A stretch of 54,844 nucleotides of DNA from Thermoguttaceae bacterium (GTDB taxonomy: Bacteria; Planctomycetota; Planctomycetia; Pirellulales; Thermoguttaceae), in contig JANXBW010000030.1 in NCBI GenBank assembly GCA_025060325.1, positions 1 to 54,844 on the forward strand, written 5' to 3'. Below, piece after piece: positions 1-54,844 of the stretch. The position numbers were made by a program, and so were the translations under genes. The notes below the pieces were generated by a model, which saw nothing but the letters and a program-made list of their open reading frames with translations, was not told the DNA's origin and made no database searches. Each line of letters opens with the position of its first letter. Within the stretch, counting starts at the first letter, position 1.

Positions 1-447
1 CTGTTGCCACACCTAACCTGTTCCTTGATAGCGGACGTGAAATCCACAGCCGGGAGATGGTTACGACGTTTTAGCTTGCGTTGTGCGCTTCTGGGCTAAC
101 AAGGGACGGGTCAATCACGGGATGGTTGTCGCCGAAAAGCTCAGCATGAACCCATCTCCGGCCTTAAGTGTTCAGGGGTTGAGAAGTCTTTGTGGCCTTT
201 GTTCACAACTCGCAGACGCCACTCTATCCCACGCGTGCAATAAAGCGATCGGATCGGCGCGCCAAAGGCTCTTCTTAGACCAGGGCGCTAAGAAGCGCCG
301 GCTAACGCTCACAAGCTGGTTCTTTGGATGCTCCGTGCTTGTTGCAGCCGGTGCCTTGGATGTCCACATAATGTGCAATCGCTTGGCTCAGAATCATTAA
401 AGATGAGGCGACCGACGTAACAACTTCCGGGGTACATTAGGCGTTAA
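1..447. other. Gene-free stretch upstream of the cas1 remnant
   Basis: No convincing gene is visible. The frames that stay open here (one runs 83-400 on the plus strand) give protein without recognisable motifs and without a good ribosome binding site. I looked for the upstream two thirds of cas1, including its catalytic Glu/His/Asp region, in all plus-strand frames and did not find it. The missing part of cas1 therefore appears deleted or decayed past recognition. Confidence 0.5.
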
Positions 448-693
448 AGTAAAAGGCGTTGTGCCCCGGCGTCCAACGTCGCGAGCAAATGGTTCCGGGA
501 ACATGTTTGGCTCTCCGACGCCGGACGGAAAAAGGCAATCACGCTTTTCCAACGCCGACTGCAAGAGAAATATAAACACCCGGTCCTCAAATATTCGGTG
601 ACTTTCCGCCAAAATATCGAAGTAGAGGTTTGGCTCCTGGAGAAGGAGCGGAGCGGCGCAACAGGGCTGTTTGCGCAACTTCGCCTACGGTGA
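448..693 (+). pseudogene. cas1: 3' remnant of CRISPR integrase gene cas1
   Basis: The frame from 448 to the TGA at 691-693 encodes the C-terminal tail of a Cas1 protein. It contains 'VWLSDAGRKKAI', then 'FQRRLQEKYKHPVLKYSV', then 'EVEVWLLEKE'. This follows the order of the family's C-terminus: a GV-L-DEGRK segment, a helix, H-P-x-x-x-Y/K-V, and an 'L-ARLLARxLRG' helix. Cas1 is the metal-dependent integrase that inserts spacers into CRISPR arrays and is normally about 330 residues long. Only about 70-80 residues are present, an in-frame stop lies at 445, and the catalytic Glu, His and Asp would lie upstream of what remains. The fragment ends 21 bp before cas2, the normal cas1-cas2 order. The assignment is by recognition of the C-terminal pattern, without alignment. 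Confidence 0.68.
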
Positions 694-714
694 AGTGCAT
701 TGAGGGGCCTACCA

Positions 715-1011
715 ATGACACAGTCCTCGTGGGTGCTGGTTTGTTACGACGTCCGTGACCAACGACGCCTCCGCCACACGGTCAAGAAGCTGGAGGGTTA
801 CGGCCAAAGGATTCAATACAGCATTTCTCGCTGCCGATTAGCCCCCTCAGAGCTGCAGCAACTCCGATGGGAGTTAGAAAAAATCATGGCCCCGGAAGGC
901 CACCTCCTTATAGTGCGGTGATGCGAAAGTTGCGCGGAGCGCTTGGTGGCCAACTCGCGGGGTCAGGGCAGGGATTGGCTCAAGGAGCCGCCTACCTTTC
1001 GCGTATTGTGA
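715..1011 (+). pseudogene. cas2: CRISPR adaptation protein Cas2 gene with an in-frame stop
   Basis: The start at 715 gives 'WVLVCYDVRDQRRL', the Cas2 first strand with its conserved Asp, followed by 'LEGYGQRIQYSISRCRL' and 'HLLIVR'. These are the ferredoxin-fold landmarks of Cas2, the small partner that bridges Cas1 dimers. A TGA at 919-921 (codon 69) stops translation. The same frame then continues with 'CESCAERLV' and ends '...PPTFRVL' at the stop at 1009-1011. This is a typical Cas2 C-terminus and gives a normal total of 98 codons. A single substitution therefore separates this from an intact gene. The lost strand normally joins the Cas2 dimer and contacts Cas1. The cas1 remnant sits just upstream and no repeat array follows. 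Confidence 0.85.
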
Positions 1012-1860
1012 CCGGAAGGAATCGGCCATTCACGGTTCACCCTACCCGGGGAGGGCAAAGTTAACATTTTTCAGTCTAACTGCTTATTCTGCCGTAGGTC
1101 AGGATCAAAAATGCCTAGTGTTGATCCGTGAAAGCCTGGCGGCGGGCGGAAACTGCGGTCGGTAAGGCGGTTTAAGCGATGGGGATAAGGTGGCGTTACG
1201 CACTGAAGGCGGGATTTTGTGATGGGGCCGAGTTGGGAAGGCCAAGCGTGAAAATTACCTGTCTAAGTGCTGGCCGCATCGGGACTTACGAGGGGTGCGG
1301 TGCTTCATTCGTTGATGCCGACAGGCGTTGAGCACTTCCAATTTCGCGTAAGGTTAAAGGCGTCGCTTCCTATCCACCGCGATGACGAAAAAAGGATCAA
1401 CAGTGCCGGGCTCGGGAGCCAGTCGGGAGTAAGTAGTGACTGGGTGTTAGCAAAAGGCCCGTCGGGCTAGCTAGTGGCTAATGGTGCCAGTGGCATGCTG
1501 CCACGTACTAGTTGACAGAGTAAGGACTCCTGCCGAGGATGGTGGTTGTCATCTCGTCTTTGGCCGGGTCACCCCGGGCGAGCACCGGTCGGGGCCGACC
1601 CCACTTAGACGCGGCTTGACCGAAGTGGTGCCACACCCTCAATGCACTGACCGTTACGCCCTTTTTCCGGGCCGAATGCCGCCGTCACCAATCCAGAGGT
1701 CCACGGCTAAAGGACGACCACAGAGGCCGGCGGCGTAGTCTCCATCGGTCGGCCAGCTAACCGCCCCACTGCCGCAGGCAGGAACGATTTTTGTTCGCCC
1801 GGCTTGTTTTACTTTGTACCCCATCTACTTAGCGGTGACGTTTTCCATTAAGGCTTTAGC
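1012..1860. other. Gene-free stretch downstream of cas2; no CRISPR array seen
   Basis: This is where a CRISPR array would be expected after cas1-cas2. I see no regularly spaced direct repeat of 25-40 bases. There are only weak inverted repeats, for example around 1480-1510. The open frames here (such as 1267-1470 and 1481-1738) have no recognisable protein features. The array, if it existed, has been lost or lies elsewhere. Confidence 0.5.
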
Positions 1861-2785
1861 GCCCGATCTTCCTGTTGATGATGTACTCCATGATGCCGGC
1901 CTCCTGCTTTGCGAACTGGCGACGCCTCTGCCGGAAGAGTGGGCCCGAATGGATCTTTAAGCAACATCCGTTCTCTAGCAAAGACACCAGCAAGGTCACT
2001 TGGATCTGGAGGTTAGCTGGGAGAAAGACAAAGTCTGTTTACGTAAACTGCCCTGGCACCTGCACTTGATGGGTGCCGCTCGAGCAGGTCAACGCACACC
2101 CCACGTTTTTCAACCGAAAGATGGATAGTTGCTTTATCGTCCAAGGCTTAGTCCCAAGCTTGAACGGTTTCTGTGAAAGAGTTGGCCCGGAACAAGGGCC
2201 AAACCTTTTTATCTGGCAAAAGACAGTTACGGTGCTTCCGCAATTGCTCCGGAGCGGAGCTATCCGGCTAGGGGAGAAACGGAAATTTATGAAGCGACGC
2301 TGGACCTTTTCGCGGAATTAAAACTTCCCTTTCCGGGCGGTACTTTCTATCTTGGCGATCGGCCCGAGGTGGACATTGGAGCTGACGAAGAAAAGATCAT
2401 TAAAATCCACGACGCCATTTGCAAGGATCGGCGGGAATTGCGGCGGCGGGGCAAAGACCCGCAAATCCGCATGCGGCGGTATCGGGGCATGTTTGCCTTT
2501 TACCCGCCCAAAGAAACTAAGCCACCTGAGCCCGGGTCTGACCCGCGGGAACTAAACTACCGGCGTAAATCGGCCCAGTGGTGTCTGAAAACTATTCGGA
2601 ACTGCACGCGCCCGGAGCAGCGGAAAAGAATGTTTGAGGTAGTGGCCGGCTCAAAGAGCACCGCTGAAAGGCACGGCAAGCTTGAGGACAAGAGGTTGAA
2701 AGCTCCACAACGGAAGTGTAGCGCGGGGCAGCTTGCGGGAATAAGTCGGAGACAAAGCCGAGCCTTTTTATTTTGGCGAAATTAG
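1861..2785 (+). pseudogene. Decayed ORF of unknown family
   Basis: A frame without internal stops runs from 2177 to the TAG at 2783-2785 (about 203 codons). It has protein-like composition: a hydrophobic and aromatic stretch ('LFAELKLPFPGGTFYLG'), then a strongly basic second half ('RRELRRRGKDPQIRMRRYRG') and a basic C-terminus. No good start codon or ribosome binding site opens it; the first usable start is a GTG at 2369. The same frame upstream (about 2010-2176) also reads as protein but is broken by stops at 2126 and 2174. The stretch at 1861-1955 reads well in another frame. This fits an old gene with several lesions. I do not recognise the family. A DNA-binding or mobile-element protein is possible because its last codons overlap the repeat copy at 2757-2827. 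That is inference. Confidence 0.35.
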
Positions 2786-2827
2786 GTTGAGGTACTTACG
2801 CTATCTCTCCCGTGCGGAGCTATTTAG
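2757..2827 (+). repeat. Dispersed repeat, copy 1 (related to 41701-41770)
   Basis: This segment runs from 'CGAGCCTTTTTA' to 'GTGCGGAGCTATTTAG'. It aligns almost without gaps to 41701-41770, with roughly three quarters of positions identical by eye. The copy at 41.7 kb is the right part of an element with inverted-repeat ends, so this may be the right end of a larger or truncated relative. The repeat overlaps the last codons of the decayed ORF that ends at 2785. I did not find a matching left end upstream. Confidence 0.5.
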
Positions 2828-2981
2828 TGGCACGAAAAGCGGCACAGTTGTGGCACAGAATGCGGCACGGAATGTTCCGGCACCAAACGGCAAGATAAAG
2901 AAAAACTGGTCCTAAGTGCTTTCCTTATTCCAACTTGTGCGCTTCCTTTTCTAATCTTGCCCACGCAAGCAACCCCCCGAG

Positions 2982-3069
2982 CGGAGAGGACAGGATTCGA
3001 ACCTGCGGAGGGGTATTCCCCCTCACGGGTTTAGCAAACCCGCGCCTTAGACCACTCGGCCACCTCTCC
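2982..3069 (-). tRNA. tRNA-Ser (anticodon GCT)
   Basis: Read on the minus strand, the gene starts GGAGAGGTGGCCGAGTGG and ends CCTCTCCG, which gives a 7-bp acceptor stem with G as discriminator base. The anticodon arm is GGGTT-TGCTAAA-CCC with anticodon GCT. A long variable arm (GTGAGGGGGAATACCCCTCCGC) identifies the class II serine family. The T arm is GCAGGTTCGAATCCTGT. Length is 88 nt. The 3' CCA is not encoded. Confidence 0.95.
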
Positions 3070-3836
3070 GTTGTTCCACCGTTGTAAGCTTCGCGCGGAA
3101 CCCTGAGGAACTTTCCCCTCACCCAAAGTACATTGAGGGGTAAGATCACCCTCTATTCTAACGTACCGGGCGGCTGTCATGAAACCCCGCACGGGCGTTG
3201 TTCCGCCATGAAAACCCCCTCAGTTCCCGAAGAGCAAATATTCCTTAGCAATTTTACCAGATTAGCAACGGATGCGGCCCCCCCTTTCCGTCGCAGTGCT
3301 GGGCTGATTTAGTAACGTCCCCAAGCGTTACGTCCGTCTTGATCTACCAATCCCTCTGATGGGGGCCTCTCCGGTTCAGGTTCGAGCTTCACGTGAGTTT
3401 TTCACGTGACCCGAACAGTGGGAGGGGGCAGGTGTCACTCGCTAAGCCTTCGAATTGCCAACCGAGGTACACTTTCTGCTAGGGCCCAGGATCTGACGAT
3501 ACGGGACGCCGTGGGGTTGCCGTGCCCGGCTTCAACGCCGGGGGCTTGGTCGAAACGCATGAGCGCTTCCGGGGCGGCAGTAGAGCAGACGCTTACCTCA
3601 ACAGCGATTGCCAAGGGCAGAATGAAATCCCAGAAAGCTCCCTTGCATCAAAGATTTGTTGCGAACCTGGGCGGCGAAAGGCGTTCTATTAAGCTTTGCC
3701 CAGGGATTCCCTTAACCTTAATTCGACTCATTATTCCATTGGACTAGAGGGTCTCACCCCGAGGAATAGTGGAAGGGAGTCCCTTGTTCAAGACACATCG
3801 CCTGGGCCCTGAGGGCAGATGCGGAAGGAAAATGCG
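3070..3836. other. Gene-free stretch between tRNA-Ser and the ABC importer
   Basis: No supported gene. The open frame at 3406-3747 has no recognisable motifs. The stretch holds a perfect hairpin at 3380-3416, listed separately, and a weaker GC-rich one near 3524-3545 (GCCCGGCTTCAACGCCGGGGGC). The promoter of the following binding-protein gene should lie near its 3' end, but I cannot point to clear -35/-10 boxes. Confidence 0.4.
3380..3416. repeat. Inverted repeat built on two CACGTG palindromes
   Basis: TCACGTGA at 3389-3396 and again at 3402-3409 flank a short T-rich loop, and GTTCG/CGAAC (3380-3384, 3412-3416) extend the arms. As RNA it folds into a stem with a small internal bulge. As DNA it offers two identical 8-bp palindromes 13 bp apart, a spacing suited to a dimeric regulator. 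No T-run follows, so it is not a typical terminator. Its function is unknown. Confidence 0.5.
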
Positions 3837-5792
3837 ATGTCCGCGGACCAGGAAAATTGGCATAGCCGCAATGCGCGAATGGTTCGCCGAGTTGGTTTGG
3901 CGGCTGTGGGGCTTCTAGTGGCTGCCGGAATAGCCTGGGCATTAAGAGCAAGCAGCTTGCCGCCAGCTGACTTTACTTTCAGCAATTTGGGCGAAATTAA
4001 GACGGTTGATCCCGCCCTTGTCACAGGTGCTAGTGAGGGGCGAGTCGTCGAGGCTTTGTTCGAGGGACTGACCACTTGGAATCCTCGGGACTTAAGTCCA
4101 CAGCCGGGGGTGGCTTCCAAGTGGGAGGTGTCCGCCGACGGTTTAACATACACCTTCTACCTTCGCCCGGAGGCTCGATGGTCAGACGGGACGCCAGTGA
4201 CCGCTGAGGATTTTGTTTGGTCATTCCAGCGTTTTCTGCACCCGGAGACGGCCGCCGAGTATGCCGCCGAGTTGTGGTACATTGTTGGGGCTAAGAAGTA
4301 CACCGCTGGTCAGGTCGAGCTCGGCGATCCGGTCGAGGTGGAACTTACTACCAAGCCAACGGATGCTTTGCCATTTTCGCGGGGGGATATCGTTCGGGGT
4401 CAGCTCATCGGAGTTAGCGACAGGTCAGGCACCAAATTCTTGCCCCAATGGAATGATCGATTGTCAACGGAGGCGGATTCGATCCCGGTGGATTCGCTAG
4501 CGGAACCGGTCTACTGGGTGCTTGTCGATGGGCAGGTCCGGCGGTTTCAAAAGAGGGCCGTGGCACCCGGGGCAATCGACTATCGATGGTTATTGTACGA
4601 TTTTCAGGCGGTGGGAATTCGGGCGATTGATCGGCATCGATTACAGATTCGTTTACGCCATCCAGTTCCTTACTTCCTAAGTCTTATGGGGTTTTACCCA
4701 TTTAGTCCGGTACCCCGGCATTGTGTGGAGCGTTATGGCTATCCGGAGTGGACAAAGCCTGGCAAAATCGTAACGAACGGACCTTATGTGCTCCAATTTC
4801 GCCGCATTCGTGACCGCATCCGTTTGGTTAAGAATCCGTACTATTGGAACAAAGACAACGTGCGGTTAGAGGTGGTCGACATTTTGGCTGTGGAATCGTA
4901 TACGACCAACCTCAACCTTTACTTTACTGGGCAAGTGGATTGGATCCCGACGGTACCAGCGGAGGTGGTCGCGGAGTTGAGGCAAAGCCGTCCGCAGGAA
5001 CTCCGGGTTCATCCGCTTTTGGGGACTTACTATTACTTACTCAATACGGCTAGGCCACCGCTTGATGATGTCCGTGTACGGCGAGCGTTGGCACTGGCGA
5101 TTAATCGGGAAGAAATTGTGGAGAAGGTGACGCGAGGTGGTCAGCGGCCACTATGCAGCATGGTACCTGAGGTCATTTCTCACTATGTGCCGGGATACAC
5201 TCCCCAGCGGGGGCCGGGGTTCGATGTGGACGAAGCACGGCGCCTCTTAGCGGAGGCGGGTTACGGGAAGGACCGTCCGTTTCCGCCGATTGACATCTTG
5301 TATAACACAAGCGAAGCCCACCAAGCGATTGCGGAGCTGATTCAGGCGCAGTGGCAGCGTCATTTGGGGATTCGGGTCGGGCTTCGCAATCAGGAATGGG
5401 CTGCCTATCTTAGTAGCCGCCGGCAAGGAGAGTTTTACGTGGCTCGAGCGGGATGGATCGGCGACTATGTCGACCCAATTACGTTTTTGGACATGTTTTC
5501 TGGCGAAAGTCCGCTTAATAACACCAGGTGGAACCACCCGGAGTACAACCGATTACTTGAGGAGGCCAGGCAGGAGGGGAATCCAGAGCGGCGGCTTAAG
5601 ATCTTAGAAAAAGCCGAGCGAATACTTATGGATGAGCTTCCGGCGATTCCCCTCTACCAGTATGTCTCCCAAAATCTTGTTCGGCCATATGTCCAGGGGT
5701 TTTATGACAACCCTAAGGATTTTCATCCGCTTAAGTACATGTGGGTTGACAAGGAGCTGAAGCGCAAGATCTTTCGCGGTGGCCGGCCGTAG
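3837..5792 (+). CDS. Oligopeptide-type ABC transporter substrate-binding protein (SBP_bac_5)
   Basis: This is the extracytoplasmic binding protein of a peptide/nickel-type ABC importer. One N-terminal membrane segment ('VGLAAVGLLVAAGIAWAL', about residues 20-38) suggests an uncleaved anchor or signal. The mature part has the cluster 5 landmarks: 'EIKTVDPALVTG', 'EGLTTWNP', 'WSDGTPVTAEDFVWSFQR', 'TNGPYVL', 'KNPYYW', 'ALALAINREEIV' and a C-terminal 'ILMDELPAIPLYQ'. Length is 651 residues, longer than the usual 530-550, because about 70 residues are inserted around residues 175-255. I chose the ATG at 3837 because GGAAGGA lies 7-8 bases upstream; an ATG at 3819 is possible. The permease gene starts 55 bp downstream, so the two form an operon. 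The substrate is unknown. Confidence 0.9.
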   Translation: MSADQENWHSRNARMVRRVGLAAVGLLVAAGIAWALRASSLPPADFTFSNLGEIKTVDPALVTGASEGRVVEALFEGLTTWNPRDLSPQPGVASKWEVSADGLTYTFYLRPEARWSDGTPVTAEDFVWSFQRFLHPETAAEYAAELWYIVGAKKYTAGQVELGDPVEVELTTKPTDALPFSRGDIVRGQLIGVSDRSGTKFLPQWNDRLSTEADSIPVDSLAEPVYWVLVDGQVRRFQKRAVAPGAIDYRWLLYDFQAVGIRAIDRHRLQIRLRHPVPYFLSLMGFYPFSPVPRHCVERYGYPEWTKPGKIVTNGPYVLQFRRIRDRIRLVKNPYYWNKDNVRLEVVDILAVESYTTNLNLYFTGQVDWIPTVPAEVVAELRQSRPQELRVHPLLGTYYYLLNTARPPLDDVRVRRALALAINREEIVEKVTRGGQRPLCSMVPEVISHYVPGYTPQRGPGFDVDEARRLLAEAGYGKDRPFPPIDILYNTSEAHQAIAELIQAQWQRHLGIRVGLRNQEWAAYLSSRRQGEFYVARAGWIGDYVDPITFLDMFSGESPLNNTRWNHPEYNRLLEEARQEGNPERRLKILEKAERILMDELPAIPLYQYVSQNLVRPYVQGFYDNPKDFHPLKYMWVDKELKRKIFRGGRP

Positions 5793-5847
5793 ACATGTCA
5801 ACCCCAATTGGCTCGGCGTGCCTGTGGGGAACGAAGGACACAGCGGA

Positions 5848-6771
5848 ATGATGATCGGGCGATTCCTCATCCGACGATTCTTGTGGATGATCGTGACGCT
5901 TTGGGTTGTGTTTACGGTTTCCTTCTTTCTCATGCGTGCGGTTCCGGGCGGACCTTTCGATCGGGAGCGGCAACTTGATCCGCAGGTGGAAGCCAATCTT
6001 CGAGCCCGATATAACCTGGACAAGCCGCTGTGGTATCAGTACCTGTCGGAGCTGGCCAAAGTCGCGCAGGGCGATCTTGGTTATAGTTACCGGCTAGGTG
6101 ACTTCCGTGTTAGCGAAATTATTCTTCAGGGCCTGCCCATTTCAGTTGCGGTGGGAGTGGTGGGACTTGGGGTGGCGATAGCCTTAGGACTTTCTGCGGG
6201 GTGCATTTCGGCAGCTTGGCGGGGTAGTGCTGTTGATGTGGCGTTGATGATTCTCGCTACGGTGGGTATTGCGCTTCCCAGCTTTGTGATCGCGGCGATG
6301 ATGATTATTTTGTTTGTGTTTTTGATTCCCCTTTTTCCGGCGGCCGGTTGGGGGAGCTGGTATCACTTGATCCTTCCCGGGTTTTGTGTGGGGGCACCGT
6401 ATGCGGCTTCGATTGCCCGGCTTGCTCGGACGGCGCTTTTGGAGATAATGTCGCAGGACTATATCCGCACTGCTTACGCGAAAGGCCTTGGGAAAAGCGG
6501 CGTTGTGCTCCGCCATGGGATGAAGCTTGCGCTTTTGCCGGTTATTTCCTATCTAGGTCCGGCAGCTGCTGGGATTTTGACAGGCTCAGTGGTTGTGGAG
6601 AAGATCTTCTGCCTTCCAGGCTTAGGCGTGCACTTTGTGGAAGCGGCCACGCAGCGGGACTATACCCTGGCCATGGGCCTTATCCTGACATACACCGTGT
6701 TGCTTTTCGTCCTCAATACGATTGTGGACGTTTGCTACCGACTACTTGACCCGCGGGTGGAGATTGCTTAA
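5848..6771 (+). CDS. ABC transporter permease, DppB/OppB type
   Basis: This is one of the two inner-membrane permease subunits of a peptide-type importer. The N-terminus 'RFLIRRFLWMIVTLWVVFTVSFFLMRAVPGGPFD' region is the family signature: first helix followed by the PGGPF motif. About six hydrophobic helices follow. The EAA loop is visible at 'DYIRTAYAKGLGKSGVVLRH', and the family ending 'LLDPRVEIA' closes the protein. Length is 307 residues, normal for the family. GAAGGA lies 9 bases before the ATG at 5848. It follows the binding-protein gene. The second permease (OppC) and the two ATPases expected next are absent, so the subunit needs partners encoded elsewhere or the transporter is not functional. 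Confidence 0.9.
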   Translation: MMIGRFLIRRFLWMIVTLWVVFTVSFFLMRAVPGGPFDRERQLDPQVEANLRARYNLDKPLWYQYLSELAKVAQGDLGYSYRLGDFRVSEIILQGLPISVAVGVVGLGVAIALGLSAGCISAAWRGSAVDVALMILATVGIALPSFVIAAMMIILFVFLIPLFPAAGWGSWYHLILPGFCVGAPYAASIARLARTALLEIMSQDYIRTAYAKGLGKSGVVLRHGMKLALLPVISYLGPAAAGILTGSVVVEKIFCLPGLGVHFVEAATQRDYTLAMGLILTYTVLLFVLNTIVDVCYRLLDPRVEIA

Positions 6772-6883
6772 AGCCGCGTGTGGCGAAATGATTGCGGCAA
6801 AGAAGCAAGCCCTGTTGACCGATAAGATTTATCCCTCTACTGGTCCTTCGAGGTAGCTCGCCTTATTACCGCTCTAAATCGGA

Positions 6884-6923
6884 CAAAAAGCCGGCAATTT
6901 TTGCGGTGCTCCCGGCTTTTTTG
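6884..6923. terminator. Bidirectional intrinsic terminator between convergent genes
   Basis: AAAAAGCCGG (6885-6894) pairs with CCGGCTTTTTT (6912-6922) around a 17-base loop. A T-run ends the stem on the plus strand and the leading A-run gives a T-run on the minus strand. It can therefore end both the importer operon and the convergent DUF1573 gene. Between the permease stop and this site, a 22-codon open frame starts at 6788 and stops at 6856. It could be a leftover of a lost oppC start, but it carries no diagnostic motif. Confidence 0.8.
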
Positions 6924-7070
6924 CTGATAGTAATCGGTACAGGAGGCCAGCGCGTGTTGACGATCATCTACTCGTGAGTCAATGTGTAGTGGAAGGAAAG
7001 CTTCTCCCAATCGCCGGCAGCGTTATGTGCCGGCATTTTTAGGGCTTGACCGAGGACACAAGGATAGTAA

Positions 7071-8180
7071 TCAGCTTTGGTCGGTAACCGTGGATGTCCC
7101 GGGTGGAGAAGATGCTGCGGGCGCGGAATTCGGCTTTTCCGTACTGGTGTCGGCCGGTTTTTCTTCACCGGTGACAATGTGGCCGGTCACGGGGACTTCC
7201 ACAACGCCATCTGTGGCAAGGTCTGTCTTAAGCCGAATGACACCGGTTATTTTACCCGGAGTGTTGGGAGCAGTGAATTCGATAACGACAACTTGCAGTC
7301 GGTTAGCTTCCTCTGGTAGCGCGGCGATAAAAGCCTCTGAGGGAAGCTCCACACCAGTTAGTCGGAACGATTCCTGGGCCTGGATCACTAGTTTACGCAA
7401 GACCTTTTGGCCCGGGGTTAACACCCCAAGGAGGAGTGGCGAGGGACGAACCGAAAGTGGCGGACTAACAATCCCCTCTACCTGCACGGTCAGTGTTCGC
7501 AAGCGAGGGTCAGGATCGTTGGTGACGAGCATAATGTTGTCGCGAATGTAGCCGGGCGGGGTTTCCGGGCGGAGTCTAGCAACAATTTGATAACTAGTTC
7601 GCCCTACCTGGCGGGAAAGCTCTTTAAAGGTCGCATGCATGTAACTTGGTGCCCGCAATTCCAAAATTTGCCAATCGCTCCGTGCCAGATGGGTAGCAGT
7701 GACCGAGACAGCCGGGCTTTCCTTGCCGGCGATGACGGTCCCAAAACTGATCTGTCCGGGCTCAAAAACGACATCTGATCTGATGTACATATAGCAATGC
7801 AACTGGACCTCGGCCGGGAAAGGTTTACGGAAGCGGACGCGAACAGTCGCCTCTTTGCGACCAAGAAATTGGACCGTATTGGCTCGAGCAATAATTTCGC
7901 TGGTCTCGTGGGTTTTTAAAAGTCGCTTGGTTATGTCCACCACTGTGCACCCACATGTTGATGTAACCGATTCAACCTCCACATCTTCCACGTAAAGGTT
8001 TCGGAAGGTGAAGCGATGCTCGGCTTTTTGGCCGCGGACGAGCACTCCGAAATCGTGACTGAAGTGATCAAACATCTTCCGCGCCCACTCTTGGGCGGGA
8101 GCCGTCCGCCCGCAGGCAAGGATCAACACAGAAAGGCTAGCAAGTCCTGAAGCAAGAAGGCGAATACTTTTCCACTCCAT
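7071..8180 (-). CDS. DUF1573-domain exported protein
   Basis: This is a probable periplasmic or surface protein of unknown function, 369 residues. The N-terminus has a hydrophobic signal 'ASLSVLILACG', with a possible lipobox ILAC at about residue 24. The DUF1573 domain follows: 'FDHFSHDFGVLVRGQKAEHRF', then the family hallmark 'STCGCT' with its two cysteines. Further Ig-like beta-rich segments follow ('ISFGTVIAGKES', 'NDPDPRLRTLTV'). The C-terminus is a Ser/Thr/Pro-rich tail of about 30 residues. I chose the ATG at 8180, which has a GGAG nine bases upstream, over a TTG at 8198. It is the last gene of a minus-strand run with the corrinoid and URO-D genes, 75 bp after the corrinoid gene, but a functional link is not evident. 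Confidence 0.85.
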   Translation of the reverse strand: MEWKSIRLLASGLASLSVLILACGRTAPAQEWARKMFDHFSHDFGVLVRGQKAEHRFTFRNLYVEDVEVESVTSTCGCTVVDITKRLLKTHETSEIIARANTVQFLGRKEATVRVRFRKPFPAEVQLHCYMYIRSDVVFEPGQISFGTVIAGKESPAVSVTATHLARSDWQILELRAPSYMHATFKELSRQVGRTSYQIVARLRPETPPGYIRDNIMLVTNDPDPRLRTLTVQVEGIVSPPLSVRPSPLLLGVLTPGQKVLRKLVIQAQESFRLTGVELPSEAFIAALPEEANRLQVVVIEFTAPNTPGKITGVIRLKTDLATDGVVEVPVTGHIVTGEEKPADTSTEKPNSAPAASSPPGTSTVTDQS

Positions 8181-8255
8181 CGGCGAAAACTCCGTCAAAC
8201 GGGACCATCTGTTGGCCCGAGACAGCCTACGAGTGTAAACGGAGACAACTCGCGC

Positions 8256-8912
8256 TTAAACCGAAGTTTGAATACCCGCTACCCGACAAGCAAATTGCAG
8301 GCCATCAACAGCGGTTTTGCCGTAAAAGTCACAACCGGCTGCCTGCGCGAGTAGCTCGCTGGCGGCGGCTCCACCGACCATAATGGCCACCTTATCCCGC
8401 AGACCAGCCTGGCGAATGGCGTCCATCGTCTTAGTGACCGAGCTATAACAAGTGGTGAGCAAAAGGCTCATCCCCACCACCACTGGTTGGTGTTTGCGAA
8501 TAGCTTCCACGAACTTTTCCGGCGGTACGTCCACGCCAAGATCGATTACCTCAAAGCCCGCTCCTTCGAGGAGCATCACAACGATATCCTTGCCAATATC
8601 GTGTACATCATGCTGGACCGTGCCGATCACAGCCCGCGGCCGGGTACCAGAGCTTGCACTAGTGACGCTTTCCCGCAGCCTTGGCCCCAATTCGCTCATT
8701 ATTTCCTTCATGATTAGCCCGCCAAACATGAGGTCGGGAATAAAACATTCTTCCCGGGCAAAGCGATTGCCAAGCTCGATCATGCCGCGGTTACACTCGG
8801 CGACGATCTCGGCAGGTGGCACCCCGGCGGCTAGCTTTTCCCGCACCAGTTTCAGCGCCTGTTCTTCTTCACAAAAAGCCAAAGCGCGAACAAGATCAGT
8901 CATCTCAGTCAT
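8256..8912 (-). CDS. Corrinoid (B12-binding) methyltransferase protein, MtbC/MtaC type
   Basis: This cytoplasmic protein carries a methyl group on a cobalamin cofactor between two methyltransferases. Residues 1-90 form the helical cap domain ('EIVAECNRGMIELGNRF', 'CFIPDLMFGGLIMKEIM'). Residues 92-218 form the Rossmann-like B12 domain with the base-off motif DVHDIGKD (Asp102-x-His104-x-x-Gly107), where His104 should be the lower cobalt ligand. 'VIDLGVDVPPEKFVEA' and 'VGGAAAS' complete the fold. Length is 218 residues, typical. It lies downstream of a URO-D-family methyltransferase gene on the same strand, the usual pairing. I see no reductive activator (RamA-like) or second methyltransferase in the window, so the methyl donor and final acceptor are unknown. 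Confidence 0.93.
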   Translation of the reverse strand: MTEMTDLVRALAFCEEEQALKLVREKLAAGVPPAEIVAECNRGMIELGNRFAREECFIPDLMFGGLIMKEIMSELGPRLRESVTSASSGTRPRAVIGTVQHDVHDIGKDIVVMLLEGAGFEVIDLGVDVPPEKFVEAIRKHQPVVVGMSLLLTTCYSSVTKTMDAIRQAGLRDKVAIMVGGAAASELLAQAAGCDFYGKTAVDGLQFACRVAGIQTSV

Positions 8913-9124
8913 GGCTTAGTTCCCGGTAATCAGCCTGGCACCCGCCGCCATGGTTGTAAATTATGAACTTCCCCGCTGATGTTGGTCGTCGACCGACTTA
9001 TCATTGAGTTTTTAACTTGCAGCTTTCCCCGAGCAGTTTCTTCCAGGGGTTGTCTTGCGACCTTTTAACCGGCTTGTGCTCTCCATCGCTCCTAGCCTTG
9101 CCAAGGCGCCTAATTTGCCTTGGT

Positions 9125-9328
9125 CTAAAATGATAGTAAACATTGCCAGATGTATAGGTAGGCCAGGGTATCGAGCTCCTCCCAAATCTGGCGAACGAGC
9201 TTTTCGTCCCCCTTGATAGGCGGGAATTCGCGGGCTTTTTCTTCCCAAGGGAAGCACACCCCCGGTGGTCGCAGGACATCCTCCGCGGGAGTTCGCTTTG
9301 GCTGTTCTTTGGGCGTTTCAGGCGACAT
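9125..9328 (-). CDS. Small hypothetical protein between corrinoid and URO-D genes
   Basis: This 67-residue frame has an AAGGGA-type binding site eight bases before its ATG and lies on the same strand as its neighbours, 72 bp after the URO-D gene. The N-terminal third is Pro/Lys/Glu-rich ('SPETPKEQPKRTPAED'). The rest looks folded and ends with an aromatic helix ('IWEELDTLAYLYIWQCLL'). I do not recognise a family. The position suggests a small accessory protein of the methyltransferase cluster, which is inference. It could also be an unrelated small gene. Overlapping frames in this stretch look like shadows. Confidence 0.5.
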   Translation of the reverse strand: MSPETPKEQPKRTPAEDVLRPPGVCFPWEEKAREFPPIKGDEKLVRQIWEELDTLAYLYIWQCLLSF

Positions 9329-9400
9329 AGCTCGGTCCCTTTGTTCGTGGGCTATTTACAAGGCATTTACTTGCGTTTGCACACGCGCTAGTGGCAAGTC

Positions 9401-10597
9401 TTAATAAACGCCATATTGGCGTGTAAACTCAGTCATGGCTCGAACGTTTTCAATCTTCGTGTCATCCTGCATGATAGCCGAGGCATCCATGATGTAGCCG
9501 CCATCGCGGGCCACGCCGTCGATCACCTTCTTGCAATAGGCTTTGACGTCATCAGGCGTCCCGAAGGCCAAGAGATCGTTTGGGATGCCGCCGCTTAGGG
9601 CGAACTTCTCCCCCACGGTGCGGTGCACTTCAAAGATGTCGCCGCGGTCCACGTGGTAGATGATACTTTTTTCAGGTAGCTGGGCAATCCATTTGAGGTT
9701 GGGGTTCCATTCCCCTTCGGCATAGAAAAGTACCTGAATCCCCTGTTTCCAAAGCTCTTCGATAATCCACTTCAGCGTGGGCCAGTAAAAGCGTTCGAAT
9801 TGTTGAGGCGACAAGAAGGGCATGCAGCCACGGTGCATCCACAAACCGACGGGCAGCTGCTTGTTGGGATCGGAGGTGAGAATGGCAACCTTAAGGAGGT
9901 GTGGCGCCAGGGCCTCGCAGGCCTTTTCCACCTTAGCCGGCTGTCTGTAAAGGTCCATACACAGGCCTTTGTAGCCGCGCAATTTGTCTGCCAAGATATC
10001 GAACGGTGCCTTGAGGATACCGGCCAACGCTGGCACTGTGCCACATTCCCGCCGTAAACGCTCGATCTGCGTGCCGAAAGCGTCGAAGTATTGCATCATC
10101 GCCATCCCACCGCGGACGAAGGATAGGTTGTTCCGCATGGTGTTTGGCTCACCGGGCCGAACTACCTCCGGGCACACCCGGGGAAGCCAGACGTTGTACA
10201 AATAGCCGGTGGGATCAGCGATGAGCAGGTCGTACTCGTCCGGGCGCATGAACGCCTGTTCTTCCGGCGGCTCTAAATACTGAAAAGGTTTGTCGGCAGG
10301 CAGATCAATTCCCGGCACGGCGTAATACTTAAGCCCTATGGCGGTGGTTAACCCTGTCCACACATAGACCATGTTGGGCACCACGGCGTCCCAATCGAAG
10401 TCCCGGGCACAGCGGATGACAGCCTCAAAAGCCTTGCGATAATCGTGGGTAACCTCTTGACAGGTATAGCCGGCGTATTTGGCAGTGAACTCGGCGACGA
10501 AGGGGCGGATTGGAATGCGGTCCGGCTTGCCATTTCTCATCGCTGTGACGTACCGGGCTAGGCGCTCTTGATAAAGTTTTTCCATTTGCTCGCTCAT
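9401..10597 (-). CDS. URO-D-family methyltransferase (corrinoid partner)
   Basis: The protein has the uroporphyrinogen-decarboxylase TIM-barrel fold used by MtaA/MtbA-type methyltransferases. Visible landmarks are 'RNGKPDRIPIRPFV' near the N-terminus, 'KAFEAVIRCARDFDWDAV', 'LLIADPTGYL', 'SPQQFERFYWPTLKWII' and 'ALSGGIPNDLLAFGTPDDVK'. The length of 398 residues fits the family. In MtaA/MtbA a zinc-binding His-x-Cys lies after the sixth strand. The matching place here reads 'FYAEGEW' (residues 291-297), so those ligands appear replaced. CAGGAG lies just before the start at 10597. It is the first gene of a minus-strand run that includes a corrinoid protein, so methyl transfer is much more likely than haem synthesis. 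The substrate cannot be read from the sequence. Confidence 0.88.
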   Translation of the reverse strand: MSEQMEKLYQERLARYVTAMRNGKPDRIPIRPFVAEFTAKYAGYTCQEVTHDYRKAFEAVIRCARDFDWDAVVPNMVYVWTGLTTAIGLKYYAVPGIDLPADKPFQYLEPPEEQAFMRPDEYDLLIADPTGYLYNVWLPRVCPEVVRPGEPNTMRNNLSFVRGGMAMMQYFDAFGTQIERLRRECGTVPALAGILKAPFDILADKLRGYKGLCMDLYRQPAKVEKACEALAPHLLKVAILTSDPNKQLPVGLWMHRGCMPFLSPQQFERFYWPTLKWIIEELWKQGIQVLFYAEGEWNPNLKWIAQLPEKSIIYHVDRGDIFEVHRTVGEKFALSGGIPNDLLAFGTPDDVKAYCKKVIDGVARDGGYIMDASAIMQDDTKIENVRAMTEFTRQYGVY

Positions 10598-11063
10598 CGG
10601 CGAACTCCTGTTGGCCGGCCAAAAACGGGCGAGTCGTCCGCCACCTGAACTTAATCCCTGGGATAAACACCGCAGTCTTGGTGAAGGAATTTTCGCCCCT
10701 GTAAAACCCCCGGTAGGACCGCGTCAGGGTTTTTCCAAGAATGCCTCTAATTAGCCGCTTTGCGGAAGATAGTAACACGGAACCGTCGGGCACTTGGGAG
10801 GGTAATTCTTAGCGCTTATTCAGCCCAAGATCCCTAGTCTTCCCGCCTTACCTAGTTCCCATCAGTTTCCCAGTCCGGCTTAAGGGGCTCTTCAAGCTCT
10901 TACCCGAGCTTACACGATGGCCTAGATTTGCCCAGCGTGGCGCCAATTTATCCGAAGATTACTCCCCTGGTCAACAATACGCGGCGTAAAAACGTTTGCC
11001 CTGGGCGTTGGCGTGAAGCCTCAATCGGCTGCTCTACCGGTTCTATGGAAGGGGCTTAGTGCC
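10598..11063. other. Gene-free stretch between URO-D and GT4 genes
   Basis: I see no supported gene, clear terminator or repeat. The frame at 10425-10793 on the minus strand overlaps the start of the URO-D gene and reads as a shadow. The promoter of the URO-D run should lie in the lower part of this interval. Confidence 0.4.
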
Positions 11064-12233
11064 TTAAGCCGGTTGGGCTCTGGCGCCGGCCGCCTCAATC
11101 AATCCGCTGTAAAGCTCCTGGAAGGCCTCCACCATCCGCCGGACCGAGAAATGCTCGGCCACAAACTGCCGAGCTGCGGAGCCGATCCGCCAGGCAAGCT
11201 CCGGGTCCTCCAGAAGCCGCTCTGTCAACCGGGCAAGTGCCATCCGATCGCCCACCGGAAACAGAAATCCTGTTTTGCCGGAAACGACTAAGTCGCGTGT
11301 GCCCGGGATGTCCGTGGCAATCACCGGTCGCCCGTGGGCCATCGCTTCGAGGATGGCGTTGGATTGGCCTTCGTAAGCACTTGTGGACCAAAGAATGTCT
11401 ACATGGGGCAAGAGTCGAGGGACGTCATCCCGATGGCCCAAGAAATGAACATGGTCGGCAATTTCCACCTGATCACGATAGCGAAGAAGCTGATTGCGTT
11501 GAGGCCCGTCTCCGACGACGAGCAAATGTACGTCTTTGCGGACAACCTTAAGTAGATCGGCGGCCCAAATAGCGTCCTGGATCCTTTTCTGGGGCCAAAG
11601 CCGCCCGATAACCGCCACGAGGCGAGCATTTTGCGGCAAGCCAAGCTCGGCGAGGATTTCTTCGCGAGTGGAGCTCGGCGCCTCCGGCGGTAATTCAACC
11701 GCGTTGGAAATAACGACAATTTTCTCTGCCGGTAAACCCCGAGCAATATAAAAATCCCGCACCCCCACGCTGTTGACAACAATTGCATCGCTCCATTTGG
11801 CCAGAAGCCGATCAAGGGCAAATTGCCAGCCGGCCTTCCAGAGGTCAACGCACCGCTCGGAGGCAATGACCACTGGGACCTTGGCTTGCCAAGCAGCCAG
11901 CCGGCCATAGGAATTCCCCGCAAAAAGCCATGTGTGGACAATCGTCGGTCGAAGTGTGCGAACAAGCCGCCGGAGTCTCAAATAGGCGGCCGGGTCGGCG
12001 CGAAACCGCTTTCCCACGAGGTGCACGGGTATGCCTGCGGCCCGAAGCTCGCCCTCAAGCGGCCCGGTTCGCGTTAGCACGCACACGTGTGGCTCGAATC
12101 GCTCCGGGTCTAAATGGCGGACCAGGAGGCTCATTTGCTTTTCCGCACCGGCGCGATCGAGCGTGGGAATGATCTGAAGGACGCGATGTCTCACTTCATG
12201 ACACCCGTTTTTTCGGCCACGACATTTCGGCAA
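11064..12233 (-). CDS. Glycosyltransferase family 4 protein
   Basis: This is a cytoplasmic retaining glycosyltransferase with the two-Rossmann GT-B fold, likely acting on cell-surface polysaccharide or glycolipid. The N-terminal domain shows 'LQIIPTLDRAGAEKQM', the usual glycine-rich acceptor loop. The C-terminal domain shows 'AVIGRLWPQKRIQDAI', 'HFLGHRDDVPRLL' and the E-x7-E donor motif 'YEGQSNAILEAMA', followed by 'GRPVIATDIPG'. Length is about 389 residues, normal. The start is uncertain: ATG 12233 gives 14 extra residues, and GTG 12191 begins exactly at the conserved part. No other polysaccharide genes are adjacent. A broken oxidoreductase gene diverges from it. Confidence 0.88.
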   Translation of the reverse strand: MPKCRGRKNGCHEVRHRVLQIIPTLDRAGAEKQMSLLVRHLDPERFEPHVCVLTRTGPLEGELRAAGIPVHLVGKRFRADPAAYLRLRRLVRTLRPTIVHTWLFAGNSYGRLAAWQAKVPVVIASERCVDLWKAGWQFALDRLLAKWSDAIVVNSVGVRDFYIARGLPAEKIVVISNAVELPPEAPSSTREEILAELGLPQNARLVAVIGRLWPQKRIQDAIWAADLLKVVRKDVHLLVVGDGPQRNQLLRYRDQVEIADHVHFLGHRDDVPRLLPHVDILWSTSAYEGQSNAILEAMAHGRPVIATDIPGTRDLVVSGKTGFLFPVGDRMALARLTERLLEDPELAWRIGSAARQFVAEHFSVRRMVEAFQELYSGLIEAAGARAQPA

Positions 12234-12635
12234 AAGCTCACCTCGAGCCTGGGAAGCTTTTGGGGCGATGTTCGAATAAAGCTTGTTTGGAGGGTCCCCA
12301 GAGCCTCGACGAAGACTCTTGGGGCTAACGGCCTAAGCATATGGGCCAAACTGGCCCAGTGACGCAGCATGCCATCGGCCGGTCAGTTGACCCGCCGGGG
12401 TGCCTACGGCCGTGTCGGAAAGTTTGCGTTTGGGGCAGGCGCCCCTCGGGTATATTACCCGGTGAACCCACGAAGCAAAAAGACCAAACAGGCCGGTATA
12501 GCCGTGAGGTCGCGTTTTAAGCATCGGCCAGGCCCGCGGGCTGGTATGCGTGCGCTCTGGACGGGAGGAGGGGCAGCCTACCTGGTCGCGCCCCGGGGGC
12601 CGTCGCTGCAGGTGAGCTTGTGGGCGGAGGCAAAC
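12234..12635. other. Divergent intergenic region
   Basis: This separates the GT4 gene (minus) from the oxidoreductase pseudogene (plus). The plus-strand frame is open from 12369 into the pseudogene, but its upstream part has no family features. GGAGG before the ATG at 12636 marks the original start. An AT-rich patch near 12449-12463 (GGGTATATTACCCGG, partly palindromic) is the only promoter-like feature I see. Confidence 0.35.
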
Positions 12636-14029
12636 ATGGCGATGAATTCATCCACTTTGGGCGGGAAAGTAATTCAGGCCGGCCGACGCGGTGTATCTGC
12701 GGCAAGTCCTCGGCAAGCAGGAGCGATCTCCCGGCGGAAAGTCCTTCGCCAGATGGCTCGGCGAGCAGCACTTCTGCCCTTTGTCCCCTATTTTGCGACG
12801 GTTGGGGTTGAGGAGCGACTATGGCCGCGGTCGGCCAAAGATCGCTTCGGCATCGGTCCAATCGGAATGCGCCACCAGGGGACTGTGATCACCCACGAGG
12901 CTGCCAAAGACGGGGATGTAGTGGCAATAGCTGATGTGGACCGGCATGTCCGGGAGCAAGCCCGGGTAAGTTTCGGTAATACCCCTGCTATTTACGAGGA
13001 TTATCGGCGGCTCTTAGAGCGCAAAGATGTGGACGTAGTAATGATCGGTACCCCGATCACTGGCATGCGCGAATGGTGGTCGACGCCTCTCTTGCCGGTA
13101 AGGATGTCTATGTAGAAAAACCGTTGACAGTCACTGTACATGAAGGGCAGGTGGTGTACAAAGTGTTAGAGAAGACTGGGCGGGTGGTACAGGTCGGTTC
13201 CTGGCAGCGGAGCGATCGGCGGTTTCGCCTTGCCGCGGAGATGGTTCGACAGGGCCGGATTGGGAAGCTTCTCCTAGTCGAAGTTGTTCTTGGCAAGAAT
13301 GCGACCGGCGGGTCTTTTCCTGAGCGCCCGGTGCCGGGTCATCTGAACTGGGAGCTTTGGCTTGGCCAAGCCCCGCTTGTCCCCTATGTGGAGGAACGCT
13401 GTCACTATACCTTCCGCTGGTGGTATGAGTATGCCGGCGGACAAATGACGGATTGGGGAGCGCACCATCTGGACATCGCTCAATGGGCTATTGGTGCTTT
13501 GCCTGTGGAAGTCCACGGCGAGGCGACATTCCCGAATATCCCGGGCGGCTACAATGTAGCTGTGGACTTTCGGGCAAGGTATCGCTACGAAAACGGTGTG
13601 GAGATGACGGTTGAGGACGAAGGCCGAAACGGGATTTTGTTTATCGGCACGGAAGGCAGAATCTTCGTCAATCGTGGGGCAATTACAGGCCTGCCAGTTG
13701 ACGCGCTCAAAGACCAGCCTTTACCGCGGGAAAAATTTATCCTTTACGACTTTGACAATCTTGCCCGGCCGGAGCGTGCTGGCTAACTGGAGGCCACTGT
13801 TAACCATATGGGCAACTTCTTCGACTGTATGCGGGAGCGGCGCAGACCGATTTCCGATGTGTGCAGTCAGCAACAAAGCGCGGTAACTTGTCACATCGCC
13901 AATATCGCTATGTGGGTTGGCCGGCCTCTTCGCTGGGATCCTCGCCGGGAGATCTTTCCCGAGGATCCGAAGCCCAACCGACACCCGCGCCGCGAAGCAA
14001 GAAGTCCCTATGGCGTCCCGGAAGCCTAG
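12636..14029 (+). pseudogene. Gfo/Idh/MocA-family oxidoreductase, frameshifted and with a stop
   Basis: Three consecutive frame pieces make one NAD(P)-dependent sugar oxidoreductase of about 465 residues. Piece 1 (from ATG 12636, GGAGG upstream) has a Tat-like 'SRRKVLRQMARRAALLP' signal and the nucleotide-binding strand 'GIGPIGMRHQG', up to 'DVDVVMIGTP'. The next motif, D-H-W-H-A, is read only in the +1 frame from about 13056, so one C seems missing from the C-run near 13051-13056. Piece 2 carries 'AGKDVYVEKPLT' with the catalytic Lys and runs to a TAA at 13784-13786. The same frame then continues through 'HMGNFFDCMRERRRPISDV' to 14027-14029, the normal C-terminus of this subfamily. So there are one frameshift and one nonsense change. 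A sequencing error cannot be excluded. Confidence 0.88.
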
Positions 14030-14282
14030 TCCGTTGGGCGGGCGCAAGTTGCATAAGCCAAGAGGCCAGTTTGGCACACCAAGATTCATCGCTTTGCTGG
14101 CGCCGCCTGCGTAAACGGCCTCGCCACTTCTTTAGCTATCAGTGCTTTGCTGTCCTTTTGGAGGATGCCCAACTACATCAACGGGCAGGACCTGTGGTAT
14201 CTTCTGATCTAAGCCCAGCGGGGTGGGGAGCAATGAGCGCTGGCCGTGAGACAGCCGGTGACGTTCTTGTTGGAGACAGAGT

Positions 14283-16130
14283 TTACAGAATCCCGTGAAG
14301 GGGTCTACCTGGGGCCGCGAGGGCCTCCACACGCCGAATGACTTCTGGGTCTTCTTCGACCGGCGGGGGATAAGAGGGTTTCATCCGCGCATCGATCACG
14401 AGGGAACCGTGGCAGCCCCAGTGTTTAGCGTGGCTAAAAGTTTCAATTCCGTACGTGTCTGAGGCGGGGTTACTTCGCGTAAACGTTACCCAGAGAAAAT
14501 TGTCTAAGGTTCTGGCGGCGAAATCACTGTCATCGACAATAACGACAAGGGGGAAAGCGTTGATCGGGTCGCTTTTCTTGAAGGAGTTTGCAAATCGAGC
14601 GACGGCATGATCGACACCGGAACTATCCGGATGATAGGGCGGTCCTTGGACTACGAGAATTCCCGGCAACACAACCCGCGGGTTATGGAAGCCGAGGTTG
14701 ACTGGCAAGACAATTCGTGCATCCAGGGCGACTGGCAAGGTTCGTCGCGGCGGACCAGCGGCCACAACAACAAGTTTGGATCCCTCGTGTAACCGGGGAC
14801 CGGTGTAATCGAGAGTATCCATGTTGGTACATGTGAAAAAATGAAGATCCCGCCGCCAGTCCACCCGTTCCAGCACATGGCGGAAGAATTCGGCCACGTT
14901 GTTTATATCAAGGTGCGGATTGTCCTCCTCGGCCGCGATAAAAAGATACTTCGTTAGCGAAATCTGGCCGTAGCCTAGAAGGGCATAAGCTTGGGTGAGG
15001 AGCTGCCGCGGTCGCCGGGGGTCTTCGTAAGGTAGGTACTTCTCGGTGCCAATGGCCAAGCAAAGCGGATGGACTCCGGCAGCATCCACAGCATGGACCG
15101 CCTTGACGCCGGGAATGGCCCGAGGAACCACCGGCCCGACAATTTCGTGGATCAATTTCGCAAACATGCTATCCTCTTGGGGTGGACGCCCGACAACCGT
15201 AAAAGGCCAGACAGCATCCCGGCGGTGATAAACCTTTTCTACCCGGATAACCGGGAAATCATGCTGGAGGCTATAGTAGCCCAGGTGATCGCCGAAAGGT
15301 CCTTCGGGCAAAAGTAGCCCCGGTTCCACATGTCCCACAATACAAAAATCGGCCTCGGCAGAAATGGCCAACTGGTTCCGCCGAACTATCATCGGAATGC
15401 GAAAGCCGGCAAGCAGCCCGGCGAAGGACAGTTCGCTGAGGTGCGGCGGGAGAGGCATCGTGGCGGCCACGGTCATTGCCGGGGGACCACCCACAAAAAT
15501 ATTGACAGCCAAAGGCCTCCCCAGCTCCATCGCTCGAGCATGGTGGCGGGCAATATCCCGGTGCAGTTGATAATGAAGCCCAATTTGCTGATCGGGGAGG
15601 TAACGTCCGCCTGAGATCTGGATGCGGTACATCCCCAAGTTGGAATGGAGGAGCCCTGGTCGATCAGGATTCTCTGTGTAAACTTGGGGCAAAGTGATGA
15701 AAGCCCCACCGTCCTTTGGCCAAGACCGGAGCTGGGGAAGTTGACGAATCGTCGTCTCACAAGCCAGAACAGGTCCGGAACGCACCGGGCGAGGAAAGGC
15801 CCGCCAGGCCCACCAAGGGACCTTGAAAAGTAACCGCGGCCGCCGCAGAAGGTCGGTTGGATCGACACCTAGCTGGACAATTCGGGCTAACTGATCTAAA
15901 GTATCGCGGAAGATATACCGCAGCCGCTCCATGGTGCCGAAGAGGTTACTGACCATGGGGAAGCGGCAGTTTTTGACATTAGCAAACAGAATAGCCGGGC
16001 CACCCGCGGCGAAAACCCGCCGCTGGATGGCCGCGGCTTCCAAATCGGCATCAACCGGCTCGTGAATTATCACAAGTTGGCCGATCCGTCGAAGGTCGGC
16101 CAAGAGTTCCCCTGTGTTTCGATAGCCCAT
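14283..16130 (-). CDS. UbiD-family decarboxylase
   Basis: This is a member of the prenylated-FMN-dependent UbiD family, which adds or removes carboxyl groups on aromatic or unsaturated acids. Visible are 'IIHEPVDADLEAAAI' near the N-terminus, 'PAILFANVKN', 'NIFVGGPPAM', 'LPEGPFGDHLGYYS' (residues 275-287) and 'FTVVGRPPQEDSMFAKLI'. Length is 615 residues, longer than E. coli UbiD (about 500) and close to the menaquinone-biosynthesis (futalosine-route) UbiD group. That assignment is a suggestion only. The segment before the EGPFGD motif reads 'ADFCIVG' where classical members have A-E-I-V-x-E-G, so acidic positions differ. The ATG at 16130 has GAAGG upstream; a start at 16169 is less likely. 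No ubiX is visible. It follows the oxidoreductase gene by 135 bp. Confidence 0.85.
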   Translation of the reverse strand: MGYRNTGELLADLRRIGQLVIIHEPVDADLEAAAIQRRVFAAGGPAILFANVKNCRFPMVSNLFGTMERLRYIFRDTLDQLARIVQLGVDPTDLLRRPRLLFKVPWWAWRAFPRPVRSGPVLACETTIRQLPQLRSWPKDGGAFITLPQVYTENPDRPGLLHSNLGMYRIQISGGRYLPDQQIGLHYQLHRDIARHHARAMELGRPLAVNIFVGGPPAMTVAATMPLPPHLSELSFAGLLAGFRIPMIVRRNQLAISAEADFCIVGHVEPGLLLPEGPFGDHLGYYSLQHDFPVIRVEKVYHRRDAVWPFTVVGRPPQEDSMFAKLIHEIVGPVVPRAIPGVKAVHAVDAAGVHPLCLAIGTEKYLPYEDPRRPRQLLTQAYALLGYGQISLTKYLFIAAEEDNPHLDINNVAEFFRHVLERVDWRRDLHFFTCTNMDTLDYTGPRLHEGSKLVVVAAGPPRRTLPVALDARIVLPVNLGFHNPRVVLPGILVVQGPPYHPDSSGVDHAVARFANSFKKSDPINAFPLVVIVDDSDFAARTLDNFLWVTFTRSNPASDTYGIETFSHAKHWGCHGSLVIDARMKPSYPPPVEEDPEVIRRVEALAAPGRPLHGIL

Positions 16131-16265
16131 GGTCAATACCTTCTTCGGCCTGCTTTGAACGGTGAGCAAAGCAGGCAGATGCCCCTTCGCTTTCGGGTTG
16201 GCGTCGCCCTCCCTTTGCTAAACTCCCATTGATGACGGAAATCTTCCGGTCAACAAGCCCACACT

Positions 16266-17621
16266 TTAGGCATAGCGGAGGTATTCCTCCGGGAACTTCC
16301 ACGGCTTGCGGTATTCCGGGATTGCCAGCCGCGCGGCTTCCTCGTCGCCAACAATCTGTTTAGTCTGCGGGTCGAAGCGGATGGTGCGCTTCAGTTTCAG
16401 CGAAAGATTCCCCAAAACGATGGGAACATCCACAAAGGTGTGGTATTCTACACGACAAAGCGGTGCCGGACCGCCCTTAATTCCGTCGAGCCATTCACGC
16501 TCATGCCCGGGGGAGGAGGGAATGGACTTCTCCGGCGGAGAAGGATCGGGCAGCTTATCACCTTCCGGTACCACCTTGTACATGCCATAGTCGGCATAAA
16601 GCGTGCCATTTAGGCCGTGGAAGTAGATGCCCAGACGACGGCGCGGTACCGGTTCGCCGTGGAAATCAAATCCATAGCTATTGGCCAGCATGCCCATCCA
16701 GGTCATCGTCAAATTGGGATACTGCCACAATACCTCTTGAACGTCAGGGGCGTCGCCATCGTCCTCGATGACAAATCGGCCACCCAGGCACGTGGTGTGT
16801 GTCGGATAGCCCAACTCGAGGGCCCAGATGGGCAGATCGATAATGTGGGGGGCCATTCCCGGGAGCCACCCTCCGCTATACTCCATCCACGAGCAGTGGT
16901 TGTAAGAACTGGCTACCAAAATCCGGTTGTACGGCCGGTAGGGTGCTGGCCCGATCCACAGGTCCCAGTCGACCCCCTCCGGAACGGGCGTACCGGGATC
17001 GCGGCCAACGCCTTCTTTGCCCTGATTCATCACGTTGAAAGTCCGCACGACAGAGATCGGCCCCAATTTGCCGCTCCGAATATACTCCACAACGCGGCGG
17101 TAGTTTTCGCTTGCGTGGATTTGGGTGCCAACTTGGCTAACGACCTTGTGCCGTTTGACGGCTCCCAGCACAGCCAAACTTTCGCCCAGGTAAAGGGTCA
17201 TCGGCTTCTGGATAAAGATGTGCTTGCCGGCTGCCGCGGCATCCACTGCCTGCAAGCAGTGCCAGTGAGGCACGCTGGCGATAATAACGGCGTCTACATC
17301 CTTGGCCTCTAGCAGTTGACGATAATCTTTGTAGGGTTTGCAAGTGTCGGGATAAGCCTTAATAGTTGCCGCCAAGCGTTCCTGGATAGGGTCGCAAGCG
17401 GCAGTGACGACGACATCAGGATACTTTGCGCAGTTGGCGAGGTTTGCCCGGCCCATCCCGCCGCAGCCAATAAGCCCGATCCCGATCTTTTCGCTAGCTG
17501 GGGCCTGACCTTGCAGCCCAAGTGCCGAGGCAGGTATAAACGCTGGCACGGAGAGGGCTGTACTGGCCGCTGCCGAATGGCTAAGAAACGCACGCCGCGT
17601 GGATAAAGACTTTCCCACCAT
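16266..17621 (-). CDS. Tat-exported Gfo/Idh/MocA-family oxidoreductase
   Basis: This is an NAD(P)-dependent oxidoreductase, probably acting on a sugar or polyol derivative outside the cytoplasm. The Tat signal 'LSTRRAFLSHSAAAST' begins at residue 7. The Rossmann domain follows with 'GIGLIGCGGMGRANL' (residues 47-61), the 'VPHWHCLQAVDAAAAGKHIF' segment and the catalytic-lysine motif as QKP (Lys139). The C-terminal alpha/beta domain has the large insertions typical of planctomycete members and ends 'EYRKPWKFPEEY'. Length is 451 residues. I chose the ATG at 17621 because AAGGAG lies seven bases upstream. It lies 85 bp after the isomerase-like gene and ahead of the UbiD gene, so the three may be co-transcribed. 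Confidence 0.92.
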   Translation of the reverse strand: MVGKSLSTRRAFLSHSAAASTALSVPAFIPASALGLQGQAPASEKIGIGLIGCGGMGRANLANCAKYPDVVVTAACDPIQERLAATIKAYPDTCKPYKDYRQLLEAKDVDAVIIASVPHWHCLQAVDAAAAGKHIFIQKPMTLYLGESLAVLGAVKRHKVVSQVGTQIHASENYRRVVEYIRSGKLGPISVVRTFNVMNQGKEGVGRDPGTPVPEGVDWDLWIGPAPYRPYNRILVASSYNHCSWMEYSGGWLPGMAPHIIDLPIWALELGYPTHTTCLGGRFVIEDDGDAPDVQEVLWQYPNLTMTWMGMLANSYGFDFHGEPVPRRRLGIYFHGLNGTLYADYGMYKVVPEGDKLPDPSPPEKSIPSSPGHEREWLDGIKGGPAPLCRVEYHTFVDVPIVLGNLSLKLKRTIRFDPQTKQIVGDEEAARLAIPEYRKPWKFPEEYLRYA

Positions 17622-17706
17622 TAGCATGCTCCTTCGCTTGAGCACCCAACGTGTTAACGCTTATCAACGATTCCCGCGGCCACAGCTGTTGCTTATATTC
17701 ATCTGC

Positions 17707-18723
17707 CTAGGCGATAGGCCGGCGGAGATCGGCGAATGTCCGCAGATGATATTCAATCCCCACATAGTCGAGTACCCGGCACAACGCCCGCAACGCCACC
17801 CCCATGCCATCTGGCCCACTTTGTCCGCCGAATTGTCCGCCGCCTTTAACATGAGGTTCCAGGTCCAGGAAGACCCCCGGAACTCCCCAGGGCTTTAGCC
17901 GAGCCTCAATCTGCGGAATGGTCGTGGCAAAGTCGCGGAGGATTCGCTCGTGGCCGGCATCGCCGATGTCGGCCGGCACAAAATTGGCTAAGGCATCTTC
18001 GTCAATATGTCCGCCTTTTTCGGTAACTTGGGGGCTGCGGTAGTCTTTTATGTGCATCCACCCAAGCCCAGGCTTCATCGCCTGATACTGTTCGAACACC
18101 TCCTGGGGTGAGTAGCCTTGCACGATCAGATTAGCCGCGTCAAAAACAAGGACCAAATTGGGCCGATTCACCTGTTTATGAATCTCGGCCAAGAGGTAAC
18201 CGTTACTTCCGACTAGGTTGGCCTCCACTTCCAGGCCGAAGACCAATCCGAATTCAGCACAACGGTCGGCGATCCGGCCTAGTTGGTCGACTACTTGGGG
18301 CAGATGATCTTCCGCCCGGGTACCGCGTGGATGATAAAAGGAAAATCCGCGGACGAGCTTTGTCCCGAAGGCTTGGGCCAGTTGACAGGCTCTCGTGACC
18401 TCCTCGGCAAGGTATTTGTCGAAAGGCACGTAACGATTCTTTGTTCCGTCATCAACATCAAGCAGTTTAACCTTGCCAATGGGCGAGCCGAGGGTGGCCA
18501 CCTTAAGTCCGAACCGCTCCTGCAGCCGTTTGATCTCCGCTACCTCGTCGTCTGTCAGCTGCATGACATTTTTTGTACCTGCCCCCAAGTTGATAAAGCG
18601 AATCGTGTAATACTCGAATCCCAGGGCGGCAAATGCGACAAACTGCTGAATAGCAGACTTGTCCTGTGGATCAGCCGCCTCGTCTGCAAAGCCGGAAAGA
18701 ATGACACGCGGTCGATCGGGCAT
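17707..18723 (-). CDS. Sugar phosphate isomerase/epimerase-like TIM-barrel protein
   Basis: This is a xylose-isomerase-like TIM barrel (AP_endonuc_2 superfamily), members of which isomerise or epimerise sugars, keto-polyols or inositol derivatives using a divalent metal. Visible are 'VILSGFADEA' at the N-terminus, 'FGLKVATLGSPIGKV', 'FGLEVEANLVGS' (a metal-ligand Glu is expected here), 'VLVFDAANLI' (Asp), 'GWMHIKDYR' (His) and 'FLDLEPHV' (Glu). Length is 338 residues. The binding site AAAGGAGGTG lies just ahead of the ATG. It heads the minus-strand run with the exported oxidoreductase and the UbiD gene, a frequent combination in planctomycete sugar catabolism. The substrate is not identifiable. 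Confidence 0.88.
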   Translation of the reverse strand: MPDRPRVILSGFADEAADPQDKSAIQQFVAFAALGFEYYTIRFINLGAGTKNVMQLTDDEVAEIKRLQERFGLKVATLGSPIGKVKLLDVDDGTKNRYVPFDKYLAEEVTRACQLAQAFGTKLVRGFSFYHPRGTRAEDHLPQVVDQLGRIADRCAEFGLVFGLEVEANLVGSNGYLLAEIHKQVNRPNLVLVFDAANLIVQGYSPQEVFEQYQAMKPGLGWMHIKDYRSPQVTEKGGHIDEDALANFVPADIGDAGHERILRDFATTIPQIEARLKPWGVPGVFLDLEPHVKGGGQFGGQSGPDGMGVALRALCRVLDYVGIEYHLRTFADLRRPIA

Positions 18724-19680
18724 GGCACCTCCTTTTTGTCCTATTCTTTCAAACCAAATTCAATCGTTCGAAGACGGATGGACTACGGTAAGCGGGGTTG
18801 CTAGAGCGCAAGAAAGACATGGAGCACTAAGTCCCGGAGTGGAACGACTGACTGCAAAAACGATTCGGCGTGGGCAAGGGACCGTCGCACGTGGTGCATG
18901 ATGATAAAAGGCTTTAACCGCCCGGCGGGTCCTCCGGCCGATAGTCGTTTGCCAGCACTCCATGGTAGCTTGTGCCGACTACAGCCGGGCCAAAGGCCTC
19001 AACTATGAAAACTAAGTAATCCCTTCTATGCCAGGCACCTCCAACTTTGCCGGCTGAGGCCGTGAACGCCGGACGGTTCTTCCGTTTCCCGATTATCATG
19101 CGAGCTTGTTTGCCCATTTGCAACCGTCTGGGACAGGGAGAGCTTGTTTTGCAAGCCTGGCTTTTTAGTGAATTTGTCGACGCCATAGCCGGGCGGGTAG
19201 AGGTGAGAAGCTACGAGGCGGCCAGCCCTCGGGGGTAGAAGCCTCTCCCCAGGCTTGCTCCGAAACTGGATGGGTTGGCCAAGCTGAGGAATGCTGCCAG
19301 TACCACCTTTGCCAATGCTACCTGCGGTTTATCGCGCCGCATCCATGCGGGGAGGTAAGAACGACTTTGGACCGGTTGGCAGAGCGACTGAGTTGTCTCG
19401 GGCCTCGCCTCTTTTAACGCCAGTGGAAGTCAAGCTCGCGACCCGAAGGAAGAGGTTGCGCCTAAAAGTCGTGTGAAAACCCCGTTGGCCAGGAAAACGG
19501 AGGTGGGAAGGACTGGTCAATCGCACCCATCTCCGTGGCCCCACGGGGGTTCGCAAGGCGACACAGAAGCCGGTTTGTCATGCTCGTGTCGCCGGGACGG
19601 AAGGGGGACTAGTCTGCTAAGGGTTGCGAGGGCGCCAACTGTCGCCCCGCCCGGCTCAGCGGGTTAGCGGGACAGCTTTC
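18724..19680. other. Long gene-free stretch with one strong hairpin
   Basis: About 950 bases without a supported gene. The frames at 18914-19186 (minus) and 19473-19667 (plus) have no motifs. A strong imperfect hairpin lies at 19487-19540 and is listed separately. I compared the stretch with the conserved cores of SRP RNA, tmRNA and RNase P RNA and found none. An unannotated small RNA is possible but not shown. Confidence 0.4.
19487..19540. repeat. Imperfect hairpin in the 18.7-19.7 kb gap
   Basis: GGCC (19487-19490) and ACGGAGGTGGG (19496-19507) pair with CCCATCTCCGTGGCC (19526-19540), with one mismatch and a short 5' bulge. The loop is about 18 bases. No T-run follows, so a terminator is unlikely. 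It could be part of a structured RNA or a protein-binding site. Confidence 0.35.
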
Positions 19681-19977
19681 TTAGGCAGCTTGGCGCACCG
19701 AAGGTGCTGGGTATAGCAACCGAGTGGTTTGGATCCGTTGCCCGTTCAGGCCGTAAAAGAGAAGAAGTTCTCGCTTATAGTCCCATACGGCCATCATTCG
19801 AAGTCGCCGCGGGCCTTCGAAGACGAAGTATTTACCCACCGGCTGACCCCGCCGATAAAGCGGAAATTCCGTGAGCTCGAAGAATCGCGGGTCGAGGTCA
19901 TACCGGCTGCAAAACGTATCGATGATGTAAGCGCGGAGATCCTCAGTGCTGCCGACGACCTGGGTGACTTCCGCCAT
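19681..19977 (-). CDS. Small conserved hypothetical protein
   Basis: A 98-residue protein starting 'MAEVTQVVGSTEDLRAYI'. It resembles a small planctomycete family that I recall only by pattern: an N-terminal helix 'LRAYIIDTFCSRYDLDP', then 'LYRRGQPVGKYFVFEGPRRL' and 'MMAVWDYKRELLLFYGLNGQR'. The function is unknown. The longer start at 20115 adds 46 residues without family-like features, so I chose the internal ATG at 19977. No signal or membrane segment is visible. It stands alone, with the tRNA relic and the PmoA-like gene upstream. Confidence 0.6.
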   Translation of the reverse strand: MAEVTQVVGSTEDLRAYIIDTFCSRYDLDPRFFELTEFPLYRRGQPVGKYFVFEGPRRLRMMAVWDYKRELLLFYGLNGQRIQTTRLLYPAPSVRQAA

Positions 19978-20700
19978 GAATACCGTCCGTTTGCAAATGT
20001 CCCAAAGGTGCGGTTCCCGAGGTGGCCCGGGTTGGTTCTTCGGGAAAAATCGGCAGCCCCCAAGTCCGGCATCATGAAATTTTGGGTCGAGAACGGTGGG
20101 CCGCGGAGAGTTCAACTGCTCGGGCCCGCAAAAACGATCAGTAAATCAAATCACTTACTAATGTATCGGGCGGCAAAGTAAGAACAAAGCCCTTGCACCA
20201 CACCAATGGTGTGAGTGGGGGGGCGGCTGCCCAGAGGGAGTTTTCGGGGATTTTCGCGGCATTTCGCTGCCAAAAAAATTTTGGCTGCTTCAAAGGGGCT
20301 AAGTTCGCTGGGCGAGGCAGAAACCCTCGTTTGCCCACAAGGAAACCACTTCGCATGAGTCTTTTTGCGTCCGGCCGAAACGGTTTCTCGTCCTGGCTGG
20401 CCGGTACCGTGAGGGGGTCTCTCCTCCCGCCGGCATGGGTGCATGGTTAGAGCGCGTCCCTGATAAGGACGAGGTCGGTGGTTCATCCCGGCGTCAGGGG
20501 GGTACAGCCTACTTTCCGATTTGCCAGGGGTGACCCGGGGCTGCCCTCCGCTCATCGAAGACTTCGATCAGGAGGGCCCGAAATTCGGCCGGAGGTTTTT
20601 CGTGCCCACCCACCGAAGCAGTGACCGATGCCCCCTTCGATCTTGGTGTAGCCGGCATTTCTCAGGTGTCCCGGTTGAGCAGTTCCGGAACCCAAAAGCC
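19978..20700. other. Intergenic stretch containing a tRNA relic
   Basis: No supported protein gene. It contains a short palindrome at 20199-20213 (CACACCAATGGTGTG) and the tRNA-Ile-like fragment at 20444-20485. The frames at 20193-20450 and 20521-20817 have no recognisable motifs; the second overlaps the PmoA-like gene on the other strand. Confidence 0.45.
20444..20485 (+). pseudogene. tRNA-Ile (GAT) relic
   Basis: These 42 bases match the core of a bacterial tRNA-Ile(GAT): the 3' half of the D arm (TGGTTAGAGC), a complete anticodon arm GCGTCC-CTGATAA-GGACG with anticodon GAT at 20462-20464, the variable loop AGGTC and the 5' half of the T arm (GGTGGTTCA). The 5' half of the D arm, the rest of the T stem and both acceptor strands do not pair. 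The gene cannot fold into a cloverleaf, so it looks like a dead copy or what remains after a mobile element left a tRNA target. The functional tRNA-Ile must be elsewhere. Confidence 0.75.
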
Positions 20701-21657
20701 CTACGGGAGTGGCTCGCTTGCGTAGCGCTCGTAGGCTCGGGCGACCTCGCCGCTTTCAGTATCCCCCCGATGTATCCATATGCGGTAGGCCAGCCGAATA
20801 GACTCCCCTTCTTTTAACTCAAACGATCCGTCGCCATTTCCGGTGAAGTCGTGCTGGCCGAACGGGTTGGCCGCAAACAGCCCGTAAGTCCGCACATGCC
20901 AAAACGTGGGGTAGCGGAAACTGGCCGGGTGATTCATCACAGCGATGCCAACGATTTCGTCATCAATCGGCCCATAATAATCAACCCAGGATGCCTTTTT
21001 GCCCCAGGCCGCTTGGTCCACAAGACCGTCAGCGTTGACGATTCGCCCACCTCGTTTAGCGTCCACTTTGATTGTCTCAGCTACCCGCAGAGCAAAAGTC
21101 CCTTCCTTCGTGTCACCGAAGCGCACCGGACCGTAACGCGCCGTGATGGTGATGACAAAGTCGATCCAACGGGCGCTCTCTTCTGCTCCGAAGCGGAGGA
21201 TTCGCCGGTCCTCGCAAATGGTTTTTCCCTCCCGATCGAGCCACTCATTTCGGGTGATGATTTTGCCCACCGGCCCGCTTTCCAAAAGCTCGAATTCGCA
21301 GTGCCTAATACGATCTCGATCCCAATAGCTTAGTCCGTTAACGTCTCCATGGCCGAACCATAGCGACCTATGGTGAGGATGGTCTTCCCGCTCCCCCGGA
21401 AATTTTGCCATCGGGAAATGGCGTGTAACTGGTTTGCCCGTTGGCCCAATAATGGGCCAAAGGATCGGGGTGCCGTTAAATTCACGCCAATATTCGGTAA
21501 AAAGTTCACCGTTAATTGTGACAATAGCCCCGCGTTCCGACTCTTTCACATCCACTTGGGCCATGACTCGTACCGTCTGAAAGCCGGCCCAAAGGAGAAT
21601 TACCAATGCGGGTATTCTCACCCCACTAAAGCGACCAACAACTGTAATCGTGTACAT
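20701..21657 (-). CDS. PmoA-like exported protein (DUF6807)
   Basis: This is a secreted protein of the family annotated as methane oxygenase PmoA (PF14100/DUF6807). The name is misleading, since the family is abundant in planctomycetes next to carbohydrate genes and is unrelated to particulate methane monooxygenase. The signal peptide ends near 'RVMAQVDV' (about residue 34). Visible are 'GELFTEYWREFNGTPILWPIIGP', with the pattern G-P-T-G-K, 'DHPHHRSLWFGHGDVNG' and 'NHPASFRYPTFWHVRTYGLFAANPFG'. These His-rich motifs are the family hallmark. Length is 318 residues. AGGAGG precedes the ATG at 21657; an earlier start at 21738 is unlikely. It diverges from the GH36 gene across 630 bp. The biochemical role is not established. 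Confidence 0.85.
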   Translation of the reverse strand: MYTITVVGRFSGVRIPALVILLWAGFQTVRVMAQVDVKESERGAIVTINGELFTEYWREFNGTPILWPIIGPTGKPVTRHFPMAKFPGEREDHPHHRSLWFGHGDVNGLSYWDRDRIRHCEFELLESGPVGKIITRNEWLDREGKTICEDRRILRFGAEESARWIDFVITITARYGPVRFGDTKEGTFALRVAETIKVDAKRGGRIVNADGLVDQAAWGKKASWVDYYGPIDDEIVGIAVMNHPASFRYPTFWHVRTYGLFAANPFGQHDFTGNGDGSFELKEGESIRLAYRIWIHRGDTESGEVARAYERYASEPLP

Positions 21658-22286
21658 AGATCCTCCTCTCCTCACCGCTGTATTAGCCGACAGAGTTTTC
21701 CACACGAATATTCTCTGGTTACCCGCCGAGAGCGGCAACTTGCCGACGAATTATCGCTTCTGTCCCACATGGGGGAAGTGTCAACAACTAACGGCAAAAC
21801 CGCCGCGACTGCGCGTCCCTTAGGGAGACCTGAGGACGGCCCCAATGCTGCCCGCCTGGCAAAGTACGTTCCCCTGCCGAGGCCGTGGAGCACCGTTGGT
21901 CCGCAATTTCCCGCAAGTTTACCTTAGTGCCTGGCTTTTTGCCACCGATTGCCTGTTGTGCTATACGTAGCCTTCCAGACGGCCAGTTTGACTGCTGGCT
22001 CTTGGTCCAGGACCCCTGGGTAATGTGACTGCCAAGGCCCGAGGGCGGCTTTGCAGCCAAGCGTTGCTAAGCGGAGGCATCGGCTGCCTTGAGGGGGCAG
22101 TTCCGGCTCAGTCTGCCGTACATCTTTTTTGGCACTTGATAGCCCGGCCGAGTGTGGGGTGTTCTCAGGCTCAAGATTCAGCTTGTTGTGCCCGGTGCTT
22201 CGCTCGGCTATTCTCCATGACCGAGGGTGGGTGGGGAGCGATCCGAATTGTCTTACCGGCGATTACGAATTGGGAGGAGGAAACCC
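21658..22286. other. Divergent intergenic region between PmoA-like and GH36 genes
   Basis: This should hold the promoters for both neighbours. The frames at 21672-21893, 21788-22060 and 22025-22318 show no motifs. I see no clear operator palindrome or known riboswitch core. The GH36 ribosome binding site, GGAGGAGG, is at its right end (about 22272-22279). Confidence 0.4.
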
Positions 22287-24944
22287 ATGTTTCGGAGAAC
22301 CCTGGATCAATCGCTTAACGCTAAGGCGGTAAGAGTAGGTGCTGCTTTAGTTGCCCTGTGGGTTGGGATGGGCACGCTTCCCGGGACTACCCTTTCCGAG
22401 CCCTTGCCGCCATGCCCCCAGATTGACCGGATTGTCAACGCCATATCCGCAGCAAGCGCTGAGGTGCCATTCTCTTTCATGTACGGCGAGCGGTCTTCGC
22501 GGGAGTTCCTCCCGCAGTGGGCCAGCATACGGCAGGAAGTGCGGGTAAACGCGACCACAGTCCGTCTTGTGCAGACCTGGCAAGATCCTGCCAAACGGCT
22601 TGAAGTTCGCTGGGAGGCGATCCGTTATGAGGATTTTCCGGTGATCGAGTGGACGATTTTCTTCCGCAACATGGGTAGCGATTCCACGGAGATTCTGCAA
22701 CAGGTTCACGCAGTGGACCTAAGCCTTTCGGCCGAGCCGGCTGCGGAGGTCGTGCTTCATCATCATGTCGGTTCGGAGGCGACGGCGTCCGATTATGCCC
22801 CGCGGCAAACTCCGCTACCTCCCGGCCAAAAGATTGAGTTGGCTCCAGTTGGTGGCCGGCCAAGCAATGGCGTATGGCCCTACTTTAATTTGGCCATGGA
22901 AAAGCGTGGAGTGATTTTCGCCGTCGGCTGGCCGGGTCAGTGGCGGGCTAGCTTTGCTCGGTCGGAAACCGGTGCGGTCGAGCTTCGTGCTGGCCAGCAA
23001 TTTCTGCGGGCCAAGCTCTTGCCTGGCGAAGAAATCCGCACGCCTCTGGTGGTGCTCCTGTTTTGGGAAGGTGACCGGTTGAAATCGCAAAACATTTGGC
23101 GGCGGTGGATGATTGCGCATAACATCCCGAGACCAAGTGGCAAGCTCCCTTCCCCCATGTTCTTAGCGTCAAGTTCACGGGCGTACGAAGAAATGATCCA
23201 CGCCAACGAAGAAAATCAAAAAATGCATATCGACCGGTATTTGCAGGAAAAAATCAACATCGATTATTGGTGGATGGACGCGGGGTGGTATGTCCAGGAG
23301 TATGGTTGGCCACATGTAGGCACTTGGGAGGTGGACCGGCGGCGATTCCCGCGGGGTCTCCGCGCCATTAGTGATTACGCCCATGCCCGAGGGGTAAAAA
23401 TCTTGGTGTGGTTCGAGCCGGAGCGCGTCATGCCCGGCACGTGGCTTTATGAAAATCACCCGGAATGGCTTTTAAGCACCTCGGGCCGGACAAATCTGCT
23501 AGCTGATCTTCGCGTTTGGCGCTCCGCCAAGATTGGCAAGCCGGACCCCTGTGTTGTTCTGAACACAAGTACGGAGGAACGGCAAATGGCGGGGATAGCC
23601 TGGCCGGGACAGACGGTTTCCTTTCACCCAGGCGGCGAGGGCCAGTTTGCGGTAATTCGCTACATAGCTGACGAAGCAGGCGTACATGAAGTCGAAGCTA
23701 CCTTCACCGGGCTGGACCGGGCACCCACTACTACCGAGGTGCTCGTGTTAGCAAAAGGGGAGCTGCTCTTTCGCGGCTGGCTTAATCTCCGTGGAGAGGG
23801 AAATAGCCAAACCTTCGATGGTAAGGTGGCCCTTTCCCCTGGGGACACCGTGGATTTTGTCGTCGGCTGGGGAAATGGGACCCACATCTGCGACACAACG
23901 GGGATCGTAGCTCAGGTTGTGACTCCTTCCGGAAAAGTACACGATGTGGCAAGGGAGTTTGGGACGGAGGCTAATCCCGCCGGGAGGTGGAGCTATGGCT
24001 GGGTGCCCGGAGGCGAAAAGCCGGATCTGTCTAAATTTATTCTTTTTGACCGCCCCGGCACTGGAAGCCCCCCTGAGCCGCGACTTCTGAACTTGGGTAA
24101 TCCGGCTGCGCGGCAGTGGCTGACGGAGCATATCAGCCGCCTAATCGTTGACGAAGGGATTGACCTTTACCGCCAGGATTTCAACATCGATCCACTTCCA
24201 TTCTGGCGGGCAAACGACGAGCCTGATCGCGAGGGCATCACGGAAAATAAGTACGTTCAAGGTTTTCTTTGGTTTTGGGACGAGCTTCGGCGGCGATTTC
24301 CGGCCATGTTGATTGATTCGTGCGCAAGTGGTGGACGTCGCAATGATCTAGAAACGATGCGTCGGGCTGTGCCGCTTTGGCGAAGCGACTATGCCTACGA
24401 GCCGATCGGCCACCAGTGCATGACGTATGGCATTAGTCTTTGGCTGCCTTATCATGGCACCGGCACGGTTGCGTTTACGGGGGCACCTTACTATGGAAGT
24501 GGCTGGACTCCCGTAGAACCGTACGCCTTTTGGTCCAATGCTGCCCCAAGCTTAGGCTGCGGGGTGGACATTCGGGTGCCTAATCTCGATTACGATACGC
24601 TTCGGCGGCTTTGCCAAAGCTGGCGGACCTTCAGCCGCTTTTACTACGGCGACTTCTATCCGCTTACTGCGTACACGCAATCGCCTGCAGAGTGGATGGC
24701 TTGGCAATTCCACATGCCTGAGGACCAGGCCGGAGCGGTCCAGGTGTTTCGGCGTCAGGAATCGACCGTTGATGAAGTAAAGCTCCGTCTTCGCGACATT
24801 GATCCTCAGTCCAATTACAAGATTACTGCGCTTGAAGGCCAAATGCCATCGAAATTAACGGGCCGGCAATTAGCCGAGGAGGGCTTTGCCGTGCGCATTC
24901 CCACCCGACCGGGCGTGGTGGTCTTCGTTTACGAAAGGGAGTAA
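22287..24944 (+). CDS. Alpha-galactosidase-like GH36 enzyme with an inserted domain
   Basis: This exported glycoside hydrolase, 885 residues, probably removes alpha-linked galactose from oligo- or polysaccharides. After the signal peptide comes the N-terminal beta-supersandwich (about 35-290), then the (beta/alpha)8 barrel with 'YWWMDAGWYV' (Asp331), 'LVWFEPERVMPGTWL', 'LYRQDFNIDP' (nucleophile Asp631), 'DSCASGGRRNDLE' and 'LWRSDYAYEP' (acid/base Asp701). A C-terminal beta domain closes it. About 170 residues (roughly 407-580) are inserted inside the barrel between the 'HPEWLL' region and 'LNLGNPAARQWL'. They look like a beta-sandwich ('GGEGQFAVIRYIADEAGVHEVE', 'KVALSPGDTVDFVVGW'), resembling a carbohydrate-binding module. 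The GGAGGAGGAAA site decides the ATG at 22287. Confidence 0.9.
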   Translation: MFRRTLDQSLNAKAVRVGAALVALWVGMGTLPGTTLSEPLPPCPQIDRIVNAISAASAEVPFSFMYGERSSREFLPQWASIRQEVRVNATTVRLVQTWQDPAKRLEVRWEAIRYEDFPVIEWTIFFRNMGSDSTEILQQVHAVDLSLSAEPAAEVVLHHHVGSEATASDYAPRQTPLPPGQKIELAPVGGRPSNGVWPYFNLAMEKRGVIFAVGWPGQWRASFARSETGAVELRAGQQFLRAKLLPGEEIRTPLVVLLFWEGDRLKSQNIWRRWMIAHNIPRPSGKLPSPMFLASSSRAYEEMIHANEENQKMHIDRYLQEKINIDYWWMDAGWYVQEYGWPHVGTWEVDRRRFPRGLRAISDYAHARGVKILVWFEPERVMPGTWLYENHPEWLLSTSGRTNLLADLRVWRSAKIGKPDPCVVLNTSTEERQMAGIAWPGQTVSFHPGGEGQFAVIRYIADEAGVHEVEATFTGLDRAPTTTEVLVLAKGELLFRGWLNLRGEGNSQTFDGKVALSPGDTVDFVVGWGNGTHICDTTGIVAQVVTPSGKVHDVAREFGTEANPAGRWSYGWVPGGEKPDLSKFILFDRPGTGSPPEPRLLNLGNPAARQWLTEHISRLIVDEGIDLYRQDFNIDPLPFWRANDEPDREGITENKYVQGFLWFWDELRRRFPAMLIDSCASGGRRNDLETMRRAVPLWRSDYAYEPIGHQCMTYGISLWLPYHGTGTVAFTGAPYYGSGWTPVEPYAFWSNAAPSLGCGVDIRVPNLDYDTLRRLCQSWRTFSRFYYGDFYPLTAYTQSPAEWMAWQFHMPEDQAGAVQVFRRQESTVDEVKLRLRDIDPQSNYKITALEGQMPSKLTGRQLAEEGFAVRIPTRPGVVVFVYERE

Positions 24945-24960
24945 CAGCCACTGTGGCTGT
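24944..24960. repeat. Perfect hairpin overlapping the GH36 stop codon
   Basis: ACAGCCA-CTG-TGGCTGT forms a perfect 7-bp stem with a 3-base loop and starts on the last base of the TAA stop. No T-run follows. It may protect the 3' end or help end transcription, but this is weaker than a normal intrinsic terminator. Confidence 0.45.
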
Positions 24961-25152
24961 GAGTACGGGCTTGCTGCTTGACTGGGTCCGACTTAGAGTT
25001 CGGCGACGAAAGAATGGTCCTTCCGCTCCCCTGCTGGGTTTGCGCCGGCTTGATTTGGTGATAAGATGTTGCCTCCTTATTCTCGCCATTCGGTTCGAGG
25101 TGTGTGACGGCAGGAGATTTTTCCGTCGACGACTCGTGATGGGGACCCAGCG

Positions 25153-26145
25153 ATGAAGTACCGGTTCTTTCCTGCTTTAAACCGAGAGGTTTCGGAAATC
25201 GGCTTGGGAACTTGGCAATTGGGTGGCACCGAGTGGGGTGATGTGCCGGAGGACCAGGCCTTGGCAACCCTGGCCGCCGCAGCCGATGCTGGTGTCACCT
25301 TTTTTGACACTGCAGACATCTACGGCTTGGGAAGAAGTGAGACCCTTATTGGCCGATTTCTTCGCAGTCGGCCAGATCGGGATCGCTTTGTTGTGGCCAC
25401 AAAACTGGGGCGTCAGCCTCAGCCTGGGTGGCCGGAAAACTTCAAGCCCGAATTTGTCCGCCGCCATACCGAGGATTCCCTGCGTCGTTTGGGTGTGGAC
25501 GTAATTGATCTAACCCAAACGCACTGTCTACCGATGGAGGATATCCGAAGGTTTGGGGTATTTGATACTTTGCGACGGCTGCGAGAGGAAGGCAAGATTC
25601 GGGCATTTGGAGCGAGCGTAGAAAGCGTTGACGAAGCCCTCGAGTGCCTCGAAGAGGAGGGGATGGCATCGCTACAGATTATCTTCAACATCTTTCGGCA
25701 AAAGCCGATTGATACCGTTTTCGATAAGGCCAAGGCCAAGGGCGTAGCGCTTATCATTCGCTTACCCCTGGCCAGTGGACTCCTGGGCGGGACCCTCAGT
25801 CGGGAAACTGTCTTTCCGCCGAATGACCATCGGTACTTTAACCGGGACGGGCAGCGGTTTAACGTTGGCGAGACCTTTGCCGGGTTGCCTTTCGAAAAGG
25901 GCCTGGAACTTGCCGAGAAAATTCGTCAATGGGTGCCTCCGGGAATGACCATGGCCCAGATGGCACTCCGATGGTGTTTGGATTTCGAAGCGGTCACGAC
26001 GGTCATTCCTGGGGCAAAACGACCGGAGCAGGCTGGGGCGAACGCCTCGGCGAGCGATCTCCCGCAGCTGCCGCCAATCTTACACAATCGGCTTGGGCGA
26101 TTTTATCAGGCCGAGGTAACTGCGCACATTCGGGGCAAGTATTGA
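25153..26145 (+). CDS. Aldo/keto reductase
   Basis: This is a cytoplasmic NAD(P)H-dependent TIM-barrel reductase of carbonyl compounds, often sugars or aldehydes. The full catalytic tetrad is visible: Asp52 and Tyr57 in 'FFDTADIYGLG', Lys84 in 'VVATKLG', and His124 in 'LTQTHCLP'. 'EIGLGTWQLGG' is the N-terminal strand, and 'MAQMALRWCLDFEAVTTVIPGAKRPEQ' near the C-terminus is the usual cofactor-binding segment. Length is 330 residues, normal. It lies 208 bp after the GH36 gene on the same strand, so a shared role in using released sugars is plausible but not shown. Confidence 0.93.
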   Translation: MKYRFFPALNREVSEIGLGTWQLGGTEWGDVPEDQALATLAAAADAGVTFFDTADIYGLGRSETLIGRFLRSRPDRDRFVVATKLGRQPQPGWPENFKPEFVRRHTEDSLRRLGVDVIDLTQTHCLPMEDIRRFGVFDTLRRLREEGKIRAFGASVESVDEALECLEEEGMASLQIIFNIFRQKPIDTVFDKAKAKGVALIIRLPLASGLLGGTLSRETVFPPNDHRYFNRDGQRFNVGETFAGLPFEKGLELAEKIRQWVPPGMTMAQMALRWCLDFEAVTTVIPGAKRPEQAGANASASDLPQLPPILHNRLGRFYQAEVTAHIRGKY

Positions 26146-26338
26146 CCGAAGCGTATTCCGCCCGCCTCAACCTGCCGGCGCTGCAGAATCATCTCGCAAG
26201 TTTTAGTCAACAAATGGCCAACGAGGGCCAGCATTTCCGGGCTCGGGTTCCTTTCTGGGCAATGGCTTCGGCAAGCAAAAAGCGGGTTACCTCAAGTAAA
26301 CTTAGCCAGCGGCATTTGCCTTCTCTTCGCCGGCGCGA

Positions 26339-27592
26339 TCAAAGTTCGAAGTGGAGGGCATGCTCAATTTCTTCGCGAACGGCGGGGTGGGTTTCCATAA
26401 CGAGGTGTCGCTCCAATAAGCTGCGGATTCTTCCCGAAGGATAGCCTGCTAGTGCCCAGGCCGCCACCTGGCGGACCACCGGATGAGGATCTTGAAGGGC
26501 CCGCTCAAGCGAACTGAGCCATTGCTCCACAGGTTTCCCCGGCCTCAAGGCCGTTTCCACCGTCGAGGTCGCCCACTCGCCCTGAGACACGGACTCTGCG
26601 GGCACCCCGCGGCCGTCGAGGGTCGAAGGGGGTCCGGTTCGCCGATCCTGAGAGAGCTTCCGCAAAGCATTTCCGAGGACAAGGGCCGCATTGCGGCGAA
26701 GTCCCGAACTCTTGGCCCGCCAAAGCGGCAATTGCCGGAAGCGCAGTCGCAACTGTTCGTCTGAGGCCGCTAGGACTTCGCACGCATCGATATGCGGCAC
26801 GGGCCCCGGGAGGAGCCAAGAATTTTCCGCGTTGGGTGTTTCTGCCCGAAAGAGCTTTCGATTCCAGGGGCATACCTGCTGACAAACGTCGCAGCCAAAG
26901 AACCAATCCCCGAAAAGGGGCCGAAGCTCCCGGGGGGCCAATCCGCGTGCTTCGATCGTCCAGTAACTGATGCATCGACGCGGGTCAAGTAAGTAAGGCG
27001 CAACGAGCGCACCGGTGGGACAGGCCTCGATGCACGCTCCACAGGTACCGCAGTGGGTCCCCGGGAAGGGGGAATCCGGCTGAAGCTTGGCGGTGGTGAG
27101 TACCTCCCCCAACAAGAGGTAGCTCCCAAACCGGGGATGGATAAGCATGCAGTTTTTCCCCAGCCAGCCCAGCCCGGCCAGGACGGCAAATGACCGCTCA
27201 AGCAGCGGGGCGGTGTCGAGGGCGGTTCTTACCCGGCTGTCTGGAAAGACGTTTTGGACTGTAATGGCCAGCTCGCGCAGCTGCTGTCGCAATACTTGGT
27301 GATAGTCGCGGCTCGCCGCGTAAGCAGCAACGCGGCCCGCCCCGAGGGGGAGGGGATCTGGTGAGCTTGGCCGGTAGGGAGCGGCGAGGACGATTATGCT
27401 TTGGCAGCCCGGCAAGACACCCTCGGGATGTCTATAAGCCTCAAGCCGCTGGGGAATGTAGGCCATTTCCCCCGCGTATCCCTCGTCCACCCAACTCTTA
27501 AAAGTGAGCCAATGCGGAGACTCCTGAGCGGCCGCAATCCCCGCCGCTGCGAAGCCTAACTCAATAGCTCGCGATTTCACTTTTTCAGCCAT
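26339..27592 (-). CDS. queG: Epoxyqueuosine reductase
   Basis: QueG carries out the last step of queuosine synthesis, reducing epoxyqueuosine to queuosine in tRNA with a corrinoid cofactor and two [4Fe-4S] clusters. The N-terminal domain has 'ALDTAPLLERSFAVLAGLGWLGKN', including the conserved Asp126. The first cluster motif is 'CGTCGACIEACP' (Cys181, 184, 187, 191). The second is 'CDVCQQVCPWN', followed by a helical HEAT-like C-terminus ('HPVVRQVAAWAL'). Length is 417 residues, longer than the 370-390 usual, mainly in the C-terminal repeats. I chose the ATG at 27592 because the family starts with the 'KVKSRAIELGF' helix. The ribosome binding site is weak. It diverges from rpmE. Confidence 0.95.
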   Translation of the reverse strand: MAEKVKSRAIELGFAAAGIAAAQESPHWLTFKSWVDEGYAGEMAYIPQRLEAYRHPEGVLPGCQSIIVLAAPYRPSSPDPLPLGAGRVAAYAASRDYHQVLRQQLRELAITVQNVFPDSRVRTALDTAPLLERSFAVLAGLGWLGKNCMLIHPRFGSYLLLGEVLTTAKLQPDSPFPGTHCGTCGACIEACPTGALVAPYLLDPRRCISYWTIEARGLAPRELRPLFGDWFFGCDVCQQVCPWNRKLFRAETPNAENSWLLPGPVPHIDACEVLAASDEQLRLRFRQLPLWRAKSSGLRRNAALVLGNALRKLSQDRRTGPPSTLDGRGVPAESVSQGEWATSTVETALRPGKPVEQWLSSLERALQDPHPVVRQVAAWALAGYPSGRIRSLLERHLVMETHPAVREEIEHALHFEL

Positions 27593-27980
27593 CAAAGTCA
27601 GGTTCCCCAGCACCAATGCCGGCAATCGGGGAAAATCCTTGGCATGGGAGCATGCTGCCGCCTGGATGGGTCGTCTACACGAAAGGCACGCGGCATGGGT
27701 GTTCTGGAGCGCCGCGTCTCCTCTTTGGCCTCACGCCTCTCAGGGCCGTAATTGCCGAAAAAATAGAATCGGGGTAACATTACGAAACGCGCCGGAACGA
27801 AACGCGCCGGAAAACGGTCGAGTTTTGTGCGTCGTTCCTCGGCTCGCCCGATCCCGCAGGCTAATTTCTGCGCCAACTTGAGGGATCACAAAATCACCGT
27901 ACTTCGCGGAGAATCAACGTAATTTTAGGAAACTTTTGCGCATTTCGCCGGGAGAGAATTTGTAACGGGAGAGAGCTTTC

Positions 27981-28211
27981 ATGAAGGAGGGTATCCATCC
28001 CCCTTATTTTGAAACCAAGGTCACGTGTGGTTGCGGTAATACCTTCGTGACCGGCAGTACGAAGCCGGAAATTAAAGTGGACATCTGCAACGTTTGTCAC
28101 CCATTCTTTACCGGCAAAGTAAAGTATGTCGACACCGCCGGACGGATCGAGCGCTTCATGACCAAATTTGGCTCCGGCGAAATTGCCAGTTTGAAGCGAA
28201 AGAAAAAGTAA
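27981..28211 (+). CDS. rpmE: 50S ribosomal protein L31
   Basis: This small protein of the large ribosomal subunit contacts the central protuberance and the small subunit. It begins '[16 protein letters not shown]' and has '[22 protein letters not shown]', both diagnostic of L31. The zinc-binding cysteines are present (Cys16, Cys18, Cys36, Cys39), so this is the zinc-containing form and not the zinc-independent paralogue. Length is 76 residues with a basic C-terminus. It heads the order rpmE-prfA-prmC, which is common in bacteria. prfA starts 50 bp downstream. Confidence 0.97.
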
Positions 28212-28261
28212 GTACGGCGAATTGCGGGGATCGTCTTCTTTACGCGGCTTAAGAAAGCATC

Positions 28262-29353
28262 ATGGCTTCCTCGGTCCGCGATGAACTTGAAGCAAAGCTG
28301 CAGCGGTTCGAAGAGCTGGAGCGGCTCATGAACGATCCGGAGGTTTTGGCCGATCCAGCTCGCTTGGGGCCTATCGTCCGCGAACATGGCAGCTTGGCAA
28401 AAATCGCCACCCGCTATCGCCGCTTGAAGGAGCTAAATGCTCAGATCGCCGAAGCGGAGGCTTTGGCGCGGGGTGACGACCCTGAGCTCAAAGAGCTGGC
28501 TCAGGCGGAACTGCCGACCCTCCGGGCGGAGCGGGAGGCTTGTTGGGAAGATCTTCTAGAAATGACCACGGGCGGGGAGGATGCTCATCGCACCCGTTGT
28601 GTCCTAGAGATTCGCGCAGGCACCGGAGGCGAGGAGGCTGCTCTTTTTGCCCGGGACCTCTATAACATGTACCGGCGCTACGCAGAAAGCCGGGGGTGGA
28701 AATGGGAGGTAATGGACGCCCATCCCTCCGACTTGGGCGGCTTTAAAGAGGTCATCGTCGGGATTGAAGGTGAGGGTGCTTTTCGCCGGCTTCAGTACGA
28801 AAGCGGTGTTCACCGGGTTCAGCGGGTGCCGGAGACGGAGGCCCACGGCCGGATCCATACCTCAGCGGCTACGGTAGCTGTCCTCCCGGAACCGGAGGAT
28901 ATCGAAATCGAGCTAAAGCCGGAGGATTATCGGGAGGACGTCTTTCATGCTGGCGGTCCGGGCGGTCAGCACGTCAATAAAACTGCGTCGGCTGTTCGTT
29001 TGACACACTTGGCAACCGGCATCGTGGTCACGATTCAGGATGAGCGGAGCCAGCATAAGAACCGGGCTAAGGCGCTGCGGGTGTTAAAGGCGCGGCTCTA
29101 TGAGCTTCGTCGGCGCGAAGAGGAACAAAAGCGGGCCCAGGAGCGCCGCAGTAAGATCGGGACCGGCGACCGGAGCGAACGGATTCGCACTTATAACTTC
29201 CCGGAAAACCGCGTGACCGACCACCGCATTGGGCTGACCCTTTATCAGCTGGATCAGATCCTGGAAGGGGACCTAGACCCGGTGATCGATGCCCTTCTTG
29301 ATCGCGAAAAGGAGGAACAGCGACAGGCCTTCGGCTTAGCAAGTCGCTCCTAG
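28262..29353 (+). CDS. prfA: Peptide chain release factor 1
   Basis: RF1 ends translation at UAA and UAG. The catalytic GGQ (residues 234-236, in '[13 protein letters not shown]') and the class motif '[19 protein letters not shown]' are present. The codon-reading tripeptide is P-E-T here where P-A-T is common; this variation is known in RF1. The N-terminal coiled helical domain ('[16 protein letters not shown]') and '[20 protein letters not shown]' are typical. Length is 363 residues. It follows rpmE and precedes prmC, whose product methylates the GGQ glutamine. Confidence 0.98.
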
Positions 29354-29497
29354 GCACCCGGTGTGTTGAACGGGGGTCTTTAAACTGCGGCGGCCGGAAC
29401 CGATGGGGCCCGACTCATTCTCGGTCCTGCCACCGGTGGATTAAGGTCCCTCCCGGGCTGGTAGGTTAAACGGTGGCCATTGCGGGGGAGATAGCCA

Positions 29498-30373
29498 GTG
29501 GAGGAGAAGTGGACTATTGGCCGACTCTTGCAGTGGACCACCGAATATCTTCGTCAACGCGGCTCGTCTACGCCCCGGTTGGATGCGGAATTACTTCTTG
29601 CCCACGCGATTGGCTGTCAACGCATTGAGCTTTATACCCAGTACGATTCCGAGCCGGACGAGCAAGCGAGGGCAAAATTTCGCGAGTATGTCCGTCGTCG
29701 CGGGGCTGGGGAACCGGTAGCTTATCTAATCGGCGGGCGGGAATTCTTTTCCCTTTGGTTTGAGGTGACTCCCGCGGTCCTTGTCCCTCGCCCGGAGACC
29801 GAGCTTGTTGTGACAACCGTGCTTGACATCGTCAAGAGTTCGCCGCCCCAAGAATCATGGGATATTTGCGACGTTGGCACCGGGAGCGGCGTTATTGCAA
29901 TTTGTCTAGCCAAGTATTTGCCCTCCTGTCAGGTGACGGCTGTTGATATAAGCAGCGAAGCGCTTCAGGTGGCCGCCCGAAATGCTGCCCGTCATCAGGT
30001 AGCAGAGAGGATTGAATTTGTCCACGGCGATCTTCTCCGGGATTTGCCGGCGGAGAAGCGTTTTCACATCATCGCAAGCAATCCGCCGTATGTTGGGGAG
30101 GATGAACTTCACCGACTTGCGCCGGATGTTCGATCTTTCGAGCCGGTGACGGCCCTCCTGGCTGGCAAGGAAGGCACAGAAGTGATCGCCGCGTTGACCG
30201 CCCAGGCCGCGCCGCGGCTAAAGTCCCCCGGTTGGGTGGTGATCGAAATTAGCCCCCAGATTGCTGACAAGGTAGCGTCCATTATCGCGGCACAGCCGGA
30301 GCTTGAACTTGTGGAGATCCGCAAAGACTTGGCGCGCTTGCCCCGAGTAGTGGTCGCACGTCTGCGCAAGTGA
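29498..30373 (+). CDS. prmC: Release factor glutamine methyltransferase
   Basis: PrmC N5-methylates the glutamine in the GGQ motif of release factors using S-adenosylmethionine. The N-terminal helical domain ('TPRLDAELLLAHAIG', 'EPVAYLIGGREFF') is followed by the Rossmann domain with 'DVGTGSGVIAI' (from residue 125) and the catalytic NPPY at 195-198 ('ASNPPYVGEDEL'). Length is 291 residues. The start is GTG at 29498, supported by GGGGGAG seven bases upstream. Position after prfA is the usual one. Confidence 0.97.
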   Translation: MEEKWTIGRLLQWTTEYLRQRGSSTPRLDAELLLAHAIGCQRIELYTQYDSEPDEQARAKFREYVRRRGAGEPVAYLIGGREFFSLWFEVTPAVLVPRPETELVVTTVLDIVKSSPPQESWDICDVGTGSGVIAICLAKYLPSCQVTAVDISSEALQVAARNAARHQVAERIEFVHGDLLRDLPAEKRFHIIASNPPYVGEDELHRLAPDVRSFEPVTALLAGKEGTEVIAALTAQAAPRLKSPGWVVIEISPQIADKVASIIAAQPELELVEIRKDLARLPRVVVARLRK

Positions 30374-31021
30374 CCAAGCATGCAAACAAAAACCCCGCGC
30401 GCTAAGGTGGAGCACCGCGTGTGGGGCGCGGATTAGAGCGGGGCGACGGTGTGCGGGGGGTTTGTTCGGCGGCTTGCAGCAAGTTAGCTGGGCCTGTCCC
30501 GCTCTGTAAGACAACGACCATTTCATCCGCCCCAATTGCCGGCGGTTCGAAGTGGTTGGTGTTCAGCCCGTGACACAAAAGCTGGGGCGCCCATGGCGGA
30601 AGTTCGGGCGGACGCGCGGCACTTGAACGGCGGGGTTCGGCAGGCCTAAAATCGGTTTTGGGAACCGGAACCTGCCACGTGTGGAGGTGGGGAGCTTATT
30701 TGCGAACGCTCCGGGAGCCGCACCGGTGGCGGTAAGCTGCCTGAAAATAAGGCAAACCGCAGAGTGCAAAGTGGCGCGGGGTTATTCGTTTGCTTTCTGC
30801 CGAGGCCGGGGGGTTAGTAGCCTCCGGTGCTAAGATCTTAGTCGGCACGGGGCTCATTTGGCGCCCGATAACCATTTGGGCGCCTGAGAGGGGATGTCCG
30901 GCTGAGGCCTTCGCGCAGCAAGCGGCGCAAATTGGGGCCGGGTTCTGCCAGTGGGGACCACGGCTAAGACTTCTTGCCGCCGGCGTAGTGAGGCCAGCCA
31001 TCGGGAAAACAGACAAAGGTC
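30374..31021. other. Gene-free stretch between prmC and tRNA-Val
   Basis: About 650 bases without a supported gene. A GC-rich imperfect stem near 30392-30422 (CCCCGCGCG with CGCGTGTGGGG) may weakly end the rpmE-prfA-prmC transcript, though no T-run follows. The frame at 30790-31044 runs into the tRNA and has no motifs. Confidence 0.4.
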
Positions 31022-31095
31022 GGGCGATTAGCTCAGTTGGTTAGAGCGCCACCCTTACAAGGTGGAGGTCGCTGGTTCGACTCCAGCATCGCCCA
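31022..31095 (+). tRNA. tRNA-Val (anticodon TAC)
   Basis: A complete cloverleaf: acceptor GGGCGAT/ATCGCCC with A as discriminator, D arm GCTCAGTTGGTTAGAGC, anticodon arm CCACC-CTTACAA-GGTGG with anticodon TAC, and T arm CTGGTTCGACTCCAG. Length is 74 nt and the CCA end is not encoded. Confidence 0.96.
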
Positions 31096-31431
31096 TTTTG
31101 GCAGTTTTCCCGGGCCGGGGACGATTGGCCGCGTTTCTCAGGCGTTTCTGCCGATTTGCCCACCGTTTAAGCGCAAGCTTGTTTCTCTACGCTGAGAGCA
31201 TGATCCGCTGAGCCGTCTTTTTGAAAGGTCCCCACCTTTTCGTCGCCGCTCGTGCCAGTTTGCTAGTTGCACACTGCTCTTTGTTTACGAATTTCTGTCG
31301 AGGTTTTGGGAATGCACAGGAGAAGCCCCAAGACAATCCGCTTCGCGCCACGGAAATGGGCCCTTGCGTAAATTGATCGTGTGTCACCGGGCTTTTCTAG
31401 AGAATAATCCTGCGCTCTTGTGGACGGTCCG
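31096..31431. other. Gene-free stretch after tRNA-Val
   Basis: About 335 bases with no supported gene. The minus-strand frames at 31187-31387 and 31263-31472 have no motifs and one overlaps the next gene. I see no clear terminator. Confidence 0.4.
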
Positions 31432-33195
31432 CTAACGCCTTTCCAGTGGAACCGCGTTGGGAGTCTCAACAAATAGCTCGATCTTGTGGACTAGGAACTC
31501 GCAAGGGACAATGTCCGGATAAAGGGCCAGAAGCTCGACCTCCTCACCGATCCAAAACTGGTCTCGGCTCCCTATCCGGAAGGACGGCAACCAGAAGGTT
31601 TTGGCGATGCTCCACTGCCCCAGTCTCTCAAAGGGCGGCTCCCTGCCGGCTTTCAGCCAGCTTAGCCGAATAGTGATCCCGTTTCGGGCAGAGCGGTGCG
31701 TGTACTCCACCAAGACCGCGTAGATTTTGCCCACCAGCGGCGGTGGCGTAAAAGTTGCGTATGTTTCGGGCCCTAGAACGACCACTGTCCCGTCCGGCAT
31801 TTGCCCGTGATGATGCCAGACGAGCATGCTCGGATGGACCACCACAGTGGCGAAGTCCGGGTTCTCTTTGAGCGTTCGCCACCATCCCCGCCCCAAGTTC
31901 TTCAGGCCGCGAAGTTCGTCTTCGCATGCTCCCAGCCGATTGGTGATAGCCAGGCCTAGAATGGGCATTCCTTGCTCCGCATGCTGGAACATCACCTCCT
32001 CAAATTCCCGATATTCCCCCAATTGACGGAAAGATTCCCCTTGTGTCCACAAGGAAACCGCTCCGGCGGCCAGACACAAGAGAAAGCCCACGAGTTTGCC
32101 TTTGGGGTCCTTCATCCACATTAAGAACGCTGCAATGTAAAGCCCCCCGATAAACATGCCATAACGGGGTACAAAACCGCCTTGCCAACCCCGTCCCAAA
32201 CTTGTCGCAAGCGCAAGGAATGCAAATACGGCAATTATCAACGCTAGCCAAAGGTGGTCAGTTTGTCCTCTGGAGAAACTTCTGACCATCATCCACAAGG
32301 TGGCAATCCAGAAGCAGGCCACGCCTAAGGCCGAGATCGGCCAAAGACGCTCTCCTACACGGTAAAGCGGCGAGGAAATAGTTTGCAGGAAAGTCACCCC
32401 TGTGGACCAAGAAAACGCAAAATACTCTTTATCAGTCAGACTTCGCCAACTAATCTCCGGAAAGGCAAGCACAAATGCACCAGCGGCGTAACCGACGATG
32501 ATGGCAAACCAGATGAGTCCCGAGATGAGTCTTGCACGGTCCCTCCGTAAGTTGCTAGCAAGCAGGTGACCAAAAAAGATAACCCCAGTGAGGAGGCCGA
32601 AGACTAGGCCAGTTGTGTACAGCGTCATAATGCCCACAAGCAGTGCCCAAACTCCATGCCAGTTAGCAAGCGACTCAGCCCAGCGTCGGGAATAGATCAG
32701 TACCGTGACAAGCACGGCTAGCCCGTAAAAAACTGTTATGCCCAGCCCGGTGCCCCATGTGACGATCTGAAAAGGCGAAAGGCCAAGCATCATCAACGGC
32801 ACAAAAATGTAAAGCTCCGCGCGGTCCCCACGAAGCTCCCGCCGTAAAAGAAAAAGGACAATTGTCGTGAGCACGCTTAGAAGCAGAACATTGACGATAC
32901 CAACAACGGTCAATTGCACGCCGAAAAGTTCCCATAGGGAGAAAAGGACGAGTTTTGTACCAGGAAGGACGTGAACCTCCAGTGGGGTGAAAAGATCAAG
33001 CCAGTAGCCTTGCCGCCACTTCAAATAGGACTTGACCATTTCCCAATCGTCAAGCCGAGGGACCCAGGTATTGCGGGCGATGGCTACGGCCAAATGTGCC
33101 CCGGCCAACAAAAGAAGGGCCAGCCACGGCAGCGCTGCTGTGCTAAACAACCTGGCCAGATTTCGGAAGGCCTTGTCCTCGTCTGAGCGTGGCAT
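31432..33195 (-). CDS. Polytopic membrane protein, unknown function
   Basis: 587 residues. The first 400 or so hold about ten to twelve hydrophobic helices, for example 'ALPWLALLLLAGAHLAVAIA', 'LTVVGIVNVLLLSVLTTIVLFLL', 'FGLLTGVIFFGHLLA' and 'GGLYIAAFLMWM'. The last 180 residues are soluble and beta-rich. An early extracytoplasmic loop carries 'PRLDDWEMVKSY', with paired acidic residues as in lipid-linked-sugar GT-C glycosyltransferases, which also have a multi-helix core and a soluble C-terminus. That comparison is only suggestive. GAGGA lies ahead of the ATG at 33195. It stands alone, so context gives no further clue. Confidence 0.7.
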   Translation of the reverse strand: MPRSDEDKAFRNLARLFSTAALPWLALLLLAGAHLAVAIARNTWVPRLDDWEMVKSYLKWRQGYWLDLFTPLEVHVLPGTKLVLFSLWELFGVQLTVVGIVNVLLLSVLTTIVLFLLRRELRGDRAELYIFVPLMMLGLSPFQIVTWGTGLGITVFYGLAVLVTVLIYSRRWAESLANWHGVWALLVGIMTLYTTGLVFGLLTGVIFFGHLLASNLRRDRARLISGLIWFAIIVGYAAGAFVLAFPEISWRSLTDKEYFAFSWSTGVTFLQTISSPLYRVGERLWPISALGVACFWIATLWMMVRSFSRGQTDHLWLALIIAVFAFLALATSLGRGWQGGFVPRYGMFIGGLYIAAFLMWMKDPKGKLVGFLLCLAAGAVSLWTQGESFRQLGEYREFEEVMFQHAEQGMPILGLAITNRLGACEDELRGLKNLGRGWWRTLKENPDFATVVVHPSMLVWHHHGQMPDGTVVVLGPETYATFTPPPLVGKIYAVLVEYTHRSARNGITIRLSWLKAGREPPFERLGQWSIAKTFWLPSFRIGSRDQFWIGEEVELLALYPDIVPCEFLVHKIELFVETPNAVPLERR

Positions 33196-33930
33196 TCGGT
33201 AGTCCTCGCGCGGGTAGGCTAAATACTCACGGTGGGAGGTACTTCCTGTTGATGACAGAGAAAACAGAGCAAGCTGTCCTCTTCAGTGTCAACTTTTCAT
33301 GAAATCGCACCTTCGGGACATCTCGAAAGCAAGCTTTTTCGCCAACCGCCTCTGGCATAAGTTGCTGATTTTTGGGTTGTTGAGAACAAGCTTGGCTGAA
33401 AGTTGGCTGATGTCTCAAACCGGTGAACCGATGCGAGGGATCTTGCAGGCTTGGCGCGGCGGCAGGGGCGGCCAGTCCGGAAGGCACACTGGCTGGCCCT
33501 CGCAACATTAAATCCTGGAAGAGTTCCGGTCAACAGCTAGCTCCGTTGTCCACGGACTTCCCCAATTGGCTGGCCTCGAGCTTGTGGGTAGGGATGGGAT
33601 TCTCCGGGGAACGGGTGGAGTTTTCTTTGCGAGAGAAAGCTTGCGCAAGCGGCCTAGGGTTGCAGAAGACGGGATTTTGCCGGGCGCCTGCGTCAGTGCG
33701 TGATCGGCCAAGAGCTGCCCGATTTAGCTAGCAGAAAGCTCAACGGCCGCCGCTTGGCCCCGAAATTTGGCTTAAAACACGAACATTTCGCAGGCCCCAA
33801 GCTGTTTGTAAAAGTCCTAACCTAGAGAGAATCTTGCCAGGGTAGCGTGATGTGCTGTTTTTCTACAAAAACGTGAGGAACAAGAGCATTGTTTTGCCGG
33901 CAAGGTCAACCGAGGGATTCTGTGGCCTGT
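33196..33930. other. Gene-free stretch between two minus-strand genes
   Basis: About 735 bases with no supported gene. The frames at 33227-33508 and 33423-33731 have no motifs. A small perfect hairpin lies at 33857-33872 (GTTTTT-CTAC-AAAAAC). I see no known RNA core. Confidence 0.4.
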
Positions 33931-34326
33931 CTACGAAATATCCGCCGACTCGCCCTCCGGCTTAAAAAGCCCTCGGTCAAGTTCGCTTTGAAGTTGCTCG
34001 ATTTCCCTGACAATAGCTGCAAGTCGCATCCCGAGCGGAGTGAGCTTGTAAACGACCCGGATTGGTGGTTTCTCTCCGTAAACAAACCGGTTAACGAGCC
34101 GAAATCCCACCATCTTCTTGAGCCGCTCGTTCATCACCTTGGGCGATAGCCCCGGACAACAGCGGAGCAGTTGACTTGGTCTTTTCTCGCCGTCGGCCAA
34201 AAGGGAAAGAAGGGCCGTTGACCATTTGCAAGCCAAAAGATCCTCCACAATGGATGCCACCCGCAGCATTTTACCTCCGGGCCTTTGCTCCGCCGAGTTT
34301 TGCGCGGATAGTTCTCCACTTACCAT
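33931..34326 (-). CDS. HxlR-family winged-helix regulator
   Basis: This is a DNA-binding transcriptional regulator of the HxlR/MarR-like winged-helix type, 131 residues. The core is visible in order: 'VEDLLACKWSTALLSLLADG', 'RPSQLLRCCPGLSPKVMNERLKKM' (recognition helix), 'GFRLVNRFVYGEKPPIRVVYKLTPLG' (wing) and a C-terminal dimerisation helix. Cys33 in 'ACKW' is at the position of the redox-sensing cysteine in several HxlR proteins (HypR, QorR-type), so it may sense electrophiles or disulfide stress; that is inference. It diverges from a thioredoxin-like gene across 160 bp holding three palindromes, so it probably controls that gene and itself. Confidence 0.9.
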   Translation of the reverse strand: MVSGELSAQNSAEQRPGGKMLRVASIVEDLLACKWSTALLSLLADGEKRPSQLLRCCPGLSPKVMNERLKKMVGFRLVNRFVYGEKPPIRVVYKLTPLGMRLAAIVREIEQLQSELDRGLFKPEGESADIS

Positions 34327-34338
34327 TTGGTAACCTTG

Positions 34339-34352
34339 TTACTCAAAAGTAA
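34339..34352. promoter_or_regulatory. Palindrome 1 in the HxlR/thioredoxin divergon
   Basis: TTACT-CAAA-AGTAA, a perfect 5-bp inverted repeat 13 bases upstream of the HxlR start codon on its own strand. Its position over the likely HxlR promoter or leader suggests autoregulation. Confidence 0.45.
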
Positions 34353-34422
34353 GCTCTTGGCTTTTCCGAGAGCGACCGAGAATTACCTATGACGACTAAC
34401 AAGTATGACGAATTGGCACCAA

Positions 34423-34438
34423 CAAACTTGGAAGTTTG
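34423..34438. promoter_or_regulatory. Palindrome 2 in the HxlR/thioredoxin divergon
   Basis: CAAACTT-GG-AAGTTTG, a perfect 7-bp inverted repeat with a 2-base centre, mid-way between the two genes. The size fits a dimeric winged-helix operator. Confidence 0.55.
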
Positions 34439-34452
34439 TAACTAATTTACCC

Positions 34453-34466
34453 GGGTAATGTTACCC
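34453..34466. promoter_or_regulatory. Palindrome 3 in the HxlR/thioredoxin divergon
   Basis: GGGTAA-TG-TTACCC, a perfect 6-bp inverted repeat ending six bases before the ribosome binding site of the thioredoxin-like gene. A regulator bound here would block transcription start or elongation. The G/TTAC half-site also appears in palindrome 1 (TTACT). Confidence 0.55.
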
Positions 34467-34486
34467 TCAGAAAAGGAGGTGCGAAC

Positions 34487-34723
34487 ATGAAGCAAAAAGT
34501 GTTATTTTACCACGCTGGTTGCCCGGTCTGCCAAGATGCTGAGCGAGCGGTCTTGGAACTTCTTGATCCCGCTCGGTTTGAGGTGGAAGTGATTCACCTA
34601 GGACAGCAAAAGGACCGGTTAGGGGAGGCAGAGCGCCTGGGAGTTCAGTCTGTCCCAGCCTTGGTCGTCAACAACCGAGTCTTCCATATCAATTTCGGCG
34701 CCAAACTCACCGATTTGAAGTAG
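34487..34723 (+). CDS. Thioredoxin-like / glutaredoxin-like small protein
   Basis: A 78-residue thioredoxin-fold protein beginning 'MKQKVLFYHAGCPVCQDAE'. The active site is Cys12-Pro-Val-Cys15, and 'GVQSVPALVVNNRVFHINFG' contains the conserved cis-proline (V-P). The protein is short for thioredoxin (about 105) and close to glutaredoxin/NrdH-type length. It has no signal peptide, so it should act in the cytoplasm on disulfides. AAGGAGGTG gives a very strong ribosome binding site. It diverges from an HxlR regulator and is its likely target. Confidence 0.85.
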   Translation: MKQKVLFYHAGCPVCQDAERAVLELLDPARFEVEVIHLGQQKDRLGEAERLGVQSVPALVVNNRVFHINFGAKLTDLK

Positions 34724-35644
34724 CGACATCACGCACACGGCCAATCCACATTCCCGGCATGTCGTAGGCGTTTTACTCGGTGGCAGCTCCCGGCCCTCTG
34801 TCTTAGTCGTCAGAGTGAATAACCGGAGGAGGCTTGCGACATCGGCGCGCTGGGTCGTGAGCTGCCCCCGATGAGCGTCCTATTCGGCGACTGACCGAGG
34901 CTTTACGGACGGCAAACTTGGCTTGCGCGAAGTTCATGAACCGACGACCCCCACAGGTGGGGCTTGGCACCTGGCCCGCGTCGCGTTAGGCCGATCGCGT
35001 CGTCCGAGCTGCCTCCATGCCAGCTACCGGGGTATGAGTGTTCGGATCTAGTCCGAACACCCGGGGCTGGAATGAGCCACCGGCACCGCACCCGCGCCAC
35101 AATCTCGCGGAGCTTTTTGGTCATTTGGAAGCTTAAAGCCCGAAGCGTGCTTCTCCCGATTCGCGCGGCGGCCACTAGCCTCACTCTTTCGGTCTGAGAG
35201 CTGGCATTGTTGACGGTCCGGTCAACGGGTACTCCTATGGAGAGTAGGCTCCTGAGACCGAAGATGCCGTAGGGCCGAATCGAAGCTATTCGCTCTACTC
35301 ACCCTGTTAGCTTTGGTTTGATCGAGCTTCTCATCTTTCACAGGCCCAGTTGCCGTTGACAAAGCCCGCCTTAGGTAACCTCGCCAAAACTTGCTGGCCT
35401 CACAAACTCATTCAACATTTCCTGTAGCATTGATTGACCACCCCTTGGTCGACGAGTTAACTTTGGCTTTTTGCGTGCAAAGTTTGCACTCATAGAGCCG
35501 CTGAGGTTAAATCGCTATCATCCGGCCGGTGAGGAACCGGGGTTCATAAATCCTTCCACTATGCCTGGAAGGGGGCATTGGCGGATGTCCTAACGGGTTC
35601 GGGGCAGCCGTGTAAACCTGCTCATGATCGAGGGAGAAGGTGTC
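34724..35644. other. Long gene-free stretch upstream of the GH106 gene
   Basis: About 920 bases with no supported gene. It contains a perfect 9-bp hairpin at 35038-35060, listed separately. I compared the stretch with common riboswitch cores (cobalamin, c-di-GMP, SAM, TPP) without a match. The frame at 34964-35197 has no motifs. Confidence 0.4.
35038..35060. repeat. Perfect 9-bp hairpin
   Basis: GTGTTCGGA-TCTAG-TCCGAACAC. It lies 330 bases after the thioredoxin-like gene and 590 before the GH106 gene. Without a T-run it is not a standard terminator. It could be an operator or part of a non-coding RNA. Confidence 0.5.
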
Positions 35645-38600
35645 ATGGCTTATCTGTCCATGTGCAAGCTTCGGGGACTGCTTACGTTGTGGTTAATTGT
35701 CTTGCCCATTTCGTGGCAAAGCACGGAAAAACCGGCCTTGGCCGGTGGCGCAAGCTGTGGTGAATCCCAAGTGGATCTGCGGCAGAGGTTTCTTTCGCCC
35801 GAGGGACGGGCTAGGCCCGCAGTTTACTGGTGCTGGCTAAATGGCTTTGTCGATCCCGAGGCCCTCCGCGCAGAGGTGGCCGAGTTTGCCGAAAAAGGAA
35901 TCACCGGACTTTATGTATTCGATATCGGTGCCCGCAGCGGCGCTAAGCCGGTTCCGGCAGGGCCGGCTTTCCTTAGCCCCCAGTGGCTTGAGTCACTTAG
36001 GGTGGCGGTCTCATCAGCCCGGTCCTGGGGACTTGAGATAGGGCTTGTCACGTCAAGTAGCTGGAATGCCGGTGGGCCTTGGATCCCACCGGAGCTTGCG
36101 TCGATGGGGCTCTATCAGGCTACTGTGGTCTGGGAAGGGCCGGGGCGAAAGCGGGAAAAGCTCCCTTTGCCTCAACTTCCTCCACAGGCACCCCGGGATG
36201 AAGCCGGGCGCCCCCTTTATTACAAGGACGTGGCAGTGCTGGCTCTTCCGGAAAGAAAGGTGCGGACAACCGAATTTTTTGTTTTTCGTTTGCGGGGGAC
36301 GGAAATCCATCTTGTTGATCGGGCACTTTTTTACCAAGCTGAGGCGCGCGCCGTTGACGGGCAAAAGCCTGTCCGCCCGGTGAAAGAGTTTGCTGTCTGG
36401 GTTTCGTCTACAAGTGATGAGCCAGGAGCGTTTCACCTAGTGCATCGGGGAACGCTTCGCCCGGAACCAGGGCCACAGGAAATTCGATTTTCCCCCGTCC
36501 CCGCACGCTATGCCATGCTTGAACTTGTAGAGAGCTATCGACCGGAACTTGCGGGTTTTGACCTTGCCGAGTGGGAACTCTACACCACAGGCGGAGAGAA
36601 TGTCGTTTCGGCGTTTACACCTGGCGGGACAAAAATGGGAGCAGCCCTTTTGTGGTGGGGGTCACAAATTGCTCCTGAGGGTCCAGGTGCGGCCGCGTGT
36701 GTTCACGATGGAATTAAAGACCAACCGCGAGGAGTGTGGAGTTCCGCCGACCCTCCGCCCCTTGTGTTAGAAAATGTCTCGCAGGTTGTTGACCTAACCG
36801 ATTTACTCCAAGCCGAGGGTGTGCTTGAATGGGATGTGCCGCCCGGAAAATGGCGAATTATTCGCTACGGCTGCGGCAACACCGGACAGCGGCTTGTCCT
36901 GCCAAGTCCTCAGTCCGGCGGGCTGGTGCTCGATCATTTAAATCCACAAGCGACGGAGTTTCATTTCCGCACAATCGTCTCAAGGCTCAAAGAGCACTTA
37001 GGACCGGATTTCGGCGGCGCTTTGCGGCAGCTTTATAGCTGTAGTTATGAAGTGCGGGGGGCCACGTGGACGCCTAAATTCCTGGATGAATTTCGTCACC
37101 GTCGGGGTTATGACATGCGGCGGTATCTTCCCGCGCTGGATGGTTATCTTATCGGCGGCTGGGAGAAGACACGGCGTTTTCTCCATGACTTCCGCAAAAC
37201 GCTGGGCGAACTGCTTGTTGACGGATTTTACCGCACAGCCGCTCGGGTTTGTCATGAAGAGGGGCTTCTCTTGTGTGCAGAAGCTGGTGGGCCGGGGTTA
37301 CCGCTTCACCAAGTACCTGTAGATGCTTTGCAGGCCCAGGGCGCGATTGACATTCCGCGAGGCGAATTTTGGATCCAGCATGACGTCTGGGTAGTCAAGG
37401 AGACAGCCTGCGCCGCACACATTTATGGTAAGGCGCTTGTGGACATGGAAGCGTTTACAAGCTGGCGGCATTGGCAAGATGGTCCTTGGCAGCTAAAGCC
37501 AATCGCTGATCGGGCCTTCGTGGAGGGAGCCAACCGGTTCACGTTTCATACGGCGGCACATCGGCCAGCAAGTGTGCGTCCTCCGGGGTGGGTGTATCAT
37601 GCCGGCACGCACTTTTCTCCCCACATCGCTTGGTGGCCGTTAGCTAAGCCATTTGTCGACTACATCGCCCGCTGTTCCGCAGTGCTTCAAAACGGAGCTT
37701 ATGTGGCCGATGTTTGCTATTACTACGGCGACGGGGGCTTTAAGTATGTGCCGCCAAAACATGTGGACCCCGGGTTGGGCTTTGGCTACGACTACGATGT
37801 GTGTAATGAGGAGGTGATTTTGCAGAGAGCGGAAGTCCGGGATGGTAAGCTTCACTTCGGATCCGATCAAAGCACGGGCTACGAGGTCTTGGTTCTGCCA
37901 GAGAGCGAAGAAATATCGCCGCGGGTACTAGCTCGGTTGGCGGAGCTTGTGGAGGATGGTTTGACCTTGGTGGGGCGCCGGCCGAAGCGAAGTAATTCGC
38001 TAAGCGACTATCCCTTATGCGATCAACGGGTGGCTGAGCTTGCCGATCGGCTGTGGGGGAAAGACAGCCCGGCAGAAAAAGGCGAAAATCGAGTGGGACG
38101 CGGTCGAGTTATTTGGGGAAAACCGGTGCGCCAGATACTGCGCGAACGAAACTTGCCGCCTGATTTCTGGCTAGAAAGCCTTGGGGACTGGAGGTCGCCG
38201 GAGGGGAAGCTTCCGGATCACCTCGGGGCGCCGCCGATTGACTATGTGCACAGATCGGGAACGCAGGCGGATGTTTATTTCGTGTGGAACCGCACGGACC
38301 GCTGGCAAAGCCATTGGGTCCAGTTACGAAGTGGGGGCGATCCCCCGGAGTTATGGGATCCGGTATCGGGGGCGATGGTGGAAGCACCCGTTTACCGCCG
38401 GGTCGGACCTAGCACAAGCGTGTTCGTGCAACTTCCGCCTTGGGGCAGTTTGTTTATAGTGCTCTTTAAAGAAGCTGCCGGAGGAGAGCCGGAAAGGGTA
38501 ACTGTCCCACCAATCGTGGGCGTGGAAAGAAACGGGATGCCAGTGCTTATAAATTCCTCCGACGAACCGCCGGTTTTGTTTATGCCTGTGGGCCAAGGCC

Positions 38601-39202
38601 GGGAGCCAAGCCTTGTTATCCGACAGCCTGGTCATTACCGAATCTTTCGCCAAAACGGTAAGTTCGAGGAACACCTCGCCGAGCTATCTCCACCAAAGGA
38701 AGTGCCAGGCCCCTGGCTGGTGCGGTTTCTGCCGGGGCGAGGCGCGCCCCCGGAGGCTGTCTTTCCGACGCTTATTGACTGGAGTCAACATCCGGAGCCG
38801 GGCATCCGTTATTATTCTGGCGTAGCAACTTATGAGGCAGAGTTTGAACTTTCCCCTCCACTCTTACCGCGGGAGCGCCTCATACTCGGTTTAGGGGAGG
38901 TCCATTTCTTGGCCGAGGTTGCTGTCAACGGTCAAGTTGTGGGGAGCGCGTGGACAGCGCCTTGGGAGATTGACATAACAACTTTCGTGCAAGCGGGCAA
39001 GAACAAGCTGGTTATCCGCGTGGCCAACGATTGGAATAACCGGTTGGTGGGTGACGCTTTAGACGCAACAAGCGAGCCGGTCGCCGAGACCAATATGCCC
39101 TGGTCCATTTCTTGGCGTCGCTCATGGAAAGACACGCCTCTTCAACGGGCTGGTCTCATCGGACCAGTTACCCTAAAGCGGCTGACGGCTGTGCCTTTAT
39201 GA
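35645..39202 (+). CDS. GH106-type alpha-L-rhamnosidase, secreted
   Basis: A 1185-residue exported glycoside hydrolase that probably removes alpha-L-rhamnose from plant or microbial polysaccharides. The signal peptide is 'LRGLLTLWLIVLPISW'. Family landmarks are 'RPAVYWCWLNGFVDPEALRA' just after the signal, 'GITGLYVFDIGA', 'GLEIGLVTSSSWNAGGPWI', 'EFRHRRGYDMRRYLPALDGY' and 'CAEAGGPGLPLHQVPVDALQ'. The C-terminus is a beta-sandwich like that of GH2 enzymes ('VAVNGQVVGSAWTAPWEIDI', 'NKLVIRVANDWNNRLVGD'). GAGAAGG seven bases upstream supports the ATG at 35645; one at 35624 is possible. An exported oxidoreductase gene converges on it downstream. Confidence 0.88.
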   Translation: MAYLSMCKLRGLLTLWLIVLPISWQSTEKPALAGGASCGESQVDLRQRFLSPEGRARPAVYWCWLNGFVDPEALRAEVAEFAEKGITGLYVFDIGARSGAKPVPAGPAFLSPQWLESLRVAVSSARSWGLEIGLVTSSSWNAGGPWIPPELASMGLYQATVVWEGPGRKREKLPLPQLPPQAPRDEAGRPLYYKDVAVLALPERKVRTTEFFVFRLRGTEIHLVDRALFYQAEARAVDGQKPVRPVKEFAVWVSSTSDEPGAFHLVHRGTLRPEPGPQEIRFSPVPARYAMLELVESYRPELAGFDLAEWELYTTGGENVVSAFTPGGTKMGAALLWWGSQIAPEGPGAAACVHDGIKDQPRGVWSSADPPPLVLENVSQVVDLTDLLQAEGVLEWDVPPGKWRIIRYGCGNTGQRLVLPSPQSGGLVLDHLNPQATEFHFRTIVSRLKEHLGPDFGGALRQLYSCSYEVRGATWTPKFLDEFRHRRGYDMRRYLPALDGYLIGGWEKTRRFLHDFRKTLGELLVDGFYRTAARVCHEEGLLLCAEAGGPGLPLHQVPVDALQAQGAIDIPRGEFWIQHDVWVVKETACAAHIYGKALVDMEAFTSWRHWQDGPWQLKPIADRAFVEGANRFTFHTAAHRPASVRPPGWVYHAGTHFSPHIAWWPLAKPFVDYIARCSAVLQNGAYVADVCYYYGDGGFKYVPPKHVDPGLGFGYDYDVCNEEVILQRAEVRDGKLHFGSDQSTGYEVLVLPESEEISPRVLARLAELVEDGLTLVGRRPKRSNSLSDYPLCDQRVAELADRLWGKDSPAEKGENRVGRGRVIWGKPVRQILRERNLPPDFWLESLGDWRSPEGKLPDHLGAPPIDYVHRSGTQADVYFVWNRTDRWQSHWVQLRSGGDPPELWDPVSGAMVEAPVYRRVGPSTSVFVQLPPWGSLFIVLFKEAAGGEPERVTVPPIVGVERNGMPVLINSSDEPPVLFMPVGQGREPSLVIRQPGHYRIFRQNGKFEEHLAELSPPKEVPGPWLVRFLPGRGAPPEAVFPTLIDWSQHPEPGIRYYSGVATYEAEFELSPPLLPRERLILGLGEVHFLAEVAVNGQVVGSAWTAPWEIDITTFVQAGKNKLVIRVANDWNNRLVGDALDATSEPVAETNMPWSISWRRSWKDTPLQRAGLIGPVTLKRLTAVPL

Positions 39203-39363
39203 GTTAGTCGACAAAGCGCGACGGTTTGAAACACTAGCGAGGCGTAACGGGCGGTTTACGACTAAAATCTCAGACTTGGCCTCGTTGATAAAGCCGGTTC
39301 TGTCATTGGTCGGCCAAGGAGAGCGCATCGGTCTACAGAGGGGCCGAAGCCTTTGCCCCGGGG

Positions 39364-40641
39364 CTATTCGGCTGGCCGCGGAAAATCGGGGATCGTCAGC
39401 CGTTCACCGCCACGCAACGCCGACTGATGGGCGACAATTCCCGGGGCCGTGTAGGCAACCGCCTCGTAAACATCGATGGCTGGCCTTCGGTTTTCGATTA
39501 ACGAGGCGATAAACTCGTGGGTGATGAAAGTATGCGAGCCTTCGTGGCCGGAATCGTGTCGAAGAGGTGGCGGCAAGAGACCCGTGTTCCACCACTGGGG
39601 CACGTCATATCGCTGGACGTTGGCGGCCGCGCGACGGAACCCACCACTATCTAATTCCTGCAGGGGGCTTGTAAATATCAACGTGTACGGGGTGCCCAGG
39701 CGATTGTCGCAGACAAAGGACATCTTGGTGCCATACCATTCTGCACGCTCGCAACCCAGGTGTGCCCCTGCCCACCAAACTTCCACTCGGAAGGAATGCC
39801 CGCGGTCGGTGGTGAACTCCGCCGTCTCATTCCAAAACGGGTTATTGTAGGGATTGCCCCGCAAGAGCGGGGAATCATCTCCCCATCCGTGACAGGTCAC
39901 GGCCTTTAGGCGCTCGCCGGTGACACTGATCAAATGTACCGTACAATGGGTTGGATAGTGCATCGGAGGAAAGCCGTGCCGCCAGGTTGGTTTACCGTTT
40001 TCAAACCAAAGTTCCTCCAACCCCGGATGTCGATACATGGAGTAAGCGGCATAGATCTCGCCAAATTTTCCCTCTTTGTACATCTGGCGGACCGAGATCG
40101 TAAATTGTTGCCAGTAACCGGTCTCGGCCATCATGTATGTTAGGCCAGAGGTTCGCACCGCCTCGATGAGCTTTTCACACTCCTCTAGGGTCATTGCCGC
40201 GGGGACGGCACAAAGCACAGGTTTGCCGGCCCGGAGCGCCTCCAGGGTATGAGGCACGTGATTAGGAGCTTCAGTGAAAATTGCCACCGCGTCCAGTGCG
40301 CGGTTTGTGCGCAGCATTTCCTCCATCGAGTTGTACACGTTTTCACAGCGGTACACCTCCTGGAGGCGCTTCCGCCGCTCCGGCCGAAGGTCGGTCACCC
40401 CGGCCACAATGCAGTCAGGGTGTTCATGGAACTGAAAGCTCGTTCCGAAGCCGCCTCCCACAATCCCAATGCGGATCTTCCGCTCGGCCGCCGGCGACCC
40501 GTGGGCCATGCGTGCCACAGATGCACTAGTGGCAGCTACTCCGAGGAGAAAATTGCGCCGACCGATCGTGGGCTGTGCCCCCGCTTGGCGTGGAGGCAAA
40601 GACACGGAGGATGTTCGTTTAGTTGCCCGAGTTTTGTTCAT
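39364..40641 (-). CDS. Tat-exported Gfo/Idh/MocA-family protein lacking the EKP lysine
   Basis: This exported oxidoreductase-like protein has 425 residues. The Tat motif is 'IGRRNFLLGVAATSA' (Arg28-Arg29). The Rossmann strand is 'IRIGIVGGGFGTSF' (56-69). Where the family has E-K-P with the catalytic lysine, this protein reads 'GKPVLCAVPAAMT' (AVP at 145-147), so the lysine is missing and dehydrogenase activity is doubtful. The C-terminal domain is intact ('HEGSHTFITHEFIASLIENR', 'PGIVAHQSALRGGERLTIPD'). AAAAGGAGAAC precedes the ATG. It converges with the rhamnosidase gene and is probably part of sugar metabolism. Confidence 0.9.
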   Translation of the reverse strand: MNKTRATKRTSSVSLPPRQAGAQPTIGRRNFLLGVAATSASVARMAHGSPAAERKIRIGIVGGGFGTSFQFHEHPDCIVAGVTDLRPERRKRLQEVYRCENVYNSMEEMLRTNRALDAVAIFTEAPNHVPHTLEALRAGKPVLCAVPAAMTLEECEKLIEAVRTSGLTYMMAETGYWQQFTISVRQMYKEGKFGEIYAAYSMYRHPGLEELWFENGKPTWRHGFPPMHYPTHCTVHLISVTGERLKAVTCHGWGDDSPLLRGNPYNNPFWNETAEFTTDRGHSFRVEVWWAGAHLGCERAEWYGTKMSFVCDNRLGTPYTLIFTSPLQELDSGGFRRAAANVQRYDVPQWWNTGLLPPPLRHDSGHEGSHTFITHEFIASLIENRRPAIDVYEAVAYTAPGIVAHQSALRGGERLTIPDFPRPAE

Positions 40642-40820
40642 GGAAAAGTTCTCCTTTTGGCTTACGCTAGGTGAGCCACTGATTACGCCTGCCGGGTTGC
40701 TGATAGCGCCGGGTGTAACCTTGCCGCCGGGAAATCTCCCGAATGCTAACCGAGGGCGAGGGGCTCTTCAACACTTCGTCAGAAATAAGTTTTCGTAGGC
40801 TCTTACTAGAAGGGAGACTT

Positions 40821-41357
40821 TCATCCGGTCTCTTCCGAGCGGAGGATTTCTCGTAAACGGAGGGGATCTTGGGGATCGAGATCAAGGAGCCGGTGGACAA
40901 CCTCCTGGGCCAGCTTGCGATGGCCAAGCTGCTTCAGGGTTACTGCCAGGCCCTTTCCTGCGTGGAAAAAAGGGGTGTTACCAGGCAATTTGGCGGGGAG
41001 TCGCCCGGGCAGCTTCCCTGGGGGCAAGGCAGCCAGCCCCAACTCGAAAGCCCGTCCGAAATGAGCTTGGGCCCGAGCAAGGTTCCCCTGCGCCAGCGCC
41101 AACTCGCCCAGAAGTTGGTGGGCCTCCAGCAATTCCGGACAATCGGTAAGCAACCACAAAAGTTCATCCTCTGCCGCCTCCGTCTCTCCCATCCGGATCA
41201 TTTCGTAAACCTCTTCCATATCCTCGGCCCGCTCGGCCACACAACGCGGGTAAACAAGCTCGTAAGCCGGTTCGTCGCTTACTTTGCGAAGGGTGATTCG
41301 CGACTTACTAGCTGATTGACGGCGTGGGGCGTCATCTCCGGAGTACTTCTTGGGCAT
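40821..41357 (-). CDS. TPR-repeat protein, hypothetical
   Basis: A 178-residue cytoplasmic protein. After a basic N-terminus ('PRRQSASKSRITLRKV') it has tetratricopeptide-like helices: 'MEEVYEMIRMGETEAAEDEL', 'AHQLLGELALAQGNLARAQAHFGRAFELG' and 'GKGLAVTLKQLGHRKLAQEVVHRLLDLDP', with the A/G/Y spacing of TPRs. A proline-rich linker splits the last two. Such repeats mediate protein-protein contact; the partner is unknown. GGGAG lies ahead of the ATG at 41357. The exported oxidoreductase gene follows by 180 bp. Confidence 0.75.
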   Translation of the reverse strand: MPKKYSGDDAPRRQSASKSRITLRKVSDEPAYELVYPRCVAERAEDMEEVYEMIRMGETEAAEDELLWLLTDCPELLEAHQLLGELALAQGNLARAQAHFGRAFELGLAALPPGKLPGRLPAKLPGNTPFFHAGKGLAVTLKQLGHRKLAQEVVHRLLDLDPQDPLRLREILRSEETG

Positions 41358-41638
41358 ACATGCTCCCTTGGGAGGTTTGAGGGCTGTCAACAAGCTGGGT
41401 AATGATCAAGCCAGAAGGGTCCAACTCGGCCGAAGGTGACCTTTAGACGCCGGTGCCGATCCGAGCTTTTTTCGCAGCGACCGGCGTGAATTTTCTTGTG
41501 GCAGGGCGAAAGCAGCAAGGCAATGTCCCGCCGAAACTTCGGGGTGTGAGCAGAGGGTTAAGGGCGGCGGGGTATAAGGCATTTAGCATAAGGCACTGTC
41601 GGCGGCTAATAGGCAGCCCAATCCCCGCCGCAGCATTA
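41358..41638. other. Short gene-free stretch before the inverted-repeat element
   Basis: No supported gene; the frames at 41443-41652 and 41453-41665 have no motifs. It should contain the promoter of the TPR gene. Confidence 0.4.
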
Positions 41639-41770
41639 CTAAATAGTTCCACAACGGACGTGTAGCGCTAGGCAGCTTGCTAATCGAACTCATGGAGCGG
41701 GTCGAGCCTTTTTTTTTGTTGAAATCAAGTTCAGCTGCTTGCGCTATCCTTCCCGTGTGGAGCTATTTAG
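41639..41770. mobile_element. MITE-like element with about 40-bp imperfect inverted-repeat ends
   Basis: The left end CTAAATAGTTCCACAACGG (41639-41657), with TGTAGCGCTAGGCAGCTT beyond it, pairs with the right end, AGCTGCTTGCGCTA (41733-41746) and TCCCGTGTGGAGCTATTTAG (41751-41770). The outer 20 bases match at about 17 positions. The 132-bp element encodes no protein. Its right part is homologous to 2757-2827, which overlaps the 3' end of a decayed ORF. This suggests a deletion derivative of a larger element. No target-site duplication is obvious. It could instead be an RNA-hairpin type of intergenic repeat. Confidence 0.55.
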
Positions 41771-42786
41771 CGGGTGCCGGCGCTGAGTTTGGCATCCGGA
41801 AAGTTTCGATAAGGTTGCCAGGGGATCGGAACAGTCGGTGAGAGGGGGTTGGGCGGCTTCCTGCGTGCGACCCGCATCCGGGCTTACCAGTTGGCGGGAC
41901 CATCGCCACCGCTGGGAGCCTGAGCCGCCAGGGTTGGTCGAAGGGGGAGCCCCTTAGGCGGCGGGCAGGTGGGCGAACCGATCGACAGATTGCCCCGTAA
42001 GGTCAGTAAGCTTGGATAAAAATCCCGTTTGATCCGCTTCAAAGGAGTGCCGTTCCCTCGGCCCTGGCTCGGCGGGGAAACACCTGGGCCCCTCCCGCGT
42101 GCCTCAGTCGGGTCGTTGGCGTGTGCCCGTAACGACGCATTTTGCCCAGCGGCCCTGCGTAACCAGAGGGAGGTTATGGGCAAGCGGAGATCATTCTTAG
42201 CGCATACCTCCCTGGTAAGTTCGCTGGCGGGCAATCGGCAGCTACTTCCGGGGGAGGGCTCCAGGGCAAGGGACGGAGGCTGGTATGCCGTACTCACAAT
42301 CGTCAGTGCTACGCCGGGGTGAGTGCTAAGTAGGGTCCTGAGCCGATTCAAGGGCCGAATCGAGAATTTCTGTTAAGCATTTTCAGAGGGGAGGGCGGTC
42401 TGGGGGGCAGCTTCCCCTCCTTGGGGGCAATGAGCGGCGCTCGGGAGCGAGTGTCGAGCATTCGGGGGTAGGTGTTGGGGGTTTAACGTGGCAAGTGCGC
42501 CCCCGCAGGTGGTGCTTTGAACTTGGGAAGCCCCGCGAGAGAGGAAGGCCCATTTCTCGAATGCAGGCTCGCCCCCTTTGCGGTAGCCGGCGCTGCCGGA
42601 TGATCGCGCTCCCTAAGGGTAGGCAATCATCGGGAAGGTGATTAGGATGGAATGAATCGGGGTGTGGGCCATCCTCGCGTCAATGGGCGGAAAAGGCTGG
42701 GCCAGGAGAAAGTGCATTAAGGCAATCGTTCTTGTAAATCTTTTTCATCCGTTGGTCTTCAACATGCCTTTAAGTGGGATGGATTT
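41771..42786. other. Long gene-free stretch upstream of the ABC operon
   Basis: About 1 kb without a supported gene. The frames at 41884-42351 (minus) and 42029-42322 (plus) mirror each other and show no motifs. The last 400 bases are G-rich with several G-runs. I looked for RNase P, tmRNA and SRP cores and saw none. The promoter of the ABC operon should be near 42700-42770. Confidence 0.4.
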
Positions 42787-43713
42787 ATGCAAACCGGAGT
42801 GAACACTCCCCACGCTGTTCCCGAGGTCGTCGTCGAGACCCGGAATCTCACCAAGATTTATCGAGACTTTTGGGGGCGACAGAAGGTCAGAGCTCTCAAA
42901 GCGCTCGACTTAACAATTTATAAAGGTGAGATTTTTGGCCTCCTTGGGCCGAATGGGTCGGGAAAAACCACGACCATGAAGTTGCTCTTAGGCCTGCTCT
43001 TTCCGACGGAAGGGCAGGCCATTGTTTTGGGTAAAGATGCCACCGATGTTTCCAAGAACGAGCGGATCGGCTACCTCCCAGAGGAGACGTATCTGTATCG
43101 CTTCCTGACCGGCGAGGAGACCCTGGACTTTTTCGGCCGGCTCTTTAACATGCCGGCGGCCGTGCGGAGGCAGCGGACGGCAGAGTTACTGGAGCTTGTC
43201 GGGTTAACTGGAGCAAGGCGGCGTCAGGTGCGGGAGTATTCCAAGGGAATGGCCCGACGGCTGGGGCTGGCTCAAGCTCTGATAAACGATCCGGACTTAA
43301 TTCTCCTAGATGAGCCGACCACCGGGCTTGACCCGATCGGGACTCGGGCCATGAAGGACTTGATCCTTCGGCTCAAAGATCAGGGCAAGACAATCATCAT
43401 GTGCAGCCACCTCCTGGCGGATGTGCAGGATGTCTGCGACCGAATTGGAATCCTTTATCAAGGGGAGCTAAAAGAACTCGGCCGGGTGGATGCCCTGCTT
43501 AAGGTGCGGGACGTCACCGAAATCCGCTTCTCTGGTGGGGACGGGGCACTCGTGGATGACGTCAAGCAGGTCATCGAGCGACGCAACGGGAAGATTCACT
43601 TCATTGGTAATCCGACTACGACCTTAGAAGAGCTCTTCCTGCAAATAATCCGGGAAAGCGAAGCTCACCCGGGTCGGCGCGTTCGGGGAGGTATTTCCGG
43701 CGATGGTCGTTGA
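42787..43713 (+). CDS. ABC transporter ATP-binding protein (ABC-2 type exporter)
   Basis: This is the ATPase subunit of an ABC-2/CcmA-like transporter. Walker A is 'GPNGSGKTT' (54-62), the Q-loop region is '[11 protein letters not shown]', the signature is '[15 protein letters not shown]' (from 151), Walker B is '[13 protein letters not shown]' (171-183), and the H-loop His is in 'IIMCSHLL'. The C-terminal 70 residues form the accessory domain common in this subgroup. Length is 308 residues. The gene overlaps the permease gene by 11 bp, so translation is coupled. The cargo is unknown. Confidence 0.95.
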
Positions 43714-45601
43714 AAATCCGTTACCGCCCTTTCTCATCTGGTTTGCGGGTGCGCTGGCTATCTGGCTCGGCGTGGTGGCCGCGGTCAGTCTCGTGGGGTT
43801 TTTCTTGGGATGGCTTGCGGTCGCCCTTGAGCGCGGGCCGAGGGAAGCCGTAGCTCGCAACTGGCAGATGATTTGCCAGGCTTTTCAGGATTTCGTGAGG
43901 TATATTTCTGGCTCTCGAATCAGTGGGCTTGCTTATCTTGCCATCAAAGAATCGATTCGCCGGCGGGTAATTGCGGTCTTTGTGGTTTTCCTGGTGCTCC
44001 TTATGTTCGCTGGTTGGCACATCGACCCAGCTAGCCGCGAGCCGGCGGTTCTTTATTTAAACTTCGTCCTTTCCGCCACCACTTATCTGATGTTGTTATT
44101 GGCCCTTTTCATTGCGAGCTTCAGTTTGCCCACGGATATCCGTAACCGGACGATCCACACGGTGGTCACTAAGCCGGTACGGGCCAGTGAAATCCTTTTG
44201 GGGCGGCTTTCTGGGTTTGCCCTGGTGGCTACGGTGATTTTGATTGGCATGGCCATCGTGAGCTTTTTCTTTGTCACTCTTGGGCTAAACCACCGTCACA
44301 CATTAACGGCGGAAAACCTGCAATCAGTGACAGAGGGTGGCGGGGAAACCGGCACGTTGACCGGGCTAACAAGTTCAGTTTTTGGCCATCGCCACAGGGT
44401 TTATGTCGACGTTGGCGGTCAAGGCCGAGTTGAAGTCGCCCGCGGACATTATCACTCGTTGCGGGTCGTCGGTTCAGGGCCGGATGCACGTTATGAGATC
44501 GGCCCGCCTGAGGGATTTCTCTTGGCCCGGGTGCCGATCTATGGGAAGCTGGAATTCCGGGACCGAGATGGACTAGATGCAGACAAAGGGCTGAATGTTG
44601 GCGACGAGTGGACATACCGCGGGTACATCCAGGGGGCAAGTCCGGCAGCTTTGATCTGGACATTCGAAGGAATGAGCCCGCGGCGATTCCCGGAGGGATT
44701 GCCCTTGGAATTGACACTAGGTGTCTTTAGGACTCACAAGGGCAACATCGAAAAGCCTGTTCTTGGGAGCTTAGCAGTCAGGAACCCACGCACGGGGCTT
44801 TATGTGGAGACGGAGATCTTCGAGTCCCGCGAGTTCGCCGAAGTGCCGGAGATTAAACGCCTCTTTGTGCCGCGAAAGATTGTCAACCCGCCGAGCGTGC
44901 AAATCATCCAGCGAAAGAAGAATACGCCTGAGGGGATTGTTCTGAGCCCGCCCCCCGAGGAGGTTAGGCCGGAGCTCACGCAGAAAAGAGAGTTCGACCT
45001 TTACGAAGACCTTGTCGACAATGGGCGGCTGGAGGTTTGGATCCGTTGCATTGAGCCGGGGCAGTACTTCGGGGCGGCCCAGCCCGATTTGTATATTCGA
45101 GCACGGGACGGCTCGTTTGTTATCAACTTGCTGAAGGCATGTTATGGAATTTGGTTAGTAACAATCATCGTGTTGGCCTATGGGATAACAGCCAGCACGT
45201 TTCTTAGCGCACCGGTGGCGATGGTAGCCACAATTGGAGTGTTGGTAGGCGGGCTGTTCCGCGACTTTGTCATTAAGCTTGCTTTGGGGCAGACTTACGG
45301 CGGTGGCCCGTTCGAGTCGCTTTACCGGCTTGTCACTCAGGAAAATGTGATGAGCGAGCTAGAGCCAGGCCTCGGCACCTTGTTGTTAAAGATGGCCGAC
45401 GTGATTGCTCGCGGGTTCCTCTTTGCGGTGGCCTCCATCCTGCCACCCCTGGGGCAATTCGGATGGGCCAATTGGGTGGCACACGGGTTTGATATCCCGT
45501 GGGAGCACGTTCTCATTCGTACTTTGCAAACATTTGCTTTTGCCATCCCAGTCATTGTAGCCGGCTATTTCTTCTTTAAGTCGCGGGAGATTGCGGAATG
45601 A
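43703..45601 (+). CDS. ABC-2 type permease with large extracytoplasmic domain
   Basis: The membrane subunit for the ATPase upstream, 632 residues. Helices are visible at the N-terminus ('[20 protein letters not shown]'), at '[18 protein letters not shown]', at '[17 protein letters not shown]', at '[20 protein letters not shown]', and near the C-terminus ('[20 protein letters not shown]', '[13 protein letters not shown]', '[15 protein letters not shown]'). '[19 protein letters not shown]' is the coupling segment typical of ABC-2 permeases. Between helices 4 and 5, about 250 residues form a beta-rich extracytoplasmic domain, an uncommon size. The stop overlaps the next start (ATGA at 45598), so the three genes form one operon. 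Confidence 0.85.
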
Positions 45602-47136
45602 CGTTTCGCGCGGCTTTTTTTCGGAAGATCGCTCTGCTTGTGGTTATTGCGATTCTCCTTCTTCCGCTATTTTGGCTAGGACAACCATCGACCTCGCCGG
45701 CCCGAGGAGCTCGCGGAAGTCCAGGAGGCATTTTGGCGCAGTTGCGGGACAGGTTTGGGCTGAGTGAGGCCGAACTCGGTGAGATTGATCCCACAAGTGA
45801 AGCGATGCGGCTTACCACGCTCGGACTGCGCGGGGTAGCCGCCAACATTTTGTGGACAAAGGCGGACATTTACAAAATGAAGAAGGATTGGACGAATTTG
45901 TCCGCCACCTTGGAACAGTTGGTTAAACTCGAGCCGCATTTTATCAGCGTTTGGCGCTTCCAGGCTTGGAATTTGTCTTACAACGTATCGGCGGAGTTTG
46001 ACGACTACCGGAAGCGATATGAGTGGGTAATCCGCGGGATTGAGTTCTTGAAGAGAGGTGTTCGCTACAACGAGCGGGAGCCCAAGCTCCTGTGGGATGT
46101 CGGGTGGTTCATCGCCCAAAAGATTGGGCGAGCGGACGAATGGAAGCAGTTCCGGCGGCTTTTCAAGCAGGATGATGACTTTCACGGTCCGCGGCCAATT
46201 GAGGAACGGGACAATTGGCTTGTTGGCAAGGAGTGGTTTGCCCGCGGAGAGGAACTGGTCGAACAGGGAGCGACTCTCCGCGGAATTAGTCCACTACTGT
46301 TCTTCTCCGATCGGCCCATGTGCCAGATGAACTATTCGGAGTTTTTGGCCAAGGACGGTATTTTCGGCGAGCGTGCCAAACAGTCGTGGCAGCGGGCGCT
46401 TGAGGAGTGGCTCCAATACGGCGACCGAGAATTTCCGACGTACGAAGGGGGAACCGTCCGCTTAAACGACAAGGAGCGATTTGATCAACGAGCGGAAGAA
46501 ATTTGGGCTGAGCTCGATAAGCTTGCTCCCGGTCTTCGCAAAAAGATTCAGGATGAAAAGCGGTCCCGCTTGCGGCCGGAGGAACGGCTCGCGCTGGATA
46601 CCCCGCCTGAAGCCCGCACTCCGGATCAACAAGCTTTAGCCTTTGAGGCGCAGCGAAAAGTCCACGTAACGCATCGTGAGGTCGCGCAACGGATTACCGG
46701 ACGACATCGTCAACAAGCTTTGAAGCTTGCCGAGGAGGCCGAAAAAGCCCTTGAGATGTCAAGTAAGATCGACCAGCAAAGGACCATTGTCAATTTCGAG
46801 TACTGGCGAATGCGGGCCCAATTTGAACAGACGCCTCAGGCCATTGAGGCGCGCGAGTATATCTACTTAGGAGACGAGGCGTTCCGAGCGGCTGATTTGA
46901 CGCGTGCCAAGCAGTACTACGACCTAGGGCTAAAAAAGTGGCGGGAACTGCTTGATCTGCCGGAATTTCCCCAGCTAAAGCGGGACGGGAACACGGGTCG
47001 AGAATTGATCGATGTGATTCGGAACTACCAAAGGATCCTGGATGCCCGGGACGAGCCTTGGCCCAAGCCGTTTATCCTCCAGGATATCATCGACCTTCAT
47101 AAGGACAGCGTGCCCGATTTCAAGCCGCCGTCGTGA
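45598..47136 (+). CDS. Membrane-anchored TPR-like protein of the ABC operon
   Basis: 512 residues with one N-terminal membrane anchor ('IALLVVIAILLLPLFWLG', about 10-27) and a soluble helical remainder. 'LRGVAANILWTKADIYKMKKDW', 'TLEQLVKLEPHFISVWRFQAW' and 'YIYLGDEAFRAADLTRAKQYYD' have TPR-like spacing. A charged helical stretch lies around residues 310-390. I recall this protein only as a conserved companion of ABC-2 genes in planctomycetes, with no known function. The ATGA overlap with the permease gene ties it to that transporter, perhaps as a periplasmic scaffold or cargo adaptor. Confidence 0.8.
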   Translation: MTFRAAFFRKIALLVVIAILLLPLFWLGQPSTSPARGARGSPGGILAQLRDRFGLSEAELGEIDPTSEAMRLTTLGLRGVAANILWTKADIYKMKKDWTNLSATLEQLVKLEPHFISVWRFQAWNLSYNVSAEFDDYRKRYEWVIRGIEFLKRGVRYNEREPKLLWDVGWFIAQKIGRADEWKQFRRLFKQDDDFHGPRPIEERDNWLVGKEWFARGEELVEQGATLRGISPLLFFSDRPMCQMNYSEFLAKDGIFGERAKQSWQRALEEWLQYGDREFPTYEGGTVRLNDKERFDQRAEEIWAELDKLAPGLRKKIQDEKRSRLRPEERLALDTPPEARTPDQQALAFEAQRKVHVTHREVAQRITGRHRQQALKLAEEAEKALEMSSKIDQQRTIVNFEYWRMRAQFEQTPQAIEAREYIYLGDEAFRAADLTRAKQYYDLGLKKWRELLDLPEFPQLKRDGNTGRELIDVIRNYQRILDARDEPWPKPFILQDIIDLHKDSVPDFKPPS

Positions 47137-48155
47137 CGGGGCCTGGCTCCTTCCCCCACTTGGCGTCTACCTACCCGGGCAGGGCTGGCGAACTTGCCGA
47201 GAGCACCACGTTCTCCTGCCGATCCGACTCCCGGTGAAGGCGATAAAACACCCAAGATGGGCCGTGATGGGAGGATCCGTGCGCGGTTTAACCTCATGGG
47301 GGAAGAGAAGCTTTGCTTTGTGACGAGCCTGCCGGCGGGTTTTCAGTTCCAAGAAATCATCGGGCAAGAATTGTGACTTAATTCGGAATTTAAGTTTGGA
47401 CCTCTTTTTTGGACCGGCTTTCCCCGAACTCAACCCCGGCGGGGATCCGCTCTTTCGCCGGTCCGTCTAATCTCGCCCCCTACCCCTGCCAGATTCAAAC
47501 GCAACCTAATGGGCTAAACTACCACACACCTAATCTCCCCGTTTATTCAGCAGATTCCCCCTTAAGGGAAAGTTCCGTAAGAGCGGGGTCCGAGCGGTGG
47601 ACGTTCTCTATTGACTACTTTGACACGGAAGGGTTTTGGTGGAAAATATGACGTTTCTCGATAAAATTAGGAATCTTGGATCGGCCGGCGGGTTACCACG
47701 GTGGGACCGCTAGTGCCAGTGCTTTGAGAAGCTTTCGCTGAGCCACGTCGCGGGGAATCCGGGGGTTAACTTTTCGGCCGGCCCGCACGTTTTACTTTGG
47801 TTTTGAACTCCGATTCGGGTGGCTGGAAGAAAGGTTGCCCTGTGAGCTTCTGGAACGAGTCGGGCTATCGGGGAGGGAGTTTAATCGCGCAATAACCGTG
47901 CTTGGCTGGCCAAGCTTGCGAGGCATAGCTGGGCTGGTTGGGGGCCGGGGGCCATTCGTAAGCCCGGGGTAGCCGCCGTTAGCTTTTGCGGGTTAGGCCC
48001 CTCCGCAATAGATGGCTGAGGACTCGGGGTCGGCTGCCGTTCATTAAGCGAAGTGGACATCTTCGCGGGTCCAAATCGGGGGGAAGTTTGTGGGATACTT
48101 TGCTCCAGGAGGCCACCCGACACGCAAACGCTTGTTTGTTATTCGAGGTTGACCT
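47137..48155. other. Long gene-free stretch between the ABC operon and nadA
   Basis: About 1 kb with no supported gene. The frames at 47194-47376, 47167-47433 and 47409-47651 have no motifs. No strong terminator is visible after the ABC operon; a T-run at 47404-47409 lacks a convincing stem. The nadA promoter should lie near the right end. Confidence 0.4.
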
Positions 48156-49292
48156 ATGGCATGGAAGGCTTCCGAGGCAACTGGGAAATTCCCGCTTAGT
48201 GACTATCGCTTCTTACCTTTGGACGAGCTTTCCCGGCGAGTTCGAGTGGTCAAGGAGCGTCTGGGGCGATCGCTCGTCATATTGGCCCACAATTACCAAC
48301 GGGACGAGATCGTCCAGTTCGCGGACGTCCAGGGCGACAGTTACCAGCTAAGTCAACATGCTGCTCAGGACCCGCATTGTCGAGCGATCATCTTTTGTGG
48401 CGTTCATTTTATGGCAGAAACGGCGGACATTTTGGCCAATCGGCCAGAGCGTGTGGCTGCCCGTGGCGGGCGGGCACCGGTCATCTTGCCGGATTTGGAG
48501 GCCGGTTGCTCATTGGCGGATATGGCAACCCTCTCCCAAGTGGAGGACTGCTGGCGGCAGCTGACTCAGGTGTTAGGGGAGGAAGATGTCGTGCCGGTGA
48601 CGTACATCAATTCGTCGGCCGACATCAAAGCGTTTTGCGGAGCGCACGATGGCATTGTTTGCACCTCGTCCAATTCCCGAGCAGTTTTGGAGTGGGCACT
48701 AGCTCGAAAGAAACGCGTGCTCTTCCTGCCGGATCAACATCTGGGTCGCAATATCGGGTTGCGGATGGGCATTCCGCTTCAGCGAATGCCGCTTTGGAAT
48801 CCGAGTTTGCCGTTGGGTGGGAATGACCCGGCCTCCCTGCGTGAGGCGAAAATTATTCTGTGGAAAGGCCACTGCTGCGTCCATCAAGCGTTTAAGCCAG
48901 AGCATATTGACGCCTTTCGGCAGAGGTTTCCGGACATCCGCATCCTGGTCCATCCGGAATGTTCGATGGAGGTGGTTCAGAAAGCCGACTACATCGGCTC
49001 GACAAGCCAAATTGTAAAGTACATCCGCGAAGCACCGGCCGGCTCCCGATGGGCCATTGGTACAGAAGTTCATCTTGTCAACAGGTTGAAGAATGAACAC
49101 CCAGACAAGGAAATTTATTTCCTTGCGCCCCGTATTTCGATGTGTGCAACAATGTTCCGTATCAACCTTGCTCGGCTATGCTGGGCAATTGAAAACCTCG
49201 AGGCCGGCGAGGCCGTTAACGTAATTGAAGTCGATCCCCGCACGGCCGAATTAGCTTACGTGGCTCTACAGCGAATGCTGGAGGTGCGGTAA
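48156..49292 (+). CDS. nadA: Quinolinate synthase
   Basis: NadA condenses iminoaspartate (made by NadB) with dihydroxyacetone phosphate to give quinolinate, the precursor of NAD, using one [4Fe-4S] cluster. The three cluster cysteines are visible: Cys118 in 'LEAGCSLAD', Cys269 in 'HPECSMEV' and Cys330 in 'PRISMCATM'. 'ILAHNYQRDEIVQFAD', 'VTYINSSADIKAF' and 'FLPDQHLGRNI' are further hallmarks. Length is 378 residues, the longer three-domain form. Start ATG 48156 follows GAGG. nadB and nadC are not in the window. Confidence 0.97.
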   Translation: MAWKASEATGKFPLSDYRFLPLDELSRRVRVVKERLGRSLVILAHNYQRDEIVQFADVQGDSYQLSQHAAQDPHCRAIIFCGVHFMAETADILANRPERVAARGGRAPVILPDLEAGCSLADMATLSQVEDCWRQLTQVLGEEDVVPVTYINSSADIKAFCGAHDGIVCTSSNSRAVLEWALARKKRVLFLPDQHLGRNIGLRMGIPLQRMPLWNPSLPLGGNDPASLREAKIILWKGHCCVHQAFKPEHIDAFRQRFPDIRILVHPECSMEVVQKADYIGSTSQIVKYIREAPAGSRWAIGTEVHLVNRLKNEHPDKEIYFLAPRISMCATMFRINLARLCWAIENLEAGEAVNVIEVDPRTAELAYVALQRMLEVR

Positions 49293-49884
49293 CTCCGCTC
49301 GCGGCACTTCGGGTTGCCTAGGTGGAAGCGGTCTCACAAGCCTGAGCAGATGCATTCAGCCGGGCTTGTGGCTCCAATCGCTTCGAAGCCGCTTAGCCTG
49401 CTCGGTCCGGATCGCTCTGCCGGGTCCTCCCAGAAGGGGGTAAGCAAGGATATTTTCGCGAGGTTTCCGCCTCTTACCTCTGCTGCCTCCAGCTGTCTTC
49501 TCAGTGGGGCTTTCCTTGCCTGTGCGTGATCCTGACCCTCCCATGGGCGGTGCAGGTGGTTTCCACTTTGACGTTGAGTCTTTTTCCGGCGAACGAGCGC
49601 GACTTCGGTCTACACCTCGGCAATGCCTTGGCCGCCGGCAAGTAACCGCTCCGTTGGGCCTGAGCGACGCCTCCCGCCTAAACCATCGGAACTTACAGCC
49701 AGGGTGCGTGCCGCCAATAGGCGGTGGGTGAGCTTCGACTGCATAAGATGGGCAACTTTTGTCGGGTTTAACAGATTTTCTGCAAATGCCCGGTTTATGG
49801 ATCGATCCATTCTCACCGAGCACATGGCGGCAATATGCGCCACCGACGGTCGAAGGTTTCATTTCGTCGGGGAAGAGTCGAGGA
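49293..49884. other. Gene-free stretch between nadA and the BBP2 gene
   Basis: About 590 bases. The minus-strand frame at 49356-49862 is Arg/Pro-rich and looks like a shadow. The BBP2 frame is open upstream to 49759, but its extra residues are not signal-like. I see no terminator or known RNA. Confidence 0.4.
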
Positions 49885-51861
49885 ATGGAAAGCCTTCACG
49901 TACGGCTCGAATTGGAGCAAGCCATGGAACAGCACCGGAAGGGCAAGGAGCTACCCACGCGACGGGAAAGTTCGATCCTTTTGGCCATGGGAGTGTTGGT
50001 CGGGAGTGTCAGCTTGACACTATGCCAAACGGCCCTTGCCTCCGACTGTGTACACCTTTTCATGCTTCCACGGACAACGTCCACGGTTTCCGCGAGTCCG
50101 ACGGGCCTTGACCAAATGCGTGAATTAGTGCCCGTGGCAGGTAGAGCTTACTCCCATGGCGGTGAAGTCGGCGTGGGAACTCCTTCGGGGGGTCCTCAAG
50201 CGCCCCTGCCGGACCAGCTTTTAGGAAGTTGGGCGCAAAGGGGCCCACGGCGAGGCATCGCGACGGCGGGGCATTTCGGAGAAGCCGAAGCGAGCGGAAC
50301 TCGTGGTCGGAAAGGAGTGAAGCTCGGCTCGCCAGTTGTGCTTTGTTCAGCGGCGCTGTCCGGTGCAGAGTTTCCTGCACCCCCGAGAACCTCCGGGGTG
50401 GCGGGAGTGGCTCTGGTAGCTGATGATCCCTCGACAGAAACAAAGACGACTGATAGCCCCACTGACCCGGGGTACGAGCAGAATCGAGCCGTTCAATCTA
50501 GGGAGAGCCAGCCAGGGGAGGAACCCTCTCGTCTTGCGCCTCCTGTGGACGACATTGGTGCTTCCGAAGGAGTGCCACGGCCTCCCCGGAGACTACCTCA
50601 TTTGCCCGAGCTTTCCACAGAAAGAGCGCTGGAGGAAGCTCCACCAGCGGAAGACGGGCCAGTGGCCGAGGTCGGAGCTTGTGCCGCCTGTGCGGGTGTT
50701 TCCGCCGACGAGCTAGGAAGTGCGCCAGGTCCGTGGAAACTTATCGACGGGCCATGCCTCAGGGCGTGGGGGATATCTATCGGCGGGTGGATCGAACAAG
50801 GAATTACCTTTAACGCTCAAGAGCCAGACAGTCGCTACAATGGCCCCCTGGCCACCAACGACCGTCATGCGGATTATCAGCTGAACCAGTTGTGGCTCTA
50901 TTTCGTTCGGCCTACCAACACCGGGGGTTGCGGATTTGACATCGGTGGACGCTTGGACATCGTGTTTGGAAGCGATTGGCGTTATGGGATTGTTTACGGG
51001 AAGGAAGACCGAATCAACGGCCTGTCGCAGAGTTACGGGTTGGTTCTTCCGCAAATGTATTTGGAAGTGGCAGTCAATCGGCTAACCGTCAAGCTGGGGC
51101 ACTTTGCCGGCATCCTTGACTACGAGGCGGTTCCGGCGATCCTCAACCCGTTCTATTCACATTCCTACTCTTACGGGTATACGGTGCCCATTCTGGTGAC
51201 AGGAATGCTCGCTAGCTATCAATTGACAGATCAGTTTGGTGTGGACGCGGGCTTCCATCGGGGCTGGATGATGTTTGAGGATAACAACGATAATCTGGAC
51301 TTCATGGGCGGTGTTCGGTGGAAGAGCCTTTCCGGCCGGACGCAAGTTTCGTACGCAGTTTCCATAGGTCCACAAGATAACGCTGGCGAGCAGGACCGTT
51401 TTGTCTACAGCTTAGTGTTGCGCCAAAAGATGGGCCAGCGGATAGAATATATCCTCGTCCACAATCTTGGTTGGGAGAACGACGCCGTCCAATGGGCTGA
51501 GCCGGCCCCCGCGGACGCCGAGTGGTACGGCATTAATCAATACTTCATTTACACAATTTCGCCGAAGCTTTCCGCGGCGTTGCGGGTGGAATGGCTTCGC
51601 GACGATGATGGGGTGCGAATTGCTGGGGTGGGCAACCTAGTGCCAGGTAAAGGCTGGTCTGCCCTTCCTGGCTTTGCTGGCGATTTCTACGAGTTGACTA
51701 TGGGGCTTAATTGGCGGCCCCATCCCAACTGCTTACTCCGGCCCGAGGTCCGCTGGGATTGGTACGACGGCTCGCGGAACCTTCAGGGGCAACTGCCATT
51801 CGACGATGGCTCAAGCGACCATCAGTTAACCTGTGCCACGGACCTGATAATCTCTTACTAA
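49885..51861 (+). CDS. BBP2-type outer-membrane beta-barrel porin
   Basis: 658 residues. The signal peptide is preceded by a charged stretch ('KELPTRRESSILLAMGVLVG') and probably ends at 'TALASD' near residue 52. A disordered Pro/Ser/Glu-rich segment runs to about 275, with a C-A-A-C pair near 265. The rest matches the putative beta-barrel porin-2 family (PF07642): 'GISIGGWIEQGITFNAQEPD', 'GGRLDIVFGSDWRYG', 'LPQMYLEVAVNRLTVKLGHF', 'NPFYSHSYSYGYTVPIL' and 'VRWDWYDG' near the end. Such porins sit in the planctomycete outer membrane. CGAGGA precedes ATG 49885; ATG 49924 would give a more normal signal peptide. Confidence 0.88.
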   Translation: MESLHVRLELEQAMEQHRKGKELPTRRESSILLAMGVLVGSVSLTLCQTALASDCVHLFMLPRTTSTVSASPTGLDQMRELVPVAGRAYSHGGEVGVGTPSGGPQAPLPDQLLGSWAQRGPRRGIATAGHFGEAEASGTRGRKGVKLGSPVVLCSAALSGAEFPAPPRTSGVAGVALVADDPSTETKTTDSPTDPGYEQNRAVQSRESQPGEEPSRLAPPVDDIGASEGVPRPPRRLPHLPELSTERALEEAPPAEDGPVAEVGACAACAGVSADELGSAPGPWKLIDGPCLRAWGISIGGWIEQGITFNAQEPDSRYNGPLATNDRHADYQLNQLWLYFVRPTNTGGCGFDIGGRLDIVFGSDWRYGIVYGKEDRINGLSQSYGLVLPQMYLEVAVNRLTVKLGHFAGILDYEAVPAILNPFYSHSYSYGYTVPILVTGMLASYQLTDQFGVDAGFHRGWMMFEDNNDNLDFMGGVRWKSLSGRTQVSYAVSIGPQDNAGEQDRFVYSLVLRQKMGQRIEYILVHNLGWENDAVQWAEPAPADAEWYGINQYFIYTISPKLSAALRVEWLRDDDGVRIAGVGNLVPGKGWSALPGFAGDFYELTMGLNWRPHPNCLLRPEVRWDWYDGSRNLQGQLPFDDGSSDHQLTCATDLIISY

Positions 51862-52999
51862 GCGGGGAAGTAAGCCAAGGGACAAAAGCCAAAGCTTCCA
51901 TCATTGCCGAAAAAACCGCTCGAGTGGGTTAAACTGACTTGGCCCGGGACAGAACTCCTGCCACTAGCTGCCTGGGCTTTTTTATTTGCTTTTTTGCTTT
52001 CAGCACAACGTGCTTCGTCGCCCGACCTCTTGGTCCCCGGCCCGGGCGCACCTGCCGAGGAGCCGACTTTGCGGGCTTGTCCCTTACTATGCAAGGGCCC
52101 AAAAGGGTTAGAAACCGCAAAGCTGGCCGCATAGGATCCGAGCACTTGTTTCTTTTACTCTTTTCTGGGTCCCTTGTTCGGCAGAAGCTCCCCCAATGAG
52201 TCCCCCCGGATAAGTGTGGTCCGCGGTTGGCCGAGAAGGCCCTCGGGCCTCGTCCCACGGTTTTGTTAAGCGACCACCCGGCCGAGAGCGGCGGGCGTTT
52301 TCTTTAAAGTTATCGCAACTACCCCGTGCCGCCCGGATCCGCGTCTTCTCTTGCAAAAGTGCACTGTCTCCGGCAGTTCGGGACTTGAGGGTGGGTCCGG
52401 GAGCCACCCGCTTTCGGCCAAGGAAAAAAACCACCATCCGGACGCTTTACCATCAGCGCCGGATACCTTCCGGGGTAAAAAACCCTAATGTTCTTGTCTC
52501 GAGCTTAAGGGCGGGTTTGGCGGCCGCACGTCTTTGGGCAACCGGCCTTGGTTCCGATCTCGCAGTGACTTGAGCCTGCAGGCCCAGTTGCTCAATCCTG
52601 CTCCTGTACGGCTTTTATTGTGGACAACATCTTCCTATCAAGCTCAGCGGTGGCAGGTGCAGTTGGGCGAGCTTCGACCGGCGTGCGGAGCCGCTTAGGG
52701 CCTGTTTCGTGTGATTTGAGGTGCTCCGAGTCCGAGGTGTCTATTTCCTGCGAATTTAGGCAAGCTGCGCAGGCGACAAAGGACAACTGCTTGATTTTTG
52801 CGCCCCCTGCAATTTGAATAGAGTTTGTGAATCTGTCGCAAACCGCAGATTGCAGAAATTTGACCGATTTCCCCTTTCCTTTTACAAAGAAAGAGGTCGG
52901 CAAGCCTGTCCTCGGCAATCTGCCTTCGACTGGGAATTCGTCACTTTAGACGGTCTTTATGGGGTTACGCTGCGAGAGGTTTGGCCTAGGAGTCGATTC
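51862..52999. other. Gene-free stretch with a terminator
   Basis: Over 1.1 kb without a supported gene. It contains the terminator at 51942-51985 for the porin gene. The frames at 52214-52573 and 52592-52918 have no motifs. The right end carries AGGAG seven bases before the surface-protein start. Confidence 0.45.
51942..51985 (+). terminator. Intrinsic terminator after the BBP2 gene
   Basis: GCCCGGG (51942-51948) pairs with CCTGGGC (51971-51977), allowing one G-U or mismatch, followed by TTTTTTATTT. The loop is about 22 bases and may itself fold. It lies 80 bases after the porin stop and is the best match to an intrinsic terminator on the plus strand here. Confidence 0.65.
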
Positions 53000-54844
53000 A
53001 TGGGCATCATCGAAGCCTTCCGTTCGATTTCCCGACTTGGGGGGAAGCTTCGGAGGCGAGACAGCTCCCGCGGACAGCGGCGTCGGCAGGAGCGAATCAA
53101 GAAGAAACCGAAGGAATTAATGCCGCGACGGTTAGGGCTGGAGCAGTTCGAAAAGCGAGAACTTCTCAGTATCGCTCCCAACTTAGTGGCGGTAATCCCC
53201 AATGAGGGCCAAGTCATTGATCCGGGGGCAACTCTCTTTTTAGGTCCGCGGGAGTTACTCCTTCGTTTCAATGAAGGTCAGCGGATCGACCCGGCTTCGC
53301 TGGGCGGGATCCTATTTGTTCGAAGCAACGACGGGGTGTTCGGCAACGGGGACGATCGCGTTGTTCCGCTAGGGTACGTGGGGATTGCCGATCGCGCCAA
53401 CGAAGTAATCGTCCGCTTTGCTGGCCGGCTTGAGGATGACCTCTACCAGATGATCATCGTGGGGGTGACGAACTTCGTCGATCCGGCCGGCAATCCTGTG
53501 CCCCCGCTCCGCAATACCGCCGGCCAACTTTTCCGCGAGGACCAGCCTATTGAAGACCGTGTATTGCGGTTCAATTTCCGTGTGAATGTCGGGCCGCTTG
53601 TCACCGCCGTCGTGCCCCAACCCGTTGTCCGCAATGTCGACAATACACTTTCGCAATTGCGCAACGTCGTTGAGGTGTACTTCAGTGAGGACATGCGTCC
53701 GGGCCCGACGGGGGTTGAAAATCCCGCTTTTTACCAGCTTATCGGCACGCGCCAGACGGCAGATCCTCGTGACGATGTTGTAGTTGCACCTTCTCAGGTT
53801 GTTTACGATCCTTCACTTCGAAAGGTTACGCTGACTTTTGAACGCGACTTGGCAGACTACGGGACTGGGGCTTTTAGATTACGAATTGGCGACACTTACC
53901 AAATATTCCAAACCGACTTTGTCACCACGCCTTATGATGCCGGCCAAACGTTTGCCAGTGCCTTATCTGTGCGTAGCCTCGGCGGATCTTTGGCCGGGCG
54001 ATTTGGGGACGGCACCGGGCCGCAAAGCCTCATCATTTCTTCCCAGATCAACTCATGGCAATTGGACCCGACGCTCTGGTGGCCCGGAGGCAACGACGAG
54101 CCCGGCCATAGGAATTTGCCGCAGCATACCGCGGGGATGCTCTACATAGAAAACCATTACGCAAGTGGTGACTCCTCGCCGGATAACTCCGCCGGTGTTT
54201 TCACGATTCGTTACTACTTCCCTGAGACCATTCCCAACCCGAGAACCGGAGCTCCCACTTCCAACCTGATAACCGAAGCTCAAAAGCAGCGCGCCCGCGA
54301 GATTTTCGCGCTTCTCAGCAAGTATCTGGGAATCCAGGTATACGAGGATCCCGTATCGGGCGGGATCGCCGTTGCAACCGGTGACTTAGCGTTGTTCCCC
54401 TCCCCCTTCCGTTCGGAACCGGGTGGCATCCGTGGATTAGGCGGTGGCGGAAAAGCTCTGATGGACTATGCGGAGAACTGGGGCGCAAGTGAGTACGGGG
54501 GCGCCTGGTTCCAAGTTGCTTTTCACGAAATCTTGCACAACCTGGGGTTCGGTCACGCGTATGACGAAATCGCTATCATGGGCGCCGGCGAATTTGGCGG
54601 CTACTTGGTTGGAGTCGAGCCTGTTTACCCGCTTGACCATGACACGCTCCACGGCCGCCATATGTTCCGCCCGGACAGTATCGACGTGGACTTGTATCGT
54701 GTGCAACTAGATGAGCGGGGGCTTTTCCGGGCGGAGATCCTCGCCGAGCGATTGGGTCAATCGTCGCTTCTGGATGCAACCATAAGCATTTATGAGCAGT
54801 ACGTGGAAAATGGCATCGTCAAGTATCGCCTCGTCGCTCGCAAC
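53000..54844 (+). CDS. Large surface protein with a zincin-type metallopeptidase domain (3' end beyond window)
   Basis: An open frame of at least 615 codons runs off the window. AGGAG lies seven bases before the ATG. The N-terminus is strongly basic and then has 'RRLGLEQFEKRELLS', resembling the LEPRxLLS motif of planctomycete giant surface proteins; there is no classical signal peptide. Repeated beta-rich Ig/Big-like segments follow ('APNLVAVIPNEGQVIDPG', 'VVEVYFSEDMRPG'). Around residues 405-530 is a peptidase-like part ending in 'HEILHNLGFGH' (His509, Glu510, His513, His519), the extended metzincin zinc site, with a likely Met-turn 'EIAIMGAG' soon after. A further beta domain starts before the window ends. 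It probably is an exported zinc protease or autoprocessing surface protein. The substrate is unknown. Confidence 0.82.
   Translation, partial: MGIIEAFRSISRLGGKLRRRDSSRGQRRRQERIKKKPKELMPRRLGLEQFEKRELLSIAPNLVAVIPNEGQVIDPGATLFLGPRELLLRFNEGQRIDPASLGGILFVRSNDGVFGNGDDRVVPLGYVGIADRANEVIVRFAGRLEDDLYQMIIVGVTNFVDPAGNPVPPLRNTAGQLFREDQPIEDRVLRFNFRVNVGPLVTAVVPQPVVRNVDNTLSQLRNVVEVYFSEDMRPGPTGVENPAFYQLIGTRQTADPRDDVVVAPSQVVYDPSLRKVTLTFERDLADYGTGAFRLRIGDTYQIFQTDFVTTPYDAGQTFASALSVRSLGGSLAGRFGDGTGPQSLIISSQINSWQLDPTLWWPGGNDEPGHRNLPQHTAGMLYIENHYASGDSSPDNSAGVFTIRYYFPETIPNPRTGAPTSNLITEAQKQRAREIFALLSKYLGIQVYEDPVSGGIAVATGDLALFPSPFRSEPGGIRGLGGGGKALMDYAENWGASEYGGAWFQVAFHEILHNLGFGHAYDEIAIMGAGEFGGYLVGVEPVYPLDHDTLHGRHMFRPDSIDVDLYRVQLDERGLFRAEILAERLGQSSLLDATISIYEQYVENGIVKYRLVARN

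Follow-up and report, generated by a model that had tools for sequence, protein, structure and literature searches.

Binding modules inside glycoside hydrolases

Internal carbohydrate-binding modules (CBMs) have been published for glycoside hydrolases of families GH5, GH10, GH13, GH26, and GH66, and the reason for keeping a binding module inside a barrel rather than at an end is, in a passage of one such report, described as poorly understood (PMC13357471). Passages of one article place CBMs in the beta3-alpha3 loop of the GH10 xylanases Xyn10C/Pm25 and describe CBM58 in domain B of SusG (GH13), for which they report no hydrogen bonds with the catalytic domain (PMC7848910). Excerpts on MtGlu5 (GH5) describe a CBM29-like jelly-roll inserted in the middle of the TIM barrel, deletion of which reduces efficiency, as well as a groove common to module and barrel (PMC9063844). 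According to parts of their respective sources, an inserted CBM35 in the seventh loop of CITase (GH66) provides a distal subsite (PMC5408701), and removal of CBM112 from a GH26 beta-mannanase brings no significant change in any kinetic parameter (PMC13357471). Our literature searches, largely of titles with some passages, returned no published internal-CBM case in GH36 or GH2. The first-pass annotation of the DNA analyzed here had called the placement of a binding domain inside the barrel unusual, a description that needs qualifying in view of the five families above.

A GH36 enzyme with an interrupted barrel

The window (the whole 54,844-nucleotide stretch of Thermoguttaceae DNA that was analyzed) carries on its forward strand a GH36 gene (22287..24944) encoding 885 amino acids, with an ATG start at 22287, the Shine-Dalgarno-like GGGAGGAGG ahead of it, and a stop at 24944. 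The N-terminal stretch of the protein is, judged by eye, a putative signal peptide. Assignment to GH36 (clan GH-D) follows from Melibiase PF02065 (7.5e-28; 97.9 bits versus a curated cut-off of 27), the match to which is split in two (the best at residues 320 to 404, the second from residue 600), with nothing in Pfam above cut-off between the two stretches. NCBIfam matches were far below threshold (best, 54 bits versus a cut-off of 1100, for beta-L-arabinopyranosidase). In a plasmid collection, no record had a single place covering 80% of the query, and the 10 matches listed of 259 were GH36-like at 23.7 to 25.9% identity.

The full-length model aligned with AgaB (PDB 4fnq) at Z 36.2 and rmsd 3.1, with 620 residues aligned of 723, and shows the GH36 succession of an N-terminal beta domain, a (beta/alpha)8 barrel, and a C-terminal beta domain. 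The first of these covers about residues 56 to 290 (22452..23156, forward strand, as are all features below); its PF16875 match is weak (E 0.027, below the family cut-off). Strands 1 to 3 of the barrel (23157..23492) were modeled at residues 291 to 295, 327 to 330, and 371 to 376, and the barrel remainder, from helix alpha3 and strand beta4, lies at 24075..24626 (3' limit approximate). D631 (24177..24179) and D701 (24387..24389) align with AgaB D478 and D548, respectively, and both are invariant in alignments of 19 and of 27 sequences; from known GH36 positions, we take them to be the predicted catalytic nucleophile and acid/base. AgaA mutants D478A (4fnu) and D548N (4fnt) are named in PDB titles. 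The catalytic landmarks of GH36 that had been read from the protein at first pass are thus present in family match, fold, and aligned residues. At D331-A332 (23277..23282), a position pair that presumably has a role in sugar contact, AgaB and LaMel36A have Asp-Asp in the alignment; A332 is invariant in both the 19- and the 27-sequence alignments. With Asp-Ala in place of this pair, alpha-galactosidase specificity of the window protein is putative.

Between the two parts of the barrel lies a block of about residues 403 to 596 (23493..24074). Its profile-defined segments are a main beta-sandwich, segment B (residues 402 to 550; 23490..23936; B profile), and a tail with a WSYG motif, segment A (residues 551 to 595; 23937..24071; A profile). 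Alignment to GH36 enzymes of known structure skips from residue 402 to 600, where those structures have about 8 residues, and relatives without the block (57 to 66% identity in the flanking parts) align cleanly on its two sides. Spacing from anchor to anchor across measurable GH36 open reading frames (ORFs) was bimodal, at 186 to 219 or −2 to 17 residues with none between; among the named GH36 loci measured, 24 of 77 had a spacer of 186 to 204 residues and 53 of 77 one of at most 17. Homologous inserts occur in 27 distinct GH36 proteins, including that of the window, and the insertion is therefore not due to chance. This count of homologs, proposed as a check on the first-pass annotation, bears out its extra block in the barrel, as do the spacing and the clean flanking alignments. 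The block had been put at residues 407 to 580 and about 170 residues; the place was right, and the extent slightly short, with homologs giving 403 to 596, the module profile giving 402 to 594, and the length coming to about 195 residues.

AlphaFold2 predicted the module alone as a beta-sandwich (pLDDT 90.6, pTM 0.90), and in the model of the whole 885-residue enzyme (pLDDT 92.1, pTM 0.87) the GH36 fold surrounds it, with the insert in the beta3-alpha3 loop, at the barrel's catalytic face. The beta-rich block is thus a domain within the barrel, as first suggested, and separate from the normal GH36 fold. That it might instead belong to that fold, be an enlarged native loop, or be an assembly artifact is a reading for which we found no point in favor; it is refuted by the relatives that lack the block, the 27 proteins that have it, and its ability to fold alone in prediction, and the homologous modules found elsewhere (below) also speak against it, leaving it with a negligible probability. 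Overall, an autonomous domain interrupts the GH36 catalytic domain and is missing in close relatives, as for an internal accessory module.

Affinities, recurrence, and possible roles of the module

A domain search with the block of the window protein gave no Pfam family above cut-off; across 24 modules, the best match was PPC (4.4e-4), which 5 of them matched at E up to 1. Querying PDB sequences with the module likewise gave no significant match. The best Foldseek match was 7ehg (MiXBM; E 3.5e-4, 15% identity, TM-scores 0.30/0.41); others listed include CBM6, CBM35, and CBM51, all listed matches having TM-scores below 0.5. The 50 VIA matches listed, among which 7ehg is absent, include CBM51, CBM4, and CBM61, with CBM51 at Z 7.1 to 7.6, tied with other jelly rolls. 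The two best, a GOLD domain (Z 8.6) and the YPM mitogen (Z 8.1), were set aside as kin, having Z below 9 and a common jelly-roll arrangement. Kinship with a CBM family missing from these fold lists is still possible. Several indirect lines of evidence point to the carbohydrate-binding-like role suggested at first pass, but the CBM fold matches themselves are weak and tied with non-CBM folds; on our best reading, the block is a carbohydrate-binding-like module, internal to the enzyme, from a family not yet described.

Ten GH2 proteins or fragments also have their barrel interrupted by the same module, which places an internal accessory module in that family as well. In L070 and L086/L175, such a GH2 gene lies next to a GH36 gene with the insert; no GH2 of this kind neighbors the window gene. 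In one GH36 protein (L091) the module is N-terminal, without an NPCBM, and in a GH36 relative (L056) the same insertion site is occupied by a LamG-type domain. More distant copies were seen in PEP-CTERM-type proteins, relative to which the module is circularly permuted (segment A precedes segment B there), and in L031, a cytochrome-type protein that also has PSD domains; for these copies, sugar binding is not obvious.

NPCBM (PF08305) was found in 35 of 61 noninserted GH36 ORFs versus 0 of 27 inserted ones (Fisher 3.7e-8, uncorrected for kinship), the module thus being absent from the NPCBM enzymes scanned. Among these inserted ORFs, whose sequences are related, only 3 of 27 have at least 150 residues ahead of the catalytic part. 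Because L056 has an NPCBM and an inserted domain together, an insert is not always an NPCBM replacement. Recruitment of the block from the relatives' NPCBM was ruled out, the module having no match to it.

We consider it probable that the module in the beta3-alpha3 loop of this GH36 glycosidase, itself likely secreted, is a mobile, autonomously folding carbohydrate-binding-like domain. The module would be a complete beta-sandwich housed in that loop on the catalytic face, setting a sugar-gripping surface beside the working face of the barrel and holding the enzyme on polysaccharide, and would thereby do the job of the N-terminal NPCBM in many related enzymes. It appears to be mobile, given its presence in GH2 barrels and at the L091 N terminus. 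Counting against this reading are the weak CBM fold matches, the distant copies in proteins where sugar binding is not obvious, the combination of NPCBM and insert in L056, the small number of inserted ORFs with a long N-terminal part, the GH26 enzyme whose kinetics did not change significantly on removal of CBM112, and the surroundings of the window gene, which include neither a DUF1080 gene nor a GH2 of this kind.

GH36 enzymes are often tetramers, and a structural or oligomerization domain that stabilizes the loop or makes subunit contacts, without sugar binding, would be in keeping with strong conservation (27 invariant positions in 24 sequences), the weak CBM similarity, and the distant copies in nonglycosidase proteins. 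We regard this as unlikely, since an interface specific to one family would hardly move to the L091 N terminus and GH2 barrels or give up its slot to a LamG-type domain in L056. A lid or subsite extension over the active site, as raised at first pass, which would be a special form of the binding-module reading, is conceivable at somewhat better odds, though doubtful: the modeled position on the catalytic face, the distal subsite described in part of the CITase source (PMC5408701), and the common groove described in excerpts on MtGlu5 (PMC9063844) point that way, whereas SusG CBM58, without hydrogen bonds to its catalytic domain in the passages on it (PMC7848910), points the other way. Under the preferred reading of a mobile binding-like module, any effect on catalysis is likewise putative.

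Testing led us to reject one vertically inherited origin for the GH36 insert. In the module tree, GH36 modules do not form one clade, yet a one-clade constraint was compatible with the data (p-AU 0.288); a clade of the 25 other GH36 modules without the two outlying cases, L085 and L086, was borderline (p-AU 0.051). Within GH36, the module may have been gained repeatedly or have passed from lineage to lineage at a homologous site, and L085 and L086 may represent either fresh insertions or transfers. A tentative extension, which we hold to be possible at best, makes the module the first known representative of a new CBM family, one that moves about as an insertion cassette: circular permutation relative to a planctomycete PEP-CTERM-type domain would have joined the module ends and so made it insertable into active-site loops of unrelated TIM-barrel glycosidases (GH36 and GH2), after which it would have spread among GH36 lineages by homologous-site recombination and would lend GH36 and GH2 enzymes encoded side by side a shared grip on a single heteropolysaccharide of xanthan type.

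Xanthan and comparison with known systems

In Thermogutta terrifontis, the ortholog of the window protein (gene at 1573668-1576148), almost certainly THTE_1560, is preceded by an adjoining DUF1080 gene of the same strand; none lies on the contig that bears the window gene. Up-regulation of THTE_1560 on xanthan has been reported, and a published list of xanthan-activated genes contains both it and THTE_1561; with that identification, the ortholog and the adjoining DUF1080 gene are both reported as xanthan induced. A passage of a review lists MiXBM (PDB 7EHG) under MXL, a xanthan lyase from Microbacterium sp. XT11, which favors a xanthan link of the module but, the match being weak, leaves our estimates as they were. 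The enzyme offers a partner for the little-characterized xanthan-degrading system of Thermogutta. Its module, found in the barrels of two sugar-cutting enzyme families, looks like a traveling add-on and could be the basis for defining a new CBM family. Within GH36, a matched natural set exists (module inside, module N-terminal in L091, NPCBM instead, and a LamG-type domain in the slot in L056), completed by the module in GH2, and makes the inside-versus-end question directly testable.

In its catalytic fold and in the placement of its two catalytic Asp residues, the window protein agrees with the GH36 alpha-galactosidases AgaB and LaMel36A, which lack the insert and have Asp-Asp where its subfamily has Asp-Ala. 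NPCBM, which this enzyme subfamily also uses as an accessory domain and which is N-terminal in the 35 noninserted ORFs noted above, is not matched by the module. MiXBM is, like the ortholog of the window protein, tied to xanthan, but its resemblance to the module is slight in TM-score, its sequence match is not significant, and its enzyme and placement differ. Domain B of SusG arises at the beta3-alpha3 loop, and its CBM lies inside the catalytic region, like the module here, but binds starch; kinship between the two was examined by PDB searches alone. Xyn10C/Pm25 have accessory modules in the same barrel loop, in another enzyme family, with CBM4 modules whose function was, in the passages seen, measured, whereas that of the window protein could be assigned to no known CBM family. 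MtGlu5 likewise has a jelly-roll CBM in mid-barrel, although enzyme and module are others and function is, in excerpts of its report, experimentally proven. CITase also holds a beta-jelly-roll domain within its barrel, one that touches the substrate according to part of its source and that differs in loop (loop 7) and family (CBM35). The GH26 CBM112, in passages on it, was a domain that had previously gone undescribed; it lies within a catalytic domain, occurs in other proteins too, and differs from the module of the window protein in being mannan specific.

A separate domain inside the GH36 barrel

The GH36 ORF of the window (22287-24944, + strand) starts at an ATG that follows a good Shine-Dalgarno-like sequence and encodes 885 amino acids. 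PF02065 (Melibiase) covers the protein in two stretches, the best at residues 320-404 and the second from residue 600, and no Pfam or NCBIfam model scored above its cut-off between them; alignment to GH36 proteins of known structure, which have about 8 residues there, broke at 402 and restarted at 600. The first-pass annotation had placed a beta-rich block (about 407-580) inside an otherwise complete GH36 barrel, and the insertion proved both real and correctly located: the block was absent from relatives 57-66% identical in the flanking parts (L047, L003/L096, and L090), and spacing among GH36 loci was split. A scan of genome contigs yielded 79 named loci (from the best 80 of 201), of which 77 gave a spacer measurement (all but L135 and L142); 24 had an insert of 186-204 residues, and 53 had only non-inserted GH36 ORFs (at most 17 residues). 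By title, these 24 comprised Planctomycetota or lower taxa (13), Armatimonadota or lower taxa (9), one Victivallales MAG, and one “Candidatus Nealsonbacteria” MAG, whose sequence (L074) clustered tightly with Planctomycetota proteins in the tree and whose contig is, judging from sequence, probably mis-binned. With the window enzyme, its Thermogutta terrifontis ortholog, and an order-mate (L057) added to the named loci, the count of homologues proposed by that annotation came to 27 distinct GH36 proteins sharing the insert. It was found in at least 2 of 294 genomes of the phylum sample (32 with any query match; up to 3 candidates scored per genome) and at least 5 of 97 of the order sample (19 with any query match).

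The landmark catalytic Asp pair was present as annotated: D631 and D701 align with positions 478 and 548 of AgaB, a GH36 alpha-galactosidase without the insert, and PDB titles name AgaA mutants D478A and D548N. We take this pair to hold the catalytic roles. Where AgaB and the likewise non-inserted alpha-galactosidase LaMel36A have Asp-Asp, the window enzyme has Asp-Ala (23277-23282, + strand; A332 in the alignment), and plain alpha-galactosidase activity is therefore not to be assumed; the substitution may mean that the substrate differs from plain alpha-galactosides. Ala occupied this position in 19 of 19 sequences of one alignment and in all 27 inserted proteins of another.

AlphaFold2 modeled the block alone (24 rows) as nearly all beta, with a pLDDT of 90.6 and a pTM of 0.90, and residues 40-885 of the protein (72 rows) with a pLDDT of 92.1 and a pTM of 0.87. 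In the latter model, barrel strands 1-3 are followed by the block, a helix, and the nucleophile strand, which places the block in the beta3-alpha3 loop. The remainder retained the GH36 fold (AgaB structure 4fnq: Z 36.2, rmsd 3.1, 620 aligned), and the block thus emerged as a domain of its own outside that fold. Its resemblance to carbohydrate-binding modules (CBMs) held in part: it is beta-rich and folds alone, but matches to CBM folds were weak and mixed with other jelly rolls in both Foldseek and VIA. The top Foldseek row was MiXBM (7ehg; E 3.5e-4, TM 0.30/0.41), which excerpts of review PMC10881899 place under a xanthan lyase; later rows included CBM6, CBM35, and CBM51, but TNF- and C1q-type proteins too. 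The 50 VIA rows listed did not include 7ehg and were led by a GOLD domain at Z 8.6 and a mitogen at Z 8.1, with CBM51 (Z 7.1-7.6), CBM4, and CBM61 among those that came next. A Pfam search of the window module returned no fitting family, the best match among 24 modules being PPC (4.4e-4), and the module family is undescribed.

A recurrent, probably mobile module and other accessory domains

A profile search (E up to 1e-3; up to 8 candidates scored per genome) found the module in 43 of 392 phylum genomes. Outside GH36 barrels, copies exceeding 100 bits in a local profile search included 10 GH2 proteins or fragments (L070, L086/L175, L115, L131, L176, L177, L178, L223 [two], and L224). In these carriers the PF02836 match reaches no further than position 162-169 of 302; the module comes next, between the strand ending SGRWD and the SNP motif, a site spanning about 4 residues in four module-free GH2 relatives and lying upstream of the SEYG strand. 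The nucleophile presumably lies in SEYG and the acid/base in LLNE. The module-bearing GH2 gene adjoins an inserted GH36 gene on the same strand in L070 and L086/L175 and lies close to a non-inserted one in L131 and L115 (those of L086/L175 and L115 are fragments, and that of L131 reaches the locus end). The genome of the inserted Victivallales locus L068 carries three such GH2 genes (L223 and L224), two in tandem. Downstream of a 1349-residue ORF with two GH36 catalytic domains (L063:632-4678/L102:4824-8870), an apparent decayed GH2 gene with module pieces was also observed.

Further copies occurred in a PEP-CTERM protein (L054; 114 bits) and at the N terminus of L091 (253 bits), a non-inserted, NPCBM-free GH36 that holds the module where NPCBM sits in others. 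Weaker copies were found in more PEP-CTERM-type proteins, at the N terminus of a distant GH36 (L180), and, as a distant copy, in a protein of cytochrome type in which Pfam identifies PSD domains (L031:1299-5450). Similar long, untyped ORFs with distant copies were seen in L151-L174, as was a divergent copy (77-82 bits) in an open frame of 14,725 residues (L225, G479:C246:17500-21500).

NPCBM was present in 35 of 61 non-inserted ORFs from the named loci versus 0 of 27 inserted ORFs (Fisher 3.7e-8, purely descriptive because the sequences are related), and at least 150 residues preceded the catalytic part in 36 of 61 versus only 3 of 27. NPCBM and an inserted domain can nevertheless coexist: an order-mate GH36 (L056:499-3741, G372:C17) carries an N-terminal NPCBM and, at the window module's barrel site, about 219 residues that match Laminin_G_3 (2.6e-16; LamG/ConA type) and do not match the module.

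Permutation and evolutionary history of the insert

When the module profile was divided into a main part (B) and a WSYG tail (A), the order was B then A in all GH36- and GH2-borne copies with both parts scoring (the set tested being without L180, L223, and L224) and A then B in L055 (two copies), L157, and L154. PEP-CTERM motifs were identified by Pfam in L055 and by eye in L157, and none was noticed in L154; L054 appeared A-B by eye, its A part giving no score. The two orders are circular permutations of one another, and we infer that adjoining ends made insertion easier.

In the catalytic-part tree (108 rows, with duplicates, short rows, and rows below 34% identity in the N part left out), L085 and L086 lay outside an unresolved set of 49 that held the other inserted rows in three groups, and the three states require 4 changes. 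In a smaller tree (82 rows; 12 distant rows removed and 14 thinned, including inserted L076 and L077), the 22 inserted rows other than L085 and L086 formed one side of a branch (support 91, not starred). A single clade of all 24 was rejected (p-AU 4e-61), the constraint costing 154.7 log-likelihood units. Among the 35 rows of the module tree, the 7 GH2 modules formed one group (96/85); the GH36 modules did not, though a single group was compatible (p-AU 0.288). The trees indicate repeated entry of the insert into GH36 or its transfer between GH36 lineages.

Context, function, and relation to known enzymes

In T. terrifontis, the inserted GH36 was the only PF02065 gene found in a Pfam scan and has a DUF1080/PF06439 gene directly upstream on the same strand. 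The available text of PMC5673643 contains a single GH36 mention, THTE_1560, described there as an extracellular protein with increased expression on xanthan, and that of PMC10881899 names it, together with the DUF1080 endo-xanthanase THTE_1561, as one of the genes that xanthan activates; on these grounds the inserted GH36 is very likely THTE_1560. In passages of PMC9007349, THTE_1561 is cited as an endo-xanthanase/lichenase, and other members of DUF1080 are described as 3-ketoglycoside hydrolases. The window's GH36 gene neighbors a DUF6807 gene, an aldo/keto reductase gene, and sugar-oxidoreductase-type genes, with a GH106-type gene (35624-39202) about 10 kb downstream. The C-terminal end of the latter (residues about 1058-1139) also matched GH2 sugar-binding N domains. 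No PF06439 match was found on the window's contig, and one module was found in its genome by profile search (8 of 24 candidates scored); the xanthan link therefore runs through the ortholog only.

Most likely, the barrel would do the cutting while the module keeps the polymer beside it. The analysis establishes the domain architecture, the insertion site, the module's recurrence, and the lack of NPCBM among the inserted proteins; we infer the module's binding, its ligand, and any gain in activity. A lid or extra subsite, as first proposed, would fit the beta3-alpha3 position, and GH66 offers a precedent (PMC5408701, in part); a purely structural role is possible.

The placement is less unusual than first supposed, as internal modules appear in the accessible portions of reports on GH5 (PMC9063844), GH10 and GH13 SusG (PMC7848910), GH66, and GH26, with GH148 mentioned too (PMC13357471), but no published case in GH36 or GH2 was found in the literature covered in part (including PMC11002231; subscription journals thinly represented). 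Internal accessory modules are already known, and the natural variants around this one form an unusually rich set in which the purpose of an internal position can be tested. In GH10, from the portion of PMC7848910 available, the internal modules occupy the beta3-alpha3 loop, as the module does in the window GH36.
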